Assembly (NCBI GenBank): GCA_913061235.1
Contig: CAJXTB010000030.1
Coordinates: forward strand, 1-64,000
Reading direction: 5' to 3'
DNA: 64,000 nt
From: an uncultured Pseudomonadota bacterium
GTDB lineage: Bacteria; Myxococcota_A; UBA796; GCA-2862545
Position numbers and translations under genes: made by a program. Positions 1-64,000 of the stretch are shown piece by piece. Under the pieces are notes generated by a model that was given only the letters and a program-made list of their open reading frames with translations, was not told where the DNA came from and searched no databases. Within the stretch, counting starts at the first letter, position 1, and every line of letters starts with the position of its first letter.

Positions 1-4
1 CTCA

Positions 5-49
5 GGTGGGGAGTTCTAGTTGTCGTCGGTGGGGAGTTCTAATTGTCGT
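5..49. repeat. Two 22-bp direct repeats, possible IS21-like element end
   Basis: Two copies of a 22-base unit lie at 5-26 and 28-49 with a 23-base period and one mismatch (G at 19, A at 42). Each reads GGTGGGGAGTTCTA followed by (G/A)TTGTCGT. On the opposite strand this is CGACAA(T/C)TAGAACTCCCCACC, the style of multiple short repeats found at IS21-family transposon ends. The match to IS21 is from memory of the family, not a search. The element body, if any, lies left of the window. Confidence 0.45.
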
Positions 50-72
50 TGGCCATTAAGGCGTCGACAGCT

Positions 73-1053
73 TCATGCGCTCGGCACCGACGACTCGAAC
101 AGACCACCCAACGCCACCATCTCTTTCGATAAAACGTGGGGTACGCGGTCCATCAAGATGCGGAACTGAATGGAGTCAATCGCGTCGGGAATCGGACCGG
201 GCAATCTTGGCAAGTCTTCTTGTTTGTAGAAGCGAAGAGACGCCATCGCCAACTCTTGGTCGTAGCACGAGCTCATCGCGGCGGCCCGCGACTCACCCAG
301 TAGTCGGGCTACAGCGACTTGGACCCGCTCGTCCTGACCGCAAAGCTGGCCGAAGGCGAGCACTCTTTCGTACAACGCCTCTAAAGACGTGCCCGCAGCA
401 GTCTCCTCTATCAGCAGAGACGCTACCATCGTCTGAGCACTCGGCACGAGTTCCATCTGACGTTGCGAGAATATGTGCGCCCGCAAAGAGGTCGAGCAAC
501 TCTTGACCTCCAGCCTTAGTTGTCCGTCGTTAAAATCGTATCGGTCGGTGTCTGTTACTCGCCAGCACCTCAGCATGCGCTTGGGAGAACGCGATTCTGC
601 AATCACCAGCAACTCTGCCCACAACCCCTGCACGGTGATGGCGGCGGGCTGGCGCATTGGGAGAAACAACGCCTGCAAATGTCGCACCGCAGAAAGAATG
701 TCCGCTGGCGTCGGTACGTCGCCAAGCCTCGATACCAATCGGTCCGCGATGTCCAGGAAGTATTTGGTCAACTGCTCCGAGTTGCTGAGACATCGCACGA
801 CCGTCATGCGTCCCGCGACGGTCCCAACATCTGCATGCTGGACTTTGACTTCCACCGCGTGATCAATTCGGAGGTTGCGCAGAGCTACGGGAGGTGCGTC
901 GCCGAAGCCGGATGCGTCCACCTCCAACAGAATCGCTGGCCTGCCCTCGGCATCTCGGCCCACCCAGTGGGCAGTCGAACTCGGCCAGCGTGCGACCGAG
1001 AAGGACACCGAGTCGCCGGTTGCTGGTGCAGTCAGTTCATAGAACGGATGCAT
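73..1053 (-). CDS. DUF4420-type PD-(D/E)XK motif protein of a MORC/Z1 restriction system
   Basis: Predicted nuclease-fold protein of 326 residues. The core motif is visible as D173 in RYDF, then E182 and K184 in LEVKS, the D...ExK pattern of PD-(D/E)XK enzymes, preceded by a GLWAELLV helix typical of DUF4420 proteins. The ATG at 1053 is chosen because it overlaps the stop of the Z1 gene as TGATG; a longer reading frame upstream would overlap Z1 by 76 bases. It is the last gene of a three-gene leftward operon. In related clusters such proteins are the presumed cleavage or accessory subunit beside a GHKL ATPase, Z1 and a methyltransferase. Cleavage activity is inferred from motif and context only. 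Confidence 0.8.
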   Translation of the reverse strand: MHPFYELTAPATGDSVSFSVARWPSSTAHWVGRDAEGRPAILLEVDASGFGDAPPVALRNLRIDHAVEVKVQHADVGTVAGRMTVVRCLSNSEQLTKYFLDIADRLVSRLGDVPTPADILSAVRHLQALFLPMRQPAAITVQGLWAELLVIAESRSPKRMLRCWRVTDTDRYDFNDGQLRLEVKSCSTSLRAHIFSQRQMELVPSAQTMVASLLIEETAAGTSLEALYERVLAFGQLCGQDERVQVAVARLLGESRAAAMSSCYDQELAMASLRFYKQEDLPRLPGPIPDAIDSIQFRILMDRVPHVLSKEMVALGGLFESSVPSA

Positions 1054-3383
1054 CAGTCTGATCCCAGGTGCCAGTTCGCACGCATTTCCTTCGGCAAGTA
1101 AAGCGAGCAGGACCACACCTCTCCGCACGCTCTGGCTCCGTCTTCTCCTTCCACGGTAACGATGAGCCGGTGTAATTGCAGTGTTGGAAGTTGTCCTGCC
1201 AGGTCCGCACTCTTGTAGGCCTTATCGCCAACGTATCCGCCGCCACTCCCAGATTCGCCCTGTTGGAGGGTGATTCCCCCCGATTTCCTTTGTGTCCGAT
1301 TCCTAATCGCGGCATTTGGGTCGAATCCAGGGCCCATGAGCAAAACGTCGCACGGGAAGTTCGACAATTCTACGCCGGTGGTCTCAATGGCTGCACGCAA
1401 TGACAGTTGAGCCGCGAGCATCCTATCGGTATCGCCGACAGAAACGAAGCGGAGCGATGTGGTGAGCTCGAGCAGTTCCTCCGCGGAAACCTGACAACAC
1501 TGGTGTCTCGCCGTAGGACCACCGCTGGGAGGAGGCTGGAGGTTGGCAAGCCGGCCCGTTTCTATCAGTTCCCTGGCAAATGCCTCCAACCGGTCGCTCA
1601 CCTCGGAGATGTGCCGTCCCATCAACTGTTTCGTATCAGATAGACTCAACCCGAGATGCTCGATACTGATCCAATCAGATCGACGCAGATTGGCCCTGGA
1701 TAGCGACAGGCCTATTACAGAACTTCGGGTCAGCTTCAAAGATGGGTCCAACACAAGCGCCCGTTTCCATTCGGAGAGCGGCTTGCCTTTCTGCTCCAGC
1801 TCTAAAAGGTGCTTCCGCATTTGTTCTTCGTGGACGACATAGTTTCGAAAGGCATGAGCAACGCCTGCTGGTAGCCACAGCCGACAAAGGCCGAGGTAGG
1901 ATTTCTTGTAGCCAAAGAACCGAGCCCTTTGTTGGAGTGTGTCCGCATTGCCGACTCCGAGAGACCTGGGCATGTAGCTAACCATCAGTCCCTCGACCGT
2001 GAAGCCTCGATCGAGAGCCAGTCCACCGACCAAGATATGACATTGCTCCTGCTTCCAATCGATTTGCGGCGTCTGTCCGGAACTCGCATTCACCAGTGTC
2101 AATTGTGTCTTCCGCATCTGCCGTGGAAGCCGCCGCAACACCTCATTGAACTCCGGAATGCTCTTCATCGCCCCCTCTGAATGATGCCATGTTCGGCTGA
2201 TGCCGAGATAAGAACTCTTGAGCAACTGGACCAAATCTGGGTAGTCCGGCTCGGACGTTCGTCCAAGTAGGTCTTCCCAATTGGCGCGGATTTGACGGAT
2301 CCACCTATGGTAATGTCGATGCACGTTTGTTTTACGGTCGGGATGAACCATCATCGAGCAGTTACCAGAACTACCATTAGTGCACTTCCAAATGGCTGCC
2401 GTCACAAAGAAATGTGCGAGGGCGGCCTTGAGGGACTGCGGAGGCTCCACGGGTAATTCGTCCTCAATATACTGTTCATCTTCCGGTATATCGACGAGCA
2501 ATGGTGACGATGCGCCGCCTGGGTAGAATGTCTTACCGCCTGCATAGCCATCGCCGGGCTGAAGGACTTTCACGAAATCTGGAGAGAGGACGTCCTCCAA
2601 ATGTACCAGTAGGGGAGCTTGTGGGGTTGCGGTCACCTGCAAATAGCTATGGATAGCTAAAGCATCCCGTAGTCGAGCAATCTCGCGGTAGTTCGTGCTC
2701 TCTTCATCTTGCCTGACCTTCGTGTTCAGACTGATCTGGTCGGCCTCATCGTCGATTACAAGAGTAGCGAGTCTTGTCAGACAATTGCACCCAGACAAAG
2801 CATCCGCGAGTCCAGCTAAATGAGCGTGATGCTTCATCACGGTAATCAAGATGGTCTTTCTGTCGTCGTTATCAACGTCATCATCCAACCAGTCTCTCAG
2901 ATGGTTATTGAGTCGAGTTCTGGTAGCGGCAGCGTTGTTTGCAGTGTCCTTGACGTCAAAGGGAATGTGTAGCCACTGTCGGTCACCGCGTGTGTCGGTC
3001 CCAATACCTCCGCGCTCGGAACCGATCCTGTTCCGCGTCTGCTTGACGAGATTCACCGACGACCCTGCGAGGAGCACAATAAGTGGGAAGTGATTGTCCC
3101 TGGCCATCGCCATCATGGTGATGAAGTTGGCAGTCTTTCCGCTCTGCACATGTCCGACTATGAGCCCCACGTTGGTGGGTACCAATGGTAGGTCCGTTGG
3201 ACAGACGCAGCTTCCAAGGACGCGAGCAGCGGACGACTGGATTCGGCTTATCTCTGCAGGCGGGAGGGACTGATTTTCGGCCAACAGGCTGGCTTCCGCA
3301 CCAAGAACAGGCTGCCATTTCACGCCTGCTGACAAATTGGATTTCTTGAGAGTGGCGGACCCTGTCTGCTCGCGTTTCTTCAT
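1053..3383 (-). CDS. Z1-domain ATPase of a restriction-modification system
   Basis: Protein of 776 residues with an SF2-helicase-like ATPase core. Walker A is GHVQSGKT (77-84), Walker B is DDEAD (211-215), and the Z1 hallmark lies in the second half (around 455-505): LDRGFTVEGL, then NADTLQQRARFFGY. Z1 proteins are known partners of MORC-like GHKL ATPases in predicted restriction systems, probably coupling ATP hydrolysis to DNA translocation or nuclease loading. The ATG at 3383 is preferred over a TTG six bases upstream because AGGAG, overlapping the upstream stop, lies six bases before it. The gene starts 9 bases after the GHKL gene and overlaps the DUF4420 gene by one base. The DNA-directed role is inferred. 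Confidence 0.88.
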   Translation of the reverse strand: MKKREQTGSATLKKSNLSAGVKWQPVLGAEASLLAENQSLPPAEISRIQSSAARVLGSCVCPTDLPLVPTNVGLIVGHVQSGKTANFITMMAMARDNHFPLIVLLAGSSVNLVKQTRNRIGSERGGIGTDTRGDRQWLHIPFDVKDTANNAAATRTRLNNHLRDWLDDDVDNDDRKTILITVMKHHAHLAGLADALSGCNCLTRLATLVIDDEADQISLNTKVRQDEESTNYREIARLRDALAIHSYLQVTATPQAPLLVHLEDVLSPDFVKVLQPGDGYAGGKTFYPGGASSPLLVDIPEDEQYIEDELPVEPPQSLKAALAHFFVTAAIWKCTNGSSGNCSMMVHPDRKTNVHRHYHRWIRQIRANWEDLLGRTSEPDYPDLVQLLKSSYLGISRTWHHSEGAMKSIPEFNEVLRRLPRQMRKTQLTLVNASSGQTPQIDWKQEQCHILVGGLALDRGFTVEGLMVSYMPRSLGVGNADTLQQRARFFGYKKSYLGLCRLWLPAGVAHAFRNYVVHEEQMRKHLLELEQKGKPLSEWKRALVLDPSLKLTRSSVIGLSLSRANLRRSDWISIEHLGLSLSDTKQLMGRHISEVSDRLEAFARELIETGRLANLQPPPSGGPTARHQCCQVSAEELLELTTSLRFVSVGDTDRMLAAQLSLRAAIETTGVELSNFPCDVLLMGPGFDPNAAIRNRTQRKSGGITLQQGESGSGGGYVGDKAYKSADLAGQLPTLQLHRLIVTVEGEDGARACGEVWSCSLYLPKEMRANWHLGSD

Positions 3384-3392
3384 GCCCAACTC

Positions 3393-4913
3393 CTACGCCA
3401 GCTCGAGACCGGAACGTACCAACTCGTTAAAACGGCGCCGCATTGCTGAGGCGCTACCGCCGGAACTCACCGCCAGTTCCTCCGCCACGCCGAAAGCTAC
3501 GACCATGCGGATGAGTAGTTCCAGTTTGTCGACGTCTGTGTCGGCCCACTGCACGACGAATGGGTGCAGCATCGCTATGCGGATGGTTACCGAACGGCTG
3601 CTTGGCCCTTCGGACTTGGATATTCCTACTTCGAAAAGGTCTTGGTAGGACGGATCATCGAGCGTCTGGACCGTTACCGTCCACTCGACTTCATTGGCTA
3701 GGAACGTCAGCGTTCGTTCACTGAGAAGGTCGGCTTTCGGCAAACTAGATGACGACGGCTCCGCCACCACTGGAGCGCGAGAAACGCAGTCGACGCTGGC
3801 CGGCAATGTTCGGCGCAGTGAAGTGCCCTGACGTTGAATTGCCTTGTCAGTTGCTGCCTTTATCTGTTCCTTGCTTGCACGGGCACGGTACTCGTCCGCC
3901 TGTCGTAGCAGTGGAAAGTCCTTCGCAGAAAGCAATTTCTTAAGGTGCTCCAGCAATTCGGTTTCGGCACCACCCCACCTAATGCCGTCTTTCGTGTGGG
4001 TGGCCTCAAATCCGTGTAGGTGCAATTCTCCAAATAATCGCTGCGACCGGTAACTATTCCTGGACCCAAAAATCGTCTGCGGCCGATACTTCGTGTCGTA
4101 ACTGCCCATAACAACTCGGTTTCGACGAAACAGTGATAATCCAGCTTCGGACTGCGAACCGGTATTCCGTATTGCCACCCAGCCAGTGACCTGGCGGCCA
4201 TCAGGCAGTGAGAGGTCGACCTCCGCTTTCCAGGGTACAGAGTTCTTCGTTTCGTGGCCGGGGACTACGCACGGAGCGTGAAGGATTTCGGGGGTCTGGT
4301 ATTCAAGCTCATCGCCAAACACAGTCAGTTGCAGGATACCGTCGCGAAGGAAATGGCGATAGATGTCCCGAAGATGGTCTCGAATCTTGCCAACCGTGCG
4401 GCCCATTGGCATGGCGTCCACGTCAGAAACAGTAATCACGGTGAAATGGGCCCGAGCGTCGGTATCCTGGACTTCCACTTCAACCGTGTCACGGGCTTCG
4501 TCGACGATGCGTTGGACGTCCATTTCGACAGAATACCCGCTCGTCTCTCCGAGAGCGCTTGTGTGAAGCGACCACCGTCGTCCACACCAACAAGCAGCGG
4601 ACTTCATACCCATTCCGAACTCTGAGAGTCCGGTCCGGTCAGGCGGCACTGCAGCCGCCTTGAGTGCTCGGTCTAGGTCGTTTCGACGAATGCCAGCGGC
4701 GTTGTCGCGGATTTTGATTTGGTCCGGCCCTGTTCGCTCTATGAACACCTCCAGCCGCTCACACCCCTCGGTCGCGAGTACGTCCCGGTTCGCCGCGAAG
4801 CTTGCAAGTGCGTTGTCAACGAACTCTGCCAAAGCGAACCACCAGTCGTAGTTCAAGTGCCGGAGCACCGACAGAATCGACACCTCTGGTCGAATCGAAA
4901 CGCTTTCACCCAT
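3393..4913 (-). CDS. MORC-like GHKL ATPase
   Basis: Protein of 506 residues with an N-terminal Gyrase/Hsp90/histidine kinase/MutL ATPase fold. The N-box is EFVDNA (30-35), the G1 box DNAAGI (70-75) and the G2 box FGMGMKSA (99-106). The next roughly 150 residues would hold the S5-like transducer domain, and the last 200 are not recognised. Prokaryotic MORC and paraMORC proteins occur in restriction-modification gene clusters and are thought to act as ATP-driven DNA clamps. It is the first gene of the leftward operon, with GAGAGG eight bases before the ATG, and it is divergent from the methyltransferase across 168 bases. No catalytic residue appears to be missing by eye. Confidence 0.85.
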   Translation of the reverse strand: MGESVSIRPEVSILSVLRHLNYDWWFALAEFVDNALASFAANRDVLATEGCERLEVFIERTGPDQIKIRDNAAGIRRNDLDRALKAAAVPPDRTGLSEFGMGMKSAACWCGRRWSLHTSALGETSGYSVEMDVQRIVDEARDTVEVEVQDTDARAHFTVITVSDVDAMPMGRTVGKIRDHLRDIYRHFLRDGILQLTVFGDELEYQTPEILHAPCVVPGHETKNSVPWKAEVDLSLPDGRQVTGWVAIRNTGSQSEAGLSLFRRNRVVMGSYDTKYRPQTIFGSRNSYRSQRLFGELHLHGFEATHTKDGIRWGGAETELLEHLKKLLSAKDFPLLRQADEYRARASKEQIKAATDKAIQRQGTSLRRTLPASVDCVSRAPVVAEPSSSSLPKADLLSERTLTFLANEVEWTVTVQTLDDPSYQDLFEVGISKSEGPSSRSVTIRIAMLHPFVVQWADTDVDKLELLIRMVVAFGVAEELAVSSGGSASAMRRRFNELVRSGLELA

Positions 4914-5081
4914 GTGCCAGACCTCTCATCATCATGAACGACGTATACTCCAGCGACTCGCGCGAGGTCGGCTTGGGCGGCAAGGAGTTTTGCTGAACGG
5001 GCACCTCCAGCGCTCACCTACGTCGACGAACATTTGTCTCACTGGGCGACGACACACTGTCCGGATTGATAGGGGCCCAAC
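4914..5081. promoter_or_regulatory. Shared divergent regulatory region of the restriction cluster
   Basis: This 168-base stretch separates the leftward GHKL-Z1-DUF4420 operon from the rightward methyltransferase-helicase genes, so it must hold both promoters. A TATACG hexamer near 4948-4953 on the minus strand could be a -10 element for the leftward genes. I see no controller-protein gene and no convincing palindrome. Keeping methyltransferase and nuclease genes under separate divergent promoters is common in restriction systems and would allow methylation to be established first. Confidence 0.4.
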
Positions 5082-6806
5082 ATGACCTCTCTTCGTTTCA
5101 TCGACTTGTGCGCCGGTATCGGTGGCTTCCATCTCGCTATCCATCAAGTTGTCGGCGAGACCGCTGAATGTGTACTTGCAGCGGAAGTCGATCCGGAACT
5201 CCGCGAGACATACGTTCGAAACTTCCATGCCTCCGGCCTCTCTCATGCTTATGCGAAACACCATGCGTCAGCGGCTCAGGACGACAAGTTCGGCGACCTC
5301 TTCGATGTCTACGGGCGACTCCGAAGGATTCACGGAGACGTCAACGACCTTTTGGACGCATCTGGCGAGGACTTACGTTCCTACGCCGATGGAACCCCCC
5401 TGGTCCCCGAACATGACTTGCTTTGTGCGGGTTTCCCGTGCCAACCGTTCTCAAAGTCCGGTTCTCAACTCGGATTTGGAGACTCGCGAGGCACCGTCTT
5501 CGGTGCCATTCTCACAATCCTGCGTGCTCGACGGCCCAAGTACATCCTTCTGGAAAATGTTGGAAACCTCGAAGCCCATGATCGGGGCAGAACGTGGGAG
5601 ACCATTCGCCGCTCACTGGAAGACGTTGGTTATTCTCTCGCCTGGACATCCCATGTGAAGTCAGGCGGTTCAGGGTTGCTGTCGCCGCACCACATTGGCG
5701 AGCCACACCACAGAGAAAGATTCTTTGTCGTAGGTCAACTGAAGAACTCTGCTGGGTCTATATCGGATTCACCGTTCCCACTCCCGATACGGAGAAGTGA
5801 CAAGGCGCAGGTCGCCGCCGGGATGTCATCCGACCGACTCGACAGTATCTTGGATGGCACGGGCCCCTCCGCAACGACGAAGCTGTCGCACCAGCAGAAG
5901 GCATGCATTGAGATTTGGGAGGAATTGTTGAGCTGGATCAGCGCGCATGAGGAGGTGCGAAGAGAAGATGAGGCATCGTTGATTCCTCTTCCTTCCTTTC
6001 CTATCTGGGGCTGGGAACTGGACCCTTTTCACGCGTATCCCAACTCGCCCCCCCAGGATTCGACGGAATTCCCACCTGCTAGCCGCACCGAGTTGCCGGA
6101 CTTCTTTGGGACCCGGGACGAGTTGCTAGCCGAATACCAATCTCTCGGGGTTGTCCTCCCGATTCCGGCTCGAACCTGGGCAAGACCTGGTGGAGCTCAC
6201 CCGTATGAGTTCATGGAACAAGCGCCGCAGTACGCACGGCGCGCCAAATGGCCAAGATGGAAGTGGCGATTCGTCAGTCAAAACCGCAAATGGGCACGGG
6301 GGCTCTGGAGCGCGCTGATTGTGTCTCGTGTCGTGTCACCCGAGGAAGTTCGAGACTGGCTTGAGCGACTGTTCTTGCTCCCAGCATCATTTCAAAAGCT
6401 GGAGTGGAACTGCCGCTTTTCAGAGATAACTTTGGCAGGCAAAGTTCTTCAGTGTAGGCCGTCTGGACTCCGAGCTCGGCCATACGGCCAGATCCCAGCA
6501 CTTGTGGCCATGACCACAACACAGGTCCCCATCGTGTCCCACGCAGGTACTCTTAAAGGGTACAGGCATCTTACTATTTCGGAGGGGCTCCAACTACAGG
6601 GGTTCCCGCGCCGATGGCACCTGCCCATCGGTGAGTCACCGATGCATGATCGAGTGAAGGCCTTCAAGGCGCTTGGGAACGCAGTCCATGTTGGTCTTGT
6701 TTCTGCGATTCTACAGAAATGGGCGATCAAGAACCGAAAGCCCTTTGGAGAGCCAGACTACGGGCCTAATAGCAGTCAGGACTTGGACGGCACTCCATCA
6801 ATGTAA
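5082..6806 (+). CDS. C5-cytosine DNA methyltransferase
   Basis: Transfers a methyl group from S-adenosylmethionine to C5 of cytosine in a specific DNA site. Conserved motifs appear in the canonical order: motif I FIDLCAGIGGF (6-16), motif IV with catalytic Cys120 in GFPCQPFSKSG, motif VI ENV (158-160), motif VIII HHRERFFVVGQ, and motifs IX-X near the end (SEGLQLQGFP, KALGNAV). At 574 residues it is longer than many family members; the extra length sits between motifs VIII and IX, where the target-recognition domain lies. AGGGG stands seven bases before the ATG. It is divergent from the GHKL-Z1-nuclease genes and is presumably the protective modification enzyme. The recognition site cannot be read from sequence. 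Confidence 0.93.
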   Translation: MTSLRFIDLCAGIGGFHLAIHQVVGETAECVLAAEVDPELRETYVRNFHASGLSHAYAKHHASAAQDDKFGDLFDVYGRLRRIHGDVNDLLDASGEDLRSYADGTPLVPEHDLLCAGFPCQPFSKSGSQLGFGDSRGTVFGAILTILRARRPKYILLENVGNLEAHDRGRTWETIRRSLEDVGYSLAWTSHVKSGGSGLLSPHHIGEPHHRERFFVVGQLKNSAGSISDSPFPLPIRRSDKAQVAAGMSSDRLDSILDGTGPSATTKLSHQQKACIEIWEELLSWISAHEEVRREDEASLIPLPSFPIWGWELDPFHAYPNSPPQDSTEFPPASRTELPDFFGTRDELLAEYQSLGVVLPIPARTWARPGGAHPYEFMEQAPQYARRAKWPRWKWRFVSQNRKWARGLWSALIVSRVVSPEEVRDWLERLFLLPASFQKLEWNCRFSEITLAGKVLQCRPSGLRARPYGQIPALVAMTTTQVPIVSHAGTLKGYRHLTISEGLQLQGFPRRWHLPIGESPMHDRVKAFKALGNAVHVGLVSAILQKWAIKNRKPFGEPDYGPNSSQDLDGTPSM

Positions 6807-6941
6807 GCATGAGTGGTCGCCGCACCCAACAAGGGAAACTCTGTTGTGAATCAGAGAATCGCTGTCACTGAGTACCTGAACGAGCGAATCTCAAAGCTGC
6901 ATTGGGGTAGGGTTCCACCCCTGACCTAAACTGGGACGACC
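6807..6941 (+). other. Intergenic segment with a possible 27-residue ORF
   Basis: This 135-base gap between the methyltransferase and helicase genes holds a short open frame from GTG 6846 to TAA 6929 (27 residues, beginning VNQRIAVTEYLNERISKLHW). It has no strong ribosome-binding site and no recognised similarity, so coding is doubtful. No terminator hairpin with a T-run is visible, so the two flanking rightward genes may be co-transcribed. Confidence 0.25.
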
Positions 6942-9002
6942 GTGACATACAGTTCAGACTCGACCGCTTGGTATTCGGCCAGCCGAAGTGACTTCGTAGG
7001 CCACGACGTGAATGATGTAGTCCGGGTGCTTGCAGCTTCTGCAGTCAGCCAAGGATGGCACGTAGAACCCGAGCAGTCGCAGGAATGGTCGTCCAGTCTC
7101 CAGATCCTTCAAACAGAGTTCTCGGCAAGGGCAGCAGACAACCTGTCCATGCTCCGAAATGTGCTTGCCGCGGAAGGTCTCGCTGACTTCCACCACGTGT
7201 TTTTGGAGTACGACCTCAAGCGACGCGGACTGCGGCTTGATTGCGTGCTTCTCGCACCTGGACTCCTCGTCGTTGTGGAGTTTAAGAGGTCAAAACTCGG
7301 TCAGTCCGACCGGGATCAGGTCACGAACTACTGCGTTAATCTCGTTGAATTTCACGAGGTCACCCGTCGTTCATGTGAACAAAACCGGCTCGTCCTCGCA
7401 CCCGTGTTGTGCCTTACAGAAGGCCGCGCAAGTCGCAGCGTTGCTCCGCGTCCGGTCTTCTTGCGTGAGCCTTGGGACAGCATTGTCGTGGAACCAGCGG
7501 AGTGCGATGCCACAACTCTCGGTACAACTCTTCAGGATGCCCTCAACCTGAGGCGGGGTCGTTCAAGAGTATCGGCGCCAGCGTGGCTCGACTCCCGATT
7601 CGCGCCGTCCTCCACGATCATCGATGCAGCCATTTCTCTGTACGGACAGCACGACGTCAGTGCAATCGCCGAGCACCAAGCTCCCGCACAGGAGATCGCT
7701 TCCTGCACCTCTGAAATCGCCACGCTGATCGATAACGCACAGAGGTCCAAACAGCGTCTAGTGGTCCTAATGTCCGGCGCACCTGGCGCGGGAAAGACGT
7801 TGGTGGGACTGAACCTTGCCTTTGATAGTCGATACCGAGCCGACGCCGTCTTTGTTACCGGAAACGCCCCCCTGGTAGACGTGCTGCACCGGGCCCTAAC
7901 GACATCCTACAAGCGTGCCCACTCTCGAAGAACTCTCAACATTCCTTCCGGGTACGCGAGTGAGCAGGGCAAACAGCTCATCGACATGACCACCTTCAAA
8001 ATCGTGAAGGCTCATCGCTTTCTCGGCAAACGTGGCTCGACAAGCAAGGCCGCGGATGGCCGGGTGGTCATCTTCGACGAGGCCCAAAGGACCTACGAGA
8101 AGGGGAGAATGGTGGCTGGGTCTCGCCTGGCCGACCACGAAGCCGACCTCATTCTTCAGTCTCTCGAAGAGTCTTATGACGACGGTATTGTGGTCGTTGG
8201 TCTACTTGGACAGAACCAGGCTATAAACCGGGGAGAGCGAGGCGGAATGGCTTGGCTCGAGGCGGCAAAGCGTAGGGGTTGGGCGGTTGCTGCAGGGCGC
8301 GAGACGCTACGCCAACTCGACGCTGACACCGAATCACTGGGAAGCCAGGGCCACCTTATGCGTGGAGGCCATCTCGGCCACTCCCTGCGCTTCTACCGAA
8401 ACAAGGGGCTGGAACGCTGGACTGACGCGGTGTTGGAGGGCAATCGCAACCGCGCTGTCGAACTCGCAGGCACCCTTCACCAGGAAGGCCACACTGTCTG
8501 GATCACCCGAGACCTGCAAGCCGCGCGCGCTTGGGTTCGCTCACGCCGGGTGGGAGTCGAACGCGCCGGGGTCATCGCGTCCGCTCAGGCCCGTAGGCTC
8601 ATTGCGGATGGCCTCCACGTAGGAATGAAGCCAGACATCGCCGATTGGATGCTAGCGCCGACTGGTGACATCCGGTCGTCCAACATGCTGGAAACGGTTC
8701 AGAACCAGTTCCAAATTCAGGGACTCGAGCTTGACTATGCCCTGGTGTGCTGGGGAGGAGACCTCCGGCGCTTGGGCGATGAATGGTCGGCTTTCCGCAT
8801 CAGTGGTGCGAATTGGCAAAACGATAAAGCCCTTGAGGTGTCCATGAACAGCTACCGGGTCCTCCTCACCCGAGCTCGGAAGGGAATGGTCGTTTTCGTC
8901 CCACACGGTGATCAGTCTGGGCTGGATGCTACTCGTGACCAAGATTTCTTCAACGGCACCTACGAATTTCTCGAAGCCTGCGGCGGGTATCCGCTGGTGT
9001 AG
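6942..9002 (+). CDS. PD-(D/E)XK nuclease domain fused to DUF2075 helicase
   Basis: Protein of 686 residues with two recognisable parts. The N-terminal part has a nuclease-type core: D100 in LRLDCVLL, then E113 and K115 in VVEFKRSK, followed by a glutamine-containing helix (DQVTNY). The C-terminal part is a DUF2075/Schlafen-like P-loop ATPase with Walker A GAPGAGKT (279-286), Walker B IFDEAQR (about 377-383) and a late helicase segment ending LLTRARKGMVVFVP. It starts with GTG and is codirectional with the methyltransferase. Within the cluster it probably supplies a second DNA-processing activity, but whether it is an essential component or a neighbouring defence gene is not clear. The domain assignments are fairly firm; the function is inferred. 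Confidence 0.82.
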   Translation: MTYSSDSTAWYSASRSDFVGHDVNDVVRVLAASAVSQGWHVEPEQSQEWSSSLQILQTEFSARAADNLSMLRNVLAAEGLADFHHVFLEYDLKRRGLRLDCVLLAPGLLVVVEFKRSKLGQSDRDQVTNYCVNLVEFHEVTRRSCEQNRLVLAPVLCLTEGRASRSVAPRPVFLREPWDSIVVEPAECDATTLGTTLQDALNLRRGRSRVSAPAWLDSRFAPSSTIIDAAISLYGQHDVSAIAEHQAPAQEIASCTSEIATLIDNAQRSKQRLVVLMSGAPGAGKTLVGLNLAFDSRYRADAVFVTGNAPLVDVLHRALTTSYKRAHSRRTLNIPSGYASEQGKQLIDMTTFKIVKAHRFLGKRGSTSKAADGRVVIFDEAQRTYEKGRMVAGSRLADHEADLILQSLEESYDDGIVVVGLLGQNQAINRGERGGMAWLEAAKRRGWAVAAGRETLRQLDADTESLGSQGHLMRGGHLGHSLRFYRNKGLERWTDAVLEGNRNRAVELAGTLHQEGHTVWITRDLQAARAWVRSRRVGVERAGVIASAQARRLIADGLHVGMKPDIADWMLAPTGDIRSSNMLETVQNQFQIQGLELDYALVCWGGDLRRLGDEWSAFRISGANWQNDKALEVSMNSYRVLLTRARKGMVVFVPHGDQSGLDATRDQDFFNGTYEFLEACGGYPLV

Positions 9003-9098
9003 CTGAAGTTTCGCGCCGCACCAGTGGACCCGTGCTGGGAAGTGACGAGGACTGTTTCGGCCCAACCATGACCGTCACCACCTCCGCATTCCACCCAC

Positions 9099-10103
9099 CT
9101 ACACCAAAGAAGAACGCCACCCACCCTCACCATGCCACGCCTTGAACATGGTCTTCTCACCACCATCATCAAAGAACACAATGCCAAGATCCATGTGTTC
9201 AGCCAGGCCAGACGCAATCCACTCAAGCGGGGTGGCCGTGCCTGAGAGGAGCAGTGGGTGAACTCGGGGACACACAATCCAACCGCTCAGCCGGGACGCC
9301 TTGCGGGCAGCATCAGCGCCTGGGCCGCCTCCTAAGATGGACCGTCCGTCGGGAAATCCAACCCGTACGCGATGCAGAATCCACAGGTAGTTGAGCAACT
9401 CTGGAATGACGCCGACCATGGCGTTGTTGCCAACCTTGAGCTCAAAGAGGTGGAACACGCTTTCGTTGGGTGATGTACTCCATAGGTCGGCCTGTGCGTT
9501 GCCTCCCGGCGTCCAGTGCGCGTGGGCGGACACCTTGCCGTCGAACAGGCCCAGCGGAAGCTGACGTCGGAAGTTCGTGATCGGCGCGAAGAGGTCAGTG
9601 AACTCGGCGGCGTGCTTGCCGTCTCGCGTCAACGCGACCTCAACCTGATGCTCAGCGCCGGTCGTGTGAGCTGCGGATGTGCTTCGCTCAACAATGGGGG
9701 CATTCAGGTATGGCCGGTCGGGCCACCGTCGCTTTGGCGCACCTGTGATGGTGAGTCTGGACCCCAGCGCAGTTTCCATGGCTTCTAGAGCAATCCACGC
9801 CCGACGGTAGTGGCGGAGTGCGCCGGTCTTCGTGGGTGGGTCCCCAAGGATGTCGACGTGGATTCTTGGTTCACTGTCTGTGACCCGGCCATACCAGTAG
9901 GCGAAGCACATCAGGAAGAAGGGTGCCGCTGCGCGATTCGTCTGGAGATTGTGGCCCAGTTCCTCGGCGTGCAGCCGTAGGCGCAGGACGGGTGTTCCGC
10001 GTTCACTCTCTTGGCTCCATTCTCCAACGGAAGGCAGTCGAACGGGACGTCCAAGATGAGCACGGACGGGCTTGCAAACCTGAGCATCGAACGAGTCAGT
10101 CAT
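9099..10103 (-). CDS. Uncharacterised protein with PD-(D/E)XK-like core
   Basis: Protein of 334 residues that I cannot assign to a named family. The central segment resembles a restriction-endonuclease-fold core: D206 in NAQADLW, then E221 and K223 in FELKVG, followed by an acidic amphipathic helix (GVIPELLNYLW). No ATPase, helicase or methyltransferase motif is present. Its ATG overlaps the stop of the gene upstream as ATGA (10100-10103), so the two are translationally coupled. It converges on the helicase gene with 96 bases between. A nuclease role is inferred only from the motif and the defence setting. Confidence 0.65.
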   Translation of the reverse strand: MTDSFDAQVCKPVRAHLGRPVRLPSVGEWSQESERGTPVLRLRLHAEELGHNLQTNRAAAPFFLMCFAYWYGRVTDSEPRIHVDILGDPPTKTGALRHYRRAWIALEAMETALGSRLTITGAPKRRWPDRPYLNAPIVERSTSAAHTTGAEHQVEVALTRDGKHAAEFTDLFAPITNFRRQLPLGLFDGKVSAHAHWTPGGNAQADLWSTSPNESVFHLFELKVGNNAMVGVIPELLNYLWILHRVRVGFPDGRSILGGGPGADAARKASRLSGWIVCPRVHPLLLSGTATPLEWIASGLAEHMDLGIVFFDDGGEKTMFKAWHGEGGWRSSLV

Positions 10104-11107
10104 GGGGAATCCTCAAGGAAATAGCGCTGTTGTAGCCAGGTGTGTATCGGCGGCGAGCTCACTGGAAGCGCTTGCGCAATGCACCCGATCAGCGAGGATG
10201 CTGGCCAGCGCTGGATGTGCTGCTTGTCGATAGTTGCGTCTCGGTAGGCGTCCCAAGGGCCGGCCACATCCGGATTGTCATCGTGGTGGACCAGGGCGAG
10301 CATCCAGAACGTCGCGCGGTCGGCATGAAGGTGACCCAAACACAGCGCGTGGTTTCGCATGGGCTGTTGCCACTCGGTCGCAAATGGGCATCCTGGGGTC
10401 ATTGCACCTGGGAATGCCGTCGCGAGGTCGCCGTGGGATTGGGCAAAAATCGTCCAGTATCTGCGGTCACGTTGTGCTCGATAGGGGCGGTTCAGGTAGC
10501 AACGCTCAGGTGACCGGAACATCAGCTCACGGGAATCGCATGCGGCGCGGTCGCGGTTGCCGCGGCTGTTGATGCCTCCACAGTGGGTGAAGCCCAACTC
10601 ACTCAGCTTGACCTCAACGACAACGAGCCCCTGTTGACCGCTCTTGTCCGTGACGTGGATGACGACATCGGCCGCCGTGAGCTTCTCGTCACCGGTGGGC
10701 TGGTGTCCGGCGATTTCGCAGAGGATGTCGCCACTTCCATAGTACTCAAGGTCAATACCTTGGACGTCTACGGTCCGACCGAGTCGCTCGGAGAGGAAAG
10801 ACGCCAGCGGCGCCGCGTTACCGGCGATGAACGGTAAGAACAGGTTCATCGCGAAGCACTGAGAGCTGTTCAACGCTTGCGCGTATTTGTGCAGAGGCAG
10901 GCCGGCATGCGCCAGTGCTGTGCCTGTGTCGCGGACATCCGGGTGGAGGTTATTCTGCCACAGATCCAACATGGGACTTGTGCGCGCAGATGAATCGCCG
11001 TGTTCGTCTAGGGCCCTTTGCGCATCATCTTGCGGAGCAGAGAGCGTGAGAATTGGGATTGGTAGGGGCGCGCCATGTGTCGCTTTACTGCCTGGTTCCA
11101 GTCGCAT
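10100..11107 (-). CDS. PGN_0703-like putative restriction endonuclease
   Basis: Protein of about 335 residues from the ATG at 11107; a TTG six bases upstream is also possible and no clear ribosome-binding site separates them. A nuclease-type core is visible: D147 in AADVVIHV, then E165 and K167 in VVVEVKLSE, followed by a cysteine-glycine segment THCGG and a downstream conserved Cys in RAACDS. This layout, together with the upstream SSQCFAMNLFLPF stretch, resembles the PGN_0703 family of putative restriction endonucleases. It forms a 4-base-overlapping pair with the gene at 9099-10103. No methyltransferase accompanies the pair, so if it cleaves DNA it must discriminate self in another way. 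Confidence 0.6.
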   Translation of the reverse strand: MRLEPGSKATHGAPLPIPILTLSAPQDDAQRALDEHGDSSARTSPMLDLWQNNLHPDVRDTGTALAHAGLPLHKYAQALNSSQCFAMNLFLPFIAGNAAPLASFLSERLGRTVDVQGIDLEYYGSGDILCEIAGHQPTGDEKLTAADVVIHVTDKSGQQGLVVVEVKLSELGFTHCGGINSRGNRDRAACDSRELMFRSPERCYLNRPYRAQRDRRYWTIFAQSHGDLATAFPGAMTPGCPFATEWQQPMRNHALCLGHLHADRATFWMLALVHHDDNPDVAGPWDAYRDATIDKQHIQRWPASSLIGCIAQALPVSSPPIHTWLQQRYFLEDSP

Positions 11108-11297
11108 GGGCAATGGGCCCGTCGGCTAGTGACATGGGCATTCCATCACATCGAGTAGATGTTCGCTAGCGGAGTGAGCGGCCGTGACTCCTGTCGGCCG
11201 TCGACTCCTTTGGGTGGCGGTCCATTGGCGTCTCACCGAGCCGGTCAGTCAAGGCATCACCATCCCACCCGGATACGCCCACCCCAACGGAGACCCC

Positions 11298-13547
11298 ATG
11301 AACCTGCTAATCGTAGAGTCCGGTGCCAAGGCCAAGACCATAGGCAAGGCCCTTGGCCCCGAGTGGGAGGTGCTCGCAACGGGTGGGCACATCTGCGAGC
11401 TGCCCACCCGCGACCACGACCCCAAAGAGGCACGCAAGGCATACTGGTCCCACCGCCCGGGCGAGCTGCCGAAGCCGAAGTGGTTCCTCACCGAACGCGG
11501 CGAGAAATCCATGGCGAAGATTCGCAAGACCATCGCCGACAAGCACATCGAACGGGTCTACCTGGCGTCTGACCCCGACCGGGAAGGCGAGCGTATCGCC
11601 TGGCATCTTGCGACTGAGCTGGCCGATGTACCGACGGTGCGGGTGACGTTCCAGGAGGTGACGCCCACCGCTATTCGTGAGGCCATCGCCAATCCCCGGG
11701 AGGTGGACCAGGACTTGGTGGACGCTGCTCTCGTCCGTACGTTCGTTGACCGCCTCGTGGGCTTTCGCGGGTCGAAGATGGCCCGTGGACTCATTGACCG
11801 GAAGGCGGCGATGGGACGTGTTCAGACGCCAACGCTTGGATTCGTTGTTGAGCGCGAGCTGGAGCGTGAGGCGCATGTACCGGTCACGTACTTTGAGGTG
11901 CGCGCCCTCACGGAAGGGCTGTCCCTGTCCGCCCGGTTCCACGAAAAGAACGACCCGGCCCGCTGGGTCGACGAGCACGACAAGTACGTCGCAACCCGCA
12001 CGTCAGACAGCGTCCTGGCCACCTCTGTGCATGCTGCGATTGTTGCCACTCAGGCGGTCACCGTCACAGATGTGGTTCGTCGTGACCGCAAAGACAAACC
12101 GAAGGCGCCGTTCACCACGGATGCCCTGCTTCAGGCGGCAGGAAGCCGGTGGGGATGGAGTCCTAAGAGCACGATGGCGTCGGCCTCAGCGCTGTACGAG
12201 GGCGGTCACATTACCTACCTACGCACCGACTCGACCCGTATCGCTGACAGTGCCGTAGCTGAAGCCCGGAAGGTCATCGCGGCCACGTGGAGCGAGGACC
12301 ACCTGGGCGCTGGGGTGAGCGGTAAGGCAGGCGCGAACGTTCAGGACGCCCATGAGGCCATCCGGCCCACCCGACTGGATGTGATCAACGTTGAAGGTGT
12401 CGACGGTCAGGCCCAGCGTCTGTACTCGCTTATTCGCGCCCGCACGTTGGCGTCGCAGATGGCCCCGGCAGAGCGTGCGAGCTTGTCGGTGACTGCAGCT
12501 GCGCCTGGGACATCGGTACCACTCACCGGCAGTGTGGGTTGGTACACATTCCTTGGCTGGCGCGCCGCATTCGCGACGGTCGAAAAGCCGTATGACGATG
12601 TCCCCGTGGCCATTGCCGTTGGCGCCGAGCTGTCCCTATCGCCGCCCGTCGAGGACACGCCGAACCCCGAGCTTCGGGAGGGGCAGACCCAGCCGCCGCC
12701 ACGGTTCCGGCAACACACATTGGTCCGCTCCATGAAAGAGGCGGGCATCGGCCGGCCATCGACCTACGCCTCAACCATGGAGAAGCTGCTCAGCCACCAA
12801 TTCCTCGTGGAGGAGGCGTCGGCGCTGGCAACGACCTTGGCGGGGCGGGCCCTGTGGCTTCAAGTAGCCCCCCTGTACCAACTACCGAACGACGAAGCCG
12901 TGTTCTCCGTCACCTACACCGCTGCACTGGAGCTTGGACTCGACGATGTCGCCGCTGGTCAGGCGTCCGGCGTTGACACATGGGACGGGTTCCTTGAGCC
13001 ATTCCGAGCGGCCCATGAGGGTGCGCAAAAGCTGAAGAAGTCGGGTGGGGTGACGCCAAAGCAGCAGGCACTGCTCTCAGCCCTCGCGGCCAACTCTGAC
13101 GACAGCGGTATCGACGAGTTCGACGGGCTGTCGTTCGAACAAGCAGCTGAGCGAATCCAGGAGTTGCGCGACGCGGGCATTGAGCCGGCTCCGAGTGAGC
13201 GCCAGACCGGGTACTTGGGACGATTGCTCGAGAAGGTAGGCCTGACGGTTGCTGAAGCGGCGGCGTGGGGCGAGCTCGAAGCGATGGAAGAGGTGACCAC
13301 GCGGTCCGAAGCGTCGGCACTGATTGAGGCGCTGAAGGCCCATCCGAAGGCGTCGGCGCCGAGTGACAAGCAGCTGAAGTGGGTTGCTGATCTGGCGACG
13401 AAGGTGGAGCTGACGGAGGCCCAGGCGTGTGGGTTGGTTGAGGTCGCGTCGTATGCGGAGCTCAGTGGCGGACGCGGAGGGACTGCGAGTGCGCTGATCG
13501 ACGTTCTGCGTAAGCGCTTGCGGGCCAAGCCAAAGCCCAAGGCCTGA
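11298..13547 (+). CDS. topA: DNA topoisomerase I (type IA) with unusual C-terminal repeats
   Basis: Relaxes negatively supercoiled DNA by transient single-strand cleavage. The TOPRIM domain starts at residue 1 (LLIVESGAKAKTI), with the acidic SDPDREGE motif near residue 94; the catalytic tyrosine is Y307 in ITYLRTDST. The ATG at 11298 is chosen because the family N-terminus starts there and GGAG lies five bases upstream. After about residue 575 there are no CxxC zinc ribbons; instead three related helical repeats follow, each starting around P(S/T)xxQ and ending in an ASALIxxL-like helix, then a basic tail RAKPKPKA. It stands between defence genes and a tRNA. It may be the sole topA or a second copy; this window cannot tell. 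Confidence 0.93.
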   Translation: MNLLIVESGAKAKTIGKALGPEWEVLATGGHICELPTRDHDPKEARKAYWSHRPGELPKPKWFLTERGEKSMAKIRKTIADKHIERVYLASDPDREGERIAWHLATELADVPTVRVTFQEVTPTAIREAIANPREVDQDLVDAALVRTFVDRLVGFRGSKMARGLIDRKAAMGRVQTPTLGFVVERELEREAHVPVTYFEVRALTEGLSLSARFHEKNDPARWVDEHDKYVATRTSDSVLATSVHAAIVATQAVTVTDVVRRDRKDKPKAPFTTDALLQAAGSRWGWSPKSTMASASALYEGGHITYLRTDSTRIADSAVAEARKVIAATWSEDHLGAGVSGKAGANVQDAHEAIRPTRLDVINVEGVDGQAQRLYSLIRARTLASQMAPAERASLSVTAAAPGTSVPLTGSVGWYTFLGWRAAFATVEKPYDDVPVAIAVGAELSLSPPVEDTPNPELREGQTQPPPRFRQHTLVRSMKEAGIGRPSTYASTMEKLLSHQFLVEEASALATTLAGRALWLQVAPLYQLPNDEAVFSVTYTAALELGLDDVAAGQASGVDTWDGFLEPFRAAHEGAQKLKKSGGVTPKQQALLSALAANSDDSGIDEFDGLSFEQAAERIQELRDAGIEPAPSERQTGYLGRLLEKVGLTVAEAAAWGELEAMEEVTTRSEASALIEALKAHPKASAPSDKQLKWVADLATKVELTEAQACGLVEVASYAELSGGRGGTASALIDVLRKRLRAKPKPKA

Positions 13548-13592
13548 CAGATTCGCGAGTCGGATGCCTTGTGTTTCATTGGACCGACAACC

Positions 13593-13620
13593 AAAAAACC
13601 CGCCAGCTTTCACTGACGGG
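13593..13620 (-). terminator. Rho-independent terminator after tRNA-Thr
   Basis: On the minus strand an eight-pair stem CCCGTCAG / CTGGCGGG (one G-T pair) with a short loop is followed by TTTTTT. It begins 11 bases after the tRNA 3' end and ends the tRNA transcript; on the other strand it may also help end topA. Confidence 0.85.
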
Positions 13621-13630
13621 CCTTTCAAGA

Positions 13631-13706
13631 TGGAGCCGAAGATCAGACTTGAACTGACGACCTGCTGATTACGAATCAGCTGCTCTACCAACTGAGCTAC
13701 TCCGGC
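13631..13706 (-). tRNA. tRNA-Thr (anticodon CGU)
   Basis: A full cloverleaf of 76 bases on the minus strand. The acceptor stem GCCGGAG pairs with CTTCGGC, the D stem is GCTC/GAGC, the anticodon stem GCTGA/TCAGC encloses loop TTCGTAA (anticodon CGT in DNA), and the T arm is GTCAG-TTCAAGT-CTGAT. The 3' CCA is encoded. It reads ACG codons. Confidence 0.95.
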
Positions 13707-13762
13707 TCGGCGGCGCCCCATTAACGCTCCCGCAAAAAGCGGCAACGCCGGGGGCGCTTAGA

Positions 13763-16588
13763 TCATGGTGTCCAGTCGAATCCAACCCAGCCAGCGTAGT
13801 CGGAGACCTCCTGGCAGGGGTCGTCGTCCCAGCCGTTTCCGGCGGTTCGAAGACGACATCCGATGCCGCCGACGAATTCTCCATTCGGGAAGCCAATCAA
13901 CGGGTTGCCGTCGAATTGTCGACGCACCTTGAGGCCCACAGCGGTCGAGGCGCTGTCGCTCATGTCGTCGTCCCAGACCCAGAACTGCTCGGCAAAGGGC
14001 GTGATGAACGTGCGGGCTTCAAGGCGGAGCATCGCGAACTGCTGACCATCTTTTGCGGTGGGTGCAAAGAGCCCCGAGAATACGCGGTTGGCCTGCATTG
14101 CGGACGGGAGCAGCCCGGTCTGAACGCCGCCAAGCCGGTAGCGGTCGATAGCGGCGGTGGTGGTGGACAGTCCGCGTTCGCCGGTCAATGCCAGCTGAAA
14201 TTCGCGCCCCCAGTGCACTGTTCCGCCGGCTTGGAACCGGCTCCAGCTCTCGCCGCCGGTCTGTCCGAGGTCACGCTGGACATGAAGTGCAAGCCCCAGA
14301 GCGCCGCGCTTTCGTCCAACGACGGACAGGAAAGCGCGTGCGTTCGCAGCGACACGCAGTCCGGTGGTGTCGTCTCCGAGGCTGGTGTCAATGAGTCCAT
14401 CGAGCGACAATCCCCAGATACCCGCGGGCAAGCGCTCGGTATGGCTCACTCCCAGCTGCCCGCCGACGCGGTCCATTCGGGTGTCCACCAAGACCTCACG
14501 CATGAAGGTTCCGTGCAGATCAACATCCACCAAGGGAATCGCACGGGTTTGGTAGTGGGCTGAGAGTGCGTCAATTCCGTTCTCATCACGCAGTCCACCC
14601 ATGACCAACAGCTGGTGACGGTCGATGAGGTCGCCAATGCTGCCACCGACCACAGCCGTTGAGGTACCCGCACCAATGGCACCGCCAATGACTGGACGTA
14701 CACTAAACCGGCCGAGTCCGTAGCGTCTCGCCGTGGGCAACGGGGCCCGCTCGGTGACGGGAACGTCGCTCGGTGGGATGGAACGGGTGACCAAAGTAGC
14801 GGGTGGCTGTGGCACCTCCTCTTGAACTGCGAGCGGCACGCGATGGATGTTGTAGCCATCGGATGCCAGACTCGTGTAGAGCAGGTCGCCGTCTCCGGTG
14901 GCGATAGGGCCGAGCGCCCCGCCCTGGGGAGAAGCGAGGAGCTCGGGTTCACCGTCTGCAAGCGGCAAGCGCCACGCTTCCCACAAGCCCGCTCGCGCCA
15001 CTGTAGCGAGTACAGAACCACCATCTGGGCTGAAGCTCGGTGCGAACGCTGTGGTCTGTTCCGGCATGGACAGCACCCGAACCTCACCGTTGGCGATGGT
15101 CAGGACCTCCACGTTCCAGCCATCTCCGCGGTGTGCGGCGTAGGCAACCTGCAGTCCATCTGGGGACAGTGCTGGCGACTTGACGACTGCGCTGCCTTGG
15201 GAATCGGTGAGCTGGGTGACCGCGCCGCTGTCCAGGTCAACGCGCACTACTTGTGTGGTTCCATAGCGACCTTGTAGGGCTACGACGGAGGTTCCGGATG
15301 GCTCGGGAGCAGCCTCAAACAGGTCGAGACCACGCGTCAGTCGTCGCTCACGCCCGGTGTCTGGATTCCAGACGTACAGGTCAGGACGGATGCGTCCGGT
15401 TGCGTCGGCTTGGTAGCCGCTGAACAGGACCCGCCCGTCTGCCATGAAGCGGGGGGCGCTCGGTCTTGCCAGGCGACGGCTGCGGGTAGCTACGCGCTCA
15501 GGCGGGAAAGACGTGGGCTGGTCCGGCGCGACGTCTTCGGGGTCGGCTTCCAGCATCGCGGTGATGCGCTCTTGCCACTTGGTTCCTGCGTCTTCGTCTT
15601 CAGCAAGTTCCCAGACCACCAGCTTGGCGCGCCGGTTCTTCACAACAACGGCAGTCGCCCGGCCCGCGTCAATATCGACATCGACCTGGCCTACAGCACC
15701 CGACAGCGCTGCCCACGGGTCGTTCGCTGCGGGCATCTGCTCGGACAGCGTCACCGCGTCGCGCGTCATCTGTGCCGTGTACAGGGCGTACAGAACCTGC
15801 GGGGTGTCGTTGAACACGCCCTCAAACGCTTCATCAAAGGTCCGAATGCTTCGAGACGACATGCGCGCCCACAGGTCGCGCAAGCTGCCGCGACCTTCCC
15901 GTTCTTCGAGCCACTCTAGGAAGTCGCTGCCCACCAGGTATGCGTAGGCGCCGCCAGCGTACCGCCGTGAGCCATCGAGCTCCCCGTAGGTTGGAAAGCG
16001 GCCTTCACGGGCCAGGGTGCGTAGAAAGAGCGCCCGATAGTCGCCGTTCGGACGCCCAAAACCGGTGAGTCGCCCCTCGACCACGGTGGCGTAGCCCTCC
16101 GCGACCCAACGTGGGCTCTTCCAGGCGACTGGCCCAATGCCAGAGACACCCTGAAAGATACCTTCAAAACCGTTTCGTGTGGGACGCAACAGATGCACTT
16201 GGTGAGCCATCTCATGCACCACAAGCAAGCGGCTCCAAGTGTCATAGTGACCAATCGCCGAGCTGGCGTCTGGCGGGGTGACCCAAAGTTCAAGCTTCGG
16301 ACGGCGCTGGAAGGGAATGGCCATGCCGTTGGAGTCCGACACCGGGTCGCGAATCAAGATGGTGAAGGTCTGTGGCGGCGCGTAGCCCACCTCGTCGATC
16401 ACATTGGCCCGGATCGACTCGAACTCGGTGGCAACCTCGCTCGCAAAGGCCTCGGCACTCACCGGATAGGTGATGCGCGCGTGGTCGGTCTCAAGCACCC
16501 GCCAGCCGTCGCTTGGTGCTTGGGCAGAGGCCGTAGAGGCCGTCAACAGCGCGAGCCAGCCCACTGCTAGAGGAACCCATCGAGTCAT
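13763..16588 (-). CDS. Secreted peptidase-MA-like protein with TolB/PD40 propeller and C-terminal barrel
   Basis: Protein of 941 residues starting with a signal peptide (MTRWVPLAVGWLALL, then ASAQA). The ATG at 16588 is chosen because it begins the signal peptide and has GGGAG five bases upstream. Residues near 140 hold HEMAHQVHL, the HExxH zinc motif of gluzincin peptidases of the peptidase-MA type. The middle (about 380-600) contains repeats such as SPDGLQVAYAAHRGD and SFSPDGGSVLATV, typical of TolB-like beta propellers. The last 300 residues alternate hydrophobic and polar residues with many glycines and end in an aromatic (GFDWTP), consistent with an outer-membrane beta barrel. Substrate unknown. 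It is divergent from another barrel-type gene across 74 bases. Confidence 0.75.
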   Translation of the reverse strand: MTRWVPLAVGWLALLTASTASAQAPSDGWRVLETDHARITYPVSAEAFASEVATEFESIRANVIDEVGYAPPQTFTILIRDPVSDSNGMAIPFQRRPKLELWVTPPDASSAIGHYDTWSRLLVVHEMAHQVHLLRPTRNGFEGIFQGVSGIGPVAWKSPRWVAEGYATVVEGRLTGFGRPNGDYRALFLRTLAREGRFPTYGELDGSRRYAGGAYAYLVGSDFLEWLEEREGRGSLRDLWARMSSRSIRTFDEAFEGVFNDTPQVLYALYTAQMTRDAVTLSEQMPAANDPWAALSGAVGQVDVDIDAGRATAVVVKNRRAKLVVWELAEDEDAGTKWQERITAMLEADPEDVAPDQPTSFPPERVATRSRRLARPSAPRFMADGRVLFSGYQADATGRIRPDLYVWNPDTGRERRLTRGLDLFEAAPEPSGTSVVALQGRYGTTQVVRVDLDSGAVTQLTDSQGSAVVKSPALSPDGLQVAYAAHRGDGWNVEVLTIANGEVRVLSMPEQTTAFAPSFSPDGGSVLATVARAGLWEAWRLPLADGEPELLASPQGGALGPIATGDGDLLYTSLASDGYNIHRVPLAVQEEVPQPPATLVTRSIPPSDVPVTERAPLPTARRYGLGRFSVRPVIGGAIGAGTSTAVVGGSIGDLIDRHQLLVMGGLRDENGIDALSAHYQTRAIPLVDVDLHGTFMREVLVDTRMDRVGGQLGVSHTERLPAGIWGLSLDGLIDTSLGDDTTGLRVAANARAFLSVVGRKRGALGLALHVQRDLGQTGGESWSRFQAGGTVHWGREFQLALTGERGLSTTTAAIDRYRLGGVQTGLLPSAMQANRVFSGLFAPTAKDGQQFAMLRLEARTFITPFAEQFWVWDDDMSDSASTAVGLKVRRQFDGNPLIGFPNGEFVGGIGCRLRTAGNGWDDDPCQEVSDYAGWVGFDWTP

Positions 16589-16662
16589 CGTATCTCCCAA
16601 AGGTGGGCGCGAAGTAACCGACGTCATCGACGTTAGGCCCGTCTACGGGGTAAACCCGCTGC

Positions 16663-18168
16663 ATGCGTACTTCAAACTGGTCCTGGCTGTCCTCCTCCCT
16701 CGCTGCTGCGGTCTTCGCTGCGTCGGCCGTCGCTGTGGCGATTCCGGCTGCACATGCGGGTGAACCCCTGTTGGTTCCTGACTTTACTCCGGGCAGCACA
16801 ACCGAGTTCGGACTTGCCTTCTTGCTGCAAGGCAAGGTCATTGAAGGCCTACGTCAACAAGGGCACATTGTGCTCGGCAATCAGGCGGCGTCGCCGGTTG
16901 TGGGCGACAGCATCATGTCCTGTGCGGACCTGCCTGGATGCCCGTTCGCAGCGCTCCAGCAGCTTCCCGCACGCGCAGCGGTTGTAGGACGGGTTGCACG
17001 CACGGCCGATGGTGTGCTGACAGTGTATGTTGCAGCCTACGAACAGGGCGACAGCCGTCCTGTCGACACACGAGACTTCATTGTGGAAGGTGGCGACGAA
17101 GACGCCATTGTGAGTGAAGTGGTCATTATGGTCGACGAGATGTTGTCGCTGCTTGGCCCCGCACCGGCGGACCAGTTGATGGCTGCCGTTGACCTTCTCG
17201 AAGCCGTTGAAGACCCGCCCGCAGCACCTCGGGTGGAGCCGGACCTTGCACCGACGGGACCGCTCTTTGGCGAGCCGGACCCGGTCGTTGTCACGCCGAC
17301 GCCACGCGAAAACCCCATCGTCGACCCCATGCCGCCACCCCCGCCAGACCGAACGTCCCGCGCCGGCGTCTTGTCCCCGAGCGACTACGAGAGTGCGCCG
17401 ATGGACGTTCTGTTGGAGGGCTCTACGCTCTCGCCACGGCACGTTGAGGGACTGGGTTGGCACTTCCGTCGCTCCGAGACTCCGGCACGTACGTGGAACC
17501 GCCGCAACATGCCGCACTCCGGTCGCGTCATCGTGGAGCTGCGCGGTGGAATCGGCATTGGAGATGTGAGCCGGACTGCCGATGTGCGCGTCGCCGTTGC
17601 CTTCGACGGCCAGAACGCGTCTGAGTGGTTCCAAGAGGGACCGGTCGTTGGGCAGGGCGTCCGAGGTGCCTTGTACGTGGGCTACGCACCGACCGCTTGG
17701 ATTGACATTGGCTCTGGCTTCGGCTTGCAGTACGGCCAGAAGGGCCTGACGAGCGGCTATTCCGACGTCAACGGTGACAGCTCGGTGGGGGATGACTCGG
17801 TCACCGCCTTGCAGTTCTTCATAGAACCCCGTGTGCGCTTGTACCCGCTGCCGTTCGGACCGGTGAAGCCTTTCATTGGAGTGGGCGCTGAGGTGCGGCT
17901 ATTCGACCCGTACGACATCATTGAGCCTGTGGGCGTGACCTACCCGGACCCTCCCGGCGGCTCCACCTTTGGACCCCAGTTCTCAGGCGGGATTTTGTTC
18001 GATGTCGGACCCGTCGTTGGTCTGTTCGGAGAGGCCAGCTACTCCATGCATCTCGGCAGCCGAGCAGATGCCGCACGTATGGGTACAGCCCCTGTAAACG
18101 CGCCCGCTCCGCCAGAGAACCAGGGAAACACGCTGAACTTTGTCGGCGGACTGCAGTTCCGCATCTAA
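16663..18168 (+). CDS. Exported protein with N-terminal TolB/CsgG-like domain and C-terminal outer-membrane barrel
   Basis: Protein of 501 residues with a signal peptide ending in AAHA. Residues about 35-165 (LLVPDFTPGSTTEFGLAF... and VVGRVARTADG) look like the alpha/beta fold of CsgG or TolB N-terminal domains. A proline-rich linker (PTPRENPIVDPMPPPPPD) follows, then from about 285 a glycine-rich stretch of alternating residues (WIDIGSGFGLQYGQKG, FIGVGAEVRLF) that ends in the aromatic-X strand LQFRI, a classic outer-membrane barrel ending. No enzyme motif is seen. It overlaps alr by one base (TAATG), so it is translationally coupled to cell-wall genes. Its function is not known. Confidence 0.6.
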   Translation: MRTSNWSWLSSSLAAAVFAASAVAVAIPAAHAGEPLLVPDFTPGSTTEFGLAFLLQGKVIEGLRQQGHIVLGNQAASPVVGDSIMSCADLPGCPFAALQQLPARAAVVGRVARTADGVLTVYVAAYEQGDSRPVDTRDFIVEGGDEDAIVSEVVIMVDEMLSLLGPAPADQLMAAVDLLEAVEDPPAAPRVEPDLAPTGPLFGEPDPVVVTPTPRENPIVDPMPPPPPDRTSRAGVLSPSDYESAPMDVLLEGSTLSPRHVEGLGWHFRRSETPARTWNRRNMPHSGRVIVELRGGIGIGDVSRTADVRVAVAFDGQNASEWFQEGPVVGQGVRGALYVGYAPTAWIDIGSGFGLQYGQKGLTSGYSDVNGDSSVGDDSVTALQFFIEPRVRLYPLPFGPVKPFIGVGAEVRLFDPYDIIEPVGVTYPDPPGGSTFGPQFSGGILFDVGPVVGLFGEASYSMHLGSRADAARMGTAPVNAPAPPENQGNTLNFVGGLQFRI

Positions 18169-19283
18169 TGCAGCCACGCTTTCGACCGACCGTAGCCGAG
18201 GTCAACCTCGACGCTATCTGCCGCAACTTTGCGACACTGCGGACTCATGCCCGGCAGGGGTCTCGTATGCTCGCGGCGCTAAAGGCCGATGCGTACGGTC
18301 ATGGGGCCCCACAGGTCGCACGGGCGCTCGCTGCGGCTGGATGTGAGTGGTTTGGTGTGGCGAGTGTTGAAGAGGGCTTGGAGCTCCGCGCTAGCGGCAT
18401 TGCCCAGCCCATCCTGCTGTTGAGCGGGGCGGGACGGACGGGCATGGAAACCTCGGTCGTGAACGAGCTCACGAACGTGATCTATGATGTTGGTACAGCT
18501 CTTCGCCTAAACGAAGTGGCGGCACGCCAACAGCGAATCGTGCCCATTCACATCAAGATAGACACGGGCATGGGGCGCCTCGGCGTGATGCCGTCGGAGT
18601 GGGCGCTCTTCCTTGACGCGATTGGCGCATGCTCATCGCTACATATTGAAGGCTTGCTTACGCATTTTTCCCATGCAGACGAGAGCCCCAAGCGCACCGC
18701 AGAGCAGGTGGAATGCTTCGAGACAGCGATTGCAGCTGTCCATGCTCGTGGATGGAAGCCAACCTTCGTTCATGCCGACAACTCCGCTGGCACCCTTGGA
18801 TTCGAGCACCGCTACAACATGGCTCGCCCAGGAATTGCGCTGTACGGGCCGGCACCTGGACCGTCGTTTGAGCCGCTTGAAGCCGCTCTGACGCTGCGGA
18901 CGGAGGTATTGTTCACCAAACACATTCCAGCCGGAACGCCCGTTTCGTACGCCGGAACGTGGACTAGCAAGCGTCCAACCCAGCTCGCGGTCTTGCCGAT
19001 TGGTTATGCCGACGGCTACCCACGTGTGCTGGGCGGACGAGCGCACGTTCTCGTCCATGGCCAGCGCGCACCGATTCGCGGAAGAGTGTGCATGGACCTG
19101 ACAATGGTCGACGTCACAGACATCCAAGGCAATGTTGAAGAGGGCACCCCTGTTGTGCTGATTGGTGCTCAAGGAGACGCCCGCATTGACGTGACGGAGC
19201 TAGCAGACTTAGCGGGCACCATCTCCTACGAAGTGCTCACCGGACTGACCGCTCGCGTGCCCCGCACCTGGGAAATGCTGTGA
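18168..19283 (+). CDS. alr: Alanine racemase
   Basis: PLP enzyme that interconverts L- and D-alanine for peptidoglycan. The PLP-binding lysine is K39 in ALKADAYGHG, and the opposite catalytic tyrosine is Y261 in VSYAGTW, with the downstream PIGYADGYPR motif. The length of 371 residues is normal. Its ATG overlaps the stop of the preceding barrel gene (TAATG) and its stop overlaps the GTG of the permease gene by four bases, so all are probably read from one message. Confidence 0.96.
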   Translation: MQPRFRPTVAEVNLDAICRNFATLRTHARQGSRMLAALKADAYGHGAPQVARALAAAGCEWFGVASVEEGLELRASGIAQPILLLSGAGRTGMETSVVNELTNVIYDVGTALRLNEVAARQQRIVPIHIKIDTGMGRLGVMPSEWALFLDAIGACSSLHIEGLLTHFSHADESPKRTAEQVECFETAIAAVHARGWKPTFVHADNSAGTLGFEHRYNMARPGIALYGPAPGPSFEPLEAALTLRTEVLFTKHIPAGTPVSYAGTWTSKRPTQLAVLPIGYADGYPRVLGGRAHVLVHGQRAPIRGRVCMDLTMVDVTDIQGNVEEGTPVVLIGAQGDARIDVTELADLAGTISYEVLTGLTARVPRTWEML

Positions 19284-20053
19284 TTACGCGCATCGTAGAG
19301 TGGATAGGGCGGCTCATCCTTGGGCCAATCGAGGAGCTGGGGCGTGGCGTGCGCATCCTGTGGGGGGGACTGAGCAACGTCTTCATTCGTCCGTTTCGCC
19401 TGCGTCTCATCATCCAGCAGATGGAGTTCATTGGCATTCAGTCACTGCCCATCATCGTGCTTGCTGGGTTCTTCACGGGTGCTGTGTTCGCGCTGCAGTC
19501 GTTCCGCGCCTTCTCGCTGTTTGGCGCAGAGAGCATGGTGGGGGGAACGGTAGGGGTCGCGCTGACTCGGGAGCTAGGACCTACGCTGACCGGCCTTCTC
19601 GTTGCGGGTCGTGCGGGGTCAGCCATTGCCGCAGAGATCGGGTCCATGCGCGTCTCCGAGCAGATCGACGCACTAGACGCCATGGCCACCGACCCCATCA
19701 ACTACCTCATCAAGCCGCGACTCATTGCGGCCATGATTGTCACCCCCATGCTCACCGCCATCTTCGACTTGGTCGGTATCGTTGGGGCGTGGGCGGTCTG
19801 TGTGAAGCTGCTCGGTCAGAGCGAGCCGGCCTTCATGGTGCGACTGCTCGACTGGGTCGACTTCGACGACTTCGCTGGCGGCATCTTCAAGGGTCTTATC
19901 TTCGGCACCATCATTGGAACTGTCGCCTGCTACAAGGGCTTTTACACCAAGGGCGGCGCACGTGGCGTTGGTCAGGCCACGACCTCTTCGGTCGTCGTCG
20001 CCTCCGTTCTGATCTTGACCGCCAACTACTTCATCGCATGGGTGCTTGAATGA
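19280..20053 (+). CDS. mlaE: MlaE-family ABC transporter permease
   Basis: Integral inner-membrane subunit of a lipid-transporting ABC system, 257 residues with five to six hydrophobic segments. The family signature is clear: LAGFFTGAVFALQ, TRELGPTLTGLLVAGRAGSAIAAEIGSM-like core, and EQIDALDAMATDP, which contacts the ATPase. It starts with GTG inside the alr stop. The ATPase gene follows with a 4-base overlap. The MCE substrate-binding subunit (MlaD) normally found next to these two is absent here, so it must be encoded elsewhere or a different partner is used. Confidence 0.93.
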   Translation: MITRIVEWIGRLILGPIEELGRGVRILWGGLSNVFIRPFRLRLIIQQMEFIGIQSLPIIVLAGFFTGAVFALQSFRAFSLFGAESMVGGTVGVALTRELGPTLTGLLVAGRAGSAIAAEIGSMRVSEQIDALDAMATDPINYLIKPRLIAAMIVTPMLTAIFDLVGIVGAWAVCVKLLGQSEPAFMVRLLDWVDFDDFAGGIFKGLIFGTIIGTVACYKGFYTKGGARGVGQATTSSVVVASVLILTANYFIAWVLE

Positions 20054-20868
20054 GCCAACGGTCTGCCCCCCCCGACGACCCCCAGGCCGAAGCGGAAGAC
20101 CCGGTCACCGGAGAACCGGGTGCCATCGTCTACTCAGACGTGCACAAGGCTTTCGGAGACTTCAAGGTATTGAAGGGCTTGGACCTCATTATTCCTCGTG
20201 GGAAAATCACCGTAATTATCGGGCGCAGCGGCACCGGAAAGTCGGTGACGATGAAGCATGTCATGGGCCTGCTGCGATGTGACAAGGGCAACATCTGGGT
20301 CGGCAAGGACGAGCTGACGAGCATGGGGGACCGTCGGCTGCGAAAGGTTCGCGACCGCTTCGGCATTGTGTTTCAGCACGCCGCCTTGTTCGACTCCATG
20401 AACGTGTTCGACAACATCTGTTTTCCGCTGCGCGAGCACACCCGCATGAGCAACCGCGAGATGAAGGCGAAGGTGACGGACCTGTTGGGCTTGGTGGGAC
20501 TGTCCGGTACTGAGACGCGCATGCCAAGTGAGCTGTCAGGTGGCATGAAGAAGCGGGTAGGGCTCGCGCGCGCCTTGGCCCGTGACCCCGAGTTCCTGTT
20601 GTATGACGAGCCTACAACGGGCCTCGACCCAATTCTCTCGGCGGCAATGGACGAGCTGATTGTGACGACTCACAAGGCGAAGCCCGGCTTGACGAGTGTC
20701 ATCATCTCGCACGACATTCGCGCGGTCATGCACATTGCCGACAAGATGGTCATGCTATACGAAGGCGTCGTGTACGACGAAGGGACGCCCGAGCACTTCG
20801 AGACCAGCGACGATGCGCTCATTAAGCAGTTCATCGCCGGTAGCCTTATCGGCCCAATGAGCGTCTAG
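20050..20868 (+). CDS. mlaF: MlaF-family ABC transporter ATPase
   Basis: Cytoplasmic ATPase partner of the MlaE permease, 272 residues. Walker A is GRSGTGKS, the Q-loop is VFQHAALFDS, the ABC signature is LSGGMKKRVGLARAL, Walker B LLYDEPTTGLD and the switch histidine is in ISHDI. The LSGGMKKR form is typical of MlaF/MCE-associated ATPases. It overlaps mlaE by ATGA and ends two bases from the convergent redoxin gene. Together with alr this forms an envelope-biogenesis operon. Confidence 0.94.
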   Translation: MSQRSAPPDDPQAEAEDPVTGEPGAIVYSDVHKAFGDFKVLKGLDLIIPRGKITVIIGRSGTGKSVTMKHVMGLLRCDKGNIWVGKDELTSMGDRRLRKVRDRFGIVFQHAALFDSMNVFDNICFPLREHTRMSNREMKAKVTDLLGLVGLSGTETRMPSELSGGMKKRVGLARALARDPEFLLYDEPTTGLDPILSAAMDELIVTTHKAKPGLTSVIISHDIRAVMHIADKMVMLYEGVVYDEGTPEHFETSDDALIKQFIAGSLIGPMSV

Positions 20869-20870
20869 AC

Positions 20871-21458
20871 CTACTCTTCAGGAGCCGTGTCAATGGCCAG
20901 CTGCTCAATGCTGTTGGCGTCAAACGGCCAGTTGTCGAGTGAGACGATGCGCAGCTCGCGGTCGAGCAATGGCAAGGTCGGAAAGCCGCCCTGCAGCATG
21001 GGGGACTGACTCTCGCTGATGTCGGCCAGAATTGGGTGGGTCACACCATATTCGTCGACCCACTCATTGGCCGCTTCTACACTTGAGGGGCCCTCATTGG
21101 CCTGAAGCATGACCTCTAGGATGACGGCGCCTGACTCTGCGAGGTCAACCGAGGCGGCCTCGACTTCCGGCGCTTCCTCTTGGCACGGACCACACCATTG
21201 GGCGAACAGGACAAGCTGAACAACCTGTCCGTAGAACTGGTACAGCTCGACGTCATCACCGTGTTGGTCCCGCAGCGTGAAGTTCGGAACAACGTCGCCC
21301 ATTCCAATGCCTGTGGGCTGCGAACCGTCTTGGTAGGCCTGGGGCAAAGCTTCCACTGTGGTGTGGTACCAGAGGTTCTCAGGACCGTATGGGGTGGGTT
21401 CTTTCGTACAGGCGACCAGCGCTACGATTCCGAGGGTAGCGAATGCAATGCGAACCAA
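20871..21458 (-). CDS. Thioredoxin-fold (TlpA/redoxin) lipoprotein, WCGPC type
   Basis: Predicted periplasmic lipoprotein of 195 residues with lipobox LVAC (Cys17). The redoxin domain has the active site WCGPC (about residues 88-92) and the cis-proline segment GFPTLPLLD. The TTG start is supported by GGAGG six bases upstream. It is clearly paralogous to the next gene: both share PYGPENxWxH after the lipobox and VELYQFYG before the active site. A role in extracytoplasmic disulfide reduction or peroxide handling is likely, but no partner is nearby. Confidence 0.82.
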   Translation of the reverse strand: MVRIAFATLGIVALVACTKEPTPYGPENLWYHTTVEALPQAYQDGSQPTGIGMGDVVPNFTLRDQHGDDVELYQFYGQVVQLVLFAQWCGPCQEEAPEVEAASVDLAESGAVILEVMLQANEGPSSVEAANEWVDEYGVTHPILADISESQSPMLQGGFPTLPLLDRELRIVSLDNWPFDANSIEQLAIDTAPEE

Positions 21459-21539
21459 GAGGGACCTCCAATGGCAAACGCTAACCTGTACCCAGCTGTC
21501 GTGGCTACAGTGCTGGTCGAGTGCTGCGGCGGTCGCCGG

Positions 21540-22127
21540 CTATTGCTCGGGTCGCGTTGTGACGGCGAGATTCTCAAACTGGTCGAGGTCTAGTGGCCAC
21601 GCGTCGACGTCTTTGAAGCGCAGCTGCCGGTCGAGCAGTGGCAGGGTGGGGAATCCGCCATGCAGCAAGGCCTCGGTCTCCAATGCGGAGTCCGCTAGGA
21701 CGGGGTGGTCTGCACCGGACCGCTCAGCCCAGCGCTCAGAATGCTCAACACGCGCCTCACCGCCTCGGGACTCAAGCATGACTTCCAGCACAATGGCGCC
21801 ATGTTCCTCAAGGTCACGAGAGGCGGCAGCGAGCTGGGGGGCGTCTCGACGGCAGGGCGGGCACCATGCAGCGAATAGTGAGATCTGGACCACCATTCCG
21901 TAGAATTGGTACAGCTCCACCTCGTCTCCAAACTGGTCCCGAAGCCGCATGTTGGGGGCAACGTCGCCCTCCGCAAGTCCTGTGGAGACCGAACCATCAA
22001 TGTACTCGTCAGGCATGTCCCGCATGTCCGCGTGGAACCACGAATTCTCTGGACCATAGGGCTGCGGTTGGGCGGTGCACGCCCCGGCAAGCGGGAGTGC
22101 AGCGAACAGAACGGCTGTACGAAACAT
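21540..22127 (-). CDS. Thioredoxin-fold (TlpA/redoxin) lipoprotein, WCPPC type
   Basis: Lipoprotein of 195 residues (lipobox LAGAC) paralogous to the downstream gene at 20871. The active site is WCPPC rather than WCGPC, a form common in TlpA/ResA-like proteins; the cis-proline is in GFPTLPLLD. The ATG at 22127 is chosen over a GTG nine bases upstream because AGGTGG precedes it. Eighty-one bases separate the two copies. The change in the CXXC dipeptide suggests the duplicates have different redox potentials or partners (inference). Confidence 0.82.
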   Translation of the reverse strand: MFRTAVLFAALPLAGACTAQPQPYGPENSWFHADMRDMPDEYIDGSVSTGLAEGDVAPNMRLRDQFGDEVELYQFYGMVVQISLFAAWCPPCRRDAPQLAAASRDLEEHGAIVLEVMLESRGGEARVEHSERWAERSGADHPVLADSALETEALLHGGFPTLPLLDRQLRFKDVDAWPLDLDQFENLAVTTRPEQ

Positions 22128-22239
22128 GGGACCCACCTGGAGGCACTCTCACCCCCGGCAGTGGTCGGCGAGCTCGGCATCCACTGTGTCCATCGGGCCG
22201 AAGCGGGCAATTCATTAGGAGCAGTTGCGCGGCCAGCAC

Positions 22240-22264
22240 GAAGGCTGGGGTCCTACCAGCCTTC
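22240..22264. repeat. Perfect 9-bp inverted repeat across a stop codon
   Basis: GAAGGCTGG at 22240-22248 pairs with CCAGCCTTC at 22256-22264 around a 7-base loop. It covers the stop codon of the leftward gene starting near 22942. No T-run follows on either strand, so it is not a standard intrinsic terminator; it could protect the mRNA end. Confidence 0.45.
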
Positions 22265-22942
22265 CCACCCTGGCCAGGCCTCTTCAGGCTCGTCCCAGTG
22301 GTCGTGTGCGGCAAACTCGGCCAGCAGAAGGGCCTGGCGTGTTTCGTTGGTTGTGTACACGGAAGTCCTGTGGCGGAATGCGGTGTACCAAGGCGTCAAC
22401 CACTGCCAATACAAGTCGTTCTTGCTTGTGGTCGCCCGGACGGCGTGGGTCAGCCACTCACGCATATCGTCCGCCGACAACGTAAAGTGCAGGCTGGCAA
22501 TGGCATGGTGGCCCGCCGCCCACATCCACTCGCTGTTGATGTGGACCGCAGTAAAGTCGCCATGCGGCAAGCTGAAGTGCAGCAGGTTGTCGACCTCAAG
22601 GGCGAGCTGGAGCACCCAATCCCGCGCGCGACGGCGGCGCAAGGTCCACCAGGTGACGGGCCAGAACAGAGCAGCGAGTAGGTGGGCTTCAGCAGTCGCT
22701 TGAGGGACCAACACTGCATCGGCCTGGGCTGCATCGAGGGTCAGCTCCACATCCACCGAGCGGCCGTCGTCGTCAAACGCCTGCGCCTGCTCTTCCGCAA
22801 CAACAATGAGGCCGGACGCGCCTGGCGTGCGCACTCGAACCGTGCGGACACAGTCACGGAGAAGGTCTGGATGACGCTGGCAGAGCTGGGCAGCAAAGGA
22901 CATGCAGCGCCATAACGGTGCAGCGCGATACAGGTTTGTCAT
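22253..22942 (-). CDS. Hypothetical protein
   Basis: Protein of 229 residues from the ATG at 22942; an alternative ATG at 22903 gives 216. I do not recognise a family. It is rich in Trp and His in the second half (SEWMWAAGHHAIASLHFTL, LYWQWLTPWYTAF), has a short hydrophobic stretch followed by basic residues (FWPVTWWTLRRRRARDW) that may touch the membrane, and shows no signal peptide. With the longer start, its ATG and the ATG of the divergent response regulator overlap within one CATG. Being divergent from a two-component system, it may be one of its targets (inference). Confidence 0.55.
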   Translation of the reverse strand: MTNLYRAAPLWRCMSFAAQLCQRHPDLLRDCVRTVRVRTPGASGLIVVAEEQAQAFDDDGRSVDVELTLDAAQADAVLVPQATAEAHLLAALFWPVTWWTLRRRRARDWVLQLALEVDNLLHFSLPHGDFTAVHINSEWMWAAGHHAIASLHFTLSADDMREWLTHAVRATTSKNDLYWQWLTPWYTAFRHRTSVYTTNETRQALLLAEFAAHDHWDEPEEAWPGWEGW

Positions 22943-23627
22943 GCACACAGTCTTAGTGGTGGACGATGACGAGCGGCTTCGTGACCTTCTCTCCGAGTAC
23001 CTAGGGTCTCGGGGGTTCCAGGTTGTGACCGCCAACGACGGAGAGCAGGGTATTCAGGCGGTTCAGGCCGGCGGAATTGATGCGGTGGTCTTGGACGTCA
23101 TGATGCCCGGAATGGATGGGTTTGAGGTGTTGCGCCGGCTGCGGCCCATCTCCACAGTGCCGCTCATCATGCTGACGGCTCGGGGAGATGACTTCGACCG
23201 AATCGTCGGACTCGAGTTGGGTGCGGACGACTACCTACCAAAGCCGTTCAATCCACGTGAATTGCTGGCTCGACTTCAGGCCATCTTGCGTCGAAGCACC
23301 GCGGCAGTGTCGGAGAATACCGCGGTTCATGCAGGGCCCATTCGGGTGGATCCTGACACGCGGGAAGTACACATGGATGGCGAGCGTATTGCGCTCACCA
23401 CGACTGAGTTCGAGATCTTGCGCGTACTGGTCAGCCAGGCCGGGCGTGTCGTTCCACGTGAACGACTGATGGAGATGGCTCGGGGTAGCGACTATGCGAG
23501 CTTTGAGCGTTCCATTGACGTCCACGTATCGCGCATTCGCAAGAAGCTCGGTGACGACTCCAAAGACCCGCGGTTCCTCAAGACCGTTCGTGGAGTCGGC
23601 TACACCATTGTGCGGCCTTCCACGTGA
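22941..23627 (+). CDS. OmpR/PhoB-type response regulator
   Basis: DNA-binding response regulator of 228 residues. The receiver domain has the acidic pair DDD at 8-10, phospho-acceptor D52 in VLDVMMPGMDG, and K101 in LPKPFNP. The C-terminal winged helix ends in the typical SIDVHVSRIRKKLGDD and RGVGYTIVRP. The ATG at 22941 is chosen because MHTVLVVDDD is the normal N-terminus. The partner kinase gene follows with a GTGA overlap. It resembles CpxR-type regulators, but the signal is unknown. Confidence 0.93.
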   Translation: MHTVLVVDDDERLRDLLSEYLGSRGFQVVTANDGEQGIQAVQAGGIDAVVLDVMMPGMDGFEVLRRLRPISTVPLIMLTARGDDFDRIVGLELGADDYLPKPFNPRELLARLQAILRRSTAAVSENTAVHAGPIRVDPDTREVHMDGERIALTTTEFEILRVLVSQAGRVVPRERLMEMARGSDYASFERSIDVHVSRIRKKLGDDSKDPRFLKTVRGVGYTIVRPST

Positions 23628-24865
23628 GTCTGCGCGGCCGAATCACCCTCGCTATTGTTGCTCTAGCGGTTCTGGCACTGGTTGTTGGTGGCGGGCTGAC
23701 CCAGCGCCTTGTGGTGCGGCCCCTTGCTGACAACGCCCGGGCTGCGTTCGCGGCCCAAGCGCACTTTGTCGGCCTGCGCCTGGAGCGAGGCGAGTCTGCT
23801 GACGAGCTGGAAGCAACCTTTGACGTAGACATTCGGACAGTTGAGGCTCCGCCCGCTGGGGCGCGGGACATTGCAGCATCGGATTCCCGTCGGGGCAGAC
23901 GTCGTGGGCGAGTGGTTGCGGCGCCTCGAGGACCGGAGCTGTTCGTGCGGACGCGCTCGGGTTGGATTGGCGTCAAGCCGGAGCTGGACCTCGACCGTCC
24001 TGGGCAGCGATTGCTGCAGGTGATGCTGTTTGGTGGTGTGGTCTTGATCAGCTTGGCCTTCGCCATTGCCTCCGCATCCACCCGGCCCATCGAGCGTATG
24101 CGTCGGGCCATGGAGACGGTGTCGCGCGGTGACCTCGACCACAGACTGCCAGAGTCAGGGAGCACGGAAGTGGTGTCGGTGGGCGTAGCCTTCAACGCCA
24201 TGACCGCTCGGGTGCAAGCGCTCCTCACAAGCGAGAAGGAGCTGCTGGCTGGGGTCTCTCACGAGCTACGAACGCCCCTCACTCGGCTACGCCTCGCCGT
24301 TGAGTTGCTCCGTGATTATGAGGTCCCGGACCGCCATCTCAACGGTATGGAAGGGGACTTGGCGGAGCTCGATGCCCTCATTGAGGAGCTTGTCGAGGTG
24401 TCACGCCTTCAGCTTGGCCAGTCGCCGCTTCAGCCATCGACCGTCGACTTGCTGACCTTGGCCCAGGAGATTGCCGCACCGCACGAGCGCGTCCATGTTC
24501 ACGGAGACTCGGTGATACGCACCGTGGACGAGCGACTCGTGCGCCGTGCTGTAGATAACGTCGTGCGGAACGCGCTGAGCTACGCTCCAGAGGGAACTGT
24601 GGACATTACCGTAGGCCCAGACGGCTTCACGATTGAGGACCGCGGACCCGGTGTACCACCCGCTGCGCTAAGCCGTTTGTTCGAGCCTTTTTACCGAGTA
24701 GACAGCAGTCGAAGCCGGGCTTCCGGCGGCACGGGTGTTGGCTTGCGCATTGTTCAGCAGGTGTGTGAGCTTCACGGGGGCACAGCAACAGCGAGCCTGC
24801 GTGCTGGGGGCGGACTTACAATTTGTCTGCGTCTACAGAGCGTACCGGCGGGTGGGCCTCGATGA
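23624..24865 (+). CDS. Sensor histidine kinase (HAMP, HisKA, HATPase)
   Basis: Inner-membrane kinase of 413 residues, partner of the preceding regulator. TM1 spans about 7-28, a periplasmic loop of about 100 residues follows, and TM2 lies around 133-152. A HAMP domain ends in GVAFNAMTARVQAL, the phospho-acceptor is H213 in VSHELRTPLTRL, and the ATP-binding domain shows the N-box RAVDNVVRNAL, G1 EDRGPGVP and G2 GGTGVGLRIV. The periplasmic loop has a basic patch (SRRGRRRGR). It starts with GTG overlapping the regulator stop. Its last 50 bases overlap tail-to-tail with the LOG-family gene. Confidence 0.92.
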   Translation: MSLRGRITLAIVALAVLALVVGGGLTQRLVVRPLADNARAAFAAQAHFVGLRLERGESADELEATFDVDIRTVEAPPAGARDIAASDSRRGRRRGRVVAAPRGPELFVRTRSGWIGVKPELDLDRPGQRLLQVMLFGGVVLISLAFAIASASTRPIERMRRAMETVSRGDLDHRLPESGSTEVVSVGVAFNAMTARVQALLTSEKELLAGVSHELRTPLTRLRLAVELLRDYEVPDRHLNGMEGDLAELDALIEELVEVSRLQLGQSPLQPSTVDLLTLAQEIAAPHERVHVHGDSVIRTVDERLVRRAVDNVVRNALSYAPEGTVDITVGPDGFTIEDRGPGVPPAALSRLFEPFYRVDSSRSRASGGTGVGLRIVQQVCELHGGTATASLRAGGGLTICLRLQSVPAGGPR

Positions 24866-26033
24866 AGGCCATGGCTTCCTCTGGAGTGTCCACAACACCA
24901 ACACTCTGCAGGTAGCGTCGCGTTCCGCCGAGCTTCTCAAGCAGTGGAATGACCGGCAAGGTCTCCGTCCAGAAGGTCCGTCCCAAGAACACCATGGGAC
25001 TGTATTCGCCAAGGGTCTCGTAGTGATTCTGGGTGGTGTCCTGGAAGACTTCTTGCACGGTCCCAGCACTTCCTGGTGTGTAGATGATGCCGTGCCGTGC
25101 GATTGTCACCAGGCCATCTTCTCGCACCGCATTGGCGAAATACTTGGCGATGTGAGTCGCGAATGGCGTGGCCGGCTCGTGCCCATACAGCCACGTGGGA
25201 ACGGCCAAGCTGACCTGACGCTCGCTGGTGGTACCAATCCTGCGTCGAACGCGCATGGCCGTCGAGAGCCAGCCGGCATCGTTGTACATTGGCTCTGCAG
25301 CGAGCTCGGCCAGGCAGTCGTCCAAGAAGGCGTCGTCGTAGTCGACCAACAGAGCGCCTAAGTGAGTTGCTTCCATTGCACCCGGGCCGCCGCCGCTGAC
25401 CGGTAGGTAGCCTTGCTTTGCGAGGCTGCGTCCAATCTGAACGACCTTGCGAAAGCCTGGGTCCGCTCTTGACAGAGCATGTCCGCCCATGACTGCGACA
25501 GCACGTGTCTCCGACGTGACCAGGTCGGCAATCGCATCACCCATCGCCAGGTCATGCAGGCGTCGCATCAGGCTCTCCACCAAGTTGGGGAGCTCCCGTC
25601 CGGTCTGTTTCCAGTGCCTGTAGATGCGGCTGTCTAGAGTCTTGCCGAACGTCTCAGGGCGCTCGATATCAAAGCCCGCATACAGCTCATCTGCGGTGTA
25701 CAGCTGGGCGCGGTAGGCGTTGTACGGTCGTTCATCAACGGAGGGAAAGACCGCCGCGCCTCGCGAGACAAGGTCAGCAGCACAGGCTGGAGGTGCGTCA
25801 CAGCCTAGAAAGACTGCGCCACTCACATCGCGGGTCTTCAGGACGTCGAGAACGTCGGTCAGCTCGACGCCCTGCACAATGGCGTCGCTCAGAGCGTGCC
25901 CAGACACGAGGTGTGCGATGAGCTGTTCTTCGGTGTGAATCTGGATGCGTTGGTTGGCCACGGTCGGCTCCGGGAATGGCGTGAGGTATACAACACCCGG
26001 AGCGTTCATGCCGACGACCTTGCTGACCTTCAT
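24816..26033 (-). CDS. LOG-family protein (nucleotide 5'-monophosphate glycosidase-like)
   Basis: Protein of about 405 residues from ATG 26033; ATG 26009 is an alternative. The C-terminal half has a Rossmann-type LOG domain with VMGGHAL, SGGGPGAMEATHLGA and YTPGSAGTVQEVFQD. The last replaces the usual PGGxGTxxE by PGSAGTVQE, so the first PGG glycine is a serine while the Thr and Glu remain. Family members cleave nucleoside monophosphates at the ribose-base bond (cytokinin-activating enzymes, PpnN). The length is nearer PpnN-type large members than to short LOG proteins. It is divergent from the coiled-coil gene at 26008, and its start codon region overlaps that gene. Confidence 0.75.
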   Translation of the reverse strand: MKVSKVVGMNAPGVVYLTPFPEPTVANQRIQIHTEEQLIAHLVSGHALSDAIVQGVELTDVLDVLKTRDVSGAVFLGCDAPPACAADLVSRGAAVFPSVDERPYNAYRAQLYTADELYAGFDIERPETFGKTLDSRIYRHWKQTGRELPNLVESLMRRLHDLAMGDAIADLVTSETRAVAVMGGHALSRADPGFRKVVQIGRSLAKQGYLPVSGGGPGAMEATHLGALLVDYDDAFLDDCLAELAAEPMYNDAGWLSTAMRVRRRIGTTSERQVSLAVPTWLYGHEPATPFATHIAKYFANAVREDGLVTIARHGIIYTPGSAGTVQEVFQDTTQNHYETLGEYSPMVFLGRTFWTETLPVIPLLEKLGGTRRYLQSVGVVDTPEEAMAFIEAHPPVRSVDADKL

Positions 26034-26451
26034 CTTCGTTGTGATCACCTGCCTATGTGCCCTAGGAACGGGCATGGCATTGGGGTGGTTTCTGCGTGGG
26101 CGAGAGGCTTTTCGCAAGAATCAGAGCTTGCATGCCCAGGCCTCGCACCATCTCGACACTGCCGACGCAGAGCGGGACAACGCCGTTGGCGAAGTCGAAG
26201 AAATCACCAAAGACATGCGTGAATTGGCTACTCAGTACCGTGAATTGCACGACGACTACGAGAAGTTGGGGGTAACCCACAAGTCAACCTTGCTTCAGCT
26301 CAGTGGCGTGGAAGACGAGCTTCGCGTGCAGCAAGAGAGCGCACGAATGGCGAGGGTCGAGGCTGGGGCAAACCGGCGCAAGATTGGCAATTTGGAAGGC
26401 GAGCTTCGCGCTTTACAGGTTGCAGTCGCCAAAGCGGCGAATCGCGAATGA
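26008..26451 (+). CDS. Single-pass membrane protein with long coiled coil
   Basis: Protein of 147 residues: one N-terminal transmembrane helix (about 4-27, LLTFIFVVITCLCALGTGMALGWF) followed by RGREAF and then about 110 charged, heptad-like residues predicted to be a coiled coil facing the cytoplasm. No family recognised; the layout recalls small LapA- or ZapG-like membrane-anchored coiled-coil proteins. GGAG lies five bases before the ATG at 26008, supporting this start. Its stop overlaps the ATG of the 1244-residue ATPase gene as ATGA, so it is the first gene of the operon leading to the MscS channel. Confidence 0.7.
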   Translation: MPTTLLTFIFVVITCLCALGTGMALGWFLRGREAFRKNQSLHAQASHHLDTADAERDNAVGEVEEITKDMRELATQYRELHDDYEKLGVTHKSTLLQLSGVEDELRVQQESARMARVEAGANRRKIGNLEGELRALQVAVAKAANRE

Positions 26452-29400
26452 CTGTCCGCATGGATTCACACATGGTGCGAGTGGCTCGTTGGTTCTTGTG
26501 CGGCTGGCTGGCAGTCTGCTCGATTGCGTATGCAGCTCCTCCTGTCTGGAGCGGTTTGCCCACGGAGCCCGCCGCGGCATGGGCGATGTGGGAGCAAGAG
26601 CGAGCCCCGCAACTGCGCGCACGGCTTGAGACAGCGTCCCAGCGCGTACAAGGAGCAGAACAGTACTTTGCCGCAGATATTCCTCTAAGCAGCGCCTTCC
26701 CGCACTTGGCAGATGCTCGACTTGATGACCCGCTGGTGCTGTCTGCACGCCTGGTGGCTCTGGATGATGCCATGGTTGCCGCGGAGGCAGACCGAACAAC
26801 GACCAGTCCTGACTTTGGTGGAATGGACCGCGCAGCTCAGGCCACCGAGCTGGTGGAAACCGTCCTGTCCCTAGAGTCGACTGCCGCGGCAAGTGAGCGT
26901 CGTCTGTTGCTTTCGCTGCGGGCACGATTGGCTCGGTTTCCTGGAGAAACCTACGAGAGGACCCAGGCTCACCTAGCGGATATCGATGCCTCCCTGAGTC
27001 AGGCACGGCGTGCATTGTCAGCCGATACAGAGGATGTGCAAGCAGCACGCGCGGTAGCAGCGCTCGACGTTGAGCGGGCTGCGGCCATGGCGCTGTTTGC
27101 AGACCTACGTCGACTGGCGACCGTGTCCGGGTTCGAGGTCTCAGAACCTCTTTTCGACCTCGCAACCTTGAACAGCGAAGGCAGAGAGGCCCAACGGCGT
27201 GCTGATCAACGGCTTGACTTGTTGCGCGGGCACGTCACCGGTGGCCTCGCTGACCGCATTGATGCGGCGCGTCTGCAGTGGCGCTCGAACGTCGAGCTCC
27301 CAAGGGTTCGCAATGACCTAGAACTTAAGCTGTCCGCTGAGGCACCACCGCCACCACAGAGCGATACCGACGCTCTCGCCGCTCAACTTGCAGAGCTGGA
27401 AGAACGCATCGCGCAGCCGGTCCCAGCTGCGGACGGGTCGCTCTCACCGGCTGCAGCCGCCGTCCAGCTACAGATCGACGAGGTCGAGGCGCAGATCGTC
27501 GATGTAGAACGGTCACAGTTGGCGAGCGCAATTGGCAGCCTACAAGACCGTCTTGAACGGGCGAGCTCCCAGGCTCAGGATGCACGAGACTCAAGTGACG
27601 CAGCACGAGAAGAGGCGCTGCAGGCAGCGAGTGAGAGCCAAGCGTCTCTGCTTCGTCACGTGGCCCAGGCCAACGACCGGGAAGCGCGCAGCCTGGACCG
27701 GCTGTCTAACCTAGAACAGGTGGCAGAACGCCGGCAGGTGGGCCGAGTTGCGCGTGGACAAGAGGTCAAATCCAAGATCGACGAGTCCCTCGAAGAAGCG
27801 CGCTCACTTCTGTACACATCCGATGTCGGGCCCGATGATGCGTATGCTGCCGCTCGCATTGAAATACGGACATTGCGCAGGGAAGCCCTACGGTTGTTGA
27901 GCCTTCACGCTACAGCGGAGCGCGAGACAGAAGCGACTCTTGAAGCCGTGGAGTCAGACCGCCGGGTCATGGCGGAGCTGTCCCGTGCTCCCATGGTCGG
28001 ACAAGATATTGCGGCGCGCGACGCGGCCATGTCACGCTGGAGAACGGCCCTCAAGGGAGAGGTGGAGGCGTCAGAGGCTGCGGAGGTCGCTGTTGTTGCG
28101 GACCAAGCCTCCGCGCTGGTGGCTCTGCGTAGCATTAAGGAAGGCAAGCGCTCGATCAAGAGCTTGGTGTCACCTGAACAGCGTCGGATTGACTGGGAGA
28201 AGCTGAGTTTGGACCTGCGCTGGGAGCAGGCGCTTGTGTGGCCTACGTTCTTGGCAATGATCAACGACCAGTTCTTGGCCGTCATTGAAGCCCCGCTCAA
28301 CCTGTTCAACCCCGTCTACATGTCTGCGTTCATGCGCAGCGGTTTCTGGCTGTTCGTGTTTTTGTTGGGCTGGTGGTTCATCCGCGCGCGTTCGGGCCCC
28401 ATTGGGGTCTGGCTCATTAGTCGGGTTGCGGAGAGGCGAGAGGGCCGCGGTGGCTTGTTCACGCTGCAGCCTGAGGTGAGACGGACTGTCCGCGCTGTGT
28501 TGGACTTGGCCATTGGTTGGTTGCTGCGTGAGCCGCTGGTCGGATTCCTTCCGATTCTTGGGTTCGCGGTGTGGGTGTACCTGCAGGTTGCCCTGTACCG
28601 GCTCGCTGTGGCGCTGTTCGACTTGTTTGTCGAGCCGTATGGGGCAGTGCGGCCTTCCGTTCTTACCCTTGGTATAAAGGCCCATAGTCTTGCTCGACAC
28701 TCCCTTCGTTGGCTCGCGATGTGGCTCATCACCCGCGACTTCGTCCGTCAGATTCTTCAAGGAGTGCTCGACGCAGACGGCCTGGACATCATCGCGCGTT
28801 GGGGTATTGATGCTGTTGGTTTTGCGGGTGTCTTGTTCTTATTGCACCGCTGGGCACCTGTTCTCCGTGGGGAGATTCAGAGCTTTCATCAGGAGTCGCG
28901 CTGGGTCCGGTTTCTGTCGAAACCACCTCGCTTTTCCCTGCTGAATGCGCCGTGGGCCGTCGTCACTGGCGGGTACCTTAGCTTGGCCTGGATGTGGGAC
29001 CGCACACAAGAGCTCGCCAGGGAGCGCGAGGGCTTCGGACGACTGCTCGCGGCAGTGACGCGGTACCGTCTGCCCACCGAAGAAGACCATCCCGAGTCGG
29101 TCCTACCGCCACCGGCGCCAGTTCTTGCGGCCTTAAACGACCATTCACGGCACTACAGTGAGTGGGTCGAACGCAACGAAGACGCTGTGTTGCGCCGGGC
29201 ATTCGCTTCGTGGGGGTCTGACCACTCGTCGGGTGTGATGCTGTTTACAGGTGATCCAGGCGAGGGGAAAGACGCCTATCTTCGCAGGATTGTTCCGACT
29301 CTTCCTGGAAATATCCCAGTTCTGTACACCAAAGTAGAGCAGCGCCTCAACAACGAGGTCGATGCTGTTGACTGGCTCGCCGGCGTCATGGGCGGGAATG

Positions 29401-30182
29401 CACCGACACACAGCACCGAGGCATTTGTTGAGTGGTTGGAGCTGCAAGAACCTCGCATTTTGGTCGTTAGCGACCTGCAAGGTGCCTTCTTGCGAACTGT
29501 TGGCGGATTTCAAGGGCTTCGCGCCCTGCTGTACCTCCTAAATGCCGGGTCAAACCGCCACTTTGTGGTGGGCACGTGTCACCGCAAGGCGTTTCAATAC
29601 CTCAAACGACTGGGGTCATTGGTCAACATTGAAGTGGTCCGCGAAGTGGTGTCCTTGGCACCGTACGGCGAGAAAGACATGCAGGCGTTGGTGACGGGCA
29701 TGCTGACGCCACTTGGGTACGACCTTCGGTTTGGGACCCTGGTTCGCAACAGCCCATTTGGTGTCGACCCAGCCATTGAGCTTCGCCGTGCCGTTGGTCG
29801 CTTCTATTTGTTGTTGGCAGACGCCAGCGATGGGAACCCAGGTGTTGCCTTGCGTCTACTCACCCAGTGCCTGAGTCAGTCGTCCGACCCCATGTCCCTC
29901 GACGTCCGCATTGCTCCATGCCTGGGCGCTGGAACCCTGGACACCTTGTCAGACGACGAGATGTTCATGCTTGTCGCCTTGCGTATGCAAGGCGGCCTGA
30001 ACGAGCCGGAGCTGGTGCGTGTCACCAATATGAGTGCCAACGTGGTGCGAAACGTTGTTCGGAACCTCTTAAACCGTAAGCTCCTGTGCAAGAAAGGGTC
30101 CACAGTGGTCGTTGCGCTCGAACAACTGCCCGTAGTGACGAGAACCCTGCGTCGCCGCCATTTCCTCCACTTTGTGAACTAG
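26448..30182 (+). CDS. Large membrane protein: periplasmic coiled coil, TM segments, P-loop ATPase, winged helix
   Basis: Protein of 1244 residues. A signal peptide (ending near AYAA, residue 30) leads into about 530 residues rich in Ala, Glu, Arg and Gln, largely coiled coil. At least three hydrophobic segments follow (about 629-647, 697-722, 790-806; another near 838-850). From about 885 comes a cytoplasmic P-loop domain: Walker A GDPGEGKD (935-942), Walker B RILVVSD (about 1003-1009), and a C-terminal winged-helix-like region (about 1168-1220, SDDEMFMLVALRMQGG), a layout like STAND/AAA ATPases. Asp replaces the usual Ser/Thr after the P-loop Lys. The N-terminal half resembles MscK in plan, and an MscS channel gene follows three bases later. 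Function not known; channel control is my inference. Confidence 0.75.
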   Translation: MTVRMDSHMVRVARWFLCGWLAVCSIAYAAPPVWSGLPTEPAAAWAMWEQERAPQLRARLETASQRVQGAEQYFAADIPLSSAFPHLADARLDDPLVLSARLVALDDAMVAAEADRTTTSPDFGGMDRAAQATELVETVLSLESTAAASERRLLLSLRARLARFPGETYERTQAHLADIDASLSQARRALSADTEDVQAARAVAALDVERAAAMALFADLRRLATVSGFEVSEPLFDLATLNSEGREAQRRADQRLDLLRGHVTGGLADRIDAARLQWRSNVELPRVRNDLELKLSAEAPPPPQSDTDALAAQLAELEERIAQPVPAADGSLSPAAAAVQLQIDEVEAQIVDVERSQLASAIGSLQDRLERASSQAQDARDSSDAAREEALQAASESQASLLRHVAQANDREARSLDRLSNLEQVAERRQVGRVARGQEVKSKIDESLEEARSLLYTSDVGPDDAYAAARIEIRTLRREALRLLSLHATAERETEATLEAVESDRRVMAELSRAPMVGQDIAARDAAMSRWRTALKGEVEASEAAEVAVVADQASALVALRSIKEGKRSIKSLVSPEQRRIDWEKLSLDLRWEQALVWPTFLAMINDQFLAVIEAPLNLFNPVYMSAFMRSGFWLFVFLLGWWFIRARSGPIGVWLISRVAERREGRGGLFTLQPEVRRTVRAVLDLAIGWLLREPLVGFLPILGFAVWVYLQVALYRLAVALFDLFVEPYGAVRPSVLTLGIKAHSLARHSLRWLAMWLITRDFVRQILQGVLDADGLDIIARWGIDAVGFAGVLFLLHRWAPVLRGEIQSFHQESRWVRFLSKPPRFSLLNAPWAVVTGGYLSLAWMWDRTQELAREREGFGRLLAAVTRYRLPTEEDHPESVLPPPAPVLAALNDHSRHYSEWVERNEDAVLRRAFASWGSDHSSGVMLFTGDPGEGKDAYLRRIVPTLPGNIPVLYTKVEQRLNNEVDAVDWLAGVMGGNAPTHSTEAFVEWLELQEPRILVVSDLQGAFLRTVGGFQGLRALLYLLNAGSNRHFVVGTCHRKAFQYLKRLGSLVNIEVVREVVSLAPYGEKDMQALVTGMLTPLGYDLRFGTLVRNSPFGVDPAIELRRAVGRFYLLLADASDGNPGVALRLLTQCLSQSSDPMSLDVRIAPCLGAGTLDTLSDDEMFMLVALRMQGGLNEPELVRVTNMSANVVRNVVRNLLNRKLLCKKGSTVVVALEQLPVVTRTLRRRHFLHFVN

Positions 30183-30185
30183 GCC

Positions 30186-31031
30186 ATGAACGAAGACATC
30201 GACGTACAGCAGATCATTCAGTTCATTCGGTGGGACCAAGTTCCCACGGCGTTTTTTGTGGTGTTGGTTGGCTGGATGGGCTTCGTGGTCTTGGGTCGAA
30301 CCCTCGACAACCTTGGCGAGCGCTTCACCGACCGCCGGCTGGTGCTGAAGAAGAGCAAGGCGCTGCTGCGTTTCGTACTGTACGCAGCGCTGGCAATTTT
30401 GGTGGCCACCAGCCTTCTCGACATTCCAACTCAGGCCATGTTCGCCCTCGCAGGAACTATCGGCCTGGCGTTGGGCTTCGCCTTCAAGGACTTGTTGGCA
30501 TCGCTCATGGCCGGCGTCATCCTGCTCTTTGATGAGCCGTTTCAGGTCGGTGACCGGATCAGTTTTGGCGGCAACTATGGCGAGGTCACCGAGATTGGCC
30601 TGCGGTCTGTTCGGCTGGTCACCCTGGACGACAACCTCGTCACCATCCCCAACAGTCAGTTCTTGACCGACTCGGTAGCGAGTGCCAATGCTGGTGCACT
30701 CGACTGCATGGTTGTCGTTCCGTTCTTCATTGGTGCGGCCGAGAAGTTCTCAGTCGCTCGACGAATCGTAGCGGAAGCGGCGGCGACCAGCCGGTATGTG
30801 TACCTGCAAAAGCCAATCGTTACGCTAGTAAGCGACGAGTTCATGGGCGAACGGTTCGTCACGGTCATTCGCTTAAAGGCCTATGTGTTTGACGCGCGGT
30901 ACGAAAAGGCATTTGCGTCTGACGTGACCGAGCGGGTCAAGCGAGCTCTAGCAGACGCCGACATTCACACACCAGACCGTCAATACCGCGACCTCGAGTT
31001 GAACCGGCGCGAGACCCCACCGGAAGTCTAG
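30186..31031 (+). CDS. MscS-family mechanosensitive channel
   Basis: Small-conductance mechanosensitive channel subunit of 281 residues. Three hydrophobic helices lie in the first 115 residues; the pore helix region is GTIGLALGFAFKDLLASLMAGVILL, followed by the beta domain signature FQVGDRISFGG...GEVTEIGLRSVRLVTLDDNLVTIPN. The C-terminal alpha/beta vestibule domain is complete. It lacks the long periplasmic part of MscK-type channels, but the gene directly upstream encodes just such a coiled-coil domain. The three-base spacing to that gene implies one operon. Normal role: release of solutes on hypo-osmotic shock. Confidence 0.93.
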   Translation: MNEDIDVQQIIQFIRWDQVPTAFFVVLVGWMGFVVLGRTLDNLGERFTDRRLVLKKSKALLRFVLYAALAILVATSLLDIPTQAMFALAGTIGLALGFAFKDLLASLMAGVILLFDEPFQVGDRISFGGNYGEVTEIGLRSVRLVTLDDNLVTIPNSQFLTDSVASANAGALDCMVVVPFFIGAAEKFSVARRIVAEAAATSRYVYLQKPIVTLVSDEFMGERFVTVIRLKAYVFDARYEKAFASDVTERVKRALADADIHTPDRQYRDLELNRRETPPEV

Positions 31032-31043
31032 GTCTCCGAGGCT

Positions 31044-32402
31044 CTAGCTGCCGAGAACTGCGAGTGCCTGTGCGATGGACACAAGCTTCTCACGCGGCTT
31101 TCCGACCGCCTTACCGGCTTGCACTTCGTGGGCATCCAGAGCCAGCCAGTCTTGCCAGGTGACGACGCGGACGCCCCGCTCTGCCAGCAGATTCACGATG
31201 GCATCAGCTTCCGGCAAGTCGGTGGGCTCGGGAGAGTCGGCAATCATGCCGTCGACGGTGGCCTGGGCGCAGCTTCGGTTGGTGCCAATGACTCCGCTCG
31301 GGCCTCGTTTGGCCCAGCCGGCTGTGTAGCCCTTGAGCATGGGGGGGCCGCTCGCGACGGTCAGCACGCGGCCATCCGCGCTGGCCAGCCGACCTCTGGC
31401 TGAATCAAAGGGAACGCCGCTGATGACGTGGCCACGGTAGCCGATCGAACGGAACACTTGGTCGACCGAGAAGACCTCGCGGGCATCGGTCAGCCGTGCG
31501 CTCCAACCATCTCCTCGGGGTTCAAGCTCGGTCTGGCCGACTTCAATGGCTGTGACGTGGTCGTCGCCCTGAATCGCTGTGGGGCTCGCAAAGAACTCGA
31601 TGCGAATGGTCCGATTGCCTGGCGTGTGTGCACGTTGGGCGAAATCAGCGAGAATGTCGAGGTTGGCCAGAAGGTTCGGATGCGGCTCCTCAGGCATTGT
31701 GTGCGCGTCGCGCTGGAGCGAATCGCTGTCGATCAGGACATCCACACCAGGAATGGCGCCGAGCTCTCCAAGCTCCTTGGGTGTGCACGCAGCAGCGGCG
31801 GGTCCACGACGGGCAAACAGTGTGACATGCTTCACCTTAGAAGCTCGTAGGGCCTGTAGAGCGTGTTCTGCAATGTCTGTCTTCGCCAGCTCGTCGGGCG
31901 AGGTCATCAGGATGCGGGCCACGTCGAGTGCGACGTTGCCAACACCAATGATGGCCACACCCGGCTTCGAGAGGTCGAAGGTGGCATCAGCGTAGTCCGG
32001 GTGACCGTTGTACCAAGCGACGAACTCGCGCGCCGAGTGGCATCCTACAAGGTCTTCGCCGGCAATTCCGAGCTTACGGTCGTCTGCGCAGCCCACACTC
32101 AACACCCATTGGTCGTAGTGGGTGTCGAGGTCTTCTAGAGTCAGATCTCGACCTAGCTCCACGTTCCCGAAGAACCGGAATCCGGGCTTGGACGCAGTGC
32201 GAGCGTAGGCCCGCGTCACAGCCTTAATGTTCGGATGGTCCGGAGCGACACCGGCACGAACCAGACCATACGGCACTGGCAGGCGGTCAAACAGATCGAT
32301 CTGGACGGTGCGAGAGGGGTGCTTCATCAGGGAGGCAGCGGCATAGAAGCCCGCCGGACCTGCACCTACGATGGCAATGCGAAGGGGCCGTTGTTCACTC
32401 AT
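31044..32402 (-). CDS. fprA: FprA-type ferredoxin-NADP reductase
   Basis: FAD flavoenzyme of 452 residues that passes electrons between NADPH and ferredoxin, of the adrenodoxin-reductase type. The FAD-binding motif IVGAGPAGFYAA stands at the N-terminus, followed by DRLPVPYGLVRAGVAPDHP, which is diagnostic of this family. The NADP-binding motif is IIGVGNVALDVARIL, and GWAKRGPSGVIGTNR lies near the end. The ATG at 32402 has GGAG six bases upstream. It is alone on the minus strand between the MscS gene and a lipoprotein gene; the ferredoxin partner is not in view. Confidence 0.92.
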   Translation of the reverse strand: MSEQRPLRIAIVGAGPAGFYAAASLMKHPSRTVQIDLFDRLPVPYGLVRAGVAPDHPNIKAVTRAYARTASKPGFRFFGNVELGRDLTLEDLDTHYDQWVLSVGCADDRKLGIAGEDLVGCHSAREFVAWYNGHPDYADATFDLSKPGVAIIGVGNVALDVARILMTSPDELAKTDIAEHALQALRASKVKHVTLFARRGPAAAACTPKELGELGAIPGVDVLIDSDSLQRDAHTMPEEPHPNLLANLDILADFAQRAHTPGNRTIRIEFFASPTAIQGDDHVTAIEVGQTELEPRGDGWSARLTDAREVFSVDQVFRSIGYRGHVISGVPFDSARGRLASADGRVLTVASGPPMLKGYTAGWAKRGPSGVIGTNRSCAQATVDGMIADSPEPTDLPEADAIVNLLAERGVRVVTWQDWLALDAHEVQAGKAVGKPREKLVSIAQALAVLGS

Positions 32403-32514
32403 GTCGCACTCCATTGTGGCGAAGCGCCGACTAACCTGAGTCTGGCATTGTGGGGGGAAGCAGGGTGACCAATGGGGCTCAGCGTGTCACACTGCGCCCA
32501 ACCTCGGAGTTCCC

Positions 32515-33354
32515 ATGCGCTCGCTCGCGATTCTGCCCCTGCTCTTGTTGTCTGGATGTCCAAAAGGCTCTCTGCCTGTTGATATCAGCAAGTTCTCCCC
32601 AAAGATTCAGTTCGAGAACTTTGAGCTCGACGGTATCAACTTTCAACAGGCGGACACGCAGTTCGTCTTCAACATCGACAACCCGAACCCCGTCGGACTG
32701 TCCGTAGCGTCATTTACCTATGACCTAGACCTGGCTGGAAATGGGTTCATCGAAGGCGACAATTCAGATGGCCTTGCACTGCCAGCTGCAGGAAGCACTC
32801 AGTTTAAGCTGCCGGTCAGTGTTGTCTTCGCGGACGTCTTCGCCCTGGTTCAAAACCTGGATGTGAAGAGCGAAGTTCCGTTCACCATCCAAGGCGAGTT
32901 TGGCTTCCAGACACCTCTGGGCATTCTGCGCATTCCATACCAGGAAGAGGGCAACTTGCCGGTTCTTCAGGCGCCCAAGGTCAGCGTGAAGGGCGTTCGC
33001 GTTGACACCTTCCAGCCGCTTCGCAATCGCGCGACCCTCGCTGTGGACATCGGCGTTACCAGCGCTGGTGGAAGCGCGCTTTCATTGGCTGGCTTTGACT
33101 ACGACCTGACCCTTGGTGGCGAGTCTGTCGCGGCTGGCTTGCTAGAGCAGTTTGCCGAGGTCTCTGGCGACGCTGAACAAGTGGTCACGTTGCCAATCGA
33201 GCTCAACCTCCTGGGCATGGGCAGCTCCATTGTCAGCGCCATCAGCAACCGTGGTCCCATTGACGTTGGCTTGACCGGTGGATTGACCGTTGGCACACCA
33301 TTCGGCCCGTTGCCTCTGAACATCGACGAACAGGCAAACCTCAACCTGCGATAG
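32515..33354 (+). CDS. LEA type 2 family lipoprotein
   Basis: Lipoprotein of 279 residues with lipobox LLSGC (Cys15). Two LEA-2/WHy-like domains follow: the first around 30-125 (VFNIDNPNPVGLSVASFTYDL), the second around 150-270 (LAVDIGVTSAGGSALSLAGFDYDL). In such domains an NPNP-type turn followed by a beta-rich strand is typical. Members are linked with desiccation or envelope stress, but the bacterial function is poorly known. GGAG lies six bases before the ATG. The gene is divergent from fprA and converges on the deacetylase-like gene with three bases between. Confidence 0.85.
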   Translation: MRSLAILPLLLLSGCPKGSLPVDISKFSPKIQFENFELDGINFQQADTQFVFNIDNPNPVGLSVASFTYDLDLAGNGFIEGDNSDGLALPAAGSTQFKLPVSVVFADVFALVQNLDVKSEVPFTIQGEFGFQTPLGILRIPYQEEGNLPVLQAPKVSVKGVRVDTFQPLRNRATLAVDIGVTSAGGSALSLAGFDYDLTLGGESVAAGLLEQFAEVSGDAEQVVTLPIELNLLGMGSSIVSAISNRGPIDVGLTGGLTVGTPFGPLPLNIDEQANLNLR

Positions 33355-33357
33355 AGT

Positions 33358-35112
33358 CTACGCAGGAAGCAAGGCTCCTTTTAGGCGTGCGCGAACTGCG
33401 CGCGCCTCTTTTGCGTGGTTCGCAAGGGCATCACGAGCAGCTCCCGTCAGCGGCCACACCATCGGGCCTGGGTCCCATTTCAGCACTTCATCCCATTCGG
33501 TGGGGATTCCTTGGCCATCCAAGCGCTCGCTGACTCGGTGCAGAGGCTGGCGAATAGTGCCGTCAAGCACGGCACGAAAGCGGCCTTCTCGTGTGGGGTC
33601 GAGAAAGAAGAACTGGTCACGTACCATCCATGCCACATGGAAGTGCGACGGTACCAGCGACACAGCGTCGAGACTAGCTCGCTCTGCCAGCGCGCGAATA
33701 AGGACGAGCGCTTGCTCACCTAGGCCAAGTCCAGGAGCGTCTTGGCCTGGCAAGCGCGGTTTGTTGGTAGCGAACGGCACCCGCGGGTCGCGAAGCGTGA
33801 GCCACTCGATGAACAGGGTGTCTAGGTCATCAATGCGGCGCTCGCGTGCCGACAGCTCGAACAGGACCTGCTGCTCTCCGCCAACCATCGCTGAGATACG
33901 CAACAAGTGCGGCGGGGCCTGCGCGTCGACATGCACGCTTAGTCCTTGAAATCCCATGCGCTGCAACGTGTCAAGCAACCCGTAGCGCGTCAGCGCATAG
34001 GCCACTCCTTGCTCGGTATACAGGCCGAGAAACCGATGCTCTTGGGTGGGCATCCCCAAGGCCTCGGCAACATCTGCGCCGGTAAGCCAAGCGTCGCTTG
34101 TGCCGAGTTCACCTGGGTCTAAGGTACGCATGATGCGACGGGTTCGGTGCATCAAAGGGTCAAATGACGCTGCTGGAGATTCTCTCTCGCCGGCAAACGT
34201 CGCGACTGCAGTCGCGAATACCCGCCAAGCCCCTGGCGTGTACCCGCCGGCAGGAAAGAGCACGGTGGGGCGGTCTCCGATGGCCGCAAACAGTCTCCTG
34301 TCGCGCTCAGCCAGACCTTTGGGGGTCGTTGCCAGGCCGCCGTAGCGGTCACCGCCGAGGGGGTCGGCACCGGCAAGGACAATGACCACATCAGGCTTGC
34401 CAAGGTCTTTGATGGCCGCGTCTACCGCCTTTAGGTAGGCGACGTCATCGCCACCACTGGGCACTCGGTGGTCGAACACCCAGTCAGGGGTCTCCCAGCT
34501 CGACTGGACGCCAACACTGATGAGGCGAATGCCATCTCGCTCGGGGTCTAGGCAGGCAGCAATGCCATCTGGCGGATGTGCGTCAACGTCCACAATAGCG
34601 ACCTTGCCCGTGTACCCGCGTAGTCGCAGCACTCGAACGGCCACTGCCACGTCATTGATTCCACAGAACCCTGTGCCCGCTGCTGGGTGGGCATGGTGAA
34701 AGCCTCCGGCCAACACAGCTGCACACCCGCGGGTCTGCACAGCCCAGGCTAGTGCATCCGTTGCAGCACCGGTTGAGCGTCTCCACATCTCAATGATGGA
34801 CGCTGTTGAGAACAGGGCGGGCTCTAGCCCCAGGATCCGTGCCATCACCTGTGGGTCGTCCAGCTGTGCCACGTAGTCGCTGTCGTGCACGCGCAGCAGG
34901 TCTTCCCAGGACGCTTCGCGCGCAGACTCCACATCGTCGGCGTTGACTAAGCGACGTGCGAGCAGCCATGTCAGCACATGGTCGGCTCGGCTCGGCTCAA
35001 TACCAAGACGCTGTTCGGCGCTTGCAATGGGAATCTGAAAGGCAGAGTGGTGCCACACACGCAGCGAGCGTCTACGGCGCCGGATCAGGCTACGAATGCG
35101 GGACAGAGCCAC
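33358..35112 (-). CDS. Histone-deacetylase-like hydrolase with C-terminal extension
   Basis: Protein of 584 residues. Residues about 20-330 form an HDAC/AcuC-like arginase-fold domain: GGFHHAHPAAGTGFCGINDVA holds the charge-relay histidines, DVDAHPPDG the first metal-binding Asp and His, and AGADPLGGDRYGG the second metal Asp. The usual HxGDG/HHGDG segment reads HPPDG here, so two prolines replace the His-Gly part while the metal ligands remain. The last 250 residues match no family I recognise. GTG start, four bases after the ppk stop, so it is co-transcribed with polyphosphate kinase. The substrate is unknown; deacetylation of small acylated amines or proteins is typical. Confidence 0.82.
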   Translation of the reverse strand: MALSRIRSLIRRRRRSLRVWHHSAFQIPIASAEQRLGIEPSRADHVLTWLLARRLVNADDVESAREASWEDLLRVHDSDYVAQLDDPQVMARILGLEPALFSTASIIEMWRRSTGAATDALAWAVQTRGCAAVLAGGFHHAHPAAGTGFCGINDVAVAVRVLRLRGYTGKVAIVDVDAHPPDGIAACLDPERDGIRLISVGVQSSWETPDWVFDHRVPSGGDDVAYLKAVDAAIKDLGKPDVVIVLAGADPLGGDRYGGLATTPKGLAERDRRLFAAIGDRPTVLFPAGGYTPGAWRVFATAVATFAGERESPAASFDPLMHRTRRIMRTLDPGELGTSDAWLTGADVAEALGMPTQEHRFLGLYTEQGVAYALTRYGLLDTLQRMGFQGLSVHVDAQAPPHLLRISAMVGGEQQVLFELSARERRIDDLDTLFIEWLTLRDPRVPFATNKPRLPGQDAPGLGLGEQALVLIRALAERASLDAVSLVPSHFHVAWMVRDQFFFLDPTREGRFRAVLDGTIRQPLHRVSERLDGQGIPTEWDEVLKWDPGPMVWPLTGAARDALANHAKEARAVRARLKGALLPA

Positions 35113-35115
35113 GAA

Positions 35116-37173
35116 CTACCAACGCTTGGAATCGATGAAGTGCTGTTGAACATCCATCGGTGTTTCAGCATTCAGGTGATGACGGCGATAAATGCCGTCT
35201 GGTCCTAGCTCTCGTGTGCGCTCGGTATCCGACAGATACGGCTCCAAGACTTGATGCCGCACAGCTTGCTGAAGAACAGTATCCAACAGTGGCGTCAAGA
35301 CTTCGACGCGACGGTCCAAGTTTCGCTGCATGAGGTCGGCAGAACCAATGAGCAGCTCCGGCTTGTCGCCGTTCTTGAACCAATACGCGCGACTGTGCTC
35401 GAGGAATCGTCCAACGACAGAACGAACGCGAATGTTGCTCGATTGTCCTGAAACACCTGGCACAAGACAGCACACACCACGGACCAATAGGTCGATACGA
35501 ACCCCAGCTTCACTCGCGTCGTATAGGGCTTCAATGATTCCGTAGTCTGTGATGGCGTTGCACTTGAACAAGATGTGCGCGTCCTCACCGGCTACGGCTC
35601 GCTTTGCCTCGCGTCGGATGCGCTTGATGAGGTGCTTGCGCATGTGGTTCGGAGCCACCAGAAGTCCGCGATAGCGGGTAGGGCGGGCGAAGCCGGTCAT
35701 GCGGTTGAAGATGTCGGCAATATCAGTGGTCAACTGCTGATGTGCGGTGAACAGGCCAAAGTCGGTGTAGACGCGTGCCGTGCTCGGATTGTAGTTGCCT
35801 GTACCAATGTGCACATAACGCCGTAGGACACCCGCTTCTTCACGGACGACGAGAGCCACTTTGCTGTGGGTCTTCAGCCCCGGCACACCATAGACAACAT
35901 GAACGCCGGCCTCTTCCAGACGGCGCGCCCAGGTGATGTTGTTCTCTTCATCAAAGCGGGCCTTCAGCTCAACGATTGCTGCGACCTGCTTGCCGTTCTC
36001 GACCGCTTGTTCGAGGGCAGCGATGACCGGACTGTCGCCGCTCGTTCGGTACAACGTCTGCTTGATAGCCAGGACTTTGGGGTCACGTGCAGCGGTCTGG
36101 ATGAAATCGACCACTGGGGCGAACGAGTCGTAGGGATGGTGGAGAAAGACGTCACCGGCGCGGATGTCGGCGAAGATGTCACCACTGAGCACGCGTGGAA
36201 GCTTCGGCACATGTGGCGGGAACTTGAGGTCCGGCCGGTCGGCATCCAACAGAGCGTTCAGTCGAGGTACAGCGAGCGTGCCATCGACAAAGTAGGTGTC
36301 GTCATCATCAATGCGCAGCCCCGCTTGAAGCGCAGCTAGAAGGTCAGCCGGGGGATTGCTCTGCATCTCAAGGCGGACGGTCTCGCCGAAGCGACGCCTT
36401 CGCAGGCCTTCTTGTACCGTCTTGAGCAGGTCGTTGGCTTCATCGTCTCGAATCTCAACGTCCGCATCACGTGTGACCCGGAACTGCACCGGTGGGTCGA
36501 CCTTCATGCCGGGGAAGAGCTTGCCCAGGTTGTTTGCAATTAGTTCCTCAAGCAACAACAAGGCCGTGTCGTCCGAACCTGGCAGTCGCAGCACGCGCGG
36601 GAGAACGCCTGGGACCTTGACCCGAGCGAGGCGTCGTTCGCCTTTGTTGGACTCCACGTACGTCGCCAGGTTCAGCGACAGGTTGGAGATGAACGGAAAC
36701 GGTCGGGTAGGGCCGACAGCCAATGGCGTGAGGATGGGGTGAACGAACTCGTCGTACCAGCTGTCCCAGGCTCCTCGAGTAGCCTCGCTCAGGTCCGCAT
36801 AGCGCTGGAGTACGATGTTCTCCGCCGCGAGCTGCGGCAGAACCGACTCGTGCAGGCAGGCCTGGGCCTCTGCGAGTAGCGGCTGAAGGGCCTGGTTGAC
36901 GGCCAGCAGGTTTCCGCGAGGGGTCAGACCATCTACGGACAGCACCTCGATGCCAGCGTCGACCTGCTGCTTGAGGCCACTGACTCGGATCATGAAGAAC
37001 TCGTCGAGATTTGTGTGGAAGATGGTCAAGAAGCGCAAGCGCTCTAGCAGCGGATTGCTTGTGTCTTGAGCTTCTTCCAACACTCGGGCATTGAACGCGA
37101 CCCATGAGAGTTCTCGGTTGAAGAACCGCGGGCCTGACTGTTCGTGCTCACTCGCTTCGATTTCCTGCAACAT
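35116..37173 (-). CDS. ppk: Polyphosphate kinase 1
   Basis: Makes polyphosphate reversibly from ATP and is bound at the inner membrane. Length is 685 residues, standard for the family. The N-terminal signature FNRELSWVAFNARVLEEA is present, with the phosphorylated histidine at H436 in LKTHSKVALVV and the following HIGTGNYNPSTARVYTDF motif. The ATG at 37173 is chosen over an in-frame start 144 bases upstream because GGAGG sits four bases before it and the family N-terminus begins just after. It is divergent from surE across 67 bases, and a deacetylase-like gene follows at once. Confidence 0.95.
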   Translation of the reverse strand: MLQEIEASEHEQSGPRFFNRELSWVAFNARVLEEAQDTSNPLLERLRFLTIFHTNLDEFFMIRVSGLKQQVDAGIEVLSVDGLTPRGNLLAVNQALQPLLAEAQACLHESVLPQLAAENIVLQRYADLSEATRGAWDSWYDEFVHPILTPLAVGPTRPFPFISNLSLNLATYVESNKGERRLARVKVPGVLPRVLRLPGSDDTALLLLEELIANNLGKLFPGMKVDPPVQFRVTRDADVEIRDDEANDLLKTVQEGLRRRRFGETVRLEMQSNPPADLLAALQAGLRIDDDDTYFVDGTLAVPRLNALLDADRPDLKFPPHVPKLPRVLSGDIFADIRAGDVFLHHPYDSFAPVVDFIQTAARDPKVLAIKQTLYRTSGDSPVIAALEQAVENGKQVAAIVELKARFDEENNITWARRLEEAGVHVVYGVPGLKTHSKVALVVREEAGVLRRYVHIGTGNYNPSTARVYTDFGLFTAHQQLTTDIADIFNRMTGFARPTRYRGLLVAPNHMRKHLIKRIRREAKRAVAGEDAHILFKCNAITDYGIIEALYDASEAGVRIDLLVRGVCCLVPGVSGQSSNIRVRSVVGRFLEHSRAYWFKNGDKPELLIGSADLMQRNLDRRVEVLTPLLDTVLQQAVRHQVLEPYLSDTERTRELGPDGIYRRHHLNAETPMDVQQHFIDSKRW

Positions 37174-37240
37174 CCGTCCTCCGTGCTCATCCTGTGCTCG
37201 CTGTCGCCCCGCGTCAACGTTGCCGGTTACCTGCCGCGGC

Positions 37241-37996
37241 ATGCGACTTCTGCTCTGTAATGATGACGGTATCTCGGCTCGCGGTATAGCGACTCTCCGG
37301 GATGCATTGCGCGACACCTATGATGTGACGGTGGTGGCACCCGCGTCCGAACAATCCGCGAAGAGCCATGCCTTGACCATGCACGAGCCGTTGCGCGCGC
37401 GCGAGATTCGACCTAAGGAATGGTCGGTCACCGGGACGCCAGCGGACTGTGTGTACTTGGCCCTACACGAGCTGCTCGACACACCGCCTGACCTCGTGCT
37501 CAGCGGAATCAACCGTGGCAGCAACCTTGGCACAGACGTCTTTTACTCGGGGACCGTCGCAGCAGCCATGGAGGCGTGTCTGCAGGGCTTTCCAAGCGTG
37601 GCCTTTTCGCTGCACATTGAGCCTGGAGACCCCCATCGTCACTGGGACACGGCTGCAGACGTCGTTCGGCGCATTGTGGCTGGTGTACAGGCGAACGGCA
37701 TCCCGCCCAAGCGCGTGCTGAACGTCAACATCCCGAACATTCCGCTGTCAGACCTCAAGGGCATTCGTACGGCGACGCTCGGTACCCGCCGGTACAGCAA
37801 GCGGGTTGATGCCCGAACGGACCCACGTGGGCGCAAGTACTTCTGGATTGGCGGCGAACACATCGACTTTGCCGAAGACCCTGGAACCGAAGGCAACATC
37901 GTCCAATCTGGATTCGCCTCAGTCACGCCGCTGTGGCCAGACTGGACAGCCCCGGACACTGGCGACGTCATTCAGTCTTGGGTGGACGGCGCATGA
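37241..37996 (+). CDS. surE: 5'/3'-nucleotidase SurE
   Basis: Metal-dependent survival phosphatase acting on nucleoside monophosphates and short polyphosphates. The metal-binding DD pair is D8-D9 in LLLCNDDGISARG, with later SAKSHALT and LSGINRGSNLG motifs. The length of 252 residues is normal. The ATG at 37241 starts at the conserved N-terminus; there is no strong ribosome-binding site. Its stop overlaps the next ATG (ATGA). The divergent position relative to ppk is interesting because SurE of other bacteria can hydrolyse short polyphosphate. Confidence 0.94.
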   Translation: MRLLLCNDDGISARGIATLRDALRDTYDVTVVAPASEQSAKSHALTMHEPLRAREIRPKEWSVTGTPADCVYLALHELLDTPPDLVLSGINRGSNLGTDVFYSGTVAAAMEACLQGFPSVAFSLHIEPGDPHRHWDTAADVVRRIVAGVQANGIPPKRVLNVNIPNIPLSDLKGIRTATLGTRRYSKRVDARTDPRGRKYFWIGGEHIDFAEDPGTEGNIVQSGFASVTPLWPDWTAPDTGDVIQSWVDGA

Positions 37997-38481
37997 CAAC
38001 GATTCTCTGGGTCATCTTGCTTACCCTCGCGCCAACCTTGGAGCTTCGTGCGTCCATTCCGTACGCCATTCTGGGCGGTGGATGGTCACCGTGGGTGGCT
38101 GCTCCCGTGGGTATTGCTCTGAACTGCGCACTCGCTGTGCCGCTGTGGTTCGTTGTCGATGCGGTGATCGGAGTCTTGCGGAAAGTGGCCATCTTAGACC
38201 GGTTGTATGTCTGGTACTCCGAGCGCAAGCTGGCCTCGATGAAGCGACTCATCGACAAATACGGCATCTTTGGCATTGCTCTGTTCGTCGGCGTACCGCT
38301 GCCCGGAACTGGGGTGTATTCTGGGTGCGTTGCCGCCCGTCTTCTGGAGCTTCGCTTCCGTGACTACATTGTCGGCTGCTGCCTCGGCGTTGCGATGGCC
38401 GGAATCCTGGTCACTCTAGCGGTTACCAGTGGCGCAGAGATGTTCTCATTCTTGTACAAACACTCCGCTGTGCCGCACTAG
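37993..38481 (+). CDS. Small multidrug-export family membrane protein (COG2426)
   Basis: Inner-membrane protein of 162 residues with about four hydrophobic segments. The segments TLAPTLELRASIPYAI, GIFGIALFVGVPLPGTGVYSG and the terminal CCLGVAMAGILVTLAV match the Sm_multidrug_ex family (PF06695). The true substrate of the family is not settled. The ATG at 37993 overlaps the surE stop by four bases, so it is coupled to surE. Confidence 0.85.
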   Translation: MTTILWVILLTLAPTLELRASIPYAILGGGWSPWVAAPVGIALNCALAVPLWFVVDAVIGVLRKVAILDRLYVWYSERKLASMKRLIDKYGIFGIALFVGVPLPGTGVYSGCVAARLLELRFRDYIVGCCLGVAMAGILVTLAVTSGAEMFSFLYKHSAVPH

Positions 38482-38519
38482 ATGCGGACTCACTTCCCTA
38501 ATTGCCTGTAGGAAACGTC

Positions 38520-39044
38520 ATGTCTGACCTGCAAAAACGCGTTCGTTCCACAATCCGCGACGTCGCCGATTTCCCAAAGCCTGGTGTGCTGTTCAAGGAC
38601 ATCACTCCCATTCTCGCTGACTTCACCTTGATGTCGGACATCATCGACTGGATGGCAGACACGCCACTCGCAGACAGCGTTGATGTGGTCGTTGGAATGG
38701 AGTCTCGCGGCTTCTTCTTTGGACCTGGCCTTGCGATGAAGCTTGGTTGCGCGTTCGCACCTGCCCGCAAGAAAGGCAAGCTGCCGCACGCGACCGAGTC
38801 TATGGACTACACCCTGGAATACGGCTCATCCACTCTAGAGATGCATGTGGACGCCTTCCCCAAGGGGGCCCGGGTATTGGTCGTGGATGACCTTCTAGCG
38901 ACTGGCGGAACAGCCCGAGCAACGCTCGACTTGATTCGTAAGCTAGGTGGAGACCCCATCGAAGCCTGCTTCCTGTTGGAGCTCGGCTTCCTCAACGGCC
39001 GTGAGAAGTTGGACGTTCCCGTCCGGAGCCTCACTCTCTACTAG
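38520..39044 (+). CDS. apt: Adenine phosphoribosyltransferase
   Basis: Purine-salvage enzyme that makes AMP from adenine and PRPP. The PRPP-binding motif is VLVVDDLLATGGTARAT, and the N-terminal FPKPGVLFKDITPIL and GMESRGFFFG segments are typical. At 174 residues it is standard. The ATG at 38520 has AGGA seven bases upstream. It overlaps coaE tail-to-tail by 14 bases. Confidence 0.96.
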   Translation: MSDLQKRVRSTIRDVADFPKPGVLFKDITPILADFTLMSDIIDWMADTPLADSVDVVVGMESRGFFFGPGLAMKLGCAFAPARKKGKLPHATESMDYTLEYGSSTLEMHVDAFPKGARVLVVDDLLATGGTARATLDLIRKLGGDPIEACFLLELGFLNGREKLDVPVRSLTLY

Positions 39045-39636
39045 TCTCTGCAAGCGCTCTTTCGACGGCGACAGCCAGTGCTTCTGGGTCGCCGTCGTTG
39101 CGTATCAGCGTTGTTGCGACGGCTTCTTTGTCCGCCAGCGGTAGCTGAGTGGCGATTAGCGCGTCCGCACCTTCTTCGGTCATCCCGTCCCGGGCCATCA
39201 AGCGCGAGCGCTGGGTAGTCTGGGAGCAGGTGACGACCCACAGCTCTGGGTACATGGCGTACGAGCCTGTCTCCACCAGCAGCGCTGCTTCCACGACAAC
39301 CACCTGTGCGCCGTCTGTGATGGCCTGGCTGACACGCTGTGCCATGGTCTGTTGGATGGCTGGATGTGTGATGCTGTTGAGCGTGGCTCGTGTCGCAGGC
39401 TCGGTCGCAATTCGGGCCCGAAGTGCCGCGCGGTCCAGGTGTCCGGTTGGGTCCAGGATCTCCTCACCAAGGGCGTCAACCAGTGCGATGAGAGTAGGGG
39501 TTCCGGGCTCGACCACCTCGCGGGCAACAATGTCGGCATCAATGACAGTCGCTCCATGCTGGCTGAGAAGTCGGCCAACCGTACTCTTGCCAGTGGCGAT
39601 GCCTCCCGTCAGTCCAATCAGACGCATTGTGGTCAC
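39031..39636 (-). CDS. coaE: Dephospho-CoA kinase
   Basis: Catalyses the last step of coenzyme A synthesis, phosphorylating the 3' hydroxyl of dephospho-CoA. The P-loop is LTGGIATGKST (about 9-19); the LID and CoA regions (DADIVAREVVEPG, THPAIQ) are present. Length is 201 residues. The GTG at 39636 overlaps the stop of the sigma-54 activator gene (GTGA); an ATG at 39627 is the alternative. Joining to a regulator gene is unusual but only shows co-transcription. Confidence 0.95.
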   Translation of the reverse strand: MTTMRLIGLTGGIATGKSTVGRLLSQHGATVIDADIVAREVVEPGTPTLIALVDALGEEILDPTGHLDRAALRARIATEPATRATLNSITHPAIQQTMAQRVSQAITDGAQVVVVEAALLVETGSYAMYPELWVVTCSQTTQRSRLMARDGMTEEGADALIATQLPLADKEAVATTLIRNDGDPEALAVAVERALAETSRE

Positions 39637-41411
39637 GCCTCTCCCAGCTTCTCAACGTAGCGGAAGATGGTTCGCGCATCGACGCCTAGCTGGCGTGCGG
39701 TCTGCGCCTTGTTCCAGTGGTTGAGGTCCAGGGCCTGGCGGATGTAGTCGAGCTTGAACGCCTCGGTGGCGTCTGCCAAGTTGTCGATGTCCCGCTGTTC
39801 ACTGACCTCAAGGCCCATGTCGTCTGGATTGAGCATGGGCCGGTCGCCCATGATGAGCGCCTTCTTCACTCGGCTCTCGAGCTCGCGAACATTGCCCGGC
39901 CAGTAGTGCTGCTTGAGGGATGCCATGGCTTGGTTTGTAAAGCCGCGGGCCCGTCCACCGTATTGCTCACGGTACTTGTTGAGGAAGAACTGGGCGAGCA
40001 TGACGATGTCATCTCCGCGCTCGCGAAGAGCGGGAAGCTGTAGCGTAATTTCGTTGAGTCGGTACAGGAGGTCTTCCCGGAACTGTCCGCTACTGATGAG
40101 TTCCTTAAGGTCCTGGTTAGTTGCGGAAATGACCCGAATCTCGATGGGACGAGGCTCAATCTCACCGACACGCTCAATGACCCGCTCTTGAAGGACGCGT
40201 AGCAACTTGACCTGCAGGTTCATCGGCATTTCACCGATTTCGTCCAGGAACAGAGTTCCACCAGATGCAGCCTCGACCTTGCCGACCTTGTCGTTGACCG
40301 CACCTGTGAACGACCCCTTCTTGTGGCCGAACAGCTCGCTCTCGAGCAGGTTCTCCGGGATGGCACCGCAGTTGATGGCGATGAAGGGGCCATCTTTCCT
40401 AGCCGACAGTCGGTGTGACTCTCGTGCAATCAGCTCTTTGCCGGTTCCCGTCTCGCCCAGCACAAGCACCGACAGATCTGTAGGAGATACTTTCCGTAGT
40501 ACTTTGAAAATGCTCTTCATTGCAGGGCTACTGCCAATGATTCCGCCCTGGGCACTCTGTGTCAGTCGCGTTCGTAGATTCTGGTTGTCGAGCTTGAGAT
40601 GGTTGAGCAGCAGGGCAGTGTGTGTGACCAGTGCTGCCTGGCTCGCATACACCCGAAGCAAGGCTAGATCACGCTCGGTGAACAGATCCGTGATGGAGTC
40701 GTTTCCCAGATAAATGACGCCCAGAAGGTCATTTCTGTAGATCAACGGGACGCACATGACGGATGACAATCGCAGGTCAACCACAGACTGTGCTGTCGCG
40801 AACCGGGAATCTCGAAGTGCATCCGACACAATCACGGGCTCACGTGATTCAATGACTTGCTTTACTATTGAATCGGAAACACCGCCGAGGTCCAGACGGC
40901 GGTCGTCCACGTTGTGAGATGCTGCGAGATGGTGTTTGTCGTCCTTAAAGACAATGAGAAAGCCCTTTTCGGCACGGGTTAATCGGACCAATGCCGACAA
41001 TAGGGCCTCGTAGAGCTTCTCTGGCGCCGTGTCTCGCATCAACTCGGATGACAGGGAGACGAGGTCTTCCAGAATGTCCAGCCCGACGCCATCGCCAGCG
41101 CCCGCAGACTCCTTCGCTTTCGGCTCTCCCAGCTGGTAAGTGACCTGCCAGGCGCCGATCAGGAGAACGTCGCCCTCTGTGAGTTGAGCGCTGCGTGTCC
41201 TACGACCGTTGACGTACAGCTCACCTTTGCCTGTCAGCGAGACCGCATGGCCACCGCCCTTACGCATGAGGCTGACGTGCGAAGACTCCACCATAGGGTC
41301 CTTCAGCACCACATCGTTGCCTGAGCTGCGCCCGACGGTCGTGATCGCCTTCTTCAGGACATGTGCTGCTGCATCGCTGGTAAGCGTGTGTTCGCATTGT
41401 AAGTACGCCAT
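39633..41411 (-). CDS. FHA-GAF sigma-54-dependent transcriptional activator
   Basis: Bacterial enhancer-binding protein of 592 residues from the ATG at 41411. An FHA domain comes first (about 1-95, VGRSSGNDVVLKDPMVESSHVSL), then a GAF domain (about 125-270), an AAA+ domain (Walker A GETGTGKE, Walker B GTLFLDEIGEM) and a Fis-type helix-turn-helix at the end (WNKAQTARQLGVDARTIFRYVEKLG). The sigma-54 contact loop is GSFTGA instead of GAFTGA, a known variant. The FHA domain suggests it senses a phosphothreonine made by a Ser/Thr kinase; one is encoded at 45278, though a direct link is inference. coaE follows with overlapping codons. Confidence 0.93.
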   Translation of the reverse strand: MAYLQCEHTLTSDAAAHVLKKAITTVGRSSGNDVVLKDPMVESSHVSLMRKGGGHAVSLTGKGELYVNGRRTRSAQLTEGDVLLIGAWQVTYQLGEPKAKESAGAGDGVGLDILEDLVSLSSELMRDTAPEKLYEALLSALVRLTRAEKGFLIVFKDDKHHLAASHNVDDRRLDLGGVSDSIVKQVIESREPVIVSDALRDSRFATAQSVVDLRLSSVMCVPLIYRNDLLGVIYLGNDSITDLFTERDLALLRVYASQAALVTHTALLLNHLKLDNQNLRTRLTQSAQGGIIGSSPAMKSIFKVLRKVSPTDLSVLVLGETGTGKELIARESHRLSARKDGPFIAINCGAIPENLLESELFGHKKGSFTGAVNDKVGKVEAASGGTLFLDEIGEMPMNLQVKLLRVLQERVIERVGEIEPRPIEIRVISATNQDLKELISSGQFREDLLYRLNEITLQLPALRERGDDIVMLAQFFLNKYREQYGGRARGFTNQAMASLKQHYWPGNVRELESRVKKALIMGDRPMLNPDDMGLEVSEQRDIDNLADATEAFKLDYIRQALDLNHWNKAQTARQLGVDARTIFRYVEKLGEA

Positions 41412-41459
41412 CGGAGACCCCGTTCGATGCGGCGCCATAACCAGCCACACGGGCCGAGT

Positions 41460-42251
41460 TTAGAATCTCAGTGTAACGCCGACCTGTTGCTGTTCAATGT
41501 CTAGCCAGAGCGTGGTTTCGACCGTTTGGTCGCGCGCAAAATGACGCCGGCCGCTCAGAACAGACGCGGCGTACAAGGCGTAAAAGGCGACTGTGACGGG
41601 AAGCTGTACACCGTACCGAATCTGGTTGAACTGCCGAAAGTCGGTGTCCGTGCCGTTGTCAGCGATGCGCCGCCGCCAGCTTCGCATGTGCAGGTGGAGT
41701 CCGATCGATGCGGTCATCGTAGCAACTTGGGTGCTGGCGAATGCGATGCCAGCTCCCGTTTGCTTTTGGCCGAATTGTGGAATGCCAACCGGCGCATAGA
41801 CCCAAACCGGCGCGCGAAGAGGCTGCGGGACAGGGGGGGAGACGGTAGGCAAGCCTGACGATGTTTCCCGTCGAACCAGCTCAAACCAGTCTACGACCTC
41901 CGCCGGGTGGAGAAAGGTGTTGATCTGATAGTCGGGCATTCGGTCCAAGACGCGAACGAATGATGCCCAGGAGGCTGCTCGGTCCTGAGTGACGTATTGG
42001 ATCTCTGCTCGGTAGACTTCCGCCTCTACCAAGATGGTGAGATCCGCGGTGGAGTCCGCATTCAGACGGTCAATAAGTTGGGTCAGGCTCGCCAGCGCAA
42101 GCGAGTGCCCGCCCGCAAAGTACTGGGACTTGGCTGCCTCGAGGGCGTCTGTAGCACTGCGGTCCTCTTCGGCCGAGTCTGCCAAAGAGGGCGTTTCCTG
42201 CGAAAAAGCAGGGATTGCGCAGAGCAGCCATGTGAGGATCAAACTAACCAT
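41460..42251 (-). CDS. Exported protein of unknown function
   Basis: Protein of 263 residues from the ATG at 42251, with a signal peptide (MVSLILTWLLCAIPAFSQ). Residues about 30-140 look helical and TPR-like (AAKSQYFAGGHSLALASLTQLIDRL; SWASFVRVLDRMPDYQIN), followed by a PAEVVDWFELVRRE segment and a Pro-rich joint. The last 80 residues contain two hydrophobic stretches and end in GVTLRF. The pattern recalls myxobacterial tetratricopeptide-plus-membrane proteins that sense or gather envelope parts, but I cannot name a family. It lies 48 bases upstream of the sigma-54 activator on the same strand. Confidence 0.6.
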   Translation of the reverse strand: MVSLILTWLLCAIPAFSQETPSLADSAEEDRSATDALEAAKSQYFAGGHSLALASLTQLIDRLNADSTADLTILVEAEVYRAEIQYVTQDRAASWASFVRVLDRMPDYQINTFLHPAEVVDWFELVRRETSSGLPTVSPPVPQPLRAPVWVYAPVGIPQFGQKQTGAGIAFASTQVATMTASIGLHLHMRSWRRRIADNGTDTDFRQFNQIRYGVQLPVTVAFYALYAASVLSGRRHFARDQTVETTLWLDIEQQQVGVTLRF

Positions 42252-42321
42252 GCGCGGCAAGGGTAGCCTAGTGCCAAGCCATTGGCCGGGTTCCATTCCG
42301 CATCCACTGAATTGAACGCGC

Positions 42322-42420
42322 TGTCATTAACATGACACGATGTATAAAAAGGTTTGCTTATGCATACCCAAAGTGTGCAAGCTTGGTTAAGCCCACAGTG
42401 CAATTTATGGCACTATTTTT
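42322..42420 (+). promoter_or_regulatory. AT-rich promoter region with two inverted repeats
   Basis: This stretch is much richer in A and T than its surroundings. TGTCAT (42322-42327) and ATGACA (42332-42337) form an inverted repeat with a 4-base centre. AGTGC (42397-42401) and GCACT (42410-42414) form a second one. A TATAAA hexamer at 42342-42347 could be a -10 element. It lies 120-35 bases upstream of the three-HTH protein, whose binding here (autoregulation) is only an inference. Confidence 0.5.
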
Positions 42421-42455
42421 GGCGGTTTCACAACTGCCGCAGGAGAATGCGACCC

Positions 42456-43244
42456 ATGCGTCGATTGGAATCGTTTGATTGGTGGCCTGAGCTGATTGAA
42501 GAGAAGGACCAGCTCTCCCTACGCGAGCTGGCATCGAAGTATGGCGTTACCCCCGGCGCTATCTCTGCGGCACTGAAGCGCGAAGGCGTGTCGCGTCGTG
42601 CGGCTCCTCCGGGCCCCCGCGGAAGCCGCGATGCGGACGACGGTCTGCCACCAGAGAAGGGAGCAGACGGCTCAGCGCCCGCAAAGCGTCGCATTGTCCG
42701 CCCTGAAAAGAGTGAAACGGGTGGCCGCCCGGGCTCGAAGGATGACCTCATTCTTCAGCACATCGACAAGGTCAGCACCCGTCCGGACCGTGACATTGCC
42801 GAGTCCATTGGCGTCAGCGTTCGAACTTTGGCCTCGTTCCGCGCACGTCACAAGATTGCTCCGTACAAGGGGCCACGCACATCCCGCAAGGCCGGCGGTC
42901 GTCGCTCCAAGATTGACCCGCACCGTGACATCCTCGGAACAGTCCCGGACCGCGTTGTAGCTGAGAAGGCTGGCGTGACTCTGAACGCTGTCCGCAACTA
43001 CCGCGTCAAGCACGGAATCCCCGCGGCTGCAGGCCCCGGTCGTCCGAAGGGCTCAACGAACCGCAAGCGCGTCACGACCAGCGCCCCCGAGAGCCGCAGT
43101 GGGTCGAGCGCGTTCTTGGTGAAGTTCGACAGTGACGAAAAGCGGGTCATCATCGCAGACAACCTGGGAGAAGCGTTCACGCGTGCCAGCGAGTCGACTC
43201 TGGGTGCCGTTTTGGGCGCGGAGTTCATTGCTCTGGCAATGTAG
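42456..43244 (+). CDS. Predicted DNA-binding protein with three helix-turn-helix-like repeats
   Basis: Protein of 262 residues from the ATG at 42456 (AGGAG ten bases upstream; an ATG at 42447 is too close to it). Three HTH-like units appear: LSLRELASKYGVTPGAISAAL (about 20-40), RDIAESIGVSVRTLASFRARH (about 111-131) and RVVAEKAGVTLNAVRNYRVKH (about 163-183). They are joined by basic, Pro/Gly-rich linkers with AT-hook-like GRPGSK and GRPKGS. A short C-terminal domain (VKFDSDEKRVIIADNL onward) follows. I do not recognise the family. Multiple HTHs plus AT-hook-like linkers suggest a nucleoid or global regulator (inference). A terminator follows 60 bases later. Confidence 0.65.
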   Translation: MRRLESFDWWPELIEEKDQLSLRELASKYGVTPGAISAALKREGVSRRAAPPGPRGSRDADDGLPPEKGADGSAPAKRRIVRPEKSETGGRPGSKDDLILQHIDKVSTRPDRDIAESIGVSVRTLASFRARHKIAPYKGPRTSRKAGGRRSKIDPHRDILGTVPDRVVAEKAGVTLNAVRNYRVKHGIPAAAGPGRPKGSTNRKRVTTSAPESRSGSSAFLVKFDSDEKRVIIADNLGEAFTRASESTLGAVLGAEFIALAM

Positions 43245-43302
43245 AGCCGGTTCCCTCGTACTCTAGGCATCGCTCTCGATGTCTAGACATATTCGAGATG
43301 GG

Positions 43303-43337
43303 CGGGGTGAGGGCTATGCCTTCGCCCCGTTTTCTTT
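43303..43337 (+). terminator. Rho-independent terminator after the three-HTH gene
   Basis: CGGGGTGAGGGC (43303-43314) pairs with GCCTTCGCCCCG (43318-43329), with a G-T pair and one mismatch, and TTTTCTTT follows. It ends the rightward transcript six bases before the stop of the leftward lipoprotein gene. Confidence 0.75.
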
Positions 43338-43342
43338 GTCGT

Positions 43343-44815
43343 TCAGTTGGCCAGTGGCCATCCCACTTGCACGCTGAACTGACCCTGCCCATCGGTGATT
43401 GCTGTGCCCCACAGCGAGCCTTTGCTGTCCCGGACCTCAACGAGAGCAAACGGTATTGGGGTGCCGTCGGCCTCGACATCCCCGCTGACTGTCGCACCGA
43501 CATCAAGGGCGACGCGCGGTAGGTCTTCTTCGGCCAGATCAAGCTCTATGCGACTGGCCGCCATGCGTGACGCTCCACCCTGGGGGGTAATGAGGCAAGC
43601 AACCTCGGACAGGGGCAGGGCCAGCGTGTAAGCCCCTTCAAGGTCGGCATTCGTCGTAAAGCTGCGCCCATCTCCTTGCAGTTCAGTGCATCGGATACTT
43701 GCGTTGGACGCTGGTTCACCGGTTGGCTCAAAGACCCGCCGAGTGTACGTCTGGAAGGGCTGGGAAAGGACGGTACCCAGGTCCGTATTTGAAGCAATCT
43801 CTACGGACTCTAGCTTTACGTAGCTGGCGCTCGCGTCAGACGGTGGGAAGACTTCGACGGTGTAGGTCCCGGGAATGACCCGGGTATCCATGTTGCCAGC
43901 ACCGCTCGTGACGGCGTCGACCGACAGTTCGGCCGACCGTCCCTCGTACCCGAGCAACGACTCCGAGGTGAAACGAACCCGAGCGTTGCCGAGAGCCGTA
44001 CCACCAACGACAACGCGTGCACCCACGGTGACCAGTGACAGGCTGTTGTACTGGATATCCATGCGCTGACCTGAATCACCGCTTGGCTGAAGAGGCGTGA
44101 CCAGAACAGGGTCGCGCCCAGTGTCTCTGCCGAGAACGACGAGGGAGTATGAGCCCGGCTGAATTCGGAGTAGGTAGTTGCCAGAGTCATCAGTAATTGT
44201 GGGTGTTCCACGTACACCCGCCGTGTTTTGGGCGGCGATTTCGCTGCCAGAAACCGGCTGTCCGGCACTGTCGGTGAGTGTGCCCCACAGAGCCACCCCT
44301 TCATCCAGATAGACATCTATGATGCTGTCTTGTTCTAGCTCCAGCTGTTGATGGAGGAACGGTAGTCCAGCATCATTCGGACGAACGACCATGTCATAGA
44401 CGCTGCCAGGCACCGCAGAGACCGAGTAGTCGCCTGAGGCAGAAGACGCTGTGAAGCGCGACTGGATGCCAACGGCCTGCACCAAGTCCACTTCTGCTTC
44501 CACGTCTACGGTCTGGCCAGGCAAGGTCGGTCCGCGAGGGGTCACCAGGTAGCCGCTAATCAGTCCAGACACTTGTACCGGGGACCGCATCATCAGGCTT
44601 AGGTCGGTGGCTTGTCCTGCAGGTTCGAAGAATGATTGGGGAAGCAGTGCTGTGGCGTCGTCTGCGTCCCGTTCTGGGTAGACATTGATCTCGTAGACGA
44701 AATCTGCAGCCTCGTCGGGGGTGAAAACGCCGTCTTCAGTGTCAGCCCGAGTGCCAGAATCCGAGGCGCATCCAGCGAGAGCCAGTCCGACGAGAGCGGT
44801 GGTTAGAACACGCAT
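43343..44815 (-). CDS. Lipoprotein with carboxypeptidase-regulatory-like repeats
   Basis: Lipoprotein of 490 residues with lipobox LAGC after MRVLTTALVGLA. The body contains several Ig-like carboxypeptidase regulatory domains, each with a pattern like GxVxxxGxPVxGxEIxA, a GNYLLRIQPGSYSL-type segment and hydrophobic strands (for instance VALWGTLTDSAGQPVSGSE and VSGDVEADGTPIPFALVEVRDSKGS). These are sticky beta-sandwich modules usually found on surface proteins. The ATG at 44815 overlaps the stop of the upstream lipoprotein gene as TGATG. No enzyme motif is seen. Confidence 0.8.
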   Translation of the reverse strand: MRVLTTALVGLALAGCASDSGTRADTEDGVFTPDEAADFVYEINVYPERDADDATALLPQSFFEPAGQATDLSLMMRSPVQVSGLISGYLVTPRGPTLPGQTVDVEAEVDLVQAVGIQSRFTASSASGDYSVSAVPGSVYDMVVRPNDAGLPFLHQQLELEQDSIIDVYLDEGVALWGTLTDSAGQPVSGSEIAAQNTAGVRGTPTITDDSGNYLLRIQPGSYSLVVLGRDTGRDPVLVTPLQPSGDSGQRMDIQYNSLSLVTVGARVVVGGTALGNARVRFTSESLLGYEGRSAELSVDAVTSGAGNMDTRVIPGTYTVEVFPPSDASASYVKLESVEIASNTDLGTVLSQPFQTYTRRVFEPTGEPASNASIRCTELQGDGRSFTTNADLEGAYTLALPLSEVACLITPQGGASRMAASRIELDLAEEDLPRVALDVGATVSGDVEADGTPIPFALVEVRDSKGSLWGTAITDGQGQFSVQVGWPLAN

Positions 44816-45261
44816 CACTGTCCTCCTGGCATGAGAATGGTCCACTCAACAAACGTCTCTTCCAGTCCATCATCGACCGCCAAGGTGACCTCTGTTCCAT
44901 GAAGGGCAGGGTCTCGACGAATGCGAAAGTTGCTGTACTGAAGGCTGTTGTCCTCGCCATCAGAGGTCTCGGTCTGCGCGCCCAGGGGTGCCACCCACTG
45001 AAAATTCAGGGCGTCGTTGTCGTCGTCCCGAGCGAACACGGTCACCTGGTTCCACTCAAACTCCATGAGCAGCTCCAAGTCTTCCGTTGAGTCGGGTCGG
45101 ACAATTCGGGGGGCTTCGTTCATGGTTGGCGTCCTTGCGGGCGCCAAGAAAGGACAGCCCGTGAGTAGACCAATGCAAGCGACATGCCAGACCACGAAAA
45201 ACCCGCGTACAACGGTACCGTAGGGATGTGAGGGTTTTGCTGGCCGCGCAAAGGAGGACAT
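44815..45261 (-). CDS. Small lipoprotein of unknown function
   Basis: Protein of about 148 residues from the ATG at 45261, with a short basic stretch, hydrophobic segment and lipobox LLTGC (near residue 38). The rest is acidic (EDLELLMEFEWNQVTVFARDDDNDALNFQW) and looks like a beta sandwich of the kind with cadherin- or Ig-like calcium sites, but no clear domain can be called. The true start could be further downstream because the signal peptide has an unusually long basic lead. It is coupled to the next lipoprotein by TGATG and lies 17 bases after the kinase gene. Confidence 0.65.
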   Translation of the reverse strand: MSSFARPAKPSHPYGTVVRGFFVVWHVACIGLLTGCPFLAPARTPTMNEAPRIVRPDSTEDLELLMEFEWNQVTVFARDDDNDALNFQWVAPLGAQTETSDGEDNSLQYSNFRIRRDPALHGTEVTLAVDDGLEETFVEWTILMPGGQ

Positions 45262-45277
45262 CAACGTCTCGACTGGA

Positions 45278-47176
45278 TCAGGGGGGTGGGAACGACTCGT
45301 TGAGCTGTCGCATGGTCTCGAATGTATGCGAGAACACCCCCTCGTCGCCACAGTCAAGTACGACAATCGTGCGACGGTCGGGCCTAGGGACAGACACGAC
45401 ACGGTCCAGCGCGCCGACAGTGCCAAGGTCTTCATGGTTGCGGCTTGCTCGGCAGTTGGCTGGGTACGCAGGCGGAATGAACACCGAGCCAGGCCGGGGC
45501 ATGAGCTCCACAGCCACTCGAAGCATCTCGCCCGAACCTATGGCGACCTCGACTTCCCGTTCCTCGGTCGCTGTGCTGCGCAGGGTTAGACGGTGAACCC
45601 CTGGGCTCAGCTCAAACGGGTCTAGCTGACGTGTAAATCCGAGCTTCTCGCCGTCTTCGTAGACATAGGCAGAGAAATTGCCACTGTTGATGGTCACGTA
45701 GCCAGGCGCGCTTGGAAGCGGCTCGGGCTCTGGCAACGCAGGCTCGGGCTGGACCACAACGGGTTGCGGCGTCGGAGCCGCGGATACGACTGGCAGGTTG
45801 GCTGGGTTCGGCGTTGGGACCACAACGACCTGTTCGGTATCGGCCTCGACAACGGGTTCGACCGATTGGGGCAAGGCGATAGGCTCGACCATGGAGACGG
45901 GCTCGGGCTGTACGGTCACCACAGGCACTTCGGGTTCGGGCCGTGTGCCGGACCACACCACAACGCCGATGCCCAATGCGATCATGGCGAGCACACCGAG
46001 AGCGAGCCAGATCCCGGTCGACCTGCGCTTGTTCTCACTGCCTTGCTGATGCAGACCTTGGACAACCGCAAGAACCTCGGTGTTCTCGTCGTCTATGGAC
46101 AAGACCCGATTGTACAGGCGCAGTGCGGCGAGGTGGTCGCCGCTCTCCATCATGTTCTTGCCGCGTTCAACAAGGACAGAAGCGAGCATGGTCTCAAGGT
46201 CTTCCGTATACGTCTCTGGCTCTGCCAAGTAGCGAGACACCGCCCATTCGCTGTCGCCGTCGGCGATTCCGACCTCATGGTTGGCCGCAGCCAAGGCAGT
46301 CAGCGTGTCGTTGGCGGTATTGAATCGGTCATTGCGAGAGGGTGCGAGCAAGCGTTCAATGACGTCGGAGAGTGTGGCCGACATGCTTGGCGCGAGCTCA
46401 ACAGGGTCGGGACGATTGCCCTCGATGATGTTCTTTAGAATGACTGATGGGTTGCTACCGGAGAACGGCAGGTGGCCGGTCACTAAGTAGAACAGCAACG
46501 TGCCGAGACTGAACAGGTCCGATCGACGGTCGAGATCTTCTTCCCGCGCCTGTTCTGGACTCATGAATGCGGGAGAGCCGACCAGAGCACCGGTCATGGT
46601 CACTTGGCTCTCATCCAAGAATCGCGCGATGCCGAAATCCATCAGCTTCACACGGCCGTCTGCCCGAACCATCACATTGTCGGGCTTCAGGTCGCGGTGC
46701 AGAATTCCGCTGGTGTGAGCGTAGGACAGCGCTTCGCACAGCTGCATACCGATCTGGGCGACGACCTCTGACGGCATGCGCCCCACGCGGTCCATCACCG
46801 ATGTGAGAGTTTCACCGTCAACAAACTCGGTGATGATGTAGCAGTCACTGCAGTCGGTGCCTGAGTAGTCGAAGATCTCTAGGATGTTCGAGTGACGCAG
46901 GTGTTCAATGGCGCGTGCTTCACGGGCAAAGCGCTTACGGTTGCGAGTCGATGACGAAAGGTGAGGGTGTAAAACCTTAATCGCGACGTCGCGGTCGAGT
47001 GTGGTGTGCCGGCCCCGATACACGGTGGCCATGCCGCCTTCACCGACCTTCTGGAGAACCTCGTATTTATCGAGGGTCGTCCCTATCAATGGGGAATCTC
47101 CGGGCAGATAGCGTCGGAGTATAACCGAGCAGCCGAGGGTCGGACCGGGTTCTTTGCTCACCCGGGTCTGCCTCAT
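45278..47176 (-). CDS. Membrane Ser/Thr protein kinase with PEGA-like domain
   Basis: Protein of 632 residues from the ATG at 47176; the family N-terminus (DKYEVLQKVGEGG) begins near residue 36. Kinase motifs: glycine loop GEGGMATVYRG, VAIKVLH lysine, catalytic HRDLKPDNV, DFGIARF and SPAFMSPEQA. A region with TPR-like helices, then a single TM (IWLALGVLAMIALGIGVVVW), a Pro/Val/Glu-rich extracellular linker and a PEGA-like domain (YVTINSGNFSAYVYEDGEKLGF). It phosphorylates Ser/Thr of unknown proteins. Two lipoprotein genes follow closely, making a sensor-surface operon. An FHA-type regulator is encoded 4 kb away. Confidence 0.92.
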   Translation of the reverse strand: MRQTRVSKEPGPTLGCSVILRRYLPGDSPLIGTTLDKYEVLQKVGEGGMATVYRGRHTTLDRDVAIKVLHPHLSSSTRNRKRFAREARAIEHLRHSNILEIFDYSGTDCSDCYIITEFVDGETLTSVMDRVGRMPSEVVAQIGMQLCEALSYAHTSGILHRDLKPDNVMVRADGRVKLMDFGIARFLDESQVTMTGALVGSPAFMSPEQAREEDLDRRSDLFSLGTLLFYLVTGHLPFSGSNPSVILKNIIEGNRPDPVELAPSMSATLSDVIERLLAPSRNDRFNTANDTLTALAAANHEVGIADGDSEWAVSRYLAEPETYTEDLETMLASVLVERGKNMMESGDHLAALRLYNRVLSIDDENTEVLAVVQGLHQQGSENKRRSTGIWLALGVLAMIALGIGVVVWSGTRPEPEVPVVTVQPEPVSMVEPIALPQSVEPVVEADTEQVVVVPTPNPANLPVVSAAPTPQPVVVQPEPALPEPEPLPSAPGYVTINSGNFSAYVYEDGEKLGFTRQLDPFELSPGVHRLTLRSTATEEREVEVAIGSGEMLRVAVELMPRPGSVFIPPAYPANCRASRNHEDLGTVGALDRVVSVPRPDRRTIVVLDCGDEGVFSHTFETMRQLNESFPPP

Positions 47177-47223
47177 GCCCTGTTGGAACAACCGAGATAT
47201 GCGCCCCAGCTTGCGGAGCTACC

Positions 47224-48183
47224 ATGGACATCGTCCTCGACTTTGAACGCCCGGTCCTCGAACTTCAGAAGCGGATTTCCCAGCTTCGTGAACTCCAGGA
47301 CTCCAACGGTGTGGACCTCTCGGCGTCCATCGCCCAGCTTGAAGTGCAGGCCGAGCGCTTGTCCGAGCGCATCTACACACGGCTGTCGCCATGGCAGCGC
47401 GTTCAGCTGTCTCGTCACCCGGAACGTCCGTACACCCTAGACTACATCGCAGGGATGTTCACCGACTGGACCGAGCTGCACGGCGACCGCGCTGGACATG
47501 ATGACGCGGCACTGGTCAGTGGTCTGGCTCGTCTTCAGGGGCGTTCGGTCATGGTTCTGGGCAACCAGAAGGGCCGAAACACCAAAGAGAATCTTCACCG
47601 CAACTTCGGAATGGCGCGACCCGAGGGCTACCGAAAGGCCTTGCGCCTAATGAAGACGGCTGAGCGGTTCGGCCTTCCGATCATTACGTTCATCGACACT
47701 CCAGGTGCTTACCCGGGGATTGATGCGGAAGAGCGTGGCCAAGCAGAGGCCATCGCCCGCAACATCTTGGAGATGTCCCAGCTCACCGTACCGGTGGTCA
47801 CCCTGGTGATTGGCGAGGGTGGAAGCGGCGGTGCACTCGCCATCGGCGTTGCCAACCGGGTGCTCATGCTCGAAAACGCCATGTACTCGGTCATCAGTCC
47901 TGAAGGCTGTGCGGCCATCTTGTGGCGAGACCGTGCAGAGGGCCCTCGTGCGGCGGAAGCCCTGCGGATTACCGCCGCTGACTGCCTGGATCTGGGTGTC
48001 ATTGACGAAGTGATTCCAGAGGACGGCGGTGGAGCGCACCGGAACAAGGCCTCCACCATGGTTCAGGTATCCGAAGCGCTGTGTCGTCACTTGGACGAGC
48101 TCGGAACGTTGTCCGAAGAAGAGCTGTTGCAGCAACGCTACGACCGCTTCCGGACCATTGGGTTCACTGAGGACCGCGCATGA
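47224..48183 (+). CDS. accA: Acetyl-CoA carboxylase carboxyltransferase subunit alpha
   Basis: With AccD it transfers CO2 from carboxybiotin to acetyl-CoA, making malonyl-CoA for fatty acids. The length of 319 residues and the N-terminal coiled region (FERPVLELQKRISQLREL) are typical. The crotonase-like core shows FIDTPGAYPGIDAEERGQAEAIA and GEGGSGGALAIGVANRVLMLENA. GGAG stands five bases before the ATG. It is coupled to aroA by ATGA. Confidence 0.96.
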   Translation: MDIVLDFERPVLELQKRISQLRELQDSNGVDLSASIAQLEVQAERLSERIYTRLSPWQRVQLSRHPERPYTLDYIAGMFTDWTELHGDRAGHDDAALVSGLARLQGRSVMVLGNQKGRNTKENLHRNFGMARPEGYRKALRLMKTAERFGLPIITFIDTPGAYPGIDAEERGQAEAIARNILEMSQLTVPVVTLVIGEGGSGGALAIGVANRVLMLENAMYSVISPEGCAAILWRDRAEGPRAAEALRITAADCLDLGVIDEVIPEDGGGAHRNKASTMVQVSEALCRHLDELGTLSEEELLQQRYDRFRTIGFTEDRA

Positions 48184-49469
48184 ACGTAGCGGAGACGTGG
48201 ACCCTGGCGGCTCGCGGGCCACTGCGCGGCACTTTGCGAGTCCCTGGCGACAAGTCCGTTAGCCACCGCGCCCTGCTGTTCAATGCGATTGCAACGGGCC
48301 CCGCGACGGTCCGCGGCCTGCTGGACAGCGAAGATGTCGCAGCGACGGCAGCTGCCGTAAAGGCGTTTGGTGCGACGATTGAGCAGGTGGAGGATGGCGT
48401 TCGCGTCACACCCGCTCCGCCGGGCGTTTCGCCGGCTGGCCCCATTGATTGCGGGAACTCTGGCACATCCATTCGTCTATTGGCCGGATTGTTGGTCGGG
48501 TCGGGACTGACCGCCACACTTACCGGAGACGACTCCCTGCGCGGGCGTCCTATGGGCCGGATTGTGGACCCGCTTCGCGCCATGGGCGCTGCGATAGAGG
48601 GTGCGGAAGGCGGTAAGTACGCACCGCTGCACATCTCCCCAGCTACCCTCACGTCATTCAAGCATGATCTGAGCATTGCGTCGGCACAGGTGAAGTCCTG
48701 TCTGTTGCTCGCTGGGCGTCACGTTGGGGTGTCCGTTCGCGAGCCTAAGCAGAGCCGGGACCATTCCGAGCGTATGCTGCGTGCAATGGGAGCGACCCTG
48801 ACCCTGAAAGACGGGTGGCTTCACCTTGCCCCCGTGCAACAACTCTCGCCTGTCGATGTTCTTGTCCCTGGAGACGTCTCGGCAGCGGCGTTTTGGCTCG
48901 TTGCTGCGAGCATTGTGCCCGGTTCTGAGCTCGCACTGCCCGGCGTCGGAAGCAACCGCACTCGAACGGGCGTTGTGGATGCTCTGTTGGCCATGGGCGC
49001 AGACATCGAGCAGGGCACCATCATGGCGCCTGGCAGCGAACCGGTCTGTGACTTGCTTGTCCGCAGCGCCGACTTGAGTGGAGCCCGGCTGGGTGGCGAG
49101 CTTGCTCTACGTGCCCTCGATGAACTGCCGGTACTGGCTGTTGCCGCCGCAAATGCCGTCGGACGAACGGTCATCTCAGACGCCGGTGAGCTGCGGGTCA
49201 AGGAGTCGGACCGCATTTCCCGTGTGGTTGCCGGTCTTCGGGCATGTGGTGTTGAGGTTGACGAGCACCCGGACGGCATGACCATTCACGGATGTGCCGG
49301 CGCCATCCCAGGTGGCGGAACGGTCGATGCCCACGGTGACCATCGCATTGCAATGGCCTTCGCAGTGGCCTCCCTGAACAGCGACAAGCCTATTCAGATC
49401 ACTGGCGCACAGTCCGTTCGGTCGAGCTATCCGGCCTTCCGCGAGCACCTGGAGAGCGTTCTTGGCTGA
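48180..49469 (+). CDS. aroA: 3-phosphoshikimate 1-carboxyvinyltransferase (EPSP synthase)
   Basis: Sixth step of the shikimate pathway, joining phosphoenolpyruvate to shikimate-3-phosphate. The PEP/shikimate-binding segments GDKSVSHRALLFNAIATGP and NSGTSIRLLAGLL, the catalytic-loop DELPVLAVAAANA and the C-terminal DHRIAMAFAVASL are present. Length 429 residues. It overlaps accA by four bases and cmk by eight, forming an accA-aroA-cmk run. Confidence 0.96.
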   Translation: MNVAETWTLAARGPLRGTLRVPGDKSVSHRALLFNAIATGPATVRGLLDSEDVAATAAAVKAFGATIEQVEDGVRVTPAPPGVSPAGPIDCGNSGTSIRLLAGLLVGSGLTATLTGDDSLRGRPMGRIVDPLRAMGAAIEGAEGGKYAPLHISPATLTSFKHDLSIASAQVKSCLLLAGRHVGVSVREPKQSRDHSERMLRAMGATLTLKDGWLHLAPVQQLSPVDVLVPGDVSAAAFWLVAASIVPGSELALPGVGSNRTRTGVVDALLAMGADIEQGTIMAPGSEPVCDLLVRSADLSGARLGGELALRALDELPVLAVAAANAVGRTVISDAGELRVKESDRISRVVAGLRACGVEVDEHPDGMTIHGCAGAIPGGGTVDAHGDHRIAMAFAVASLNSDKPIQITGAQSVRSSYPAFREHLESVLG

Positions 49470-50175
49470 GCACCGACACTTGACCATTGCGATTGACGGT
49501 CCTGCCTCCGCGGGCAAGGGCACCGTGGCTCGAGGAGTCGCTCGCAGGCTCGGATACCAGTACGTCGATACCGGCGCTATGTACCGGAGTCTCGCCTATA
49601 TAGCGCGCGAGCAGGGGGTTTCTTGGGCGTCACCCCAAGAGGTTGCACAGCTGGCCGGTACGCTGGATTTTGCGTTCGTTTGGGACGGAGAACTCCTGCG
49701 CATCGAAGTCGATGGTCGCGACTACACCCGGCTGATTCGAAGCGACAGCATTGGGATGGGCGCCAGCCAGATTTCTGCCCATCCACCCGTACGCACCGCG
49801 CTGTTGACCCTTCAGCGTGACCTGGGCGCGCGCGGTGGGGTGGTCATGGATGGCCGCGACATTGGGACGGTCGTCTTGCCTACTGCCGACCTGAAGGTCT
49901 ACCTAGACGCTGACCTCGACATTCGCGCCCAGCGTCGCCATGAAGAGCTGATGCGTCGAGGAGACGTGCTGTCGCTGTCTGACGTACGCAAGAGCCTGGA
50001 TGCACGCGACCGTCAAGACCGTGAACGCGCCATCGCTCCGCTCCGCTGTGCAGAAGATGCGATTCGCATGGACACCAGCAACATGACCGAGCGACAAGCA
50101 GTGGAAGCGGTTCTACAGCGCATCCCCGAAGCACGCCGTCAGCAGGCCATTGACAGCGGTTCCTCCAAACAATAA
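49462..50175 (+). CDS. cmk: Cytidylate kinase
   Basis: Phosphorylates CMP and dCMP using ATP. The P-loop is GPASAGKGTVARG, followed by the typical YQYVDTGAMYRSLAY and VVMDGRDIGTVVLP segments. Length 237 residues. The TTG at 49462 overlaps aroA; a second TTG at 49480 is less likely. It precedes rpsA, as in many Gram-negatives. Confidence 0.94.
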   Translation: MAEHRHLTIAIDGPASAGKGTVARGVARRLGYQYVDTGAMYRSLAYIAREQGVSWASPQEVAQLAGTLDFAFVWDGELLRIEVDGRDYTRLIRSDSIGMGASQISAHPPVRTALLTLQRDLGARGGVVMDGRDIGTVVLPTADLKVYLDADLDIRAQRRHEELMRRGDVLSLSDVRKSLDARDRQDRERAIAPLRCAEDAIRMDTSNMTERQAVEAVLQRIPEARRQQAIDSGSSKQ

Positions 50176-50183
50176 GGCCGCCC

Positions 50184-50279
50184 GTCCGCTGTGCCTGGGT
50201 TTTTATGAACCCGCACAACAGTGACGCGTAGCGGACAAACAAACTACCTTCTGGTGTAGCGTTTCTCTCCATTGTGGAG
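50184..50279 (+). promoter_or_regulatory. Structured leader of rpsA
   Basis: The 152-base gap before rpsA holds nested and neighbouring inverted repeats: outer GTCCGCT (50184-50190) with AGCGGAC (50230-50236), inner GGGTT (50197-50201) with AACCC (50208-50212), and CTCCA (50267-50271) with TGGAG (50275-50279). The ribosome-binding AAGGA lies 12 bases before the ATG. In Escherichia coli, S1 represses its own mRNA through leader structure; a similar role is inferred here. Confidence 0.5.
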
Positions 50280-50327
50280 GGTCCACAGCATCAGTACAGC
50301 ACTAGACTTTAAGGAAGATCACGACTT

Positions 50328-52124
50328 ATGATCGACCCCGCCATCATGGACCTGCCACTTGACCAGGTTACCGAAGACCAATTCGCCAACTTCTATGAAG
50401 GATTCATGGAAGCGAAGGGTATTCGCGAACAATCAGTCGTCACCGGAACCGTTATTCGGATGTCCGACGACTGGGTGACCCTCGACATCAGCTACAAGGC
50501 TGAGGGGCTCATCCCAATCTGGGAATTCAAGGATGCAGAAGGCGTCTTGACTGTGAAAGTCGGCGACAAAGTCGACGTCTACCTCGACTCCATGGAGAAC
50601 GAGGACGGCGCACTAATCCTGTCGAAGGAACGCGCTGACATGATGAAGGCCTGGGAAGAAATTTCCAAGGCTGTTGAAAAGGACGAGACCGTCACCGGTG
50701 AAGTCACCGCACGCGTCAAGGGCGGCCTGTCCGTCGACATCGGCGTCAAGGCATTCTTGCCTGGCTCCCAGGTCGACCTCCGTCCCGTCAAGAACCTCGA
50801 CAAGCTCATTGGCGAGACCTTCGACTTCAAGATCATCAAGTTCAACAAGAAGCGTGGGAACATCGTTCTTTCCCGTCGCGTCTTGCTCGAGCAAGAGCGC
50901 GCTGAGAAGCGTGAAGAAACCCTCGAGAAGTTGGTCGTCGGCCAGATCCTCATGGGCGTCGTCAAGAACATCACCGACTACGGTGCGTTCATCGACCTCG
51001 GCGGAATCGACGGTCTTCTCCACATCACGGACATGTCTTACGGTCGCCTCAACCACCCGAGCGAAATGTTCGAAGTGGGCCAGTCGGTTGAAGTCAAGGT
51101 CCTCAAGTTCGACCCGGATTCCCAGCGCGTCAGCCTCGGCTACAAGCAAATCCGTCCGGATCCATGGGAAGAAGCCGAGTACAAGTACCCGGTTGGCGCC
51201 ATCGTCCGCGGTAAGGTTGTCTCGATCCCCGACTACGGCGCGTTCGTCGAGCTGGAAGACGGAATCGAAGGCTTGGTCCACATCACCGAGATGACCTGGA
51301 ACAAGCGTATCAAGCACCCGAGCAAGCTCGTGAACGTCGACGACGTCATCGAAGCCAAGGTGCTCGGTGTGGACGTCGAGAACAAGCGCATCAGCCTCGG
51401 CATGAAGCAGCTTGAGAGCAACCCATGGGACATCGTTGAGACGCAGTACCCAGTCGGTTCGGTTGTTACGGGCAAGGTCCGCAACATCACTGACTTCGGT
51501 ATCTTCGTCGGTATCGACGAAGGCATCGACGGCCTGGTGCACATCAGCGACCTCTCTTGGGGCCAGCGCATCAAGCACCCGTCGGACCGCTACCAGAAGG
51601 GCGACGACGTCGAAGCACGCGTCTTGTCAATCGACAAGGACAACGAGCGCTTCAGCCTCGGCATCAAGCAGCTCACCGAAGACCCATGGTACACGGTTCA
51701 CAGCCGCTACTTCCTCGGCCAAGTCGTTGAAGGTCCGGTTGTTCACCGCGCCGACTTCGGCGTGTTCGTCGAGATTGAAGAGGGCGTCGAAGGCCTGGTT
51801 CACTTGTCCGAGCTCGCAAGCGAGAGCGACGACTGGACCGAGCAGTACGTGGAAGGCAAGAAGATTCGCGCCGAAGTTATCCACATCGACTCGCACGACC
51901 GCAAGATCTCGCTGTCGGAACGCGGTGCTCTTGAGCGCAGCGAAGGCGACACCGAAGGCTTCATGCAGAAGCAGAACGACGCAGGCGCTCGCCTCGGTGA
52001 CCTCATGGGTGACCTGGGTGCCAAGCTCCGCGGCGAAGACGAAGACGCAGCAGCCGCTGATGAAGCAGCTCCGGCAGAAGTCGAAGCAGCTCCCGAAGTC
52101 AAGGATGCCACCGACGCCGAATAA
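50328..52124 (+). CDS. rpsA: 30S ribosomal protein S1
   Basis: Large mRNA-binding protein of the small ribosomal subunit, 598 residues. Six S1 (OB-fold) repeats are visible, several with the pattern GxVxxITDYGAFIDLGGIDGLLHITDMS (about 205-275) and close copies (GAFVELEDGIEGLVHITEM, GIFVGIDEGIDGLVHISDL, GVFVEIEEGVEGLVHLSEL). The C-terminus is an acidic alanine/glutamate tail (EDEDAAAADEAAPAEVE). The S1 repeats are highly similar and use a biased codon set typical of strongly expressed genes. Two terminators follow. Confidence 0.96.
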   Translation: MIDPAIMDLPLDQVTEDQFANFYEGFMEAKGIREQSVVTGTVIRMSDDWVTLDISYKAEGLIPIWEFKDAEGVLTVKVGDKVDVYLDSMENEDGALILSKERADMMKAWEEISKAVEKDETVTGEVTARVKGGLSVDIGVKAFLPGSQVDLRPVKNLDKLIGETFDFKIIKFNKKRGNIVLSRRVLLEQERAEKREETLEKLVVGQILMGVVKNITDYGAFIDLGGIDGLLHITDMSYGRLNHPSEMFEVGQSVEVKVLKFDPDSQRVSLGYKQIRPDPWEEAEYKYPVGAIVRGKVVSIPDYGAFVELEDGIEGLVHITEMTWNKRIKHPSKLVNVDDVIEAKVLGVDVENKRISLGMKQLESNPWDIVETQYPVGSVVTGKVRNITDFGIFVGIDEGIDGLVHISDLSWGQRIKHPSDRYQKGDDVEARVLSIDKDNERFSLGIKQLTEDPWYTVHSRYFLGQVVEGPVVHRADFGVFVEIEEGVEGLVHLSELASESDDWTEQYVEGKKIRAEVIHIDSHDRKISLSERGALERSEGDTEGFMQKQNDAGARLGDLMGDLGAKLRGEDEDAAAADEAAPAEVEAAPEVKDATDAE

Positions 52125-52145
52125 GGCCGTCGTAAGCAACCTTGA

Positions 52146-52178
52146 GCCCCGCTCGCCCTTGTGGTGAGCGGGGCTTTT
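52146..52178 (+). terminator. Rho-independent terminator after rpsA (first)
   Basis: GCCCCGCTC (52146-52154) pairs perfectly with GAGCGGGGC (52166-52174), and TTTT follows. It stands 22 bases after the rpsA stop. Confidence 0.9.
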
Positions 52179-52225
52179 GTCTTTCGGAGAGACGACAGAT
52201 CCGACGCCGACTGCTGCGTCGATGC

Positions 52226-52265
52226 GGCCCCCATGCACAGGAGTGCAATGGGGGCCTTTCTTCTT
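52226..52265 (+). terminator. Rho-independent terminator (second)
   Basis: GGCCCCCAT (52226-52234) pairs with ATGGGGGCC (52248-52256), with an inner GCAC/GTGC stem, followed by TTTCTTCTT. No gene fits between the two terminators, so this is a backup stop for rpsA or a barrier before lapA. Confidence 0.85.
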
Positions 52266-52400
52266 GCACTCGACGCCGCCTCTGCCGCCTCTCTACCGCA
52301 GCATCGGTGGAACGAGTTTGTGTTTGTAGGAGGGAGGTAGAAGTTCGATGGGTGGCGGTCAATACCCAGACAGCACGATACGGGCGCGCATGGAGGCGCC

Positions 52401-52703
52401 ATGGGTGCACGAATCGTCATTCTGGTCATTGCTGCGGTGTTGGGCTTTTCTGGTGTTGGGGTAGCTGTGCTGTTCCTCATGCAGAACAGCGGTAGAACCA
52501 CGCAGCTGTCTCTCGACTTGTGGCTCGCTGCTTGGCAGCTAGGGGAGCCTGTGTCCGTTACGGGAGTGATGGGTGTGTCGTTTGGTGCCGGCTTCTTGGT
52601 CTGCGCTGTCCTGGCAATCTGGCGCTCGCTGGTCTCGCGTCGGCAGATTCGCAAGCTACAGCAGCAGCTCGCACTTGGTGCCGAATCGGCGTCGTTCCGT
52701 TGA
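52401..52703 (+). CDS. lapA: LapA-domain (DUF1049) membrane protein
   Basis: Inner-membrane protein of 100 residues with two transmembrane helices (about 4-28 and 52-74) and a short cytoplasmic coiled tail SRRQIRKLQQQLALGAE. This is the LapA layout; LapA helps LapB control lipopolysaccharide synthesis in enterobacteria. Position also fits, because lapA commonly lies downstream of rpsA. GGAG stands five bases before the ATG. Its stop overlaps the TTG of rsmB. Symbol is by family and position only. Confidence 0.75.
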   Translation: MGARIVILVIAAVLGFSGVGVAVLFLMQNSGRTTQLSLDLWLAAWQLGEPVSVTGVMGVSFGAGFLVCAVLAIWRSLVSRRQIRKLQQQLALGAESASFR

Positions 52704-53935
52704 GCGCTGCAAACGGGTTGAACCCGGCGCGTCTGGCAGCTGCTCGAGCATGCATCGCAGTGGAAGAAGGGGCTCACCTCGAAGAGGTTCTGGCCCACGA
52801 AGCACCACTACAGGACCCTGACCGCTCATTGGCGTGGTTCCTCGCATACGGCATTCAACGCTGCCGAGGCAGAGTCGATGCCGCGTTGCGCTCGAATCTG
52901 CGACAGCCACTTGAGGCGCTGGAGCCGCCGGTTCGCGCGGCGCTGCGTCTTGGAAGCTTTGAGCTCCAGTTTGCACGCACCGGACAACACGCCGCGGTTC
53001 ACCAAGCTGTCGAGGTGGTCAAGGCTCTTCGCCTGGCCCGTGCTTCGGGCCTCGTCAACGCAGTCCTACGACGGGTTCGACCAAACCAGGCCAAAGGTGC
53101 GGACGCCATGGACGCTCCGGCGTGGATGTACTCCCGCTGGGGTGCACGCTACGGTCGTGAAGCCGCAGATGCTTGGCTACAACAAGCGACGGAACCGCCG
53201 CCGCTATTTCTGGTAGCAAACGGCGACGCCGACGCGTTCTTTGACGCTGTCACTGCGGTGGGCCACGCTATTGAACGCACCGAGACCGCCAAGGTGTTCC
53301 GCATCTCGGAACTACGCGGCCGTATTGAAGACCTACCGGGCTTCGCTGACGGAAGCTTCTGGGTACAGGACCTCGCTAGTGTGCGCGTTGCCGACCTTGC
53401 ACGAGCCAAAGCAGGCCAGACCATCTTGGACGCCTGTGCCGCGCCAGGTGGAAAGAGCTTTCGCATGGCAGAGCAGGGGGCGACCGTGTTTGCTGCCGAC
53501 CGCAGCCAGCCACGTCTGGACCTGATGCATGACTCGATTGACCGCTTGTCCCTCGATATTCGGGTCAAGGCACACGATTGGTCTACCGGAGCGATTGCCG
53601 AGGCGCCGACCTTCGACACGGTGCTCGTTGATGCGCCTTGTTCAGCCGTTGGAACGCTTCGCCGCCATCCTGAGATCAAGTGGCGTCGCCAGCTGATGGA
53701 CGTGCTCGGCATGCCTGTTGTTCAGCGAGAAATCCTGGAGAACGCCGCTCATCACGTGTCTTCCGGCGGTGCCCTTGTGTACGCTGTGTGTTCGCCCGAA
53801 CCCGAAGAAGGCCCAGACGTCATCGCCGCGTTTGTCCAAGCACATCCCGAGTTCACCGTTGAGGAGTCGTTTGTGACGGCCCCCCCTCAATCGGGTGAAG
53901 ATGCGTTCTATGGAGCGCGGCTGGTGCGTGAATGA
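52700..53935 (+). CDS. rsmB: 16S rRNA m5C967 methyltransferase RsmB
   Basis: Methylates a cytosine of 16S rRNA. The N-terminal NusB-like helical domain (about 1-135) carries no motif beyond its fold-type helices. The C-terminal SAM domain has motif I ILDACAAPGGKS, motif IV VDAPCSAVGTLRRHPEIKW and the catalytic-Cys motif VYAVCSPEPEEG. The length of 411 residues fits. The TTG at 52700 overlaps the lapA stop (TTGA) and is chosen because longer frames would run across lapA. It is coupled to mutS. Confidence 0.9.
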   Translation: MSAANGLNPARLAAARACIAVEEGAHLEEVLAHEAPLQDPDRSLAWFLAYGIQRCRGRVDAALRSNLRQPLEALEPPVRAALRLGSFELQFARTGQHAAVHQAVEVVKALRLARASGLVNAVLRRVRPNQAKGADAMDAPAWMYSRWGARYGREAADAWLQQATEPPPLFLVANGDADAFFDAVTAVGHAIERTETAKVFRISELRGRIEDLPGFADGSFWVQDLASVRVADLARAKAGQTILDACAAPGGKSFRMAEQGATVFAADRSQPRLDLMHDSIDRLSLDIRVKAHDWSTGAIAEAPTFDTVLVDAPCSAVGTLRRHPEIKWRRQLMDVLGMPVVQREILENAAHHVSSGGALVYAVCSPEPEEGPDVIAAFVQAHPEFTVEESFVTAPPQSGEDAFYGARLVRE

Positions 53936-56505
53936 GCACGCCCATGTTTCAGCAGTACCATGCGCTCAAGGCCAAGCAGCCTGACGCCATCTTGTTCTTT
54001 CGCATGGGCGACTTCTACGAGATGTTCTTCGACGACGCCGTTGTCGCATCGAAGGTACTGGACCTCACGCTCACGGCTCGGAACAAACAGGAAGCGAATC
54101 CCATCCCCATGTGCGGCATCCCGCACCATGCGGCACCGGCGTACATCCAGCGCCTGACGGACGCAGGATTTCGCGTTGCTATCGGTGAGCAGGTTGAAGA
54201 CCCGGCCCAGGCAAAGGGCCTCGTCAAGCGGGATATCGTTCGCGTCGTCACACCGGGTGTTGTGTTTGACCCGACTGCATTGGCTGGGGCAGACCCGAAC
54301 TACTTGTTGGCTCTGTCGACGCATCGCGGCCGCGTAGGACTCGCTGTGCTGGACCTGTCGACAGGTGACTTACGCGGGACCGACCTGCCGTCCATGGACG
54401 CCGTGGCAGCAGAGATTCATCGCTTTGAACCCAAAGAGGTTCTGCTCGCCAAGCAGGTGGAGCTGTCGTTCGAGGCCGCTGAGGCGCTCACGTCCCATGG
54501 GACCATCACAAGCCAGGTAGACACCGAGTCTTGGCGGCCCGCGCTGGCTCGTGACGAGACCTGTGCCTGCCTAGGCGTAGGCGACCTCGCTGGTTTTGGC
54601 GTGCCCGATGACGCTCTCTTCATCCGCAGCGTCGGCGCCTTGTTGCGCTATGCCCGAGACACAACCGGTTCCAGACCGGCCAACGTACACACCCTTCGGC
54701 CGTACGCTGTTCACGGGTACATGGTGTTGGACGAGACCACACGCCGGAACCTGGAGTTGTTTCGCACACTGCGAGATGGCCGCCGCCAAGGCTCGCTATT
54801 GGCGCTGTTGGATCAGTGCTCGACCGGTATGGGCAGCCGTCGCCTGCGTGAGTGGCTTGCCTTCCCGTTGCTCGACTCAGCCACCATCGCTTCACGCCAG
54901 CGGTCCATCACCGACTTGTTGGGGGATGTACCGCTGAGGCACCGCCTTCGGGCTGGACTTGGCCAGGTAGCCGACGTTGAGCGTATTGGAGCGCGTGTCG
55001 CCCAGGGAACAGCGACGCCGCGCGACCTGGGCGGGCTTCGCAGGTCATTGCTCGCTGTCCCGGAGGCCCTCGACGGTCTCGGCGCCTTGCCTGCGCTCCG
55101 AGCCCATGTACCCACGGATCTGTGCGACGACGTCCGGGTAGACCTTGCCACCTGGCTCGTTGAGGACCCGCCCCAACACAGCACAGAAGCTGGATTGGTG
55201 CCACCCGAGGCTCACCCAGAACTCACCGAGCTTCATCGTATTCAGACCGAAGGGGCTGGGATTCTCTCGGACCTTGAGGCGCGCGAACGACAAGCCACGG
55301 GCATTCCGAGCTTGAAGGTCAAGCGAAACAAGGTGTTCGGCTACTTCCTAGAGGTCACCCGAGCGCACATACACCGCGTTCCGGACCACTACCTGCGCAA
55401 ACAGACCCTCTCGAACTGCGAGCGGTACATCACGCCGGAGCTCAAGGAGCTCGAAGAACAGATCTTGACCGCCGATGAGCGGCGGAAAGCTCTCGAGTAC
55501 ACGCTGTTTGTAGCCCTCCGCGACCGTGTCTCAGCCCAGACGGCACGCCTGTTGACGCTCGCCCGGCACCTGGCCACCCTGGACGCGTTGGCGGCCTTGG
55601 CTCAGTGTGCAGACATGCATCGCTGGTCACTGCCAACGGTGGACGACAGTACAACGCTCAACATCACCCAGGGCCGTCATCCCGTCGTTGAGGCGGAGCT
55701 CATAGACGAGCGCTTCGTCCCTAACGACGTCGTGCTCGACCCCGAGTCGCGTGCCCTGATTGTGCTGACTGGGCCCAATATGGCCGGAAAGTCAACGGTG
55801 TTGCGCCAGACAGCCCTGATTGTGCTGATGGCCCAGATCGGGAGCTACGTCCCCGCCGAATCGGCCCACATTGGGCTGTGTGACCGTGTTTTCACAAGGG
55901 TAGGGGCCACGGATGATCTGGCGCGAGGCCGGTCGACATTCATGGTCGAGATGAGCGAGACCGCGGCGATTCTTCACGCGGCGACACGTCGTTCCCTGGT
56001 GGTTCTGGACGAGATTGGGCGGGGGACGTCCACCTATGACGGCCTATCCATCGCTTGGGCGGTTGCGGAAGACGTCGCGATTCGCATTGGGTGCCGTGGC
56101 CTATTTGCGACGCACTACCATGAGCTGTGTGAGCTGGCCGACCGGCACGACAACGTCGCTAATCAGAGTGTTGCTGTCAGTGAGTATGGTGGTGAAATCG
56201 TCTTTCTACGCACCCTCAAAGAAGGTGGAGCGAGTCGTTCCTACGGCATTCAATGCGCGCGGCTAGCGGGGCTGCCCGGACGTGTGATTGACCGTGCCAA
56301 GGGATTGCTCGACCAGTTCGAGAAGGTGGCGCCTCGCAATGACCGCGAGCAGCTCAGCCTGTTCAGTGTTGGCATTGATGTGGATGCGACGCCACAAGCG
56401 GAGCCTGCCGATTCACTGCGTGAGCAGCTGTCCGGCGTCGACCCCGATTCTCTGTCACCGCGCCAGGCTCACGACCTGCTGTACGCGTTGAAGAAGCTGC
56501 TGTGA
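53932..56505 (+). CDS. mutS: DNA mismatch repair protein MutS
   Basis: Recognises base mismatches and starts repair. At 857 residues the protein is full length: mismatch-binding domain with FFRMGDFYEMFFDDA (Phe-X-Glu pattern GDFYEMF), connector and lever domains, and ATPase with Walker A LTGPNMAGKSTVLRQ, DELARGRSTFMVEM-type loop (DDLARGRSTFMVEMSE) and Walker B LVVLDEIGRGTSTYDG. It overlaps rsmB by four bases and the recombinase by four, so lapA-rsmB-mutS-xer is one coupled run. Confidence 0.97.
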   Translation: MSTPMFQQYHALKAKQPDAILFFRMGDFYEMFFDDAVVASKVLDLTLTARNKQEANPIPMCGIPHHAAPAYIQRLTDAGFRVAIGEQVEDPAQAKGLVKRDIVRVVTPGVVFDPTALAGADPNYLLALSTHRGRVGLAVLDLSTGDLRGTDLPSMDAVAAEIHRFEPKEVLLAKQVELSFEAAEALTSHGTITSQVDTESWRPALARDETCACLGVGDLAGFGVPDDALFIRSVGALLRYARDTTGSRPANVHTLRPYAVHGYMVLDETTRRNLELFRTLRDGRRQGSLLALLDQCSTGMGSRRLREWLAFPLLDSATIASRQRSITDLLGDVPLRHRLRAGLGQVADVERIGARVAQGTATPRDLGGLRRSLLAVPEALDGLGALPALRAHVPTDLCDDVRVDLATWLVEDPPQHSTEAGLVPPEAHPELTELHRIQTEGAGILSDLEARERQATGIPSLKVKRNKVFGYFLEVTRAHIHRVPDHYLRKQTLSNCERYITPELKELEEQILTADERRKALEYTLFVALRDRVSAQTARLLTLARHLATLDALAALAQCADMHRWSLPTVDDSTTLNITQGRHPVVEAELIDERFVPNDVVLDPESRALIVLTGPNMAGKSTVLRQTALIVLMAQIGSYVPAESAHIGLCDRVFTRVGATDDLARGRSTFMVEMSETAAILHAATRRSLVVLDEIGRGTSTYDGLSIAWAVAEDVAIRIGCRGLFATHYHELCELADRHDNVANQSVAVSEYGGEIVFLRTLKEGGASRSYGIQCARLAGLPGRVIDRAKGLLDQFEKVAPRNDREQLSLFSVGIDVDATPQAEPADSLREQLSGVDPDSLSPRQAHDLLYALKKLL

Positions 56506-57440
56506 CCGGCGAGTTTGACGCAGCAATCGAGGGCTTTCTGTACTGGATGCAGGTTGAGAAGCACTCATCGAAGCACACTATCGACGCCTACGGTCGCGAC
56601 CTGCGAAACTTCGCAGAGTGGGCGGCACGCACCGGAAGGGGAAACCCAAGCGACATTGGAGGGACGGACGTCTCGGACTACTTGGTCTTCCTCGACGAAC
56701 AGGGCCGAGCGCCAAGCACACGCACACGTCACCGGACAAGCTTGCGGCGGCTGTTTCAGTTCCGAATTCAAGAAGGGCACCAGCAGGTCGACCCCACAGC
56801 GCGTGTGCGCGCGCCGGGTGCTGGCAGCCCGCTGCCCACAGTGTTGTCACAGAATCAAGTCGAGCGCCTACTCATCGAGCCACTCAAAGATGCCACGCCT
56901 CTCGGCCTGCGCGATGCCGCAATGATTGAGTTGTTGTACGCAACAGGCCTGCGCGTCTCCGAGCTCACGGGGCTAGACCTCGTACAGATTCAGCGCATGC
57001 ACGGGCTCATACAGGTGCGGGGGAAAGGAGACAAAGAACGTGTGGTTCCAGTGGGCGACCGGGCCGTTGTCCTACTTGGCGAGTACGTTCAGCGGTCCCG
57101 TCCTGCGCTGGACAAGACCGGTCGAAGTGCAGCGTTGTTCCTTGGGCGCAACGGAACCCGCCTGACTCGCCAGGCCTTCTGGGTCCGAATGCGGCGTCAC
57201 GCTGTGGCTGCCGGCATTCCCGGCAAGGTCTCACCGCACGTCCTTCGCCACTCCTTCGCAACCCACCTTCTCCAGCACGGTGCGGACCTGCGAGCGGTTC
57301 AGGCGATGCTCGGACACGCGGACATCACCACAACTGAGATCTATACGCACGTCGCAAGTGAACGTCTAAAGCGGGTTCACGCGAGTGCACATCCAAGAGG
57401 CGGAAACAAGTCGCGGTCGCGTCACAGAGACGACACATAG
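56502..57440 (+). CDS. XerC/XerD-type tyrosine recombinase
   Basis: Site-specific recombinase of 312 residues that resolves chromosome dimers at dif. The N-terminal SAM-like DNA-binding domain is followed by the catalytic domain: Arg in ATGLRVSELTGL, Lys in VRGKGDKERVVPV, HVLRHSFATHLL (His and Arg), LGHADITTTEIYTHV with the nucleophilic Tyr. No integrase-specific insertions are seen, so a housekeeping Xer protein is likely. GTG start overlaps mutS. XerC and XerD cannot be told apart here. Confidence 0.93.
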   Translation: MTGEFDAAIEGFLYWMQVEKHSSKHTIDAYGRDLRNFAEWAARTGRGNPSDIGGTDVSDYLVFLDEQGRAPSTRTRHRTSLRRLFQFRIQEGHQQVDPTARVRAPGAGSPLPTVLSQNQVERLLIEPLKDATPLGLRDAAMIELLYATGLRVSELTGLDLVQIQRMHGLIQVRGKGDKERVVPVGDRAVVLLGEYVQRSRPALDKTGRSAALFLGRNGTRLTRQAFWVRMRRHAVAAGIPGKVSPHVLRHSFATHLLQHGADLRAVQAMLGHADITTTEIYTHVASERLKRVHASAHPRGGNKSRSRHRDDT

Positions 57441-57482
57441 CGCAGATACATCGCAGTCATAACTTGGAACCAGGACTGCCCT

Positions 57483-58811
57483 GTGACCGCGAAAACCGCC
57501 GGACGAACGGGACTTAGACTTGCGCTATTCGCGTACGTCTTCTTCCTGTCAATCGAAGCCATGGGCTCGGGCATGAAGGCGTCGTTCAAAGACGCGCTGA
57601 AGACCTACCTGTTGGAGAACGCGGACACATTCACTGAGCTGATGAGCTTCGTGATGGGCATCATTGGCACGTCTTTGGTGCAGTCGTCGTCCACGGTGAC
57701 CTCCATGGCGGTGGTGCTGACACAAGAGGGTATTGTCCCGATTCTGATTTCCATCGGCATTGTGCACGGCGCAAACCTCGGAACCTCTGTCACATCGAGC
57801 ATCGTCGCCTTCTTCTCCGACATTCCAGCGCTGCCAAGGAATCCGCTGGCGGCCATCAACACGCTGCTCTTCACGCCACGCGGTGAAGGCTTTGAACGAG
57901 CCGTTGCGACAGGCGTCGTACACGGGCTCTTCAATGCGGTGTTGGTCACACTGCTGTTGCTCTGTGTGGAGCTTCCGTTCGGAGCCATCCGTCGACTCTC
58001 GGAGGCCACTGCAGGGATTATCGGAAAGTCGCTAGAAGGCAGCCAGACGGTGATGGACATCTTGTCTTGGGTCTCACCAAAGACCTACACCAAGCCTATT
58101 ATCCACGTGCTCTTCGACCTATCGGTGCCAGCACCCATCATCGTCCTGTTGGGCTTCGTGCTCATGTTCATTGCTCTTCGCGGCTTCTCGCGAACCATGC
58201 GGGTTGTGGTGATGGGCGGTCGCGGTGAGGCGACGGACACACAGAGCCTCGAAGCCATTGGCGACCGCCTGCTTGGCAAGACCTGGCTCGACACCTTCGC
58301 ACGCGGGCTCATTCTCACCATCCTGGTGCAGTCCAGCTCAGCGACGACCTCGATGGTTGTCCCGCTGGCCGCTCTCGGGCTCTTCCGCATCAAGCGAATC
58401 TTGCCGTTTATCCTGGGCGCTAACATCGGGACGACGACGACCGCCCTCATCGCTGCGGCGTCAGATGTTGGTGGCAGTGGCTTTGAGGCGGGGCTGACAA
58501 TCGCCCTGGCACACTTCTACCTAAACACCGCTGCTGTCTTCTTGGTCGTCGCCATCCCGCCGCTTCGAGACAGTGTTCTCGGTGTGACCAGCTGGCTGGC
58601 GAAGGCCGCTGGTCAACGCCCCATTGCGCTGCTCGGCTACCTCGCTACGATGGCCTTCATCGTTCCAGGCGCGGTGTTCTTCCTGCCGACCACAGTGGCG
58701 ACCGTCATGATTGCCGTCCTGCTTGCACTTCTGATTGTACTGCCACATCTGTTTACGACGCCCCAGCTGGACCAAACGGCTGACGAAGTGATTCCCAAAG
58801 ACGCCGCTTGA
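57483..58811 (+). CDS. Na+/phosphate symporter (NptA family)
   Basis: Inner-membrane transporter of 442 residues with eight or more hydrophobic segments and two inverted Na/Pi-cotransporter repeats. Each repeat has a QSSS signature: SLVQSSSTVTSMAVVL and LVQSSSATTSMVVPLA, with matching GANLGTSVTSSI and GANIGTTTTALI partners. GTG start with AGGA seven bases upstream. It lacks the C-terminal PhoU-like domain seen in some relatives. With polyphosphate kinase encoded elsewhere in the window, it may serve phosphate uptake (inference). Confidence 0.93.
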   Translation: MTAKTAGRTGLRLALFAYVFFLSIEAMGSGMKASFKDALKTYLLENADTFTELMSFVMGIIGTSLVQSSSTVTSMAVVLTQEGIVPILISIGIVHGANLGTSVTSSIVAFFSDIPALPRNPLAAINTLLFTPRGEGFERAVATGVVHGLFNAVLVTLLLLCVELPFGAIRRLSEATAGIIGKSLEGSQTVMDILSWVSPKTYTKPIIHVLFDLSVPAPIIVLLGFVLMFIALRGFSRTMRVVVMGGRGEATDTQSLEAIGDRLLGKTWLDTFARGLILTILVQSSSATTSMVVPLAALGLFRIKRILPFILGANIGTTTTALIAAASDVGGSGFEAGLTIALAHFYLNTAAVFLVVAIPPLRDSVLGVTSWLAKAAGQRPIALLGYLATMAFIVPGAVFFLPTTVATVMIAVLLALLIVLPHLFTTPQLDQTADEVIPKDAA

Positions 58812-58864
58812 GTGCTGCCGGTACTCCGTCGTCGTGGTAGGCCCTTGCCACCTGGAGGTTCCGA

Positions 58865-59812
58865 ATGAGCAGCACTACACTTCCCCCCAAAGTCGACGTC
58901 TACACCGAGATTGACCGGCTCCGGAAGGAAAAAAACGCCGTCATCTTGGCCCATTACTACCAAGAAGCCGACATTCAGGACATTGCCGACTTCATTGGCG
59001 ACTCCTTGCAGCTCGCGAAGGCAGCACGCGACACAGATGCAGACGTCATCGTGTTCTGCGGCGTTCACTTCATGGCCGAGACGGCCAAGATCTTGAATCC
59101 AACGCGTACTGTCGTCATTCCAGACATGGATGCCGGCTGCTCGCTCGCTGATAGCTGTCCGGCTCCCGAGCTGAAAGCTTGGAAAGACGCACATCCCGAG
59201 CACGTTGTTGTCAGCTACATCAACTGCTCAGCGGCTACCAAGGCACTCTCGGACGTCATCTGTACCAGCAGCAACGCCGTTCGCGTCATTGAGAGCATTC
59301 CCGAAGGCACACCCATTCTGTTTGCTCCAGACCGCAACCTTGGCGCGTACCTGATTCGTCAAACAGGCCGTGACATGGAGCTTTGGCAGGGCACTTGTAT
59401 TGTCCATGAGACGTTCAGCGAGAAGAAGCTCGTCGCGTTGATGGCCGAGCATCCAATGGCACAGGTCATCGCGCATCCCGAGTGTGAGCCACCCATCTTG
59501 GCGTACGCCCACCATGTTGGCAGCACCTCAAGCCTGCTTCGCTACACTCAAGAGAGCGGCTTCGAAGAGTTCATTGTGGCAACCGAGTCCGGCATCATCC
59601 ACCAGATGGAAAAAGCCAATCCAAACGCCACGTTCTTCCCACTGCCAGGATTGGATGACTCGTGCAACTGCAACGAGTGTCCCTACATGCGGTTGAACAC
59701 CATGGAGAAGCTGTACCGCTGTCTGCGTGACCTCGAGCCCGAGCTGAAGATGGACGAAGACCTTCGCGTTGCCGCACTCAAGCCCCTCGAACGCATGATG
59801 GACCTAGGCTAG
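58865..59812 (+). CDS. nadA: Quinolinate synthase A
   Basis: Fe-S enzyme that joins iminoaspartate and dihydroxyacetone phosphate to quinolinate in NAD synthesis. The three cluster-type cysteines fall in [21 protein letters not shown] and CNECPYM; the substrate-binding [19 protein letters not shown] starts the protein. At 315 residues it is the shorter form. GGAGG lies six bases before the ATG. nadB and nadC are not in the window. Confidence 0.95.
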
Positions 59813-59827
59813 CTCACAGGCCTTGGT

Positions 59828-60568
59828 CTACTCGGGGGACGCCTCTATGAGGGTGTCCCGCTCCCAGTACCCGCAAGAGGCCGTCAGGGGCAGGGGACGT
59901 GCCTCATTCGGTTGGCCTGGCCGCCACTCTGGGCTGTCAGGAGTGTATCGGACCACGGTCTGGACCACGCCGCCAGCCCCCGGAATGGCAACAGGCACAG
60001 CGTCATGGTCGAAGGTGCGCCCGTCACTCAGGACCAAGTTGACGTCGACATAGGCGGTCGTCGCCCCGGCGTTGTTCCAAGCGCTGCACACAACATCGAC
60101 GCACAGCAGTTCGTCTGGACAGGCAGTGGCTCGGCTGCTTGTCTGAACATTCCGGCCACCGCTACAGGTGGCCTTCATGAATGCGGCGAGGGGCAGGTCT
60201 ACTGAGCGGGTCTCAGCGGTCTGGGGAGCCAAAATCCAGCGTTGGTTGTCACGAACAACGCCGTCTCCAGGCCCTTTGATTGAAAGAGTCCAACGCGTAG
60301 GAAACCCACTAGACATGCGGTTCTCAACGTGACACGCCACTGTGGCACACAGCGGAGACGCGGACTCACATGCCGTCACCGACCGCGACACCAAGATTGG
60401 GGCGAGCGCCGTCAGCTCGTTGGTTGGGGCAAGCGGCGTGGCTACCGGCCCCATGACACGAGACTCAATGCCGTTAGCTTCGGTCAGGCCAACAGGTTCA
60501 AGAACGGTTGGCGCCGGAGGTGCAGCCTTGGGTACACATCCAAGCAGGGCCAGCGCCACAATCACCAT
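59828..60568 (-). CDS. Cysteine-rich lipoprotein of unknown function
   Basis: Lipoprotein of 246 residues with lipobox ALLGC (Cys11) and Pro/Ala-rich lead. Eight or so further cysteines (ESASPLCATVACHVENR, CPDELLCVDVVCSAW) suggest a disulfide-bonded periplasmic or surface domain of beta type (WTLSIKGPGDGVV, AYVDVNLVLSDGRTFDH). I do not recognise a family. Its ATG overlaps the end of the aminotransferase gene by seven bases, so it is coupled to it. Confidence 0.7.
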   Translation of the reverse strand: MVIVALALLGCVPKAAPPAPTVLEPVGLTEANGIESRVMGPVATPLAPTNELTALAPILVSRSVTACESASPLCATVACHVENRMSSGFPTRWTLSIKGPGDGVVRDNQRWILAPQTAETRSVDLPLAAFMKATCSGGRNVQTSSRATACPDELLCVDVVCSAWNNAGATTAYVDVNLVLSDGRTFDHDAVPVAIPGAGGVVQTVVRYTPDSPEWRPGQPNEARPLPLTASCGYWERDTLIEASPE

Positions 60569-61830
60569 GCGTCGACCGCTGTCATGAGACGCTCGACCAC
60601 TGTCGGTAGGGTCTCTTCGGCAATTGAACAGTACGCCAAACGCACCGCGTTGACGCTGGGAATACTGATCACACCAAGGTCATACTCATTGAGCAACCGA
60701 AGCCGAAGCTCTTCCGCTGGTATGGACGGGTCAAGGCCCAGAAGTGCGAAGCAGCCCGAGTTGAACGGGTAGGGGGTAACCCGGGGGTTGGCATGCTCGG
60801 CCAGAAGCGAACGCAGCGCTAAGCAGCGGGACTTCAGGACAGCCACGCGGTCTGCGATGTTCGCTTCAAGGTTGGGGTCGCGCAGTGCGTCTAATACCAG
60901 CGCTTGCGATGGCCCAGGTGGACTCCCGACGGTTCCACGGGACACGCACAACAGCTTGGACTGCAGGGCGGCGGAAGCCTCTTCACCAAGGGAATGACTG
61001 ATAAAGCCCACGCGACCTGGGAAAAACAGGAGTTCCTTCGTGGCACCGTCCAGGCGCATGACGAACAAGCGCTCGGGGTCCGCAGTCTCGACCAGATCCC
61101 AGTACAGCGAGCGCTCTTGCAGGCCGTCGTCGAAAACCAGTCCCTGGTAGGCGTCGTCCACAACCACAACCGCTGGGCCCGAGTGGGCATTCAAGACGCG
61201 AACAATCTCGTCTGCAACCTCGGGTGTGGGCATGTAGCCGGTCGGATTGCCCGGGAAGTTGAGCAGTACAACCGCTTTGGAGCGCACCTTTGCCAGGGCA
61301 TCTGCAAGACCTTCCACGTTGAAGCGGCCATCCCTAAAATACGGGTACGCCACGATGCGGGCGCCGGCGTGCATGCGTGTGACGAGGTCGTAGTTGCCCC
61401 AGCGTGGGTCCGTGACGATGACATCGGTGTCTGGGTCAGCGAACAGGGCCGCAGCGTGAGAGACGCCTTGTGTCAGCCCAAGAGTGACCATGGCGACGGT
61501 GTTCGCTGCAGTGCTGCCACCGGAGTGACGTCGCTGACGGTCCTGCCAAGCTTGCCGAAGTGGACCATGCCCAGCCATGGGTGAGTACAAAAACGCCATC
61601 TTGGCGTTGGTACCTGGCATGCCGCGCTCAATCGCATCCAGCGGCATGGGCGAGCCCGAGCCGTCCGTGATCTGGCCAATGGAACAATCAATCTCCGCTT
61701 TCGACGCCTCGGCCGACTGGGCAACGATTCCCTTGGGCATGATGGCTCGTAGGCCAAGTGGAGACAGGCAGCGAAACAGCGCCGGAGCATGCTGTTCGAG
61801 GGTTCGATTCAGTTGGTCAATGTCGCTCAT
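60562..61830 (-). CDS. PLP-dependent class I/II aminotransferase
   Basis: PLP enzyme of 422 residues from the ATG at 61830. The PLP lysine lies in LDGATKELLFFPGRVGFI, the substrate/PLP-contact NFPGNPTGY is upstream, and VVVVDDAYQGLVF holds the Asp that binds the pyridine nitrogen. The late PFNSGCFALLGL and VRLAYCSI segments are typical of aspartate/aromatic aminotransferases. Substrate is not predictable. It is divergent from the YkvA gene across 89 bases and coupled to the downstream lipoprotein gene. Confidence 0.88.
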   Translation of the reverse strand: MSDIDQLNRTLEQHAPALFRCLSPLGLRAIMPKGIVAQSAEASKAEIDCSIGQITDGSGSPMPLDAIERGMPGTNAKMAFLYSPMAGHGPLRQAWQDRQRRHSGGSTAANTVAMVTLGLTQGVSHAAALFADPDTDVIVTDPRWGNYDLVTRMHAGARIVAYPYFRDGRFNVEGLADALAKVRSKAVVLLNFPGNPTGYMPTPEVADEIVRVLNAHSGPAVVVVDDAYQGLVFDDGLQERSLYWDLVETADPERLFVMRLDGATKELLFFPGRVGFISHSLGEEASAALQSKLLCVSRGTVGSPPGPSQALVLDALRDPNLEANIADRVAVLKSRCLALRSLLAEHANPRVTPYPFNSGCFALLGLDPSIPAEELRLRLLNEYDLGVISIPSVNAVRLAYCSIAEETLPTVVERLMTAVDAW

Positions 61831-61919
61831 GGCCCGTGTGTATCCCGGTGTCACAGCCAAGACAGTCCCAGAGGCAATGGATGGCGCCTGTCGCGCGTAG
61901 TGTCAGTGGAGGAACCGCC

Positions 61920-62231
61920 ATGGCGAAGTCAAAGAGCAAGAAGTTGGTCACCGCGAACATTGTGTTGTGGGGCATGACCGCGCTGTACACAGCGTCCCCA
62001 ATCGATCTCATCCCAGACCTCATCCCGTTGCTTGGTTGGGCAGATGACGGTGCTGGATGGCTCGCCACGCTCACATTCACTGCGTACACTTTGTGGAAAA
62101 TCCGCAAGAGTGGTGGCTTGGCCGCACTTCGCGCCGAAGGCCCACCAGAGGGCGTGCCCATCCGACCCAAGCCCGCACCGTCTATTCCTGGGTACGAGCC
62201 GATGTCCTACGAAGAGCTCAAGGCGCTCTAG
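61920..62231 (+). CDS. YkvA/DUF1232 family membrane protein
   Basis: Protein of 103 residues. The DUF1232 signature is SPIDLIPDLIPLLGWADD, in a membrane-associated helical hairpin (about 12-60). A Pro-rich tail (GPPEGVPIRPKPAPSIPGYEP) follows. GGAGG stands six bases before the ATG at 61920, which decides this start over a longer frame that would cross the aminotransferase. Function of the family is not settled. Confidence 0.85.
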   Translation: MAKSKSKKLVTANIVLWGMTALYTASPIDLIPDLIPLLGWADDGAGWLATLTFTAYTLWKIRKSGGLAALRAEGPPEGVPIRPKPAPSIPGYEPMSYEELKAL

Positions 62232-62265
62232 GGCAGGTGGGGTTTCATGGTGTGGAGCGTGTATA

Positions 62266-62299
62266 CCGATATCGTATTTGACATAATATACATTATCGG
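62266..62299 (+). promoter_or_regulatory. AT-rich promoter/operator of the MopE-repeat gene
   Basis: CCGATA (62266-62271) and TATCGG (62294-62299) form an inverted repeat around an AT-rich core. TTGACA (62278-62283) fits a -35 box within the repeat. The base composition differs sharply from the surroundings. It could control the MopE-repeat lipoprotein gene starting 93 bases downstream. Confidence 0.45.
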
Positions 62300-62391
62300 A
62301 CAAAGTTGAGTAGATGGGTTCTCAAGACCAACACGCCCCAGTACCGCTCTGCGGCCTGACATCTGCACTGGCCACCTCATATACTGGCGCC

Positions 62392-63672
62392 ATGACGCGA
62401 CTCACCATTGCCGCCATGTTCCTGTCGGCTTGTGCGGTTCGTCCCAGTCCAGTTGAAGTCCCGAACCTGGACATTCCTCAGGCACTCGACGCCGTCCTCG
62501 CACCGTTGGGCGAGCTCACCCCAGTGACGGTTCCGATTGCCAACCGTGGGACCGCTCCGACGACGGTTCGAATCGTTGCTACTGGGGACATCACTGCACC
62601 TTCAGCCGTGGTGATTGAGCCTGGACAGACACGCACGCTTCGAGTGTCTGTCCGGCCCACTTCTCTGGACCAGACCTCCGCCAGTCTTCAGTTCACCACC
62701 GACTACCAGACCACGTCGCGCGACCTGGTCATCACAGTGGTCGTTGACGTCGACGCTGACGGAGCCACATCCGTCGCCGCAGGTGGCACTGACTGTGACG
62801 ACCGCAACCCAGACGTCTACTCGGGCGCCGTAGAGCGCTGCAATGGTGTGGACGACGACTGCGATGGTCGTATCGACGTCAACGCGGTGGATGTACGCAC
62901 CTTCTTCGAGGATTTGGACGCTGATGGCTGGGGTGTTGTCGACGTCACAACTGAGCGCTGCTCTCTTCCGGCGGGTTTTTCGGTGCAGAGCGGCGACTGT
63001 GATGACGACAATGCCACCATAAATCCCGGTGTGGCTGAACAGTACTACGACGGCATTGACCAGAACTGTGATGGTGAGAGCGATTTCGACGCGGATGCTG
63101 ACGGGTTTGATGCAGCCGCTTTTGATGGCTTGGACTGCCGAGACACCGACAACTCGAGCTTCCCCGGCGCGGCTGAGCGCCCTGGGGATGGCCTGGACCA
63201 GGACTGTGATGGCGTTGTAGACGAGCGCCCTCCGACACTCGGCGAGGTCGCGATTACCGAAGTTCACCCGACTCCAATCAATGGCCCGGTCTTCATTGAG
63301 CTGGCCTCGCGAACGGCGGCGGTCTTGTCGTTGGACGGTATTGGCGTGGTTGCTACACACTCCATCGTTGTCCCAACGGGCAGCAACATCCGCCCATTTT
63401 CAACCTTCGTGCTGTGTGACACCCCTGCCGACTTCTGTGACGCAGTCTCCCCACTGTTGAGCTTTGACGGGGTCACCGAGCTGCGCTTTGGCGTGCCATT
63501 GCTCGATGCTGTGGCCGTAGACATGCTGCCGTGGGTGCCGGGCGCCTCCGCACAGTGGCCTGACGCGCCGGACAACGACGCCAATGATGAAGTGGGCCGC
63601 TGGTGTGCTGCGTCACCGTCAAGCGACTACCCGACTACCCCAAACGATGTCAGGGCGTCTTGCGTTGAGTAG
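62392..63672 (+). CDS. MopE-repeat metal-binding lipoprotein with lamin-tail-like end
   Basis: Lipoprotein of 426 residues from the ATG at 62392 (lipobox FLSAC). After an Ig-like domain (about 25-115) come three MopE/Put_metal-bind repeats, each with Asp-rich DxDxDG runs, TDCDDRNPDVYSGA-type segments, CDDDNATINPGVAEQ and a DGIDQNCDG-type end. These repeats bind calcium or copper and are typical of Myxococcota and relatives. The end (about 305-426) resembles a lamin-tail domain (EVAITEVHPTPINGPVFIELAS). It sits behind an AT-rich promoter and converges on the propeller gene with no gap. Confidence 0.85.
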   Translation: MTRLTIAAMFLSACAVRPSPVEVPNLDIPQALDAVLAPLGELTPVTVPIANRGTAPTTVRIVATGDITAPSAVVIEPGQTRTLRVSVRPTSLDQTSASLQFTTDYQTTSRDLVITVVVDVDADGATSVAAGGTDCDDRNPDVYSGAVERCNGVDDDCDGRIDVNAVDVRTFFEDLDADGWGVVDVTTERCSLPAGFSVQSGDCDDDNATINPGVAEQYYDGIDQNCDGESDFDADADGFDAAAFDGLDCRDTDNSSFPGAAERPGDGLDQDCDGVVDERPPTLGEVAITEVHPTPINGPVFIELASRTAAVLSLDGIGVVATHSIVVPTGSNIRPFSTFVLCDTPADFCDAVSPLLSFDGVTELRFGVPLLDAVAVDMLPWVPGASAQWPDAPDNDANDEVGRWCAASPSSDYPTTPNDVRASCVE

Positions 63673-64000
63673 CTACTCGAAGCTGCTGTTCCACGGGCGG
63701 CGGTCATCGCGCTCACGCGTGGTCGGTGCCAGCATGCTGATGAGGTGGCCAGCGTTGGTGACGAACATCACCTGGCGCCCAGCGACCGTCGGTGCCACAG
63801 AGACACCGTTTAGTCGACGTTGGCCTCGGTAGCGCCACACTTCATCACCCGTTTCTGGATCAACAATGTAGATGCCACCATCTGCGACACCGAACAGTAG
63901 TCCAGCTTCTGTCGTGGTAATCTCAGTCAGCGCGCCGGTCTTGCCACTGTCCCAGTCCCACAGGACCTCGCCAGTACGTGCGACTACGGCACGAAGATGG
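63673..64000 (-). CDS. PQQ-like beta-propeller protein (3' end only)
   Basis: The last 108 codons of a leftward gene that continues beyond the right edge of the window; its stop is at 63673. Translation gives VLWDWDSGKTGAL, GLLFGVADGGIYIVDPETG, EVWRYRG and PTVAGRQVMFVTNAGHLIS, the WxW/GxxYxxDxxTGxxxW pattern of PQQ-enzyme or BamB-like propeller blades. The C-terminus is RPWNSSFE. Adjacent and convergent to the MopE-repeat gene. Signal peptide not visible. Confidence 0.8.
   Translation of the reverse strand, partial: HLRAVVARTGEVLWDWDSGKTGALTEITTTEAGLLFGVADGGIYIVDPETGDEVWRYRGQRRLNGVSVAPTVAGRQVMFVTNAGHLISMLAPTTRERDDRRPWNSSFE

Follow-up and report, generated by a model that had tools for sequence, protein, structure and literature searches.

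A conserved two-gene unit pairs an MscS channel of a distinct subfamily with a membrane-bound AAA+/winged-helix protein

Results

Organization of the locus

The window, the whole stretch of 64,000 nucleotides analysed here, comes from an uncultured bacterium of the Myxococcota_A lineage. The original prediction had recognized in it three consecutive open reading frames, a small coiled-coil gene, a gene for a 1244-residue protein and an MscS gene. All three are present on the plus strand at the predicted coordinates, the first overlapping the second through an ATGA at 26448 and the third starting 3 nt past the TAG of the second. The features of the locus are as follows:

26008..26451, plus strand: small coiled-coil ORF, 147 residues, single-pass membrane protein (ORF and codon score); outside the conserved unit
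26448..30182, plus strand: MscS-partner protein, 1244 residues (ORF), with signal peptide, periplasmic helical stalk, transmembrane bundle, AAA+ domain and winged helix
26472..26531, plus strand: signal-peptide-like segment, residues 9-28, MVRVARWFLCGWLAVCSIAYA (hydropathy and sequence)
26535..28157, plus strand: periplasmic helical/coiled-coil region, approximately residues 30-570 (sequence)
28158..29060, plus strand: membrane bundle, residues 571-871, about five TM helices (AlphaFold2, pLDDT 93.3; loop charges)
29100..29942, plus strand: AAA+ domain, ORC/Cdc6-like, residues 885-1165 (AlphaFold2 model; 7jgr_G, Z 14.9)
29250..29273, plus strand: Walker A, GDPGEGKD, residues 935-942 (alignment)
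29454..29474, plus strand: Walker B region, ILVVSDL, residues 1003-1009, the first acidic residue being Ser here (alignment)
29943..30167, plus strand: winged helix and conserved C-terminal tail RTLRRRHFLH, residues 1166-1240 (model; alignment)
30186..31031, plus strand: MscS channel of a distinct subfamily, 281 residues (PF00924, E 8e-20)

The three genes had been read as a single operon. This holds for the large protein and MscS, which form a conserved pair; the three-gene version was rejected because no homologue of the coiled-coil gene was found beside the loci of the relatives. The coiled-coil ORF is probably a real gene, although not a conserved one: its frame has a codon score of +23.9, every other frame scores negative, and its codon use is typical of the window. 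The conserved system therefore consists of two genes, encoding the 1244-residue partner and the MscS channel.

The partner is a membrane-anchored AAA+/winged-helix protein

Searches of Pfam, NCBIfam and the PDB sequences with the 1244-residue protein returned no match, and together with the profile comparison with MscK and MscM (see Discussion) they place it in no described channel family, in line with the original prediction, which could not match the complex to a described system. Against PADLOC the large protein gave noise only (best E 0.054) and MscS gave nothing. Of the features that had been predicted, a signal-peptide-like start and the long periplasmic helical stretch were recovered in the sequence, and the winged helix in the AlphaFold2 model of residues 560-1244, which was computed with 64 relatives and reached a pLDDT of 90.6. 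Residues 571-871 folded alone reached 93.3. These residues form the membrane bundle, for which at least three TM segments had been proposed; the bundle is there, and the loop charges correct the number to about five, an arrangement that puts the N-terminal stalk on the outer side and the AAA+ domain on the inner side of the membrane. Comparison of the bundle with the PDB produced no useful match (best Foldseek E 1.4; Z 7.8), and MscK was not among the hits. The periplasmic region varies in length among the relatives, and the whole Vibrio version has only ~785 residues.

Residues 885-1240 were modelled as an AAA+ domain plus a winged helix. The best fold matches of this cytosolic part were ORC/Cdc6 AAA+ proteins (Foldseek E 1e-7), and the AAA+ domain aligned with 7jgr_G with a Z of 14.9 and an rmsd of 3.5 Å over 247 residues. 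Note that relatives from Vibrio, Paraferrimonas and Enhygromyxa pass the gathering cut-off of AAA_22, the window protein itself being without a Pfam match. Two Walker A glycines, W802, a GNP motif and the C-terminal tail are conserved in the partner family.

The channel belongs to a distinct MscS subfamily

As proposed, the third ORF encodes a plain MscS channel, scoring 71.2 bits against PF00924 (cut-off 20.2). It is 25% identical to E. coli MscS over 151 residues (E 3e-15), with TM3 and the beta-domain aligned, and 22% identical to the MscK core. Profile scores over 67 genomes were bimodal: members of the subfamily scored at least 337 bits and the other MscS proteins of the class 101 bits at most, the sole intermediate being a 153-bit fragment in genome G006. 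Mean column identity was 61% for MscS versus 31% for the partner, and the pore and beta-domain of MscS are strongly conserved.

The two genes are linked within the class

Relatives of the partner are carried by 30 of 58 near genomes, by 39 of 71 in the class and, paralogues counted, by 86 of 237 in the phylum. Among the 26 class loci that reach past the 3' end of the partner gene, 25 have MscS directly behind it, with gaps of -4 to +24 nt. In the exception (L026) a PhoX phosphatase gene and a smaller ORF separate the two. An apparent absence of MscS in G006 (L011:1-514, on contig G006:C81) was rejected, since the start of an MscS gene lies behind the partner before the contig turns into ABC oligopeptide permease-like sequence; this contig is probably a chimeric join. 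With G006 added, MscS directly follows the partner in 26 of 27 testable class loci. Moreover, the MscS subfamily and the partner are present or absent together across the 67 genomes. In one large family of the order (f2; e.g. G021, G026 and G035) all sampled genomes are without both, and the sister families mostly have both.

The pair is found in several phyla

We then scanned the public genomes, one per species. Two other alignments (A1 and A3) had diverged too far to be back-translated for this purpose, so the MscS alignment alone was used as the query, which also made the test independent. The 80 best loci represent the top matches to the window MscS subfamily rather than MscS genes drawn at random. 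All 80 encode the partner, and in 78 it lies directly upstream if one locus (L111), with its partner gene broken across two frames, is counted as adjacent. The remaining two are L084, which lies on the same contig as L026 and has its partner 3.5 kb away, and a Bacteroidetes genome in which the partner is downstream. Thus, the idea that orthologues of the large protein are followed by an MscS gene was confirmed both in the class (26/27) and across phyla (78 of the best 80), frequencies far above chance, for which a rough expectation is well under 1% per genome.

The organisms carrying the pair include Myxococcota, Bdellovibrionota, Acidobacteriota, Vibrio, Aliivibrio fischeri (with two copies), Paraferrimonas, Croceicoccus, Novosphingobium and Solimonas; of 81 genomes from the family of A. 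fischeri, 29 have it. The converse search, with the partner only in 237 genomes, found MscS within 1.5 kb in 29 of the 30 best loci. Pairwise distances of partner and MscS were correlated over 75 loci (r = 0.90; none of 1000 permutations was as high), to which shared ancestry contributes. When the neighbouring ORFs were clustered, only the partner and MscS recurred in all 89 loci. Altogether, MscS with an adjacent partner carrying an ATP-binding-like module occurs at well over a hundred loci in at least five phyla. No relative was present among 50,697 phage records, and only 3 of 72,556 plasmids, all non-mobilizable, carried one.

The AAA+/winged-helix module also occurs with other N-termini

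A profile of the C-terminal part also detected the AAA+/winged-helix module behind a Na+/H+-exchanger domain or a soluble coiled coil. An MscS gene lies downstream in 25 of the 26 loci with these N-termini, usually at once and in one case (L204) 2 kb further on. The own genome of the window has a paralogue of this kind outside the window (L200:3405-8893, G000:C37:4904-10392), whose N-terminus carries a PF00999 domain (E 5.3e-20) and whose next gene downstream encodes a divergent MscS domain; many genomes of the phylum have units of this sort. In support of this, Pfam detected the MscS beta-domain in four of the downstream genes of the exchanger/soluble type, independently of our custom profile. 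The MscS genes of the exchanger type are very divergent and their pore helices are degraded.

A tree built from the AAA+/winged-helix part has two well-supported sister groups, one for the window type and one for the exchanger/soluble type, the soluble forms nesting inside the latter. The Bacteroidetes row, at first assigned to the window type since MscS had led to it, groups with the exchanger/soluble type. Since MscS pairing occurs in both groups, it has outlived the exchange of the N-terminal domain, and no other single observation speaks so strongly for a joint action of the AAA+ module and MscS itself.

The Walker motifs are degraded in many copies

The P-loop ATPase of the original prediction stood as far as the fold is concerned, which is AAA+, and both Walker motifs are degraded in the window copy. 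Its Walker A keeps the Lys, followed by Asp in place of Ser/Thr, and the first Asp of Walker B is replaced by Ser, so that neither the GxxGxGK[ST] pattern nor the catalytic acid of Walker B expected of an active ATPase is present. Across 72 aligned members G938 and G940 are invariant; the Walker A Lys is present in 51 and missing in 21; Walker B reads DD in 26 and DN in 22, and its Glu is rare. The Enhygromyxa relative is an example of a copy that retains GxGK[ST]. All aligned Vibrionaceae copies have lost the Lys (rows L128, L133, L137 and, from A. fischeri, L135 and L136 among them), their Walker A reading mostly GERGxGT, and the gene pair is still intact in them. Nucleotide binding may thus be dispensable in these copies.

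With the Lys lost in 21 of 72 members and a Glu seldom present in Walker B, hydrolysis of ATP cannot be a property common to the whole family. Regulation by ATP, one of the two modes originally proposed, is therefore a putative one, and the window copy itself looks weakened. Judged from these motifs, the partner AAA+ resembles a switch that binds nucleotide more than it does a strong ATPase, and in some lineages the module may be silent. STAND-like traits were also seen, namely the DD/DN Walker B, the GNP motif and the winged helix; the nSTAND5 match was weak, and tandem repeats were not seen.

Discussion

MscS channels have mostly been described as gated by tension alone, with a few ligand-tuned exceptions. 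The architecture, co-occurrence, linkage and co-evolution of the pair are observed, and from them we infer, with a probability of roughly 60%, that the partner is a nucleotide-switch protein that binds MscS and tunes its gating within one membrane complex; the contact, the direction of control and the dependence on nucleotide are all part of this proposal. MscS would form the pore, and the partner would stand beside it, with its helical stalk in the periplasm, its helix bundle in the membrane and its ORC/Cdc6-like AAA+/winged-helix module resting on the channel from the cytosol. How much tension is needed to open MscS would then depend on the nucleotide state of the AAA+ domain, together with what the stalk senses in the periplasm or cell wall. 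Where the Walker motifs are degraded (in all the aligned Vibrionaceae and probably in the window copy), the module may be a nucleotide-sensing or purely structural switch, not a motor. Since paralogues have an exchanger domain or a soluble coiled coil in place of the stalk and bundle, it seems to be the AAA+ module that is dedicated to MscS, and the N-terminus seems to be an interchangeable sensor or transporter. More tentatively, and with a little less than even odds, these proteins would make up a widespread class of AAA+/winged-helix switches dedicated to MscS gating, with the stalk and bundle, a Na+/H+ antiporter or a soluble coiled coil as exchangeable inputs, so that mechanosensitive channel complexes would be under nucleotide control.

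The chief alternative, particularly where the exchanger type is concerned, is control in the reverse direction: MscS would be the tension gauge, and the AAA+ module, switched by deformation of the channel, would drive the antiporter, the stalk and bundle or, through the winged helix, DNA. A Na+/H+ exchanger is a plausible output of turgor control, the MscS of the exchanger type is very divergent with degraded pore helices, and the winged helix is conserved, all of which suit this reading. In the window type, however, the pore and beta-domain are strongly conserved (61% versus 31%), as expected of a working channel, and we consider the reversed direction to be rather unlikely overall. Linkage and co-evolution can also stem from a shared task without contact, in which case the partner would have a target of its own under osmotic stress, the cell wall or some other membrane process, and would merely be expressed together with MscS. 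That one genome tolerates the genes apart agrees with this; however, the tight coupling over phyla without a third conserved gene, the co-evolution and the re-pairing after N-terminal exchange fit a physical unit better, which makes a purely shared pathway improbable.

MscS domains serve as effectors in some conflict systems, and this, together with the GNP motif, the DD-type Walker B of many members and the weak nSTAND matches, would fit an anti-phage or abortive-infection system in which a STAND-like NTPase senses infection and opens MscS as an effector pore. The PADLOC result for the large protein, the lack of relatives in the phage records, their near absence from plasmids, the long vertical co-evolution and the ordinary neighbours all speak against it, and a defence role is unlikely, the least probable of the alternatives weighed here. 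Scarcely more probable is a split MscK/MscM, in which the partner would be the N-terminal half of an MscK-type channel, now on a gene of its own and with an ATPase gained. The order of parts is the same, some 500 helical periplasmic residues followed by TM helices and the MscS core (PMC9653487), and the weak profile alignments are colinear; but the two hhalign probabilities from the comparison with the MscK and MscM profiles are only 21% and 10%, with no significant similarity outside the MscS core, the partner has no Pfam match to MscS_TM (PF12794) or MscS_porin, and no MscS_TM match was found in its own genome.

MscK itself combines some 500 residues in the periplasm, 11 TM helices and the MscS core in one chain and responds to external K+ as a co-signal with tension (PMC9653487). 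Both MscK and MscM (YjeP) of E. coli thus add a helical domain in the periplasm and further TM helices to an MscS core, but in one polypeptide without an ATPase, whereas in the window system the stalk and bundle are on a separate AAA+/winged-helix protein; partner and channel are on separate genes in all loci. On present evidence the proposed switch would work somewhat like MscK with an added input, yet it is not a member of the MscK family. E. coli MscS shares the channel core, TM3 and the beta-domain, but no such partner lies beside its gene, and the window subfamily is clearly apart from other MscS proteins by bit score.

In bCNG channels, MscS and a cyclic-nucleotide domain are joined in one polypeptide. 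These likewise combine an MscS pore with a ligand-sensing cytosolic module, in place of which the window system has a separate AAA+ protein. With ORC/Cdc6 AAA+ proteins and STAND NTPases the partner shares the AAA+ fold, the trailing winged helix and the GxP-like GNP motif; in contrast to them, it is anchored in the membrane and tied to a channel gene, and it has mostly lost the Walker B Glu and often the Walker A Lys. The N-terminus of the paralogue is the same domain as in Kef/CPA2 Na+/H+ exchangers (PF00999), but in the paralogue it is fused to a coiled coil and the AAA+/winged-helix module, with an MscS gene behind. Among open-licence papers we found no description of a pair of MscS and an AAA+ partner, and its novelty is provisional to that extent; such separately encoded control of mechanosensitive channels, as proposed here, would be widespread and is apparently undescribed. 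If the proposed tuning of MscS is correct, the opening threshold of this safety valve could be set from the energy status or the state of the envelope, and the exchanger-fused paralogues would link tension sensing to ion exchange. As the pair is present in cultivable bacteria such as A. fischeri, this is directly testable.

Other genes of the window

On the minus strand, 24816-26117 is a SLOG/lysine-decarboxylase-like gene with weak matches to PF18306 and PF03641. The best ATG inside this gene (26009) shares bases with the start codon at 26008 of the coiled-coil ORF, which runs on the opposite strand; this leaves no room for separate promoters, so one of the two starts probably lies elsewhere. 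A bacterial LEA_2 (late embryogenesis abundant) lipoprotein-like gene with two LEA_2 stretches is found at 32515-33354 (plus strand), and 33358-35112 (minus strand) is a histone-deacetylase-like gene (PF00850, E 6.5e-36) whose C-terminal half carries no assigned domain.
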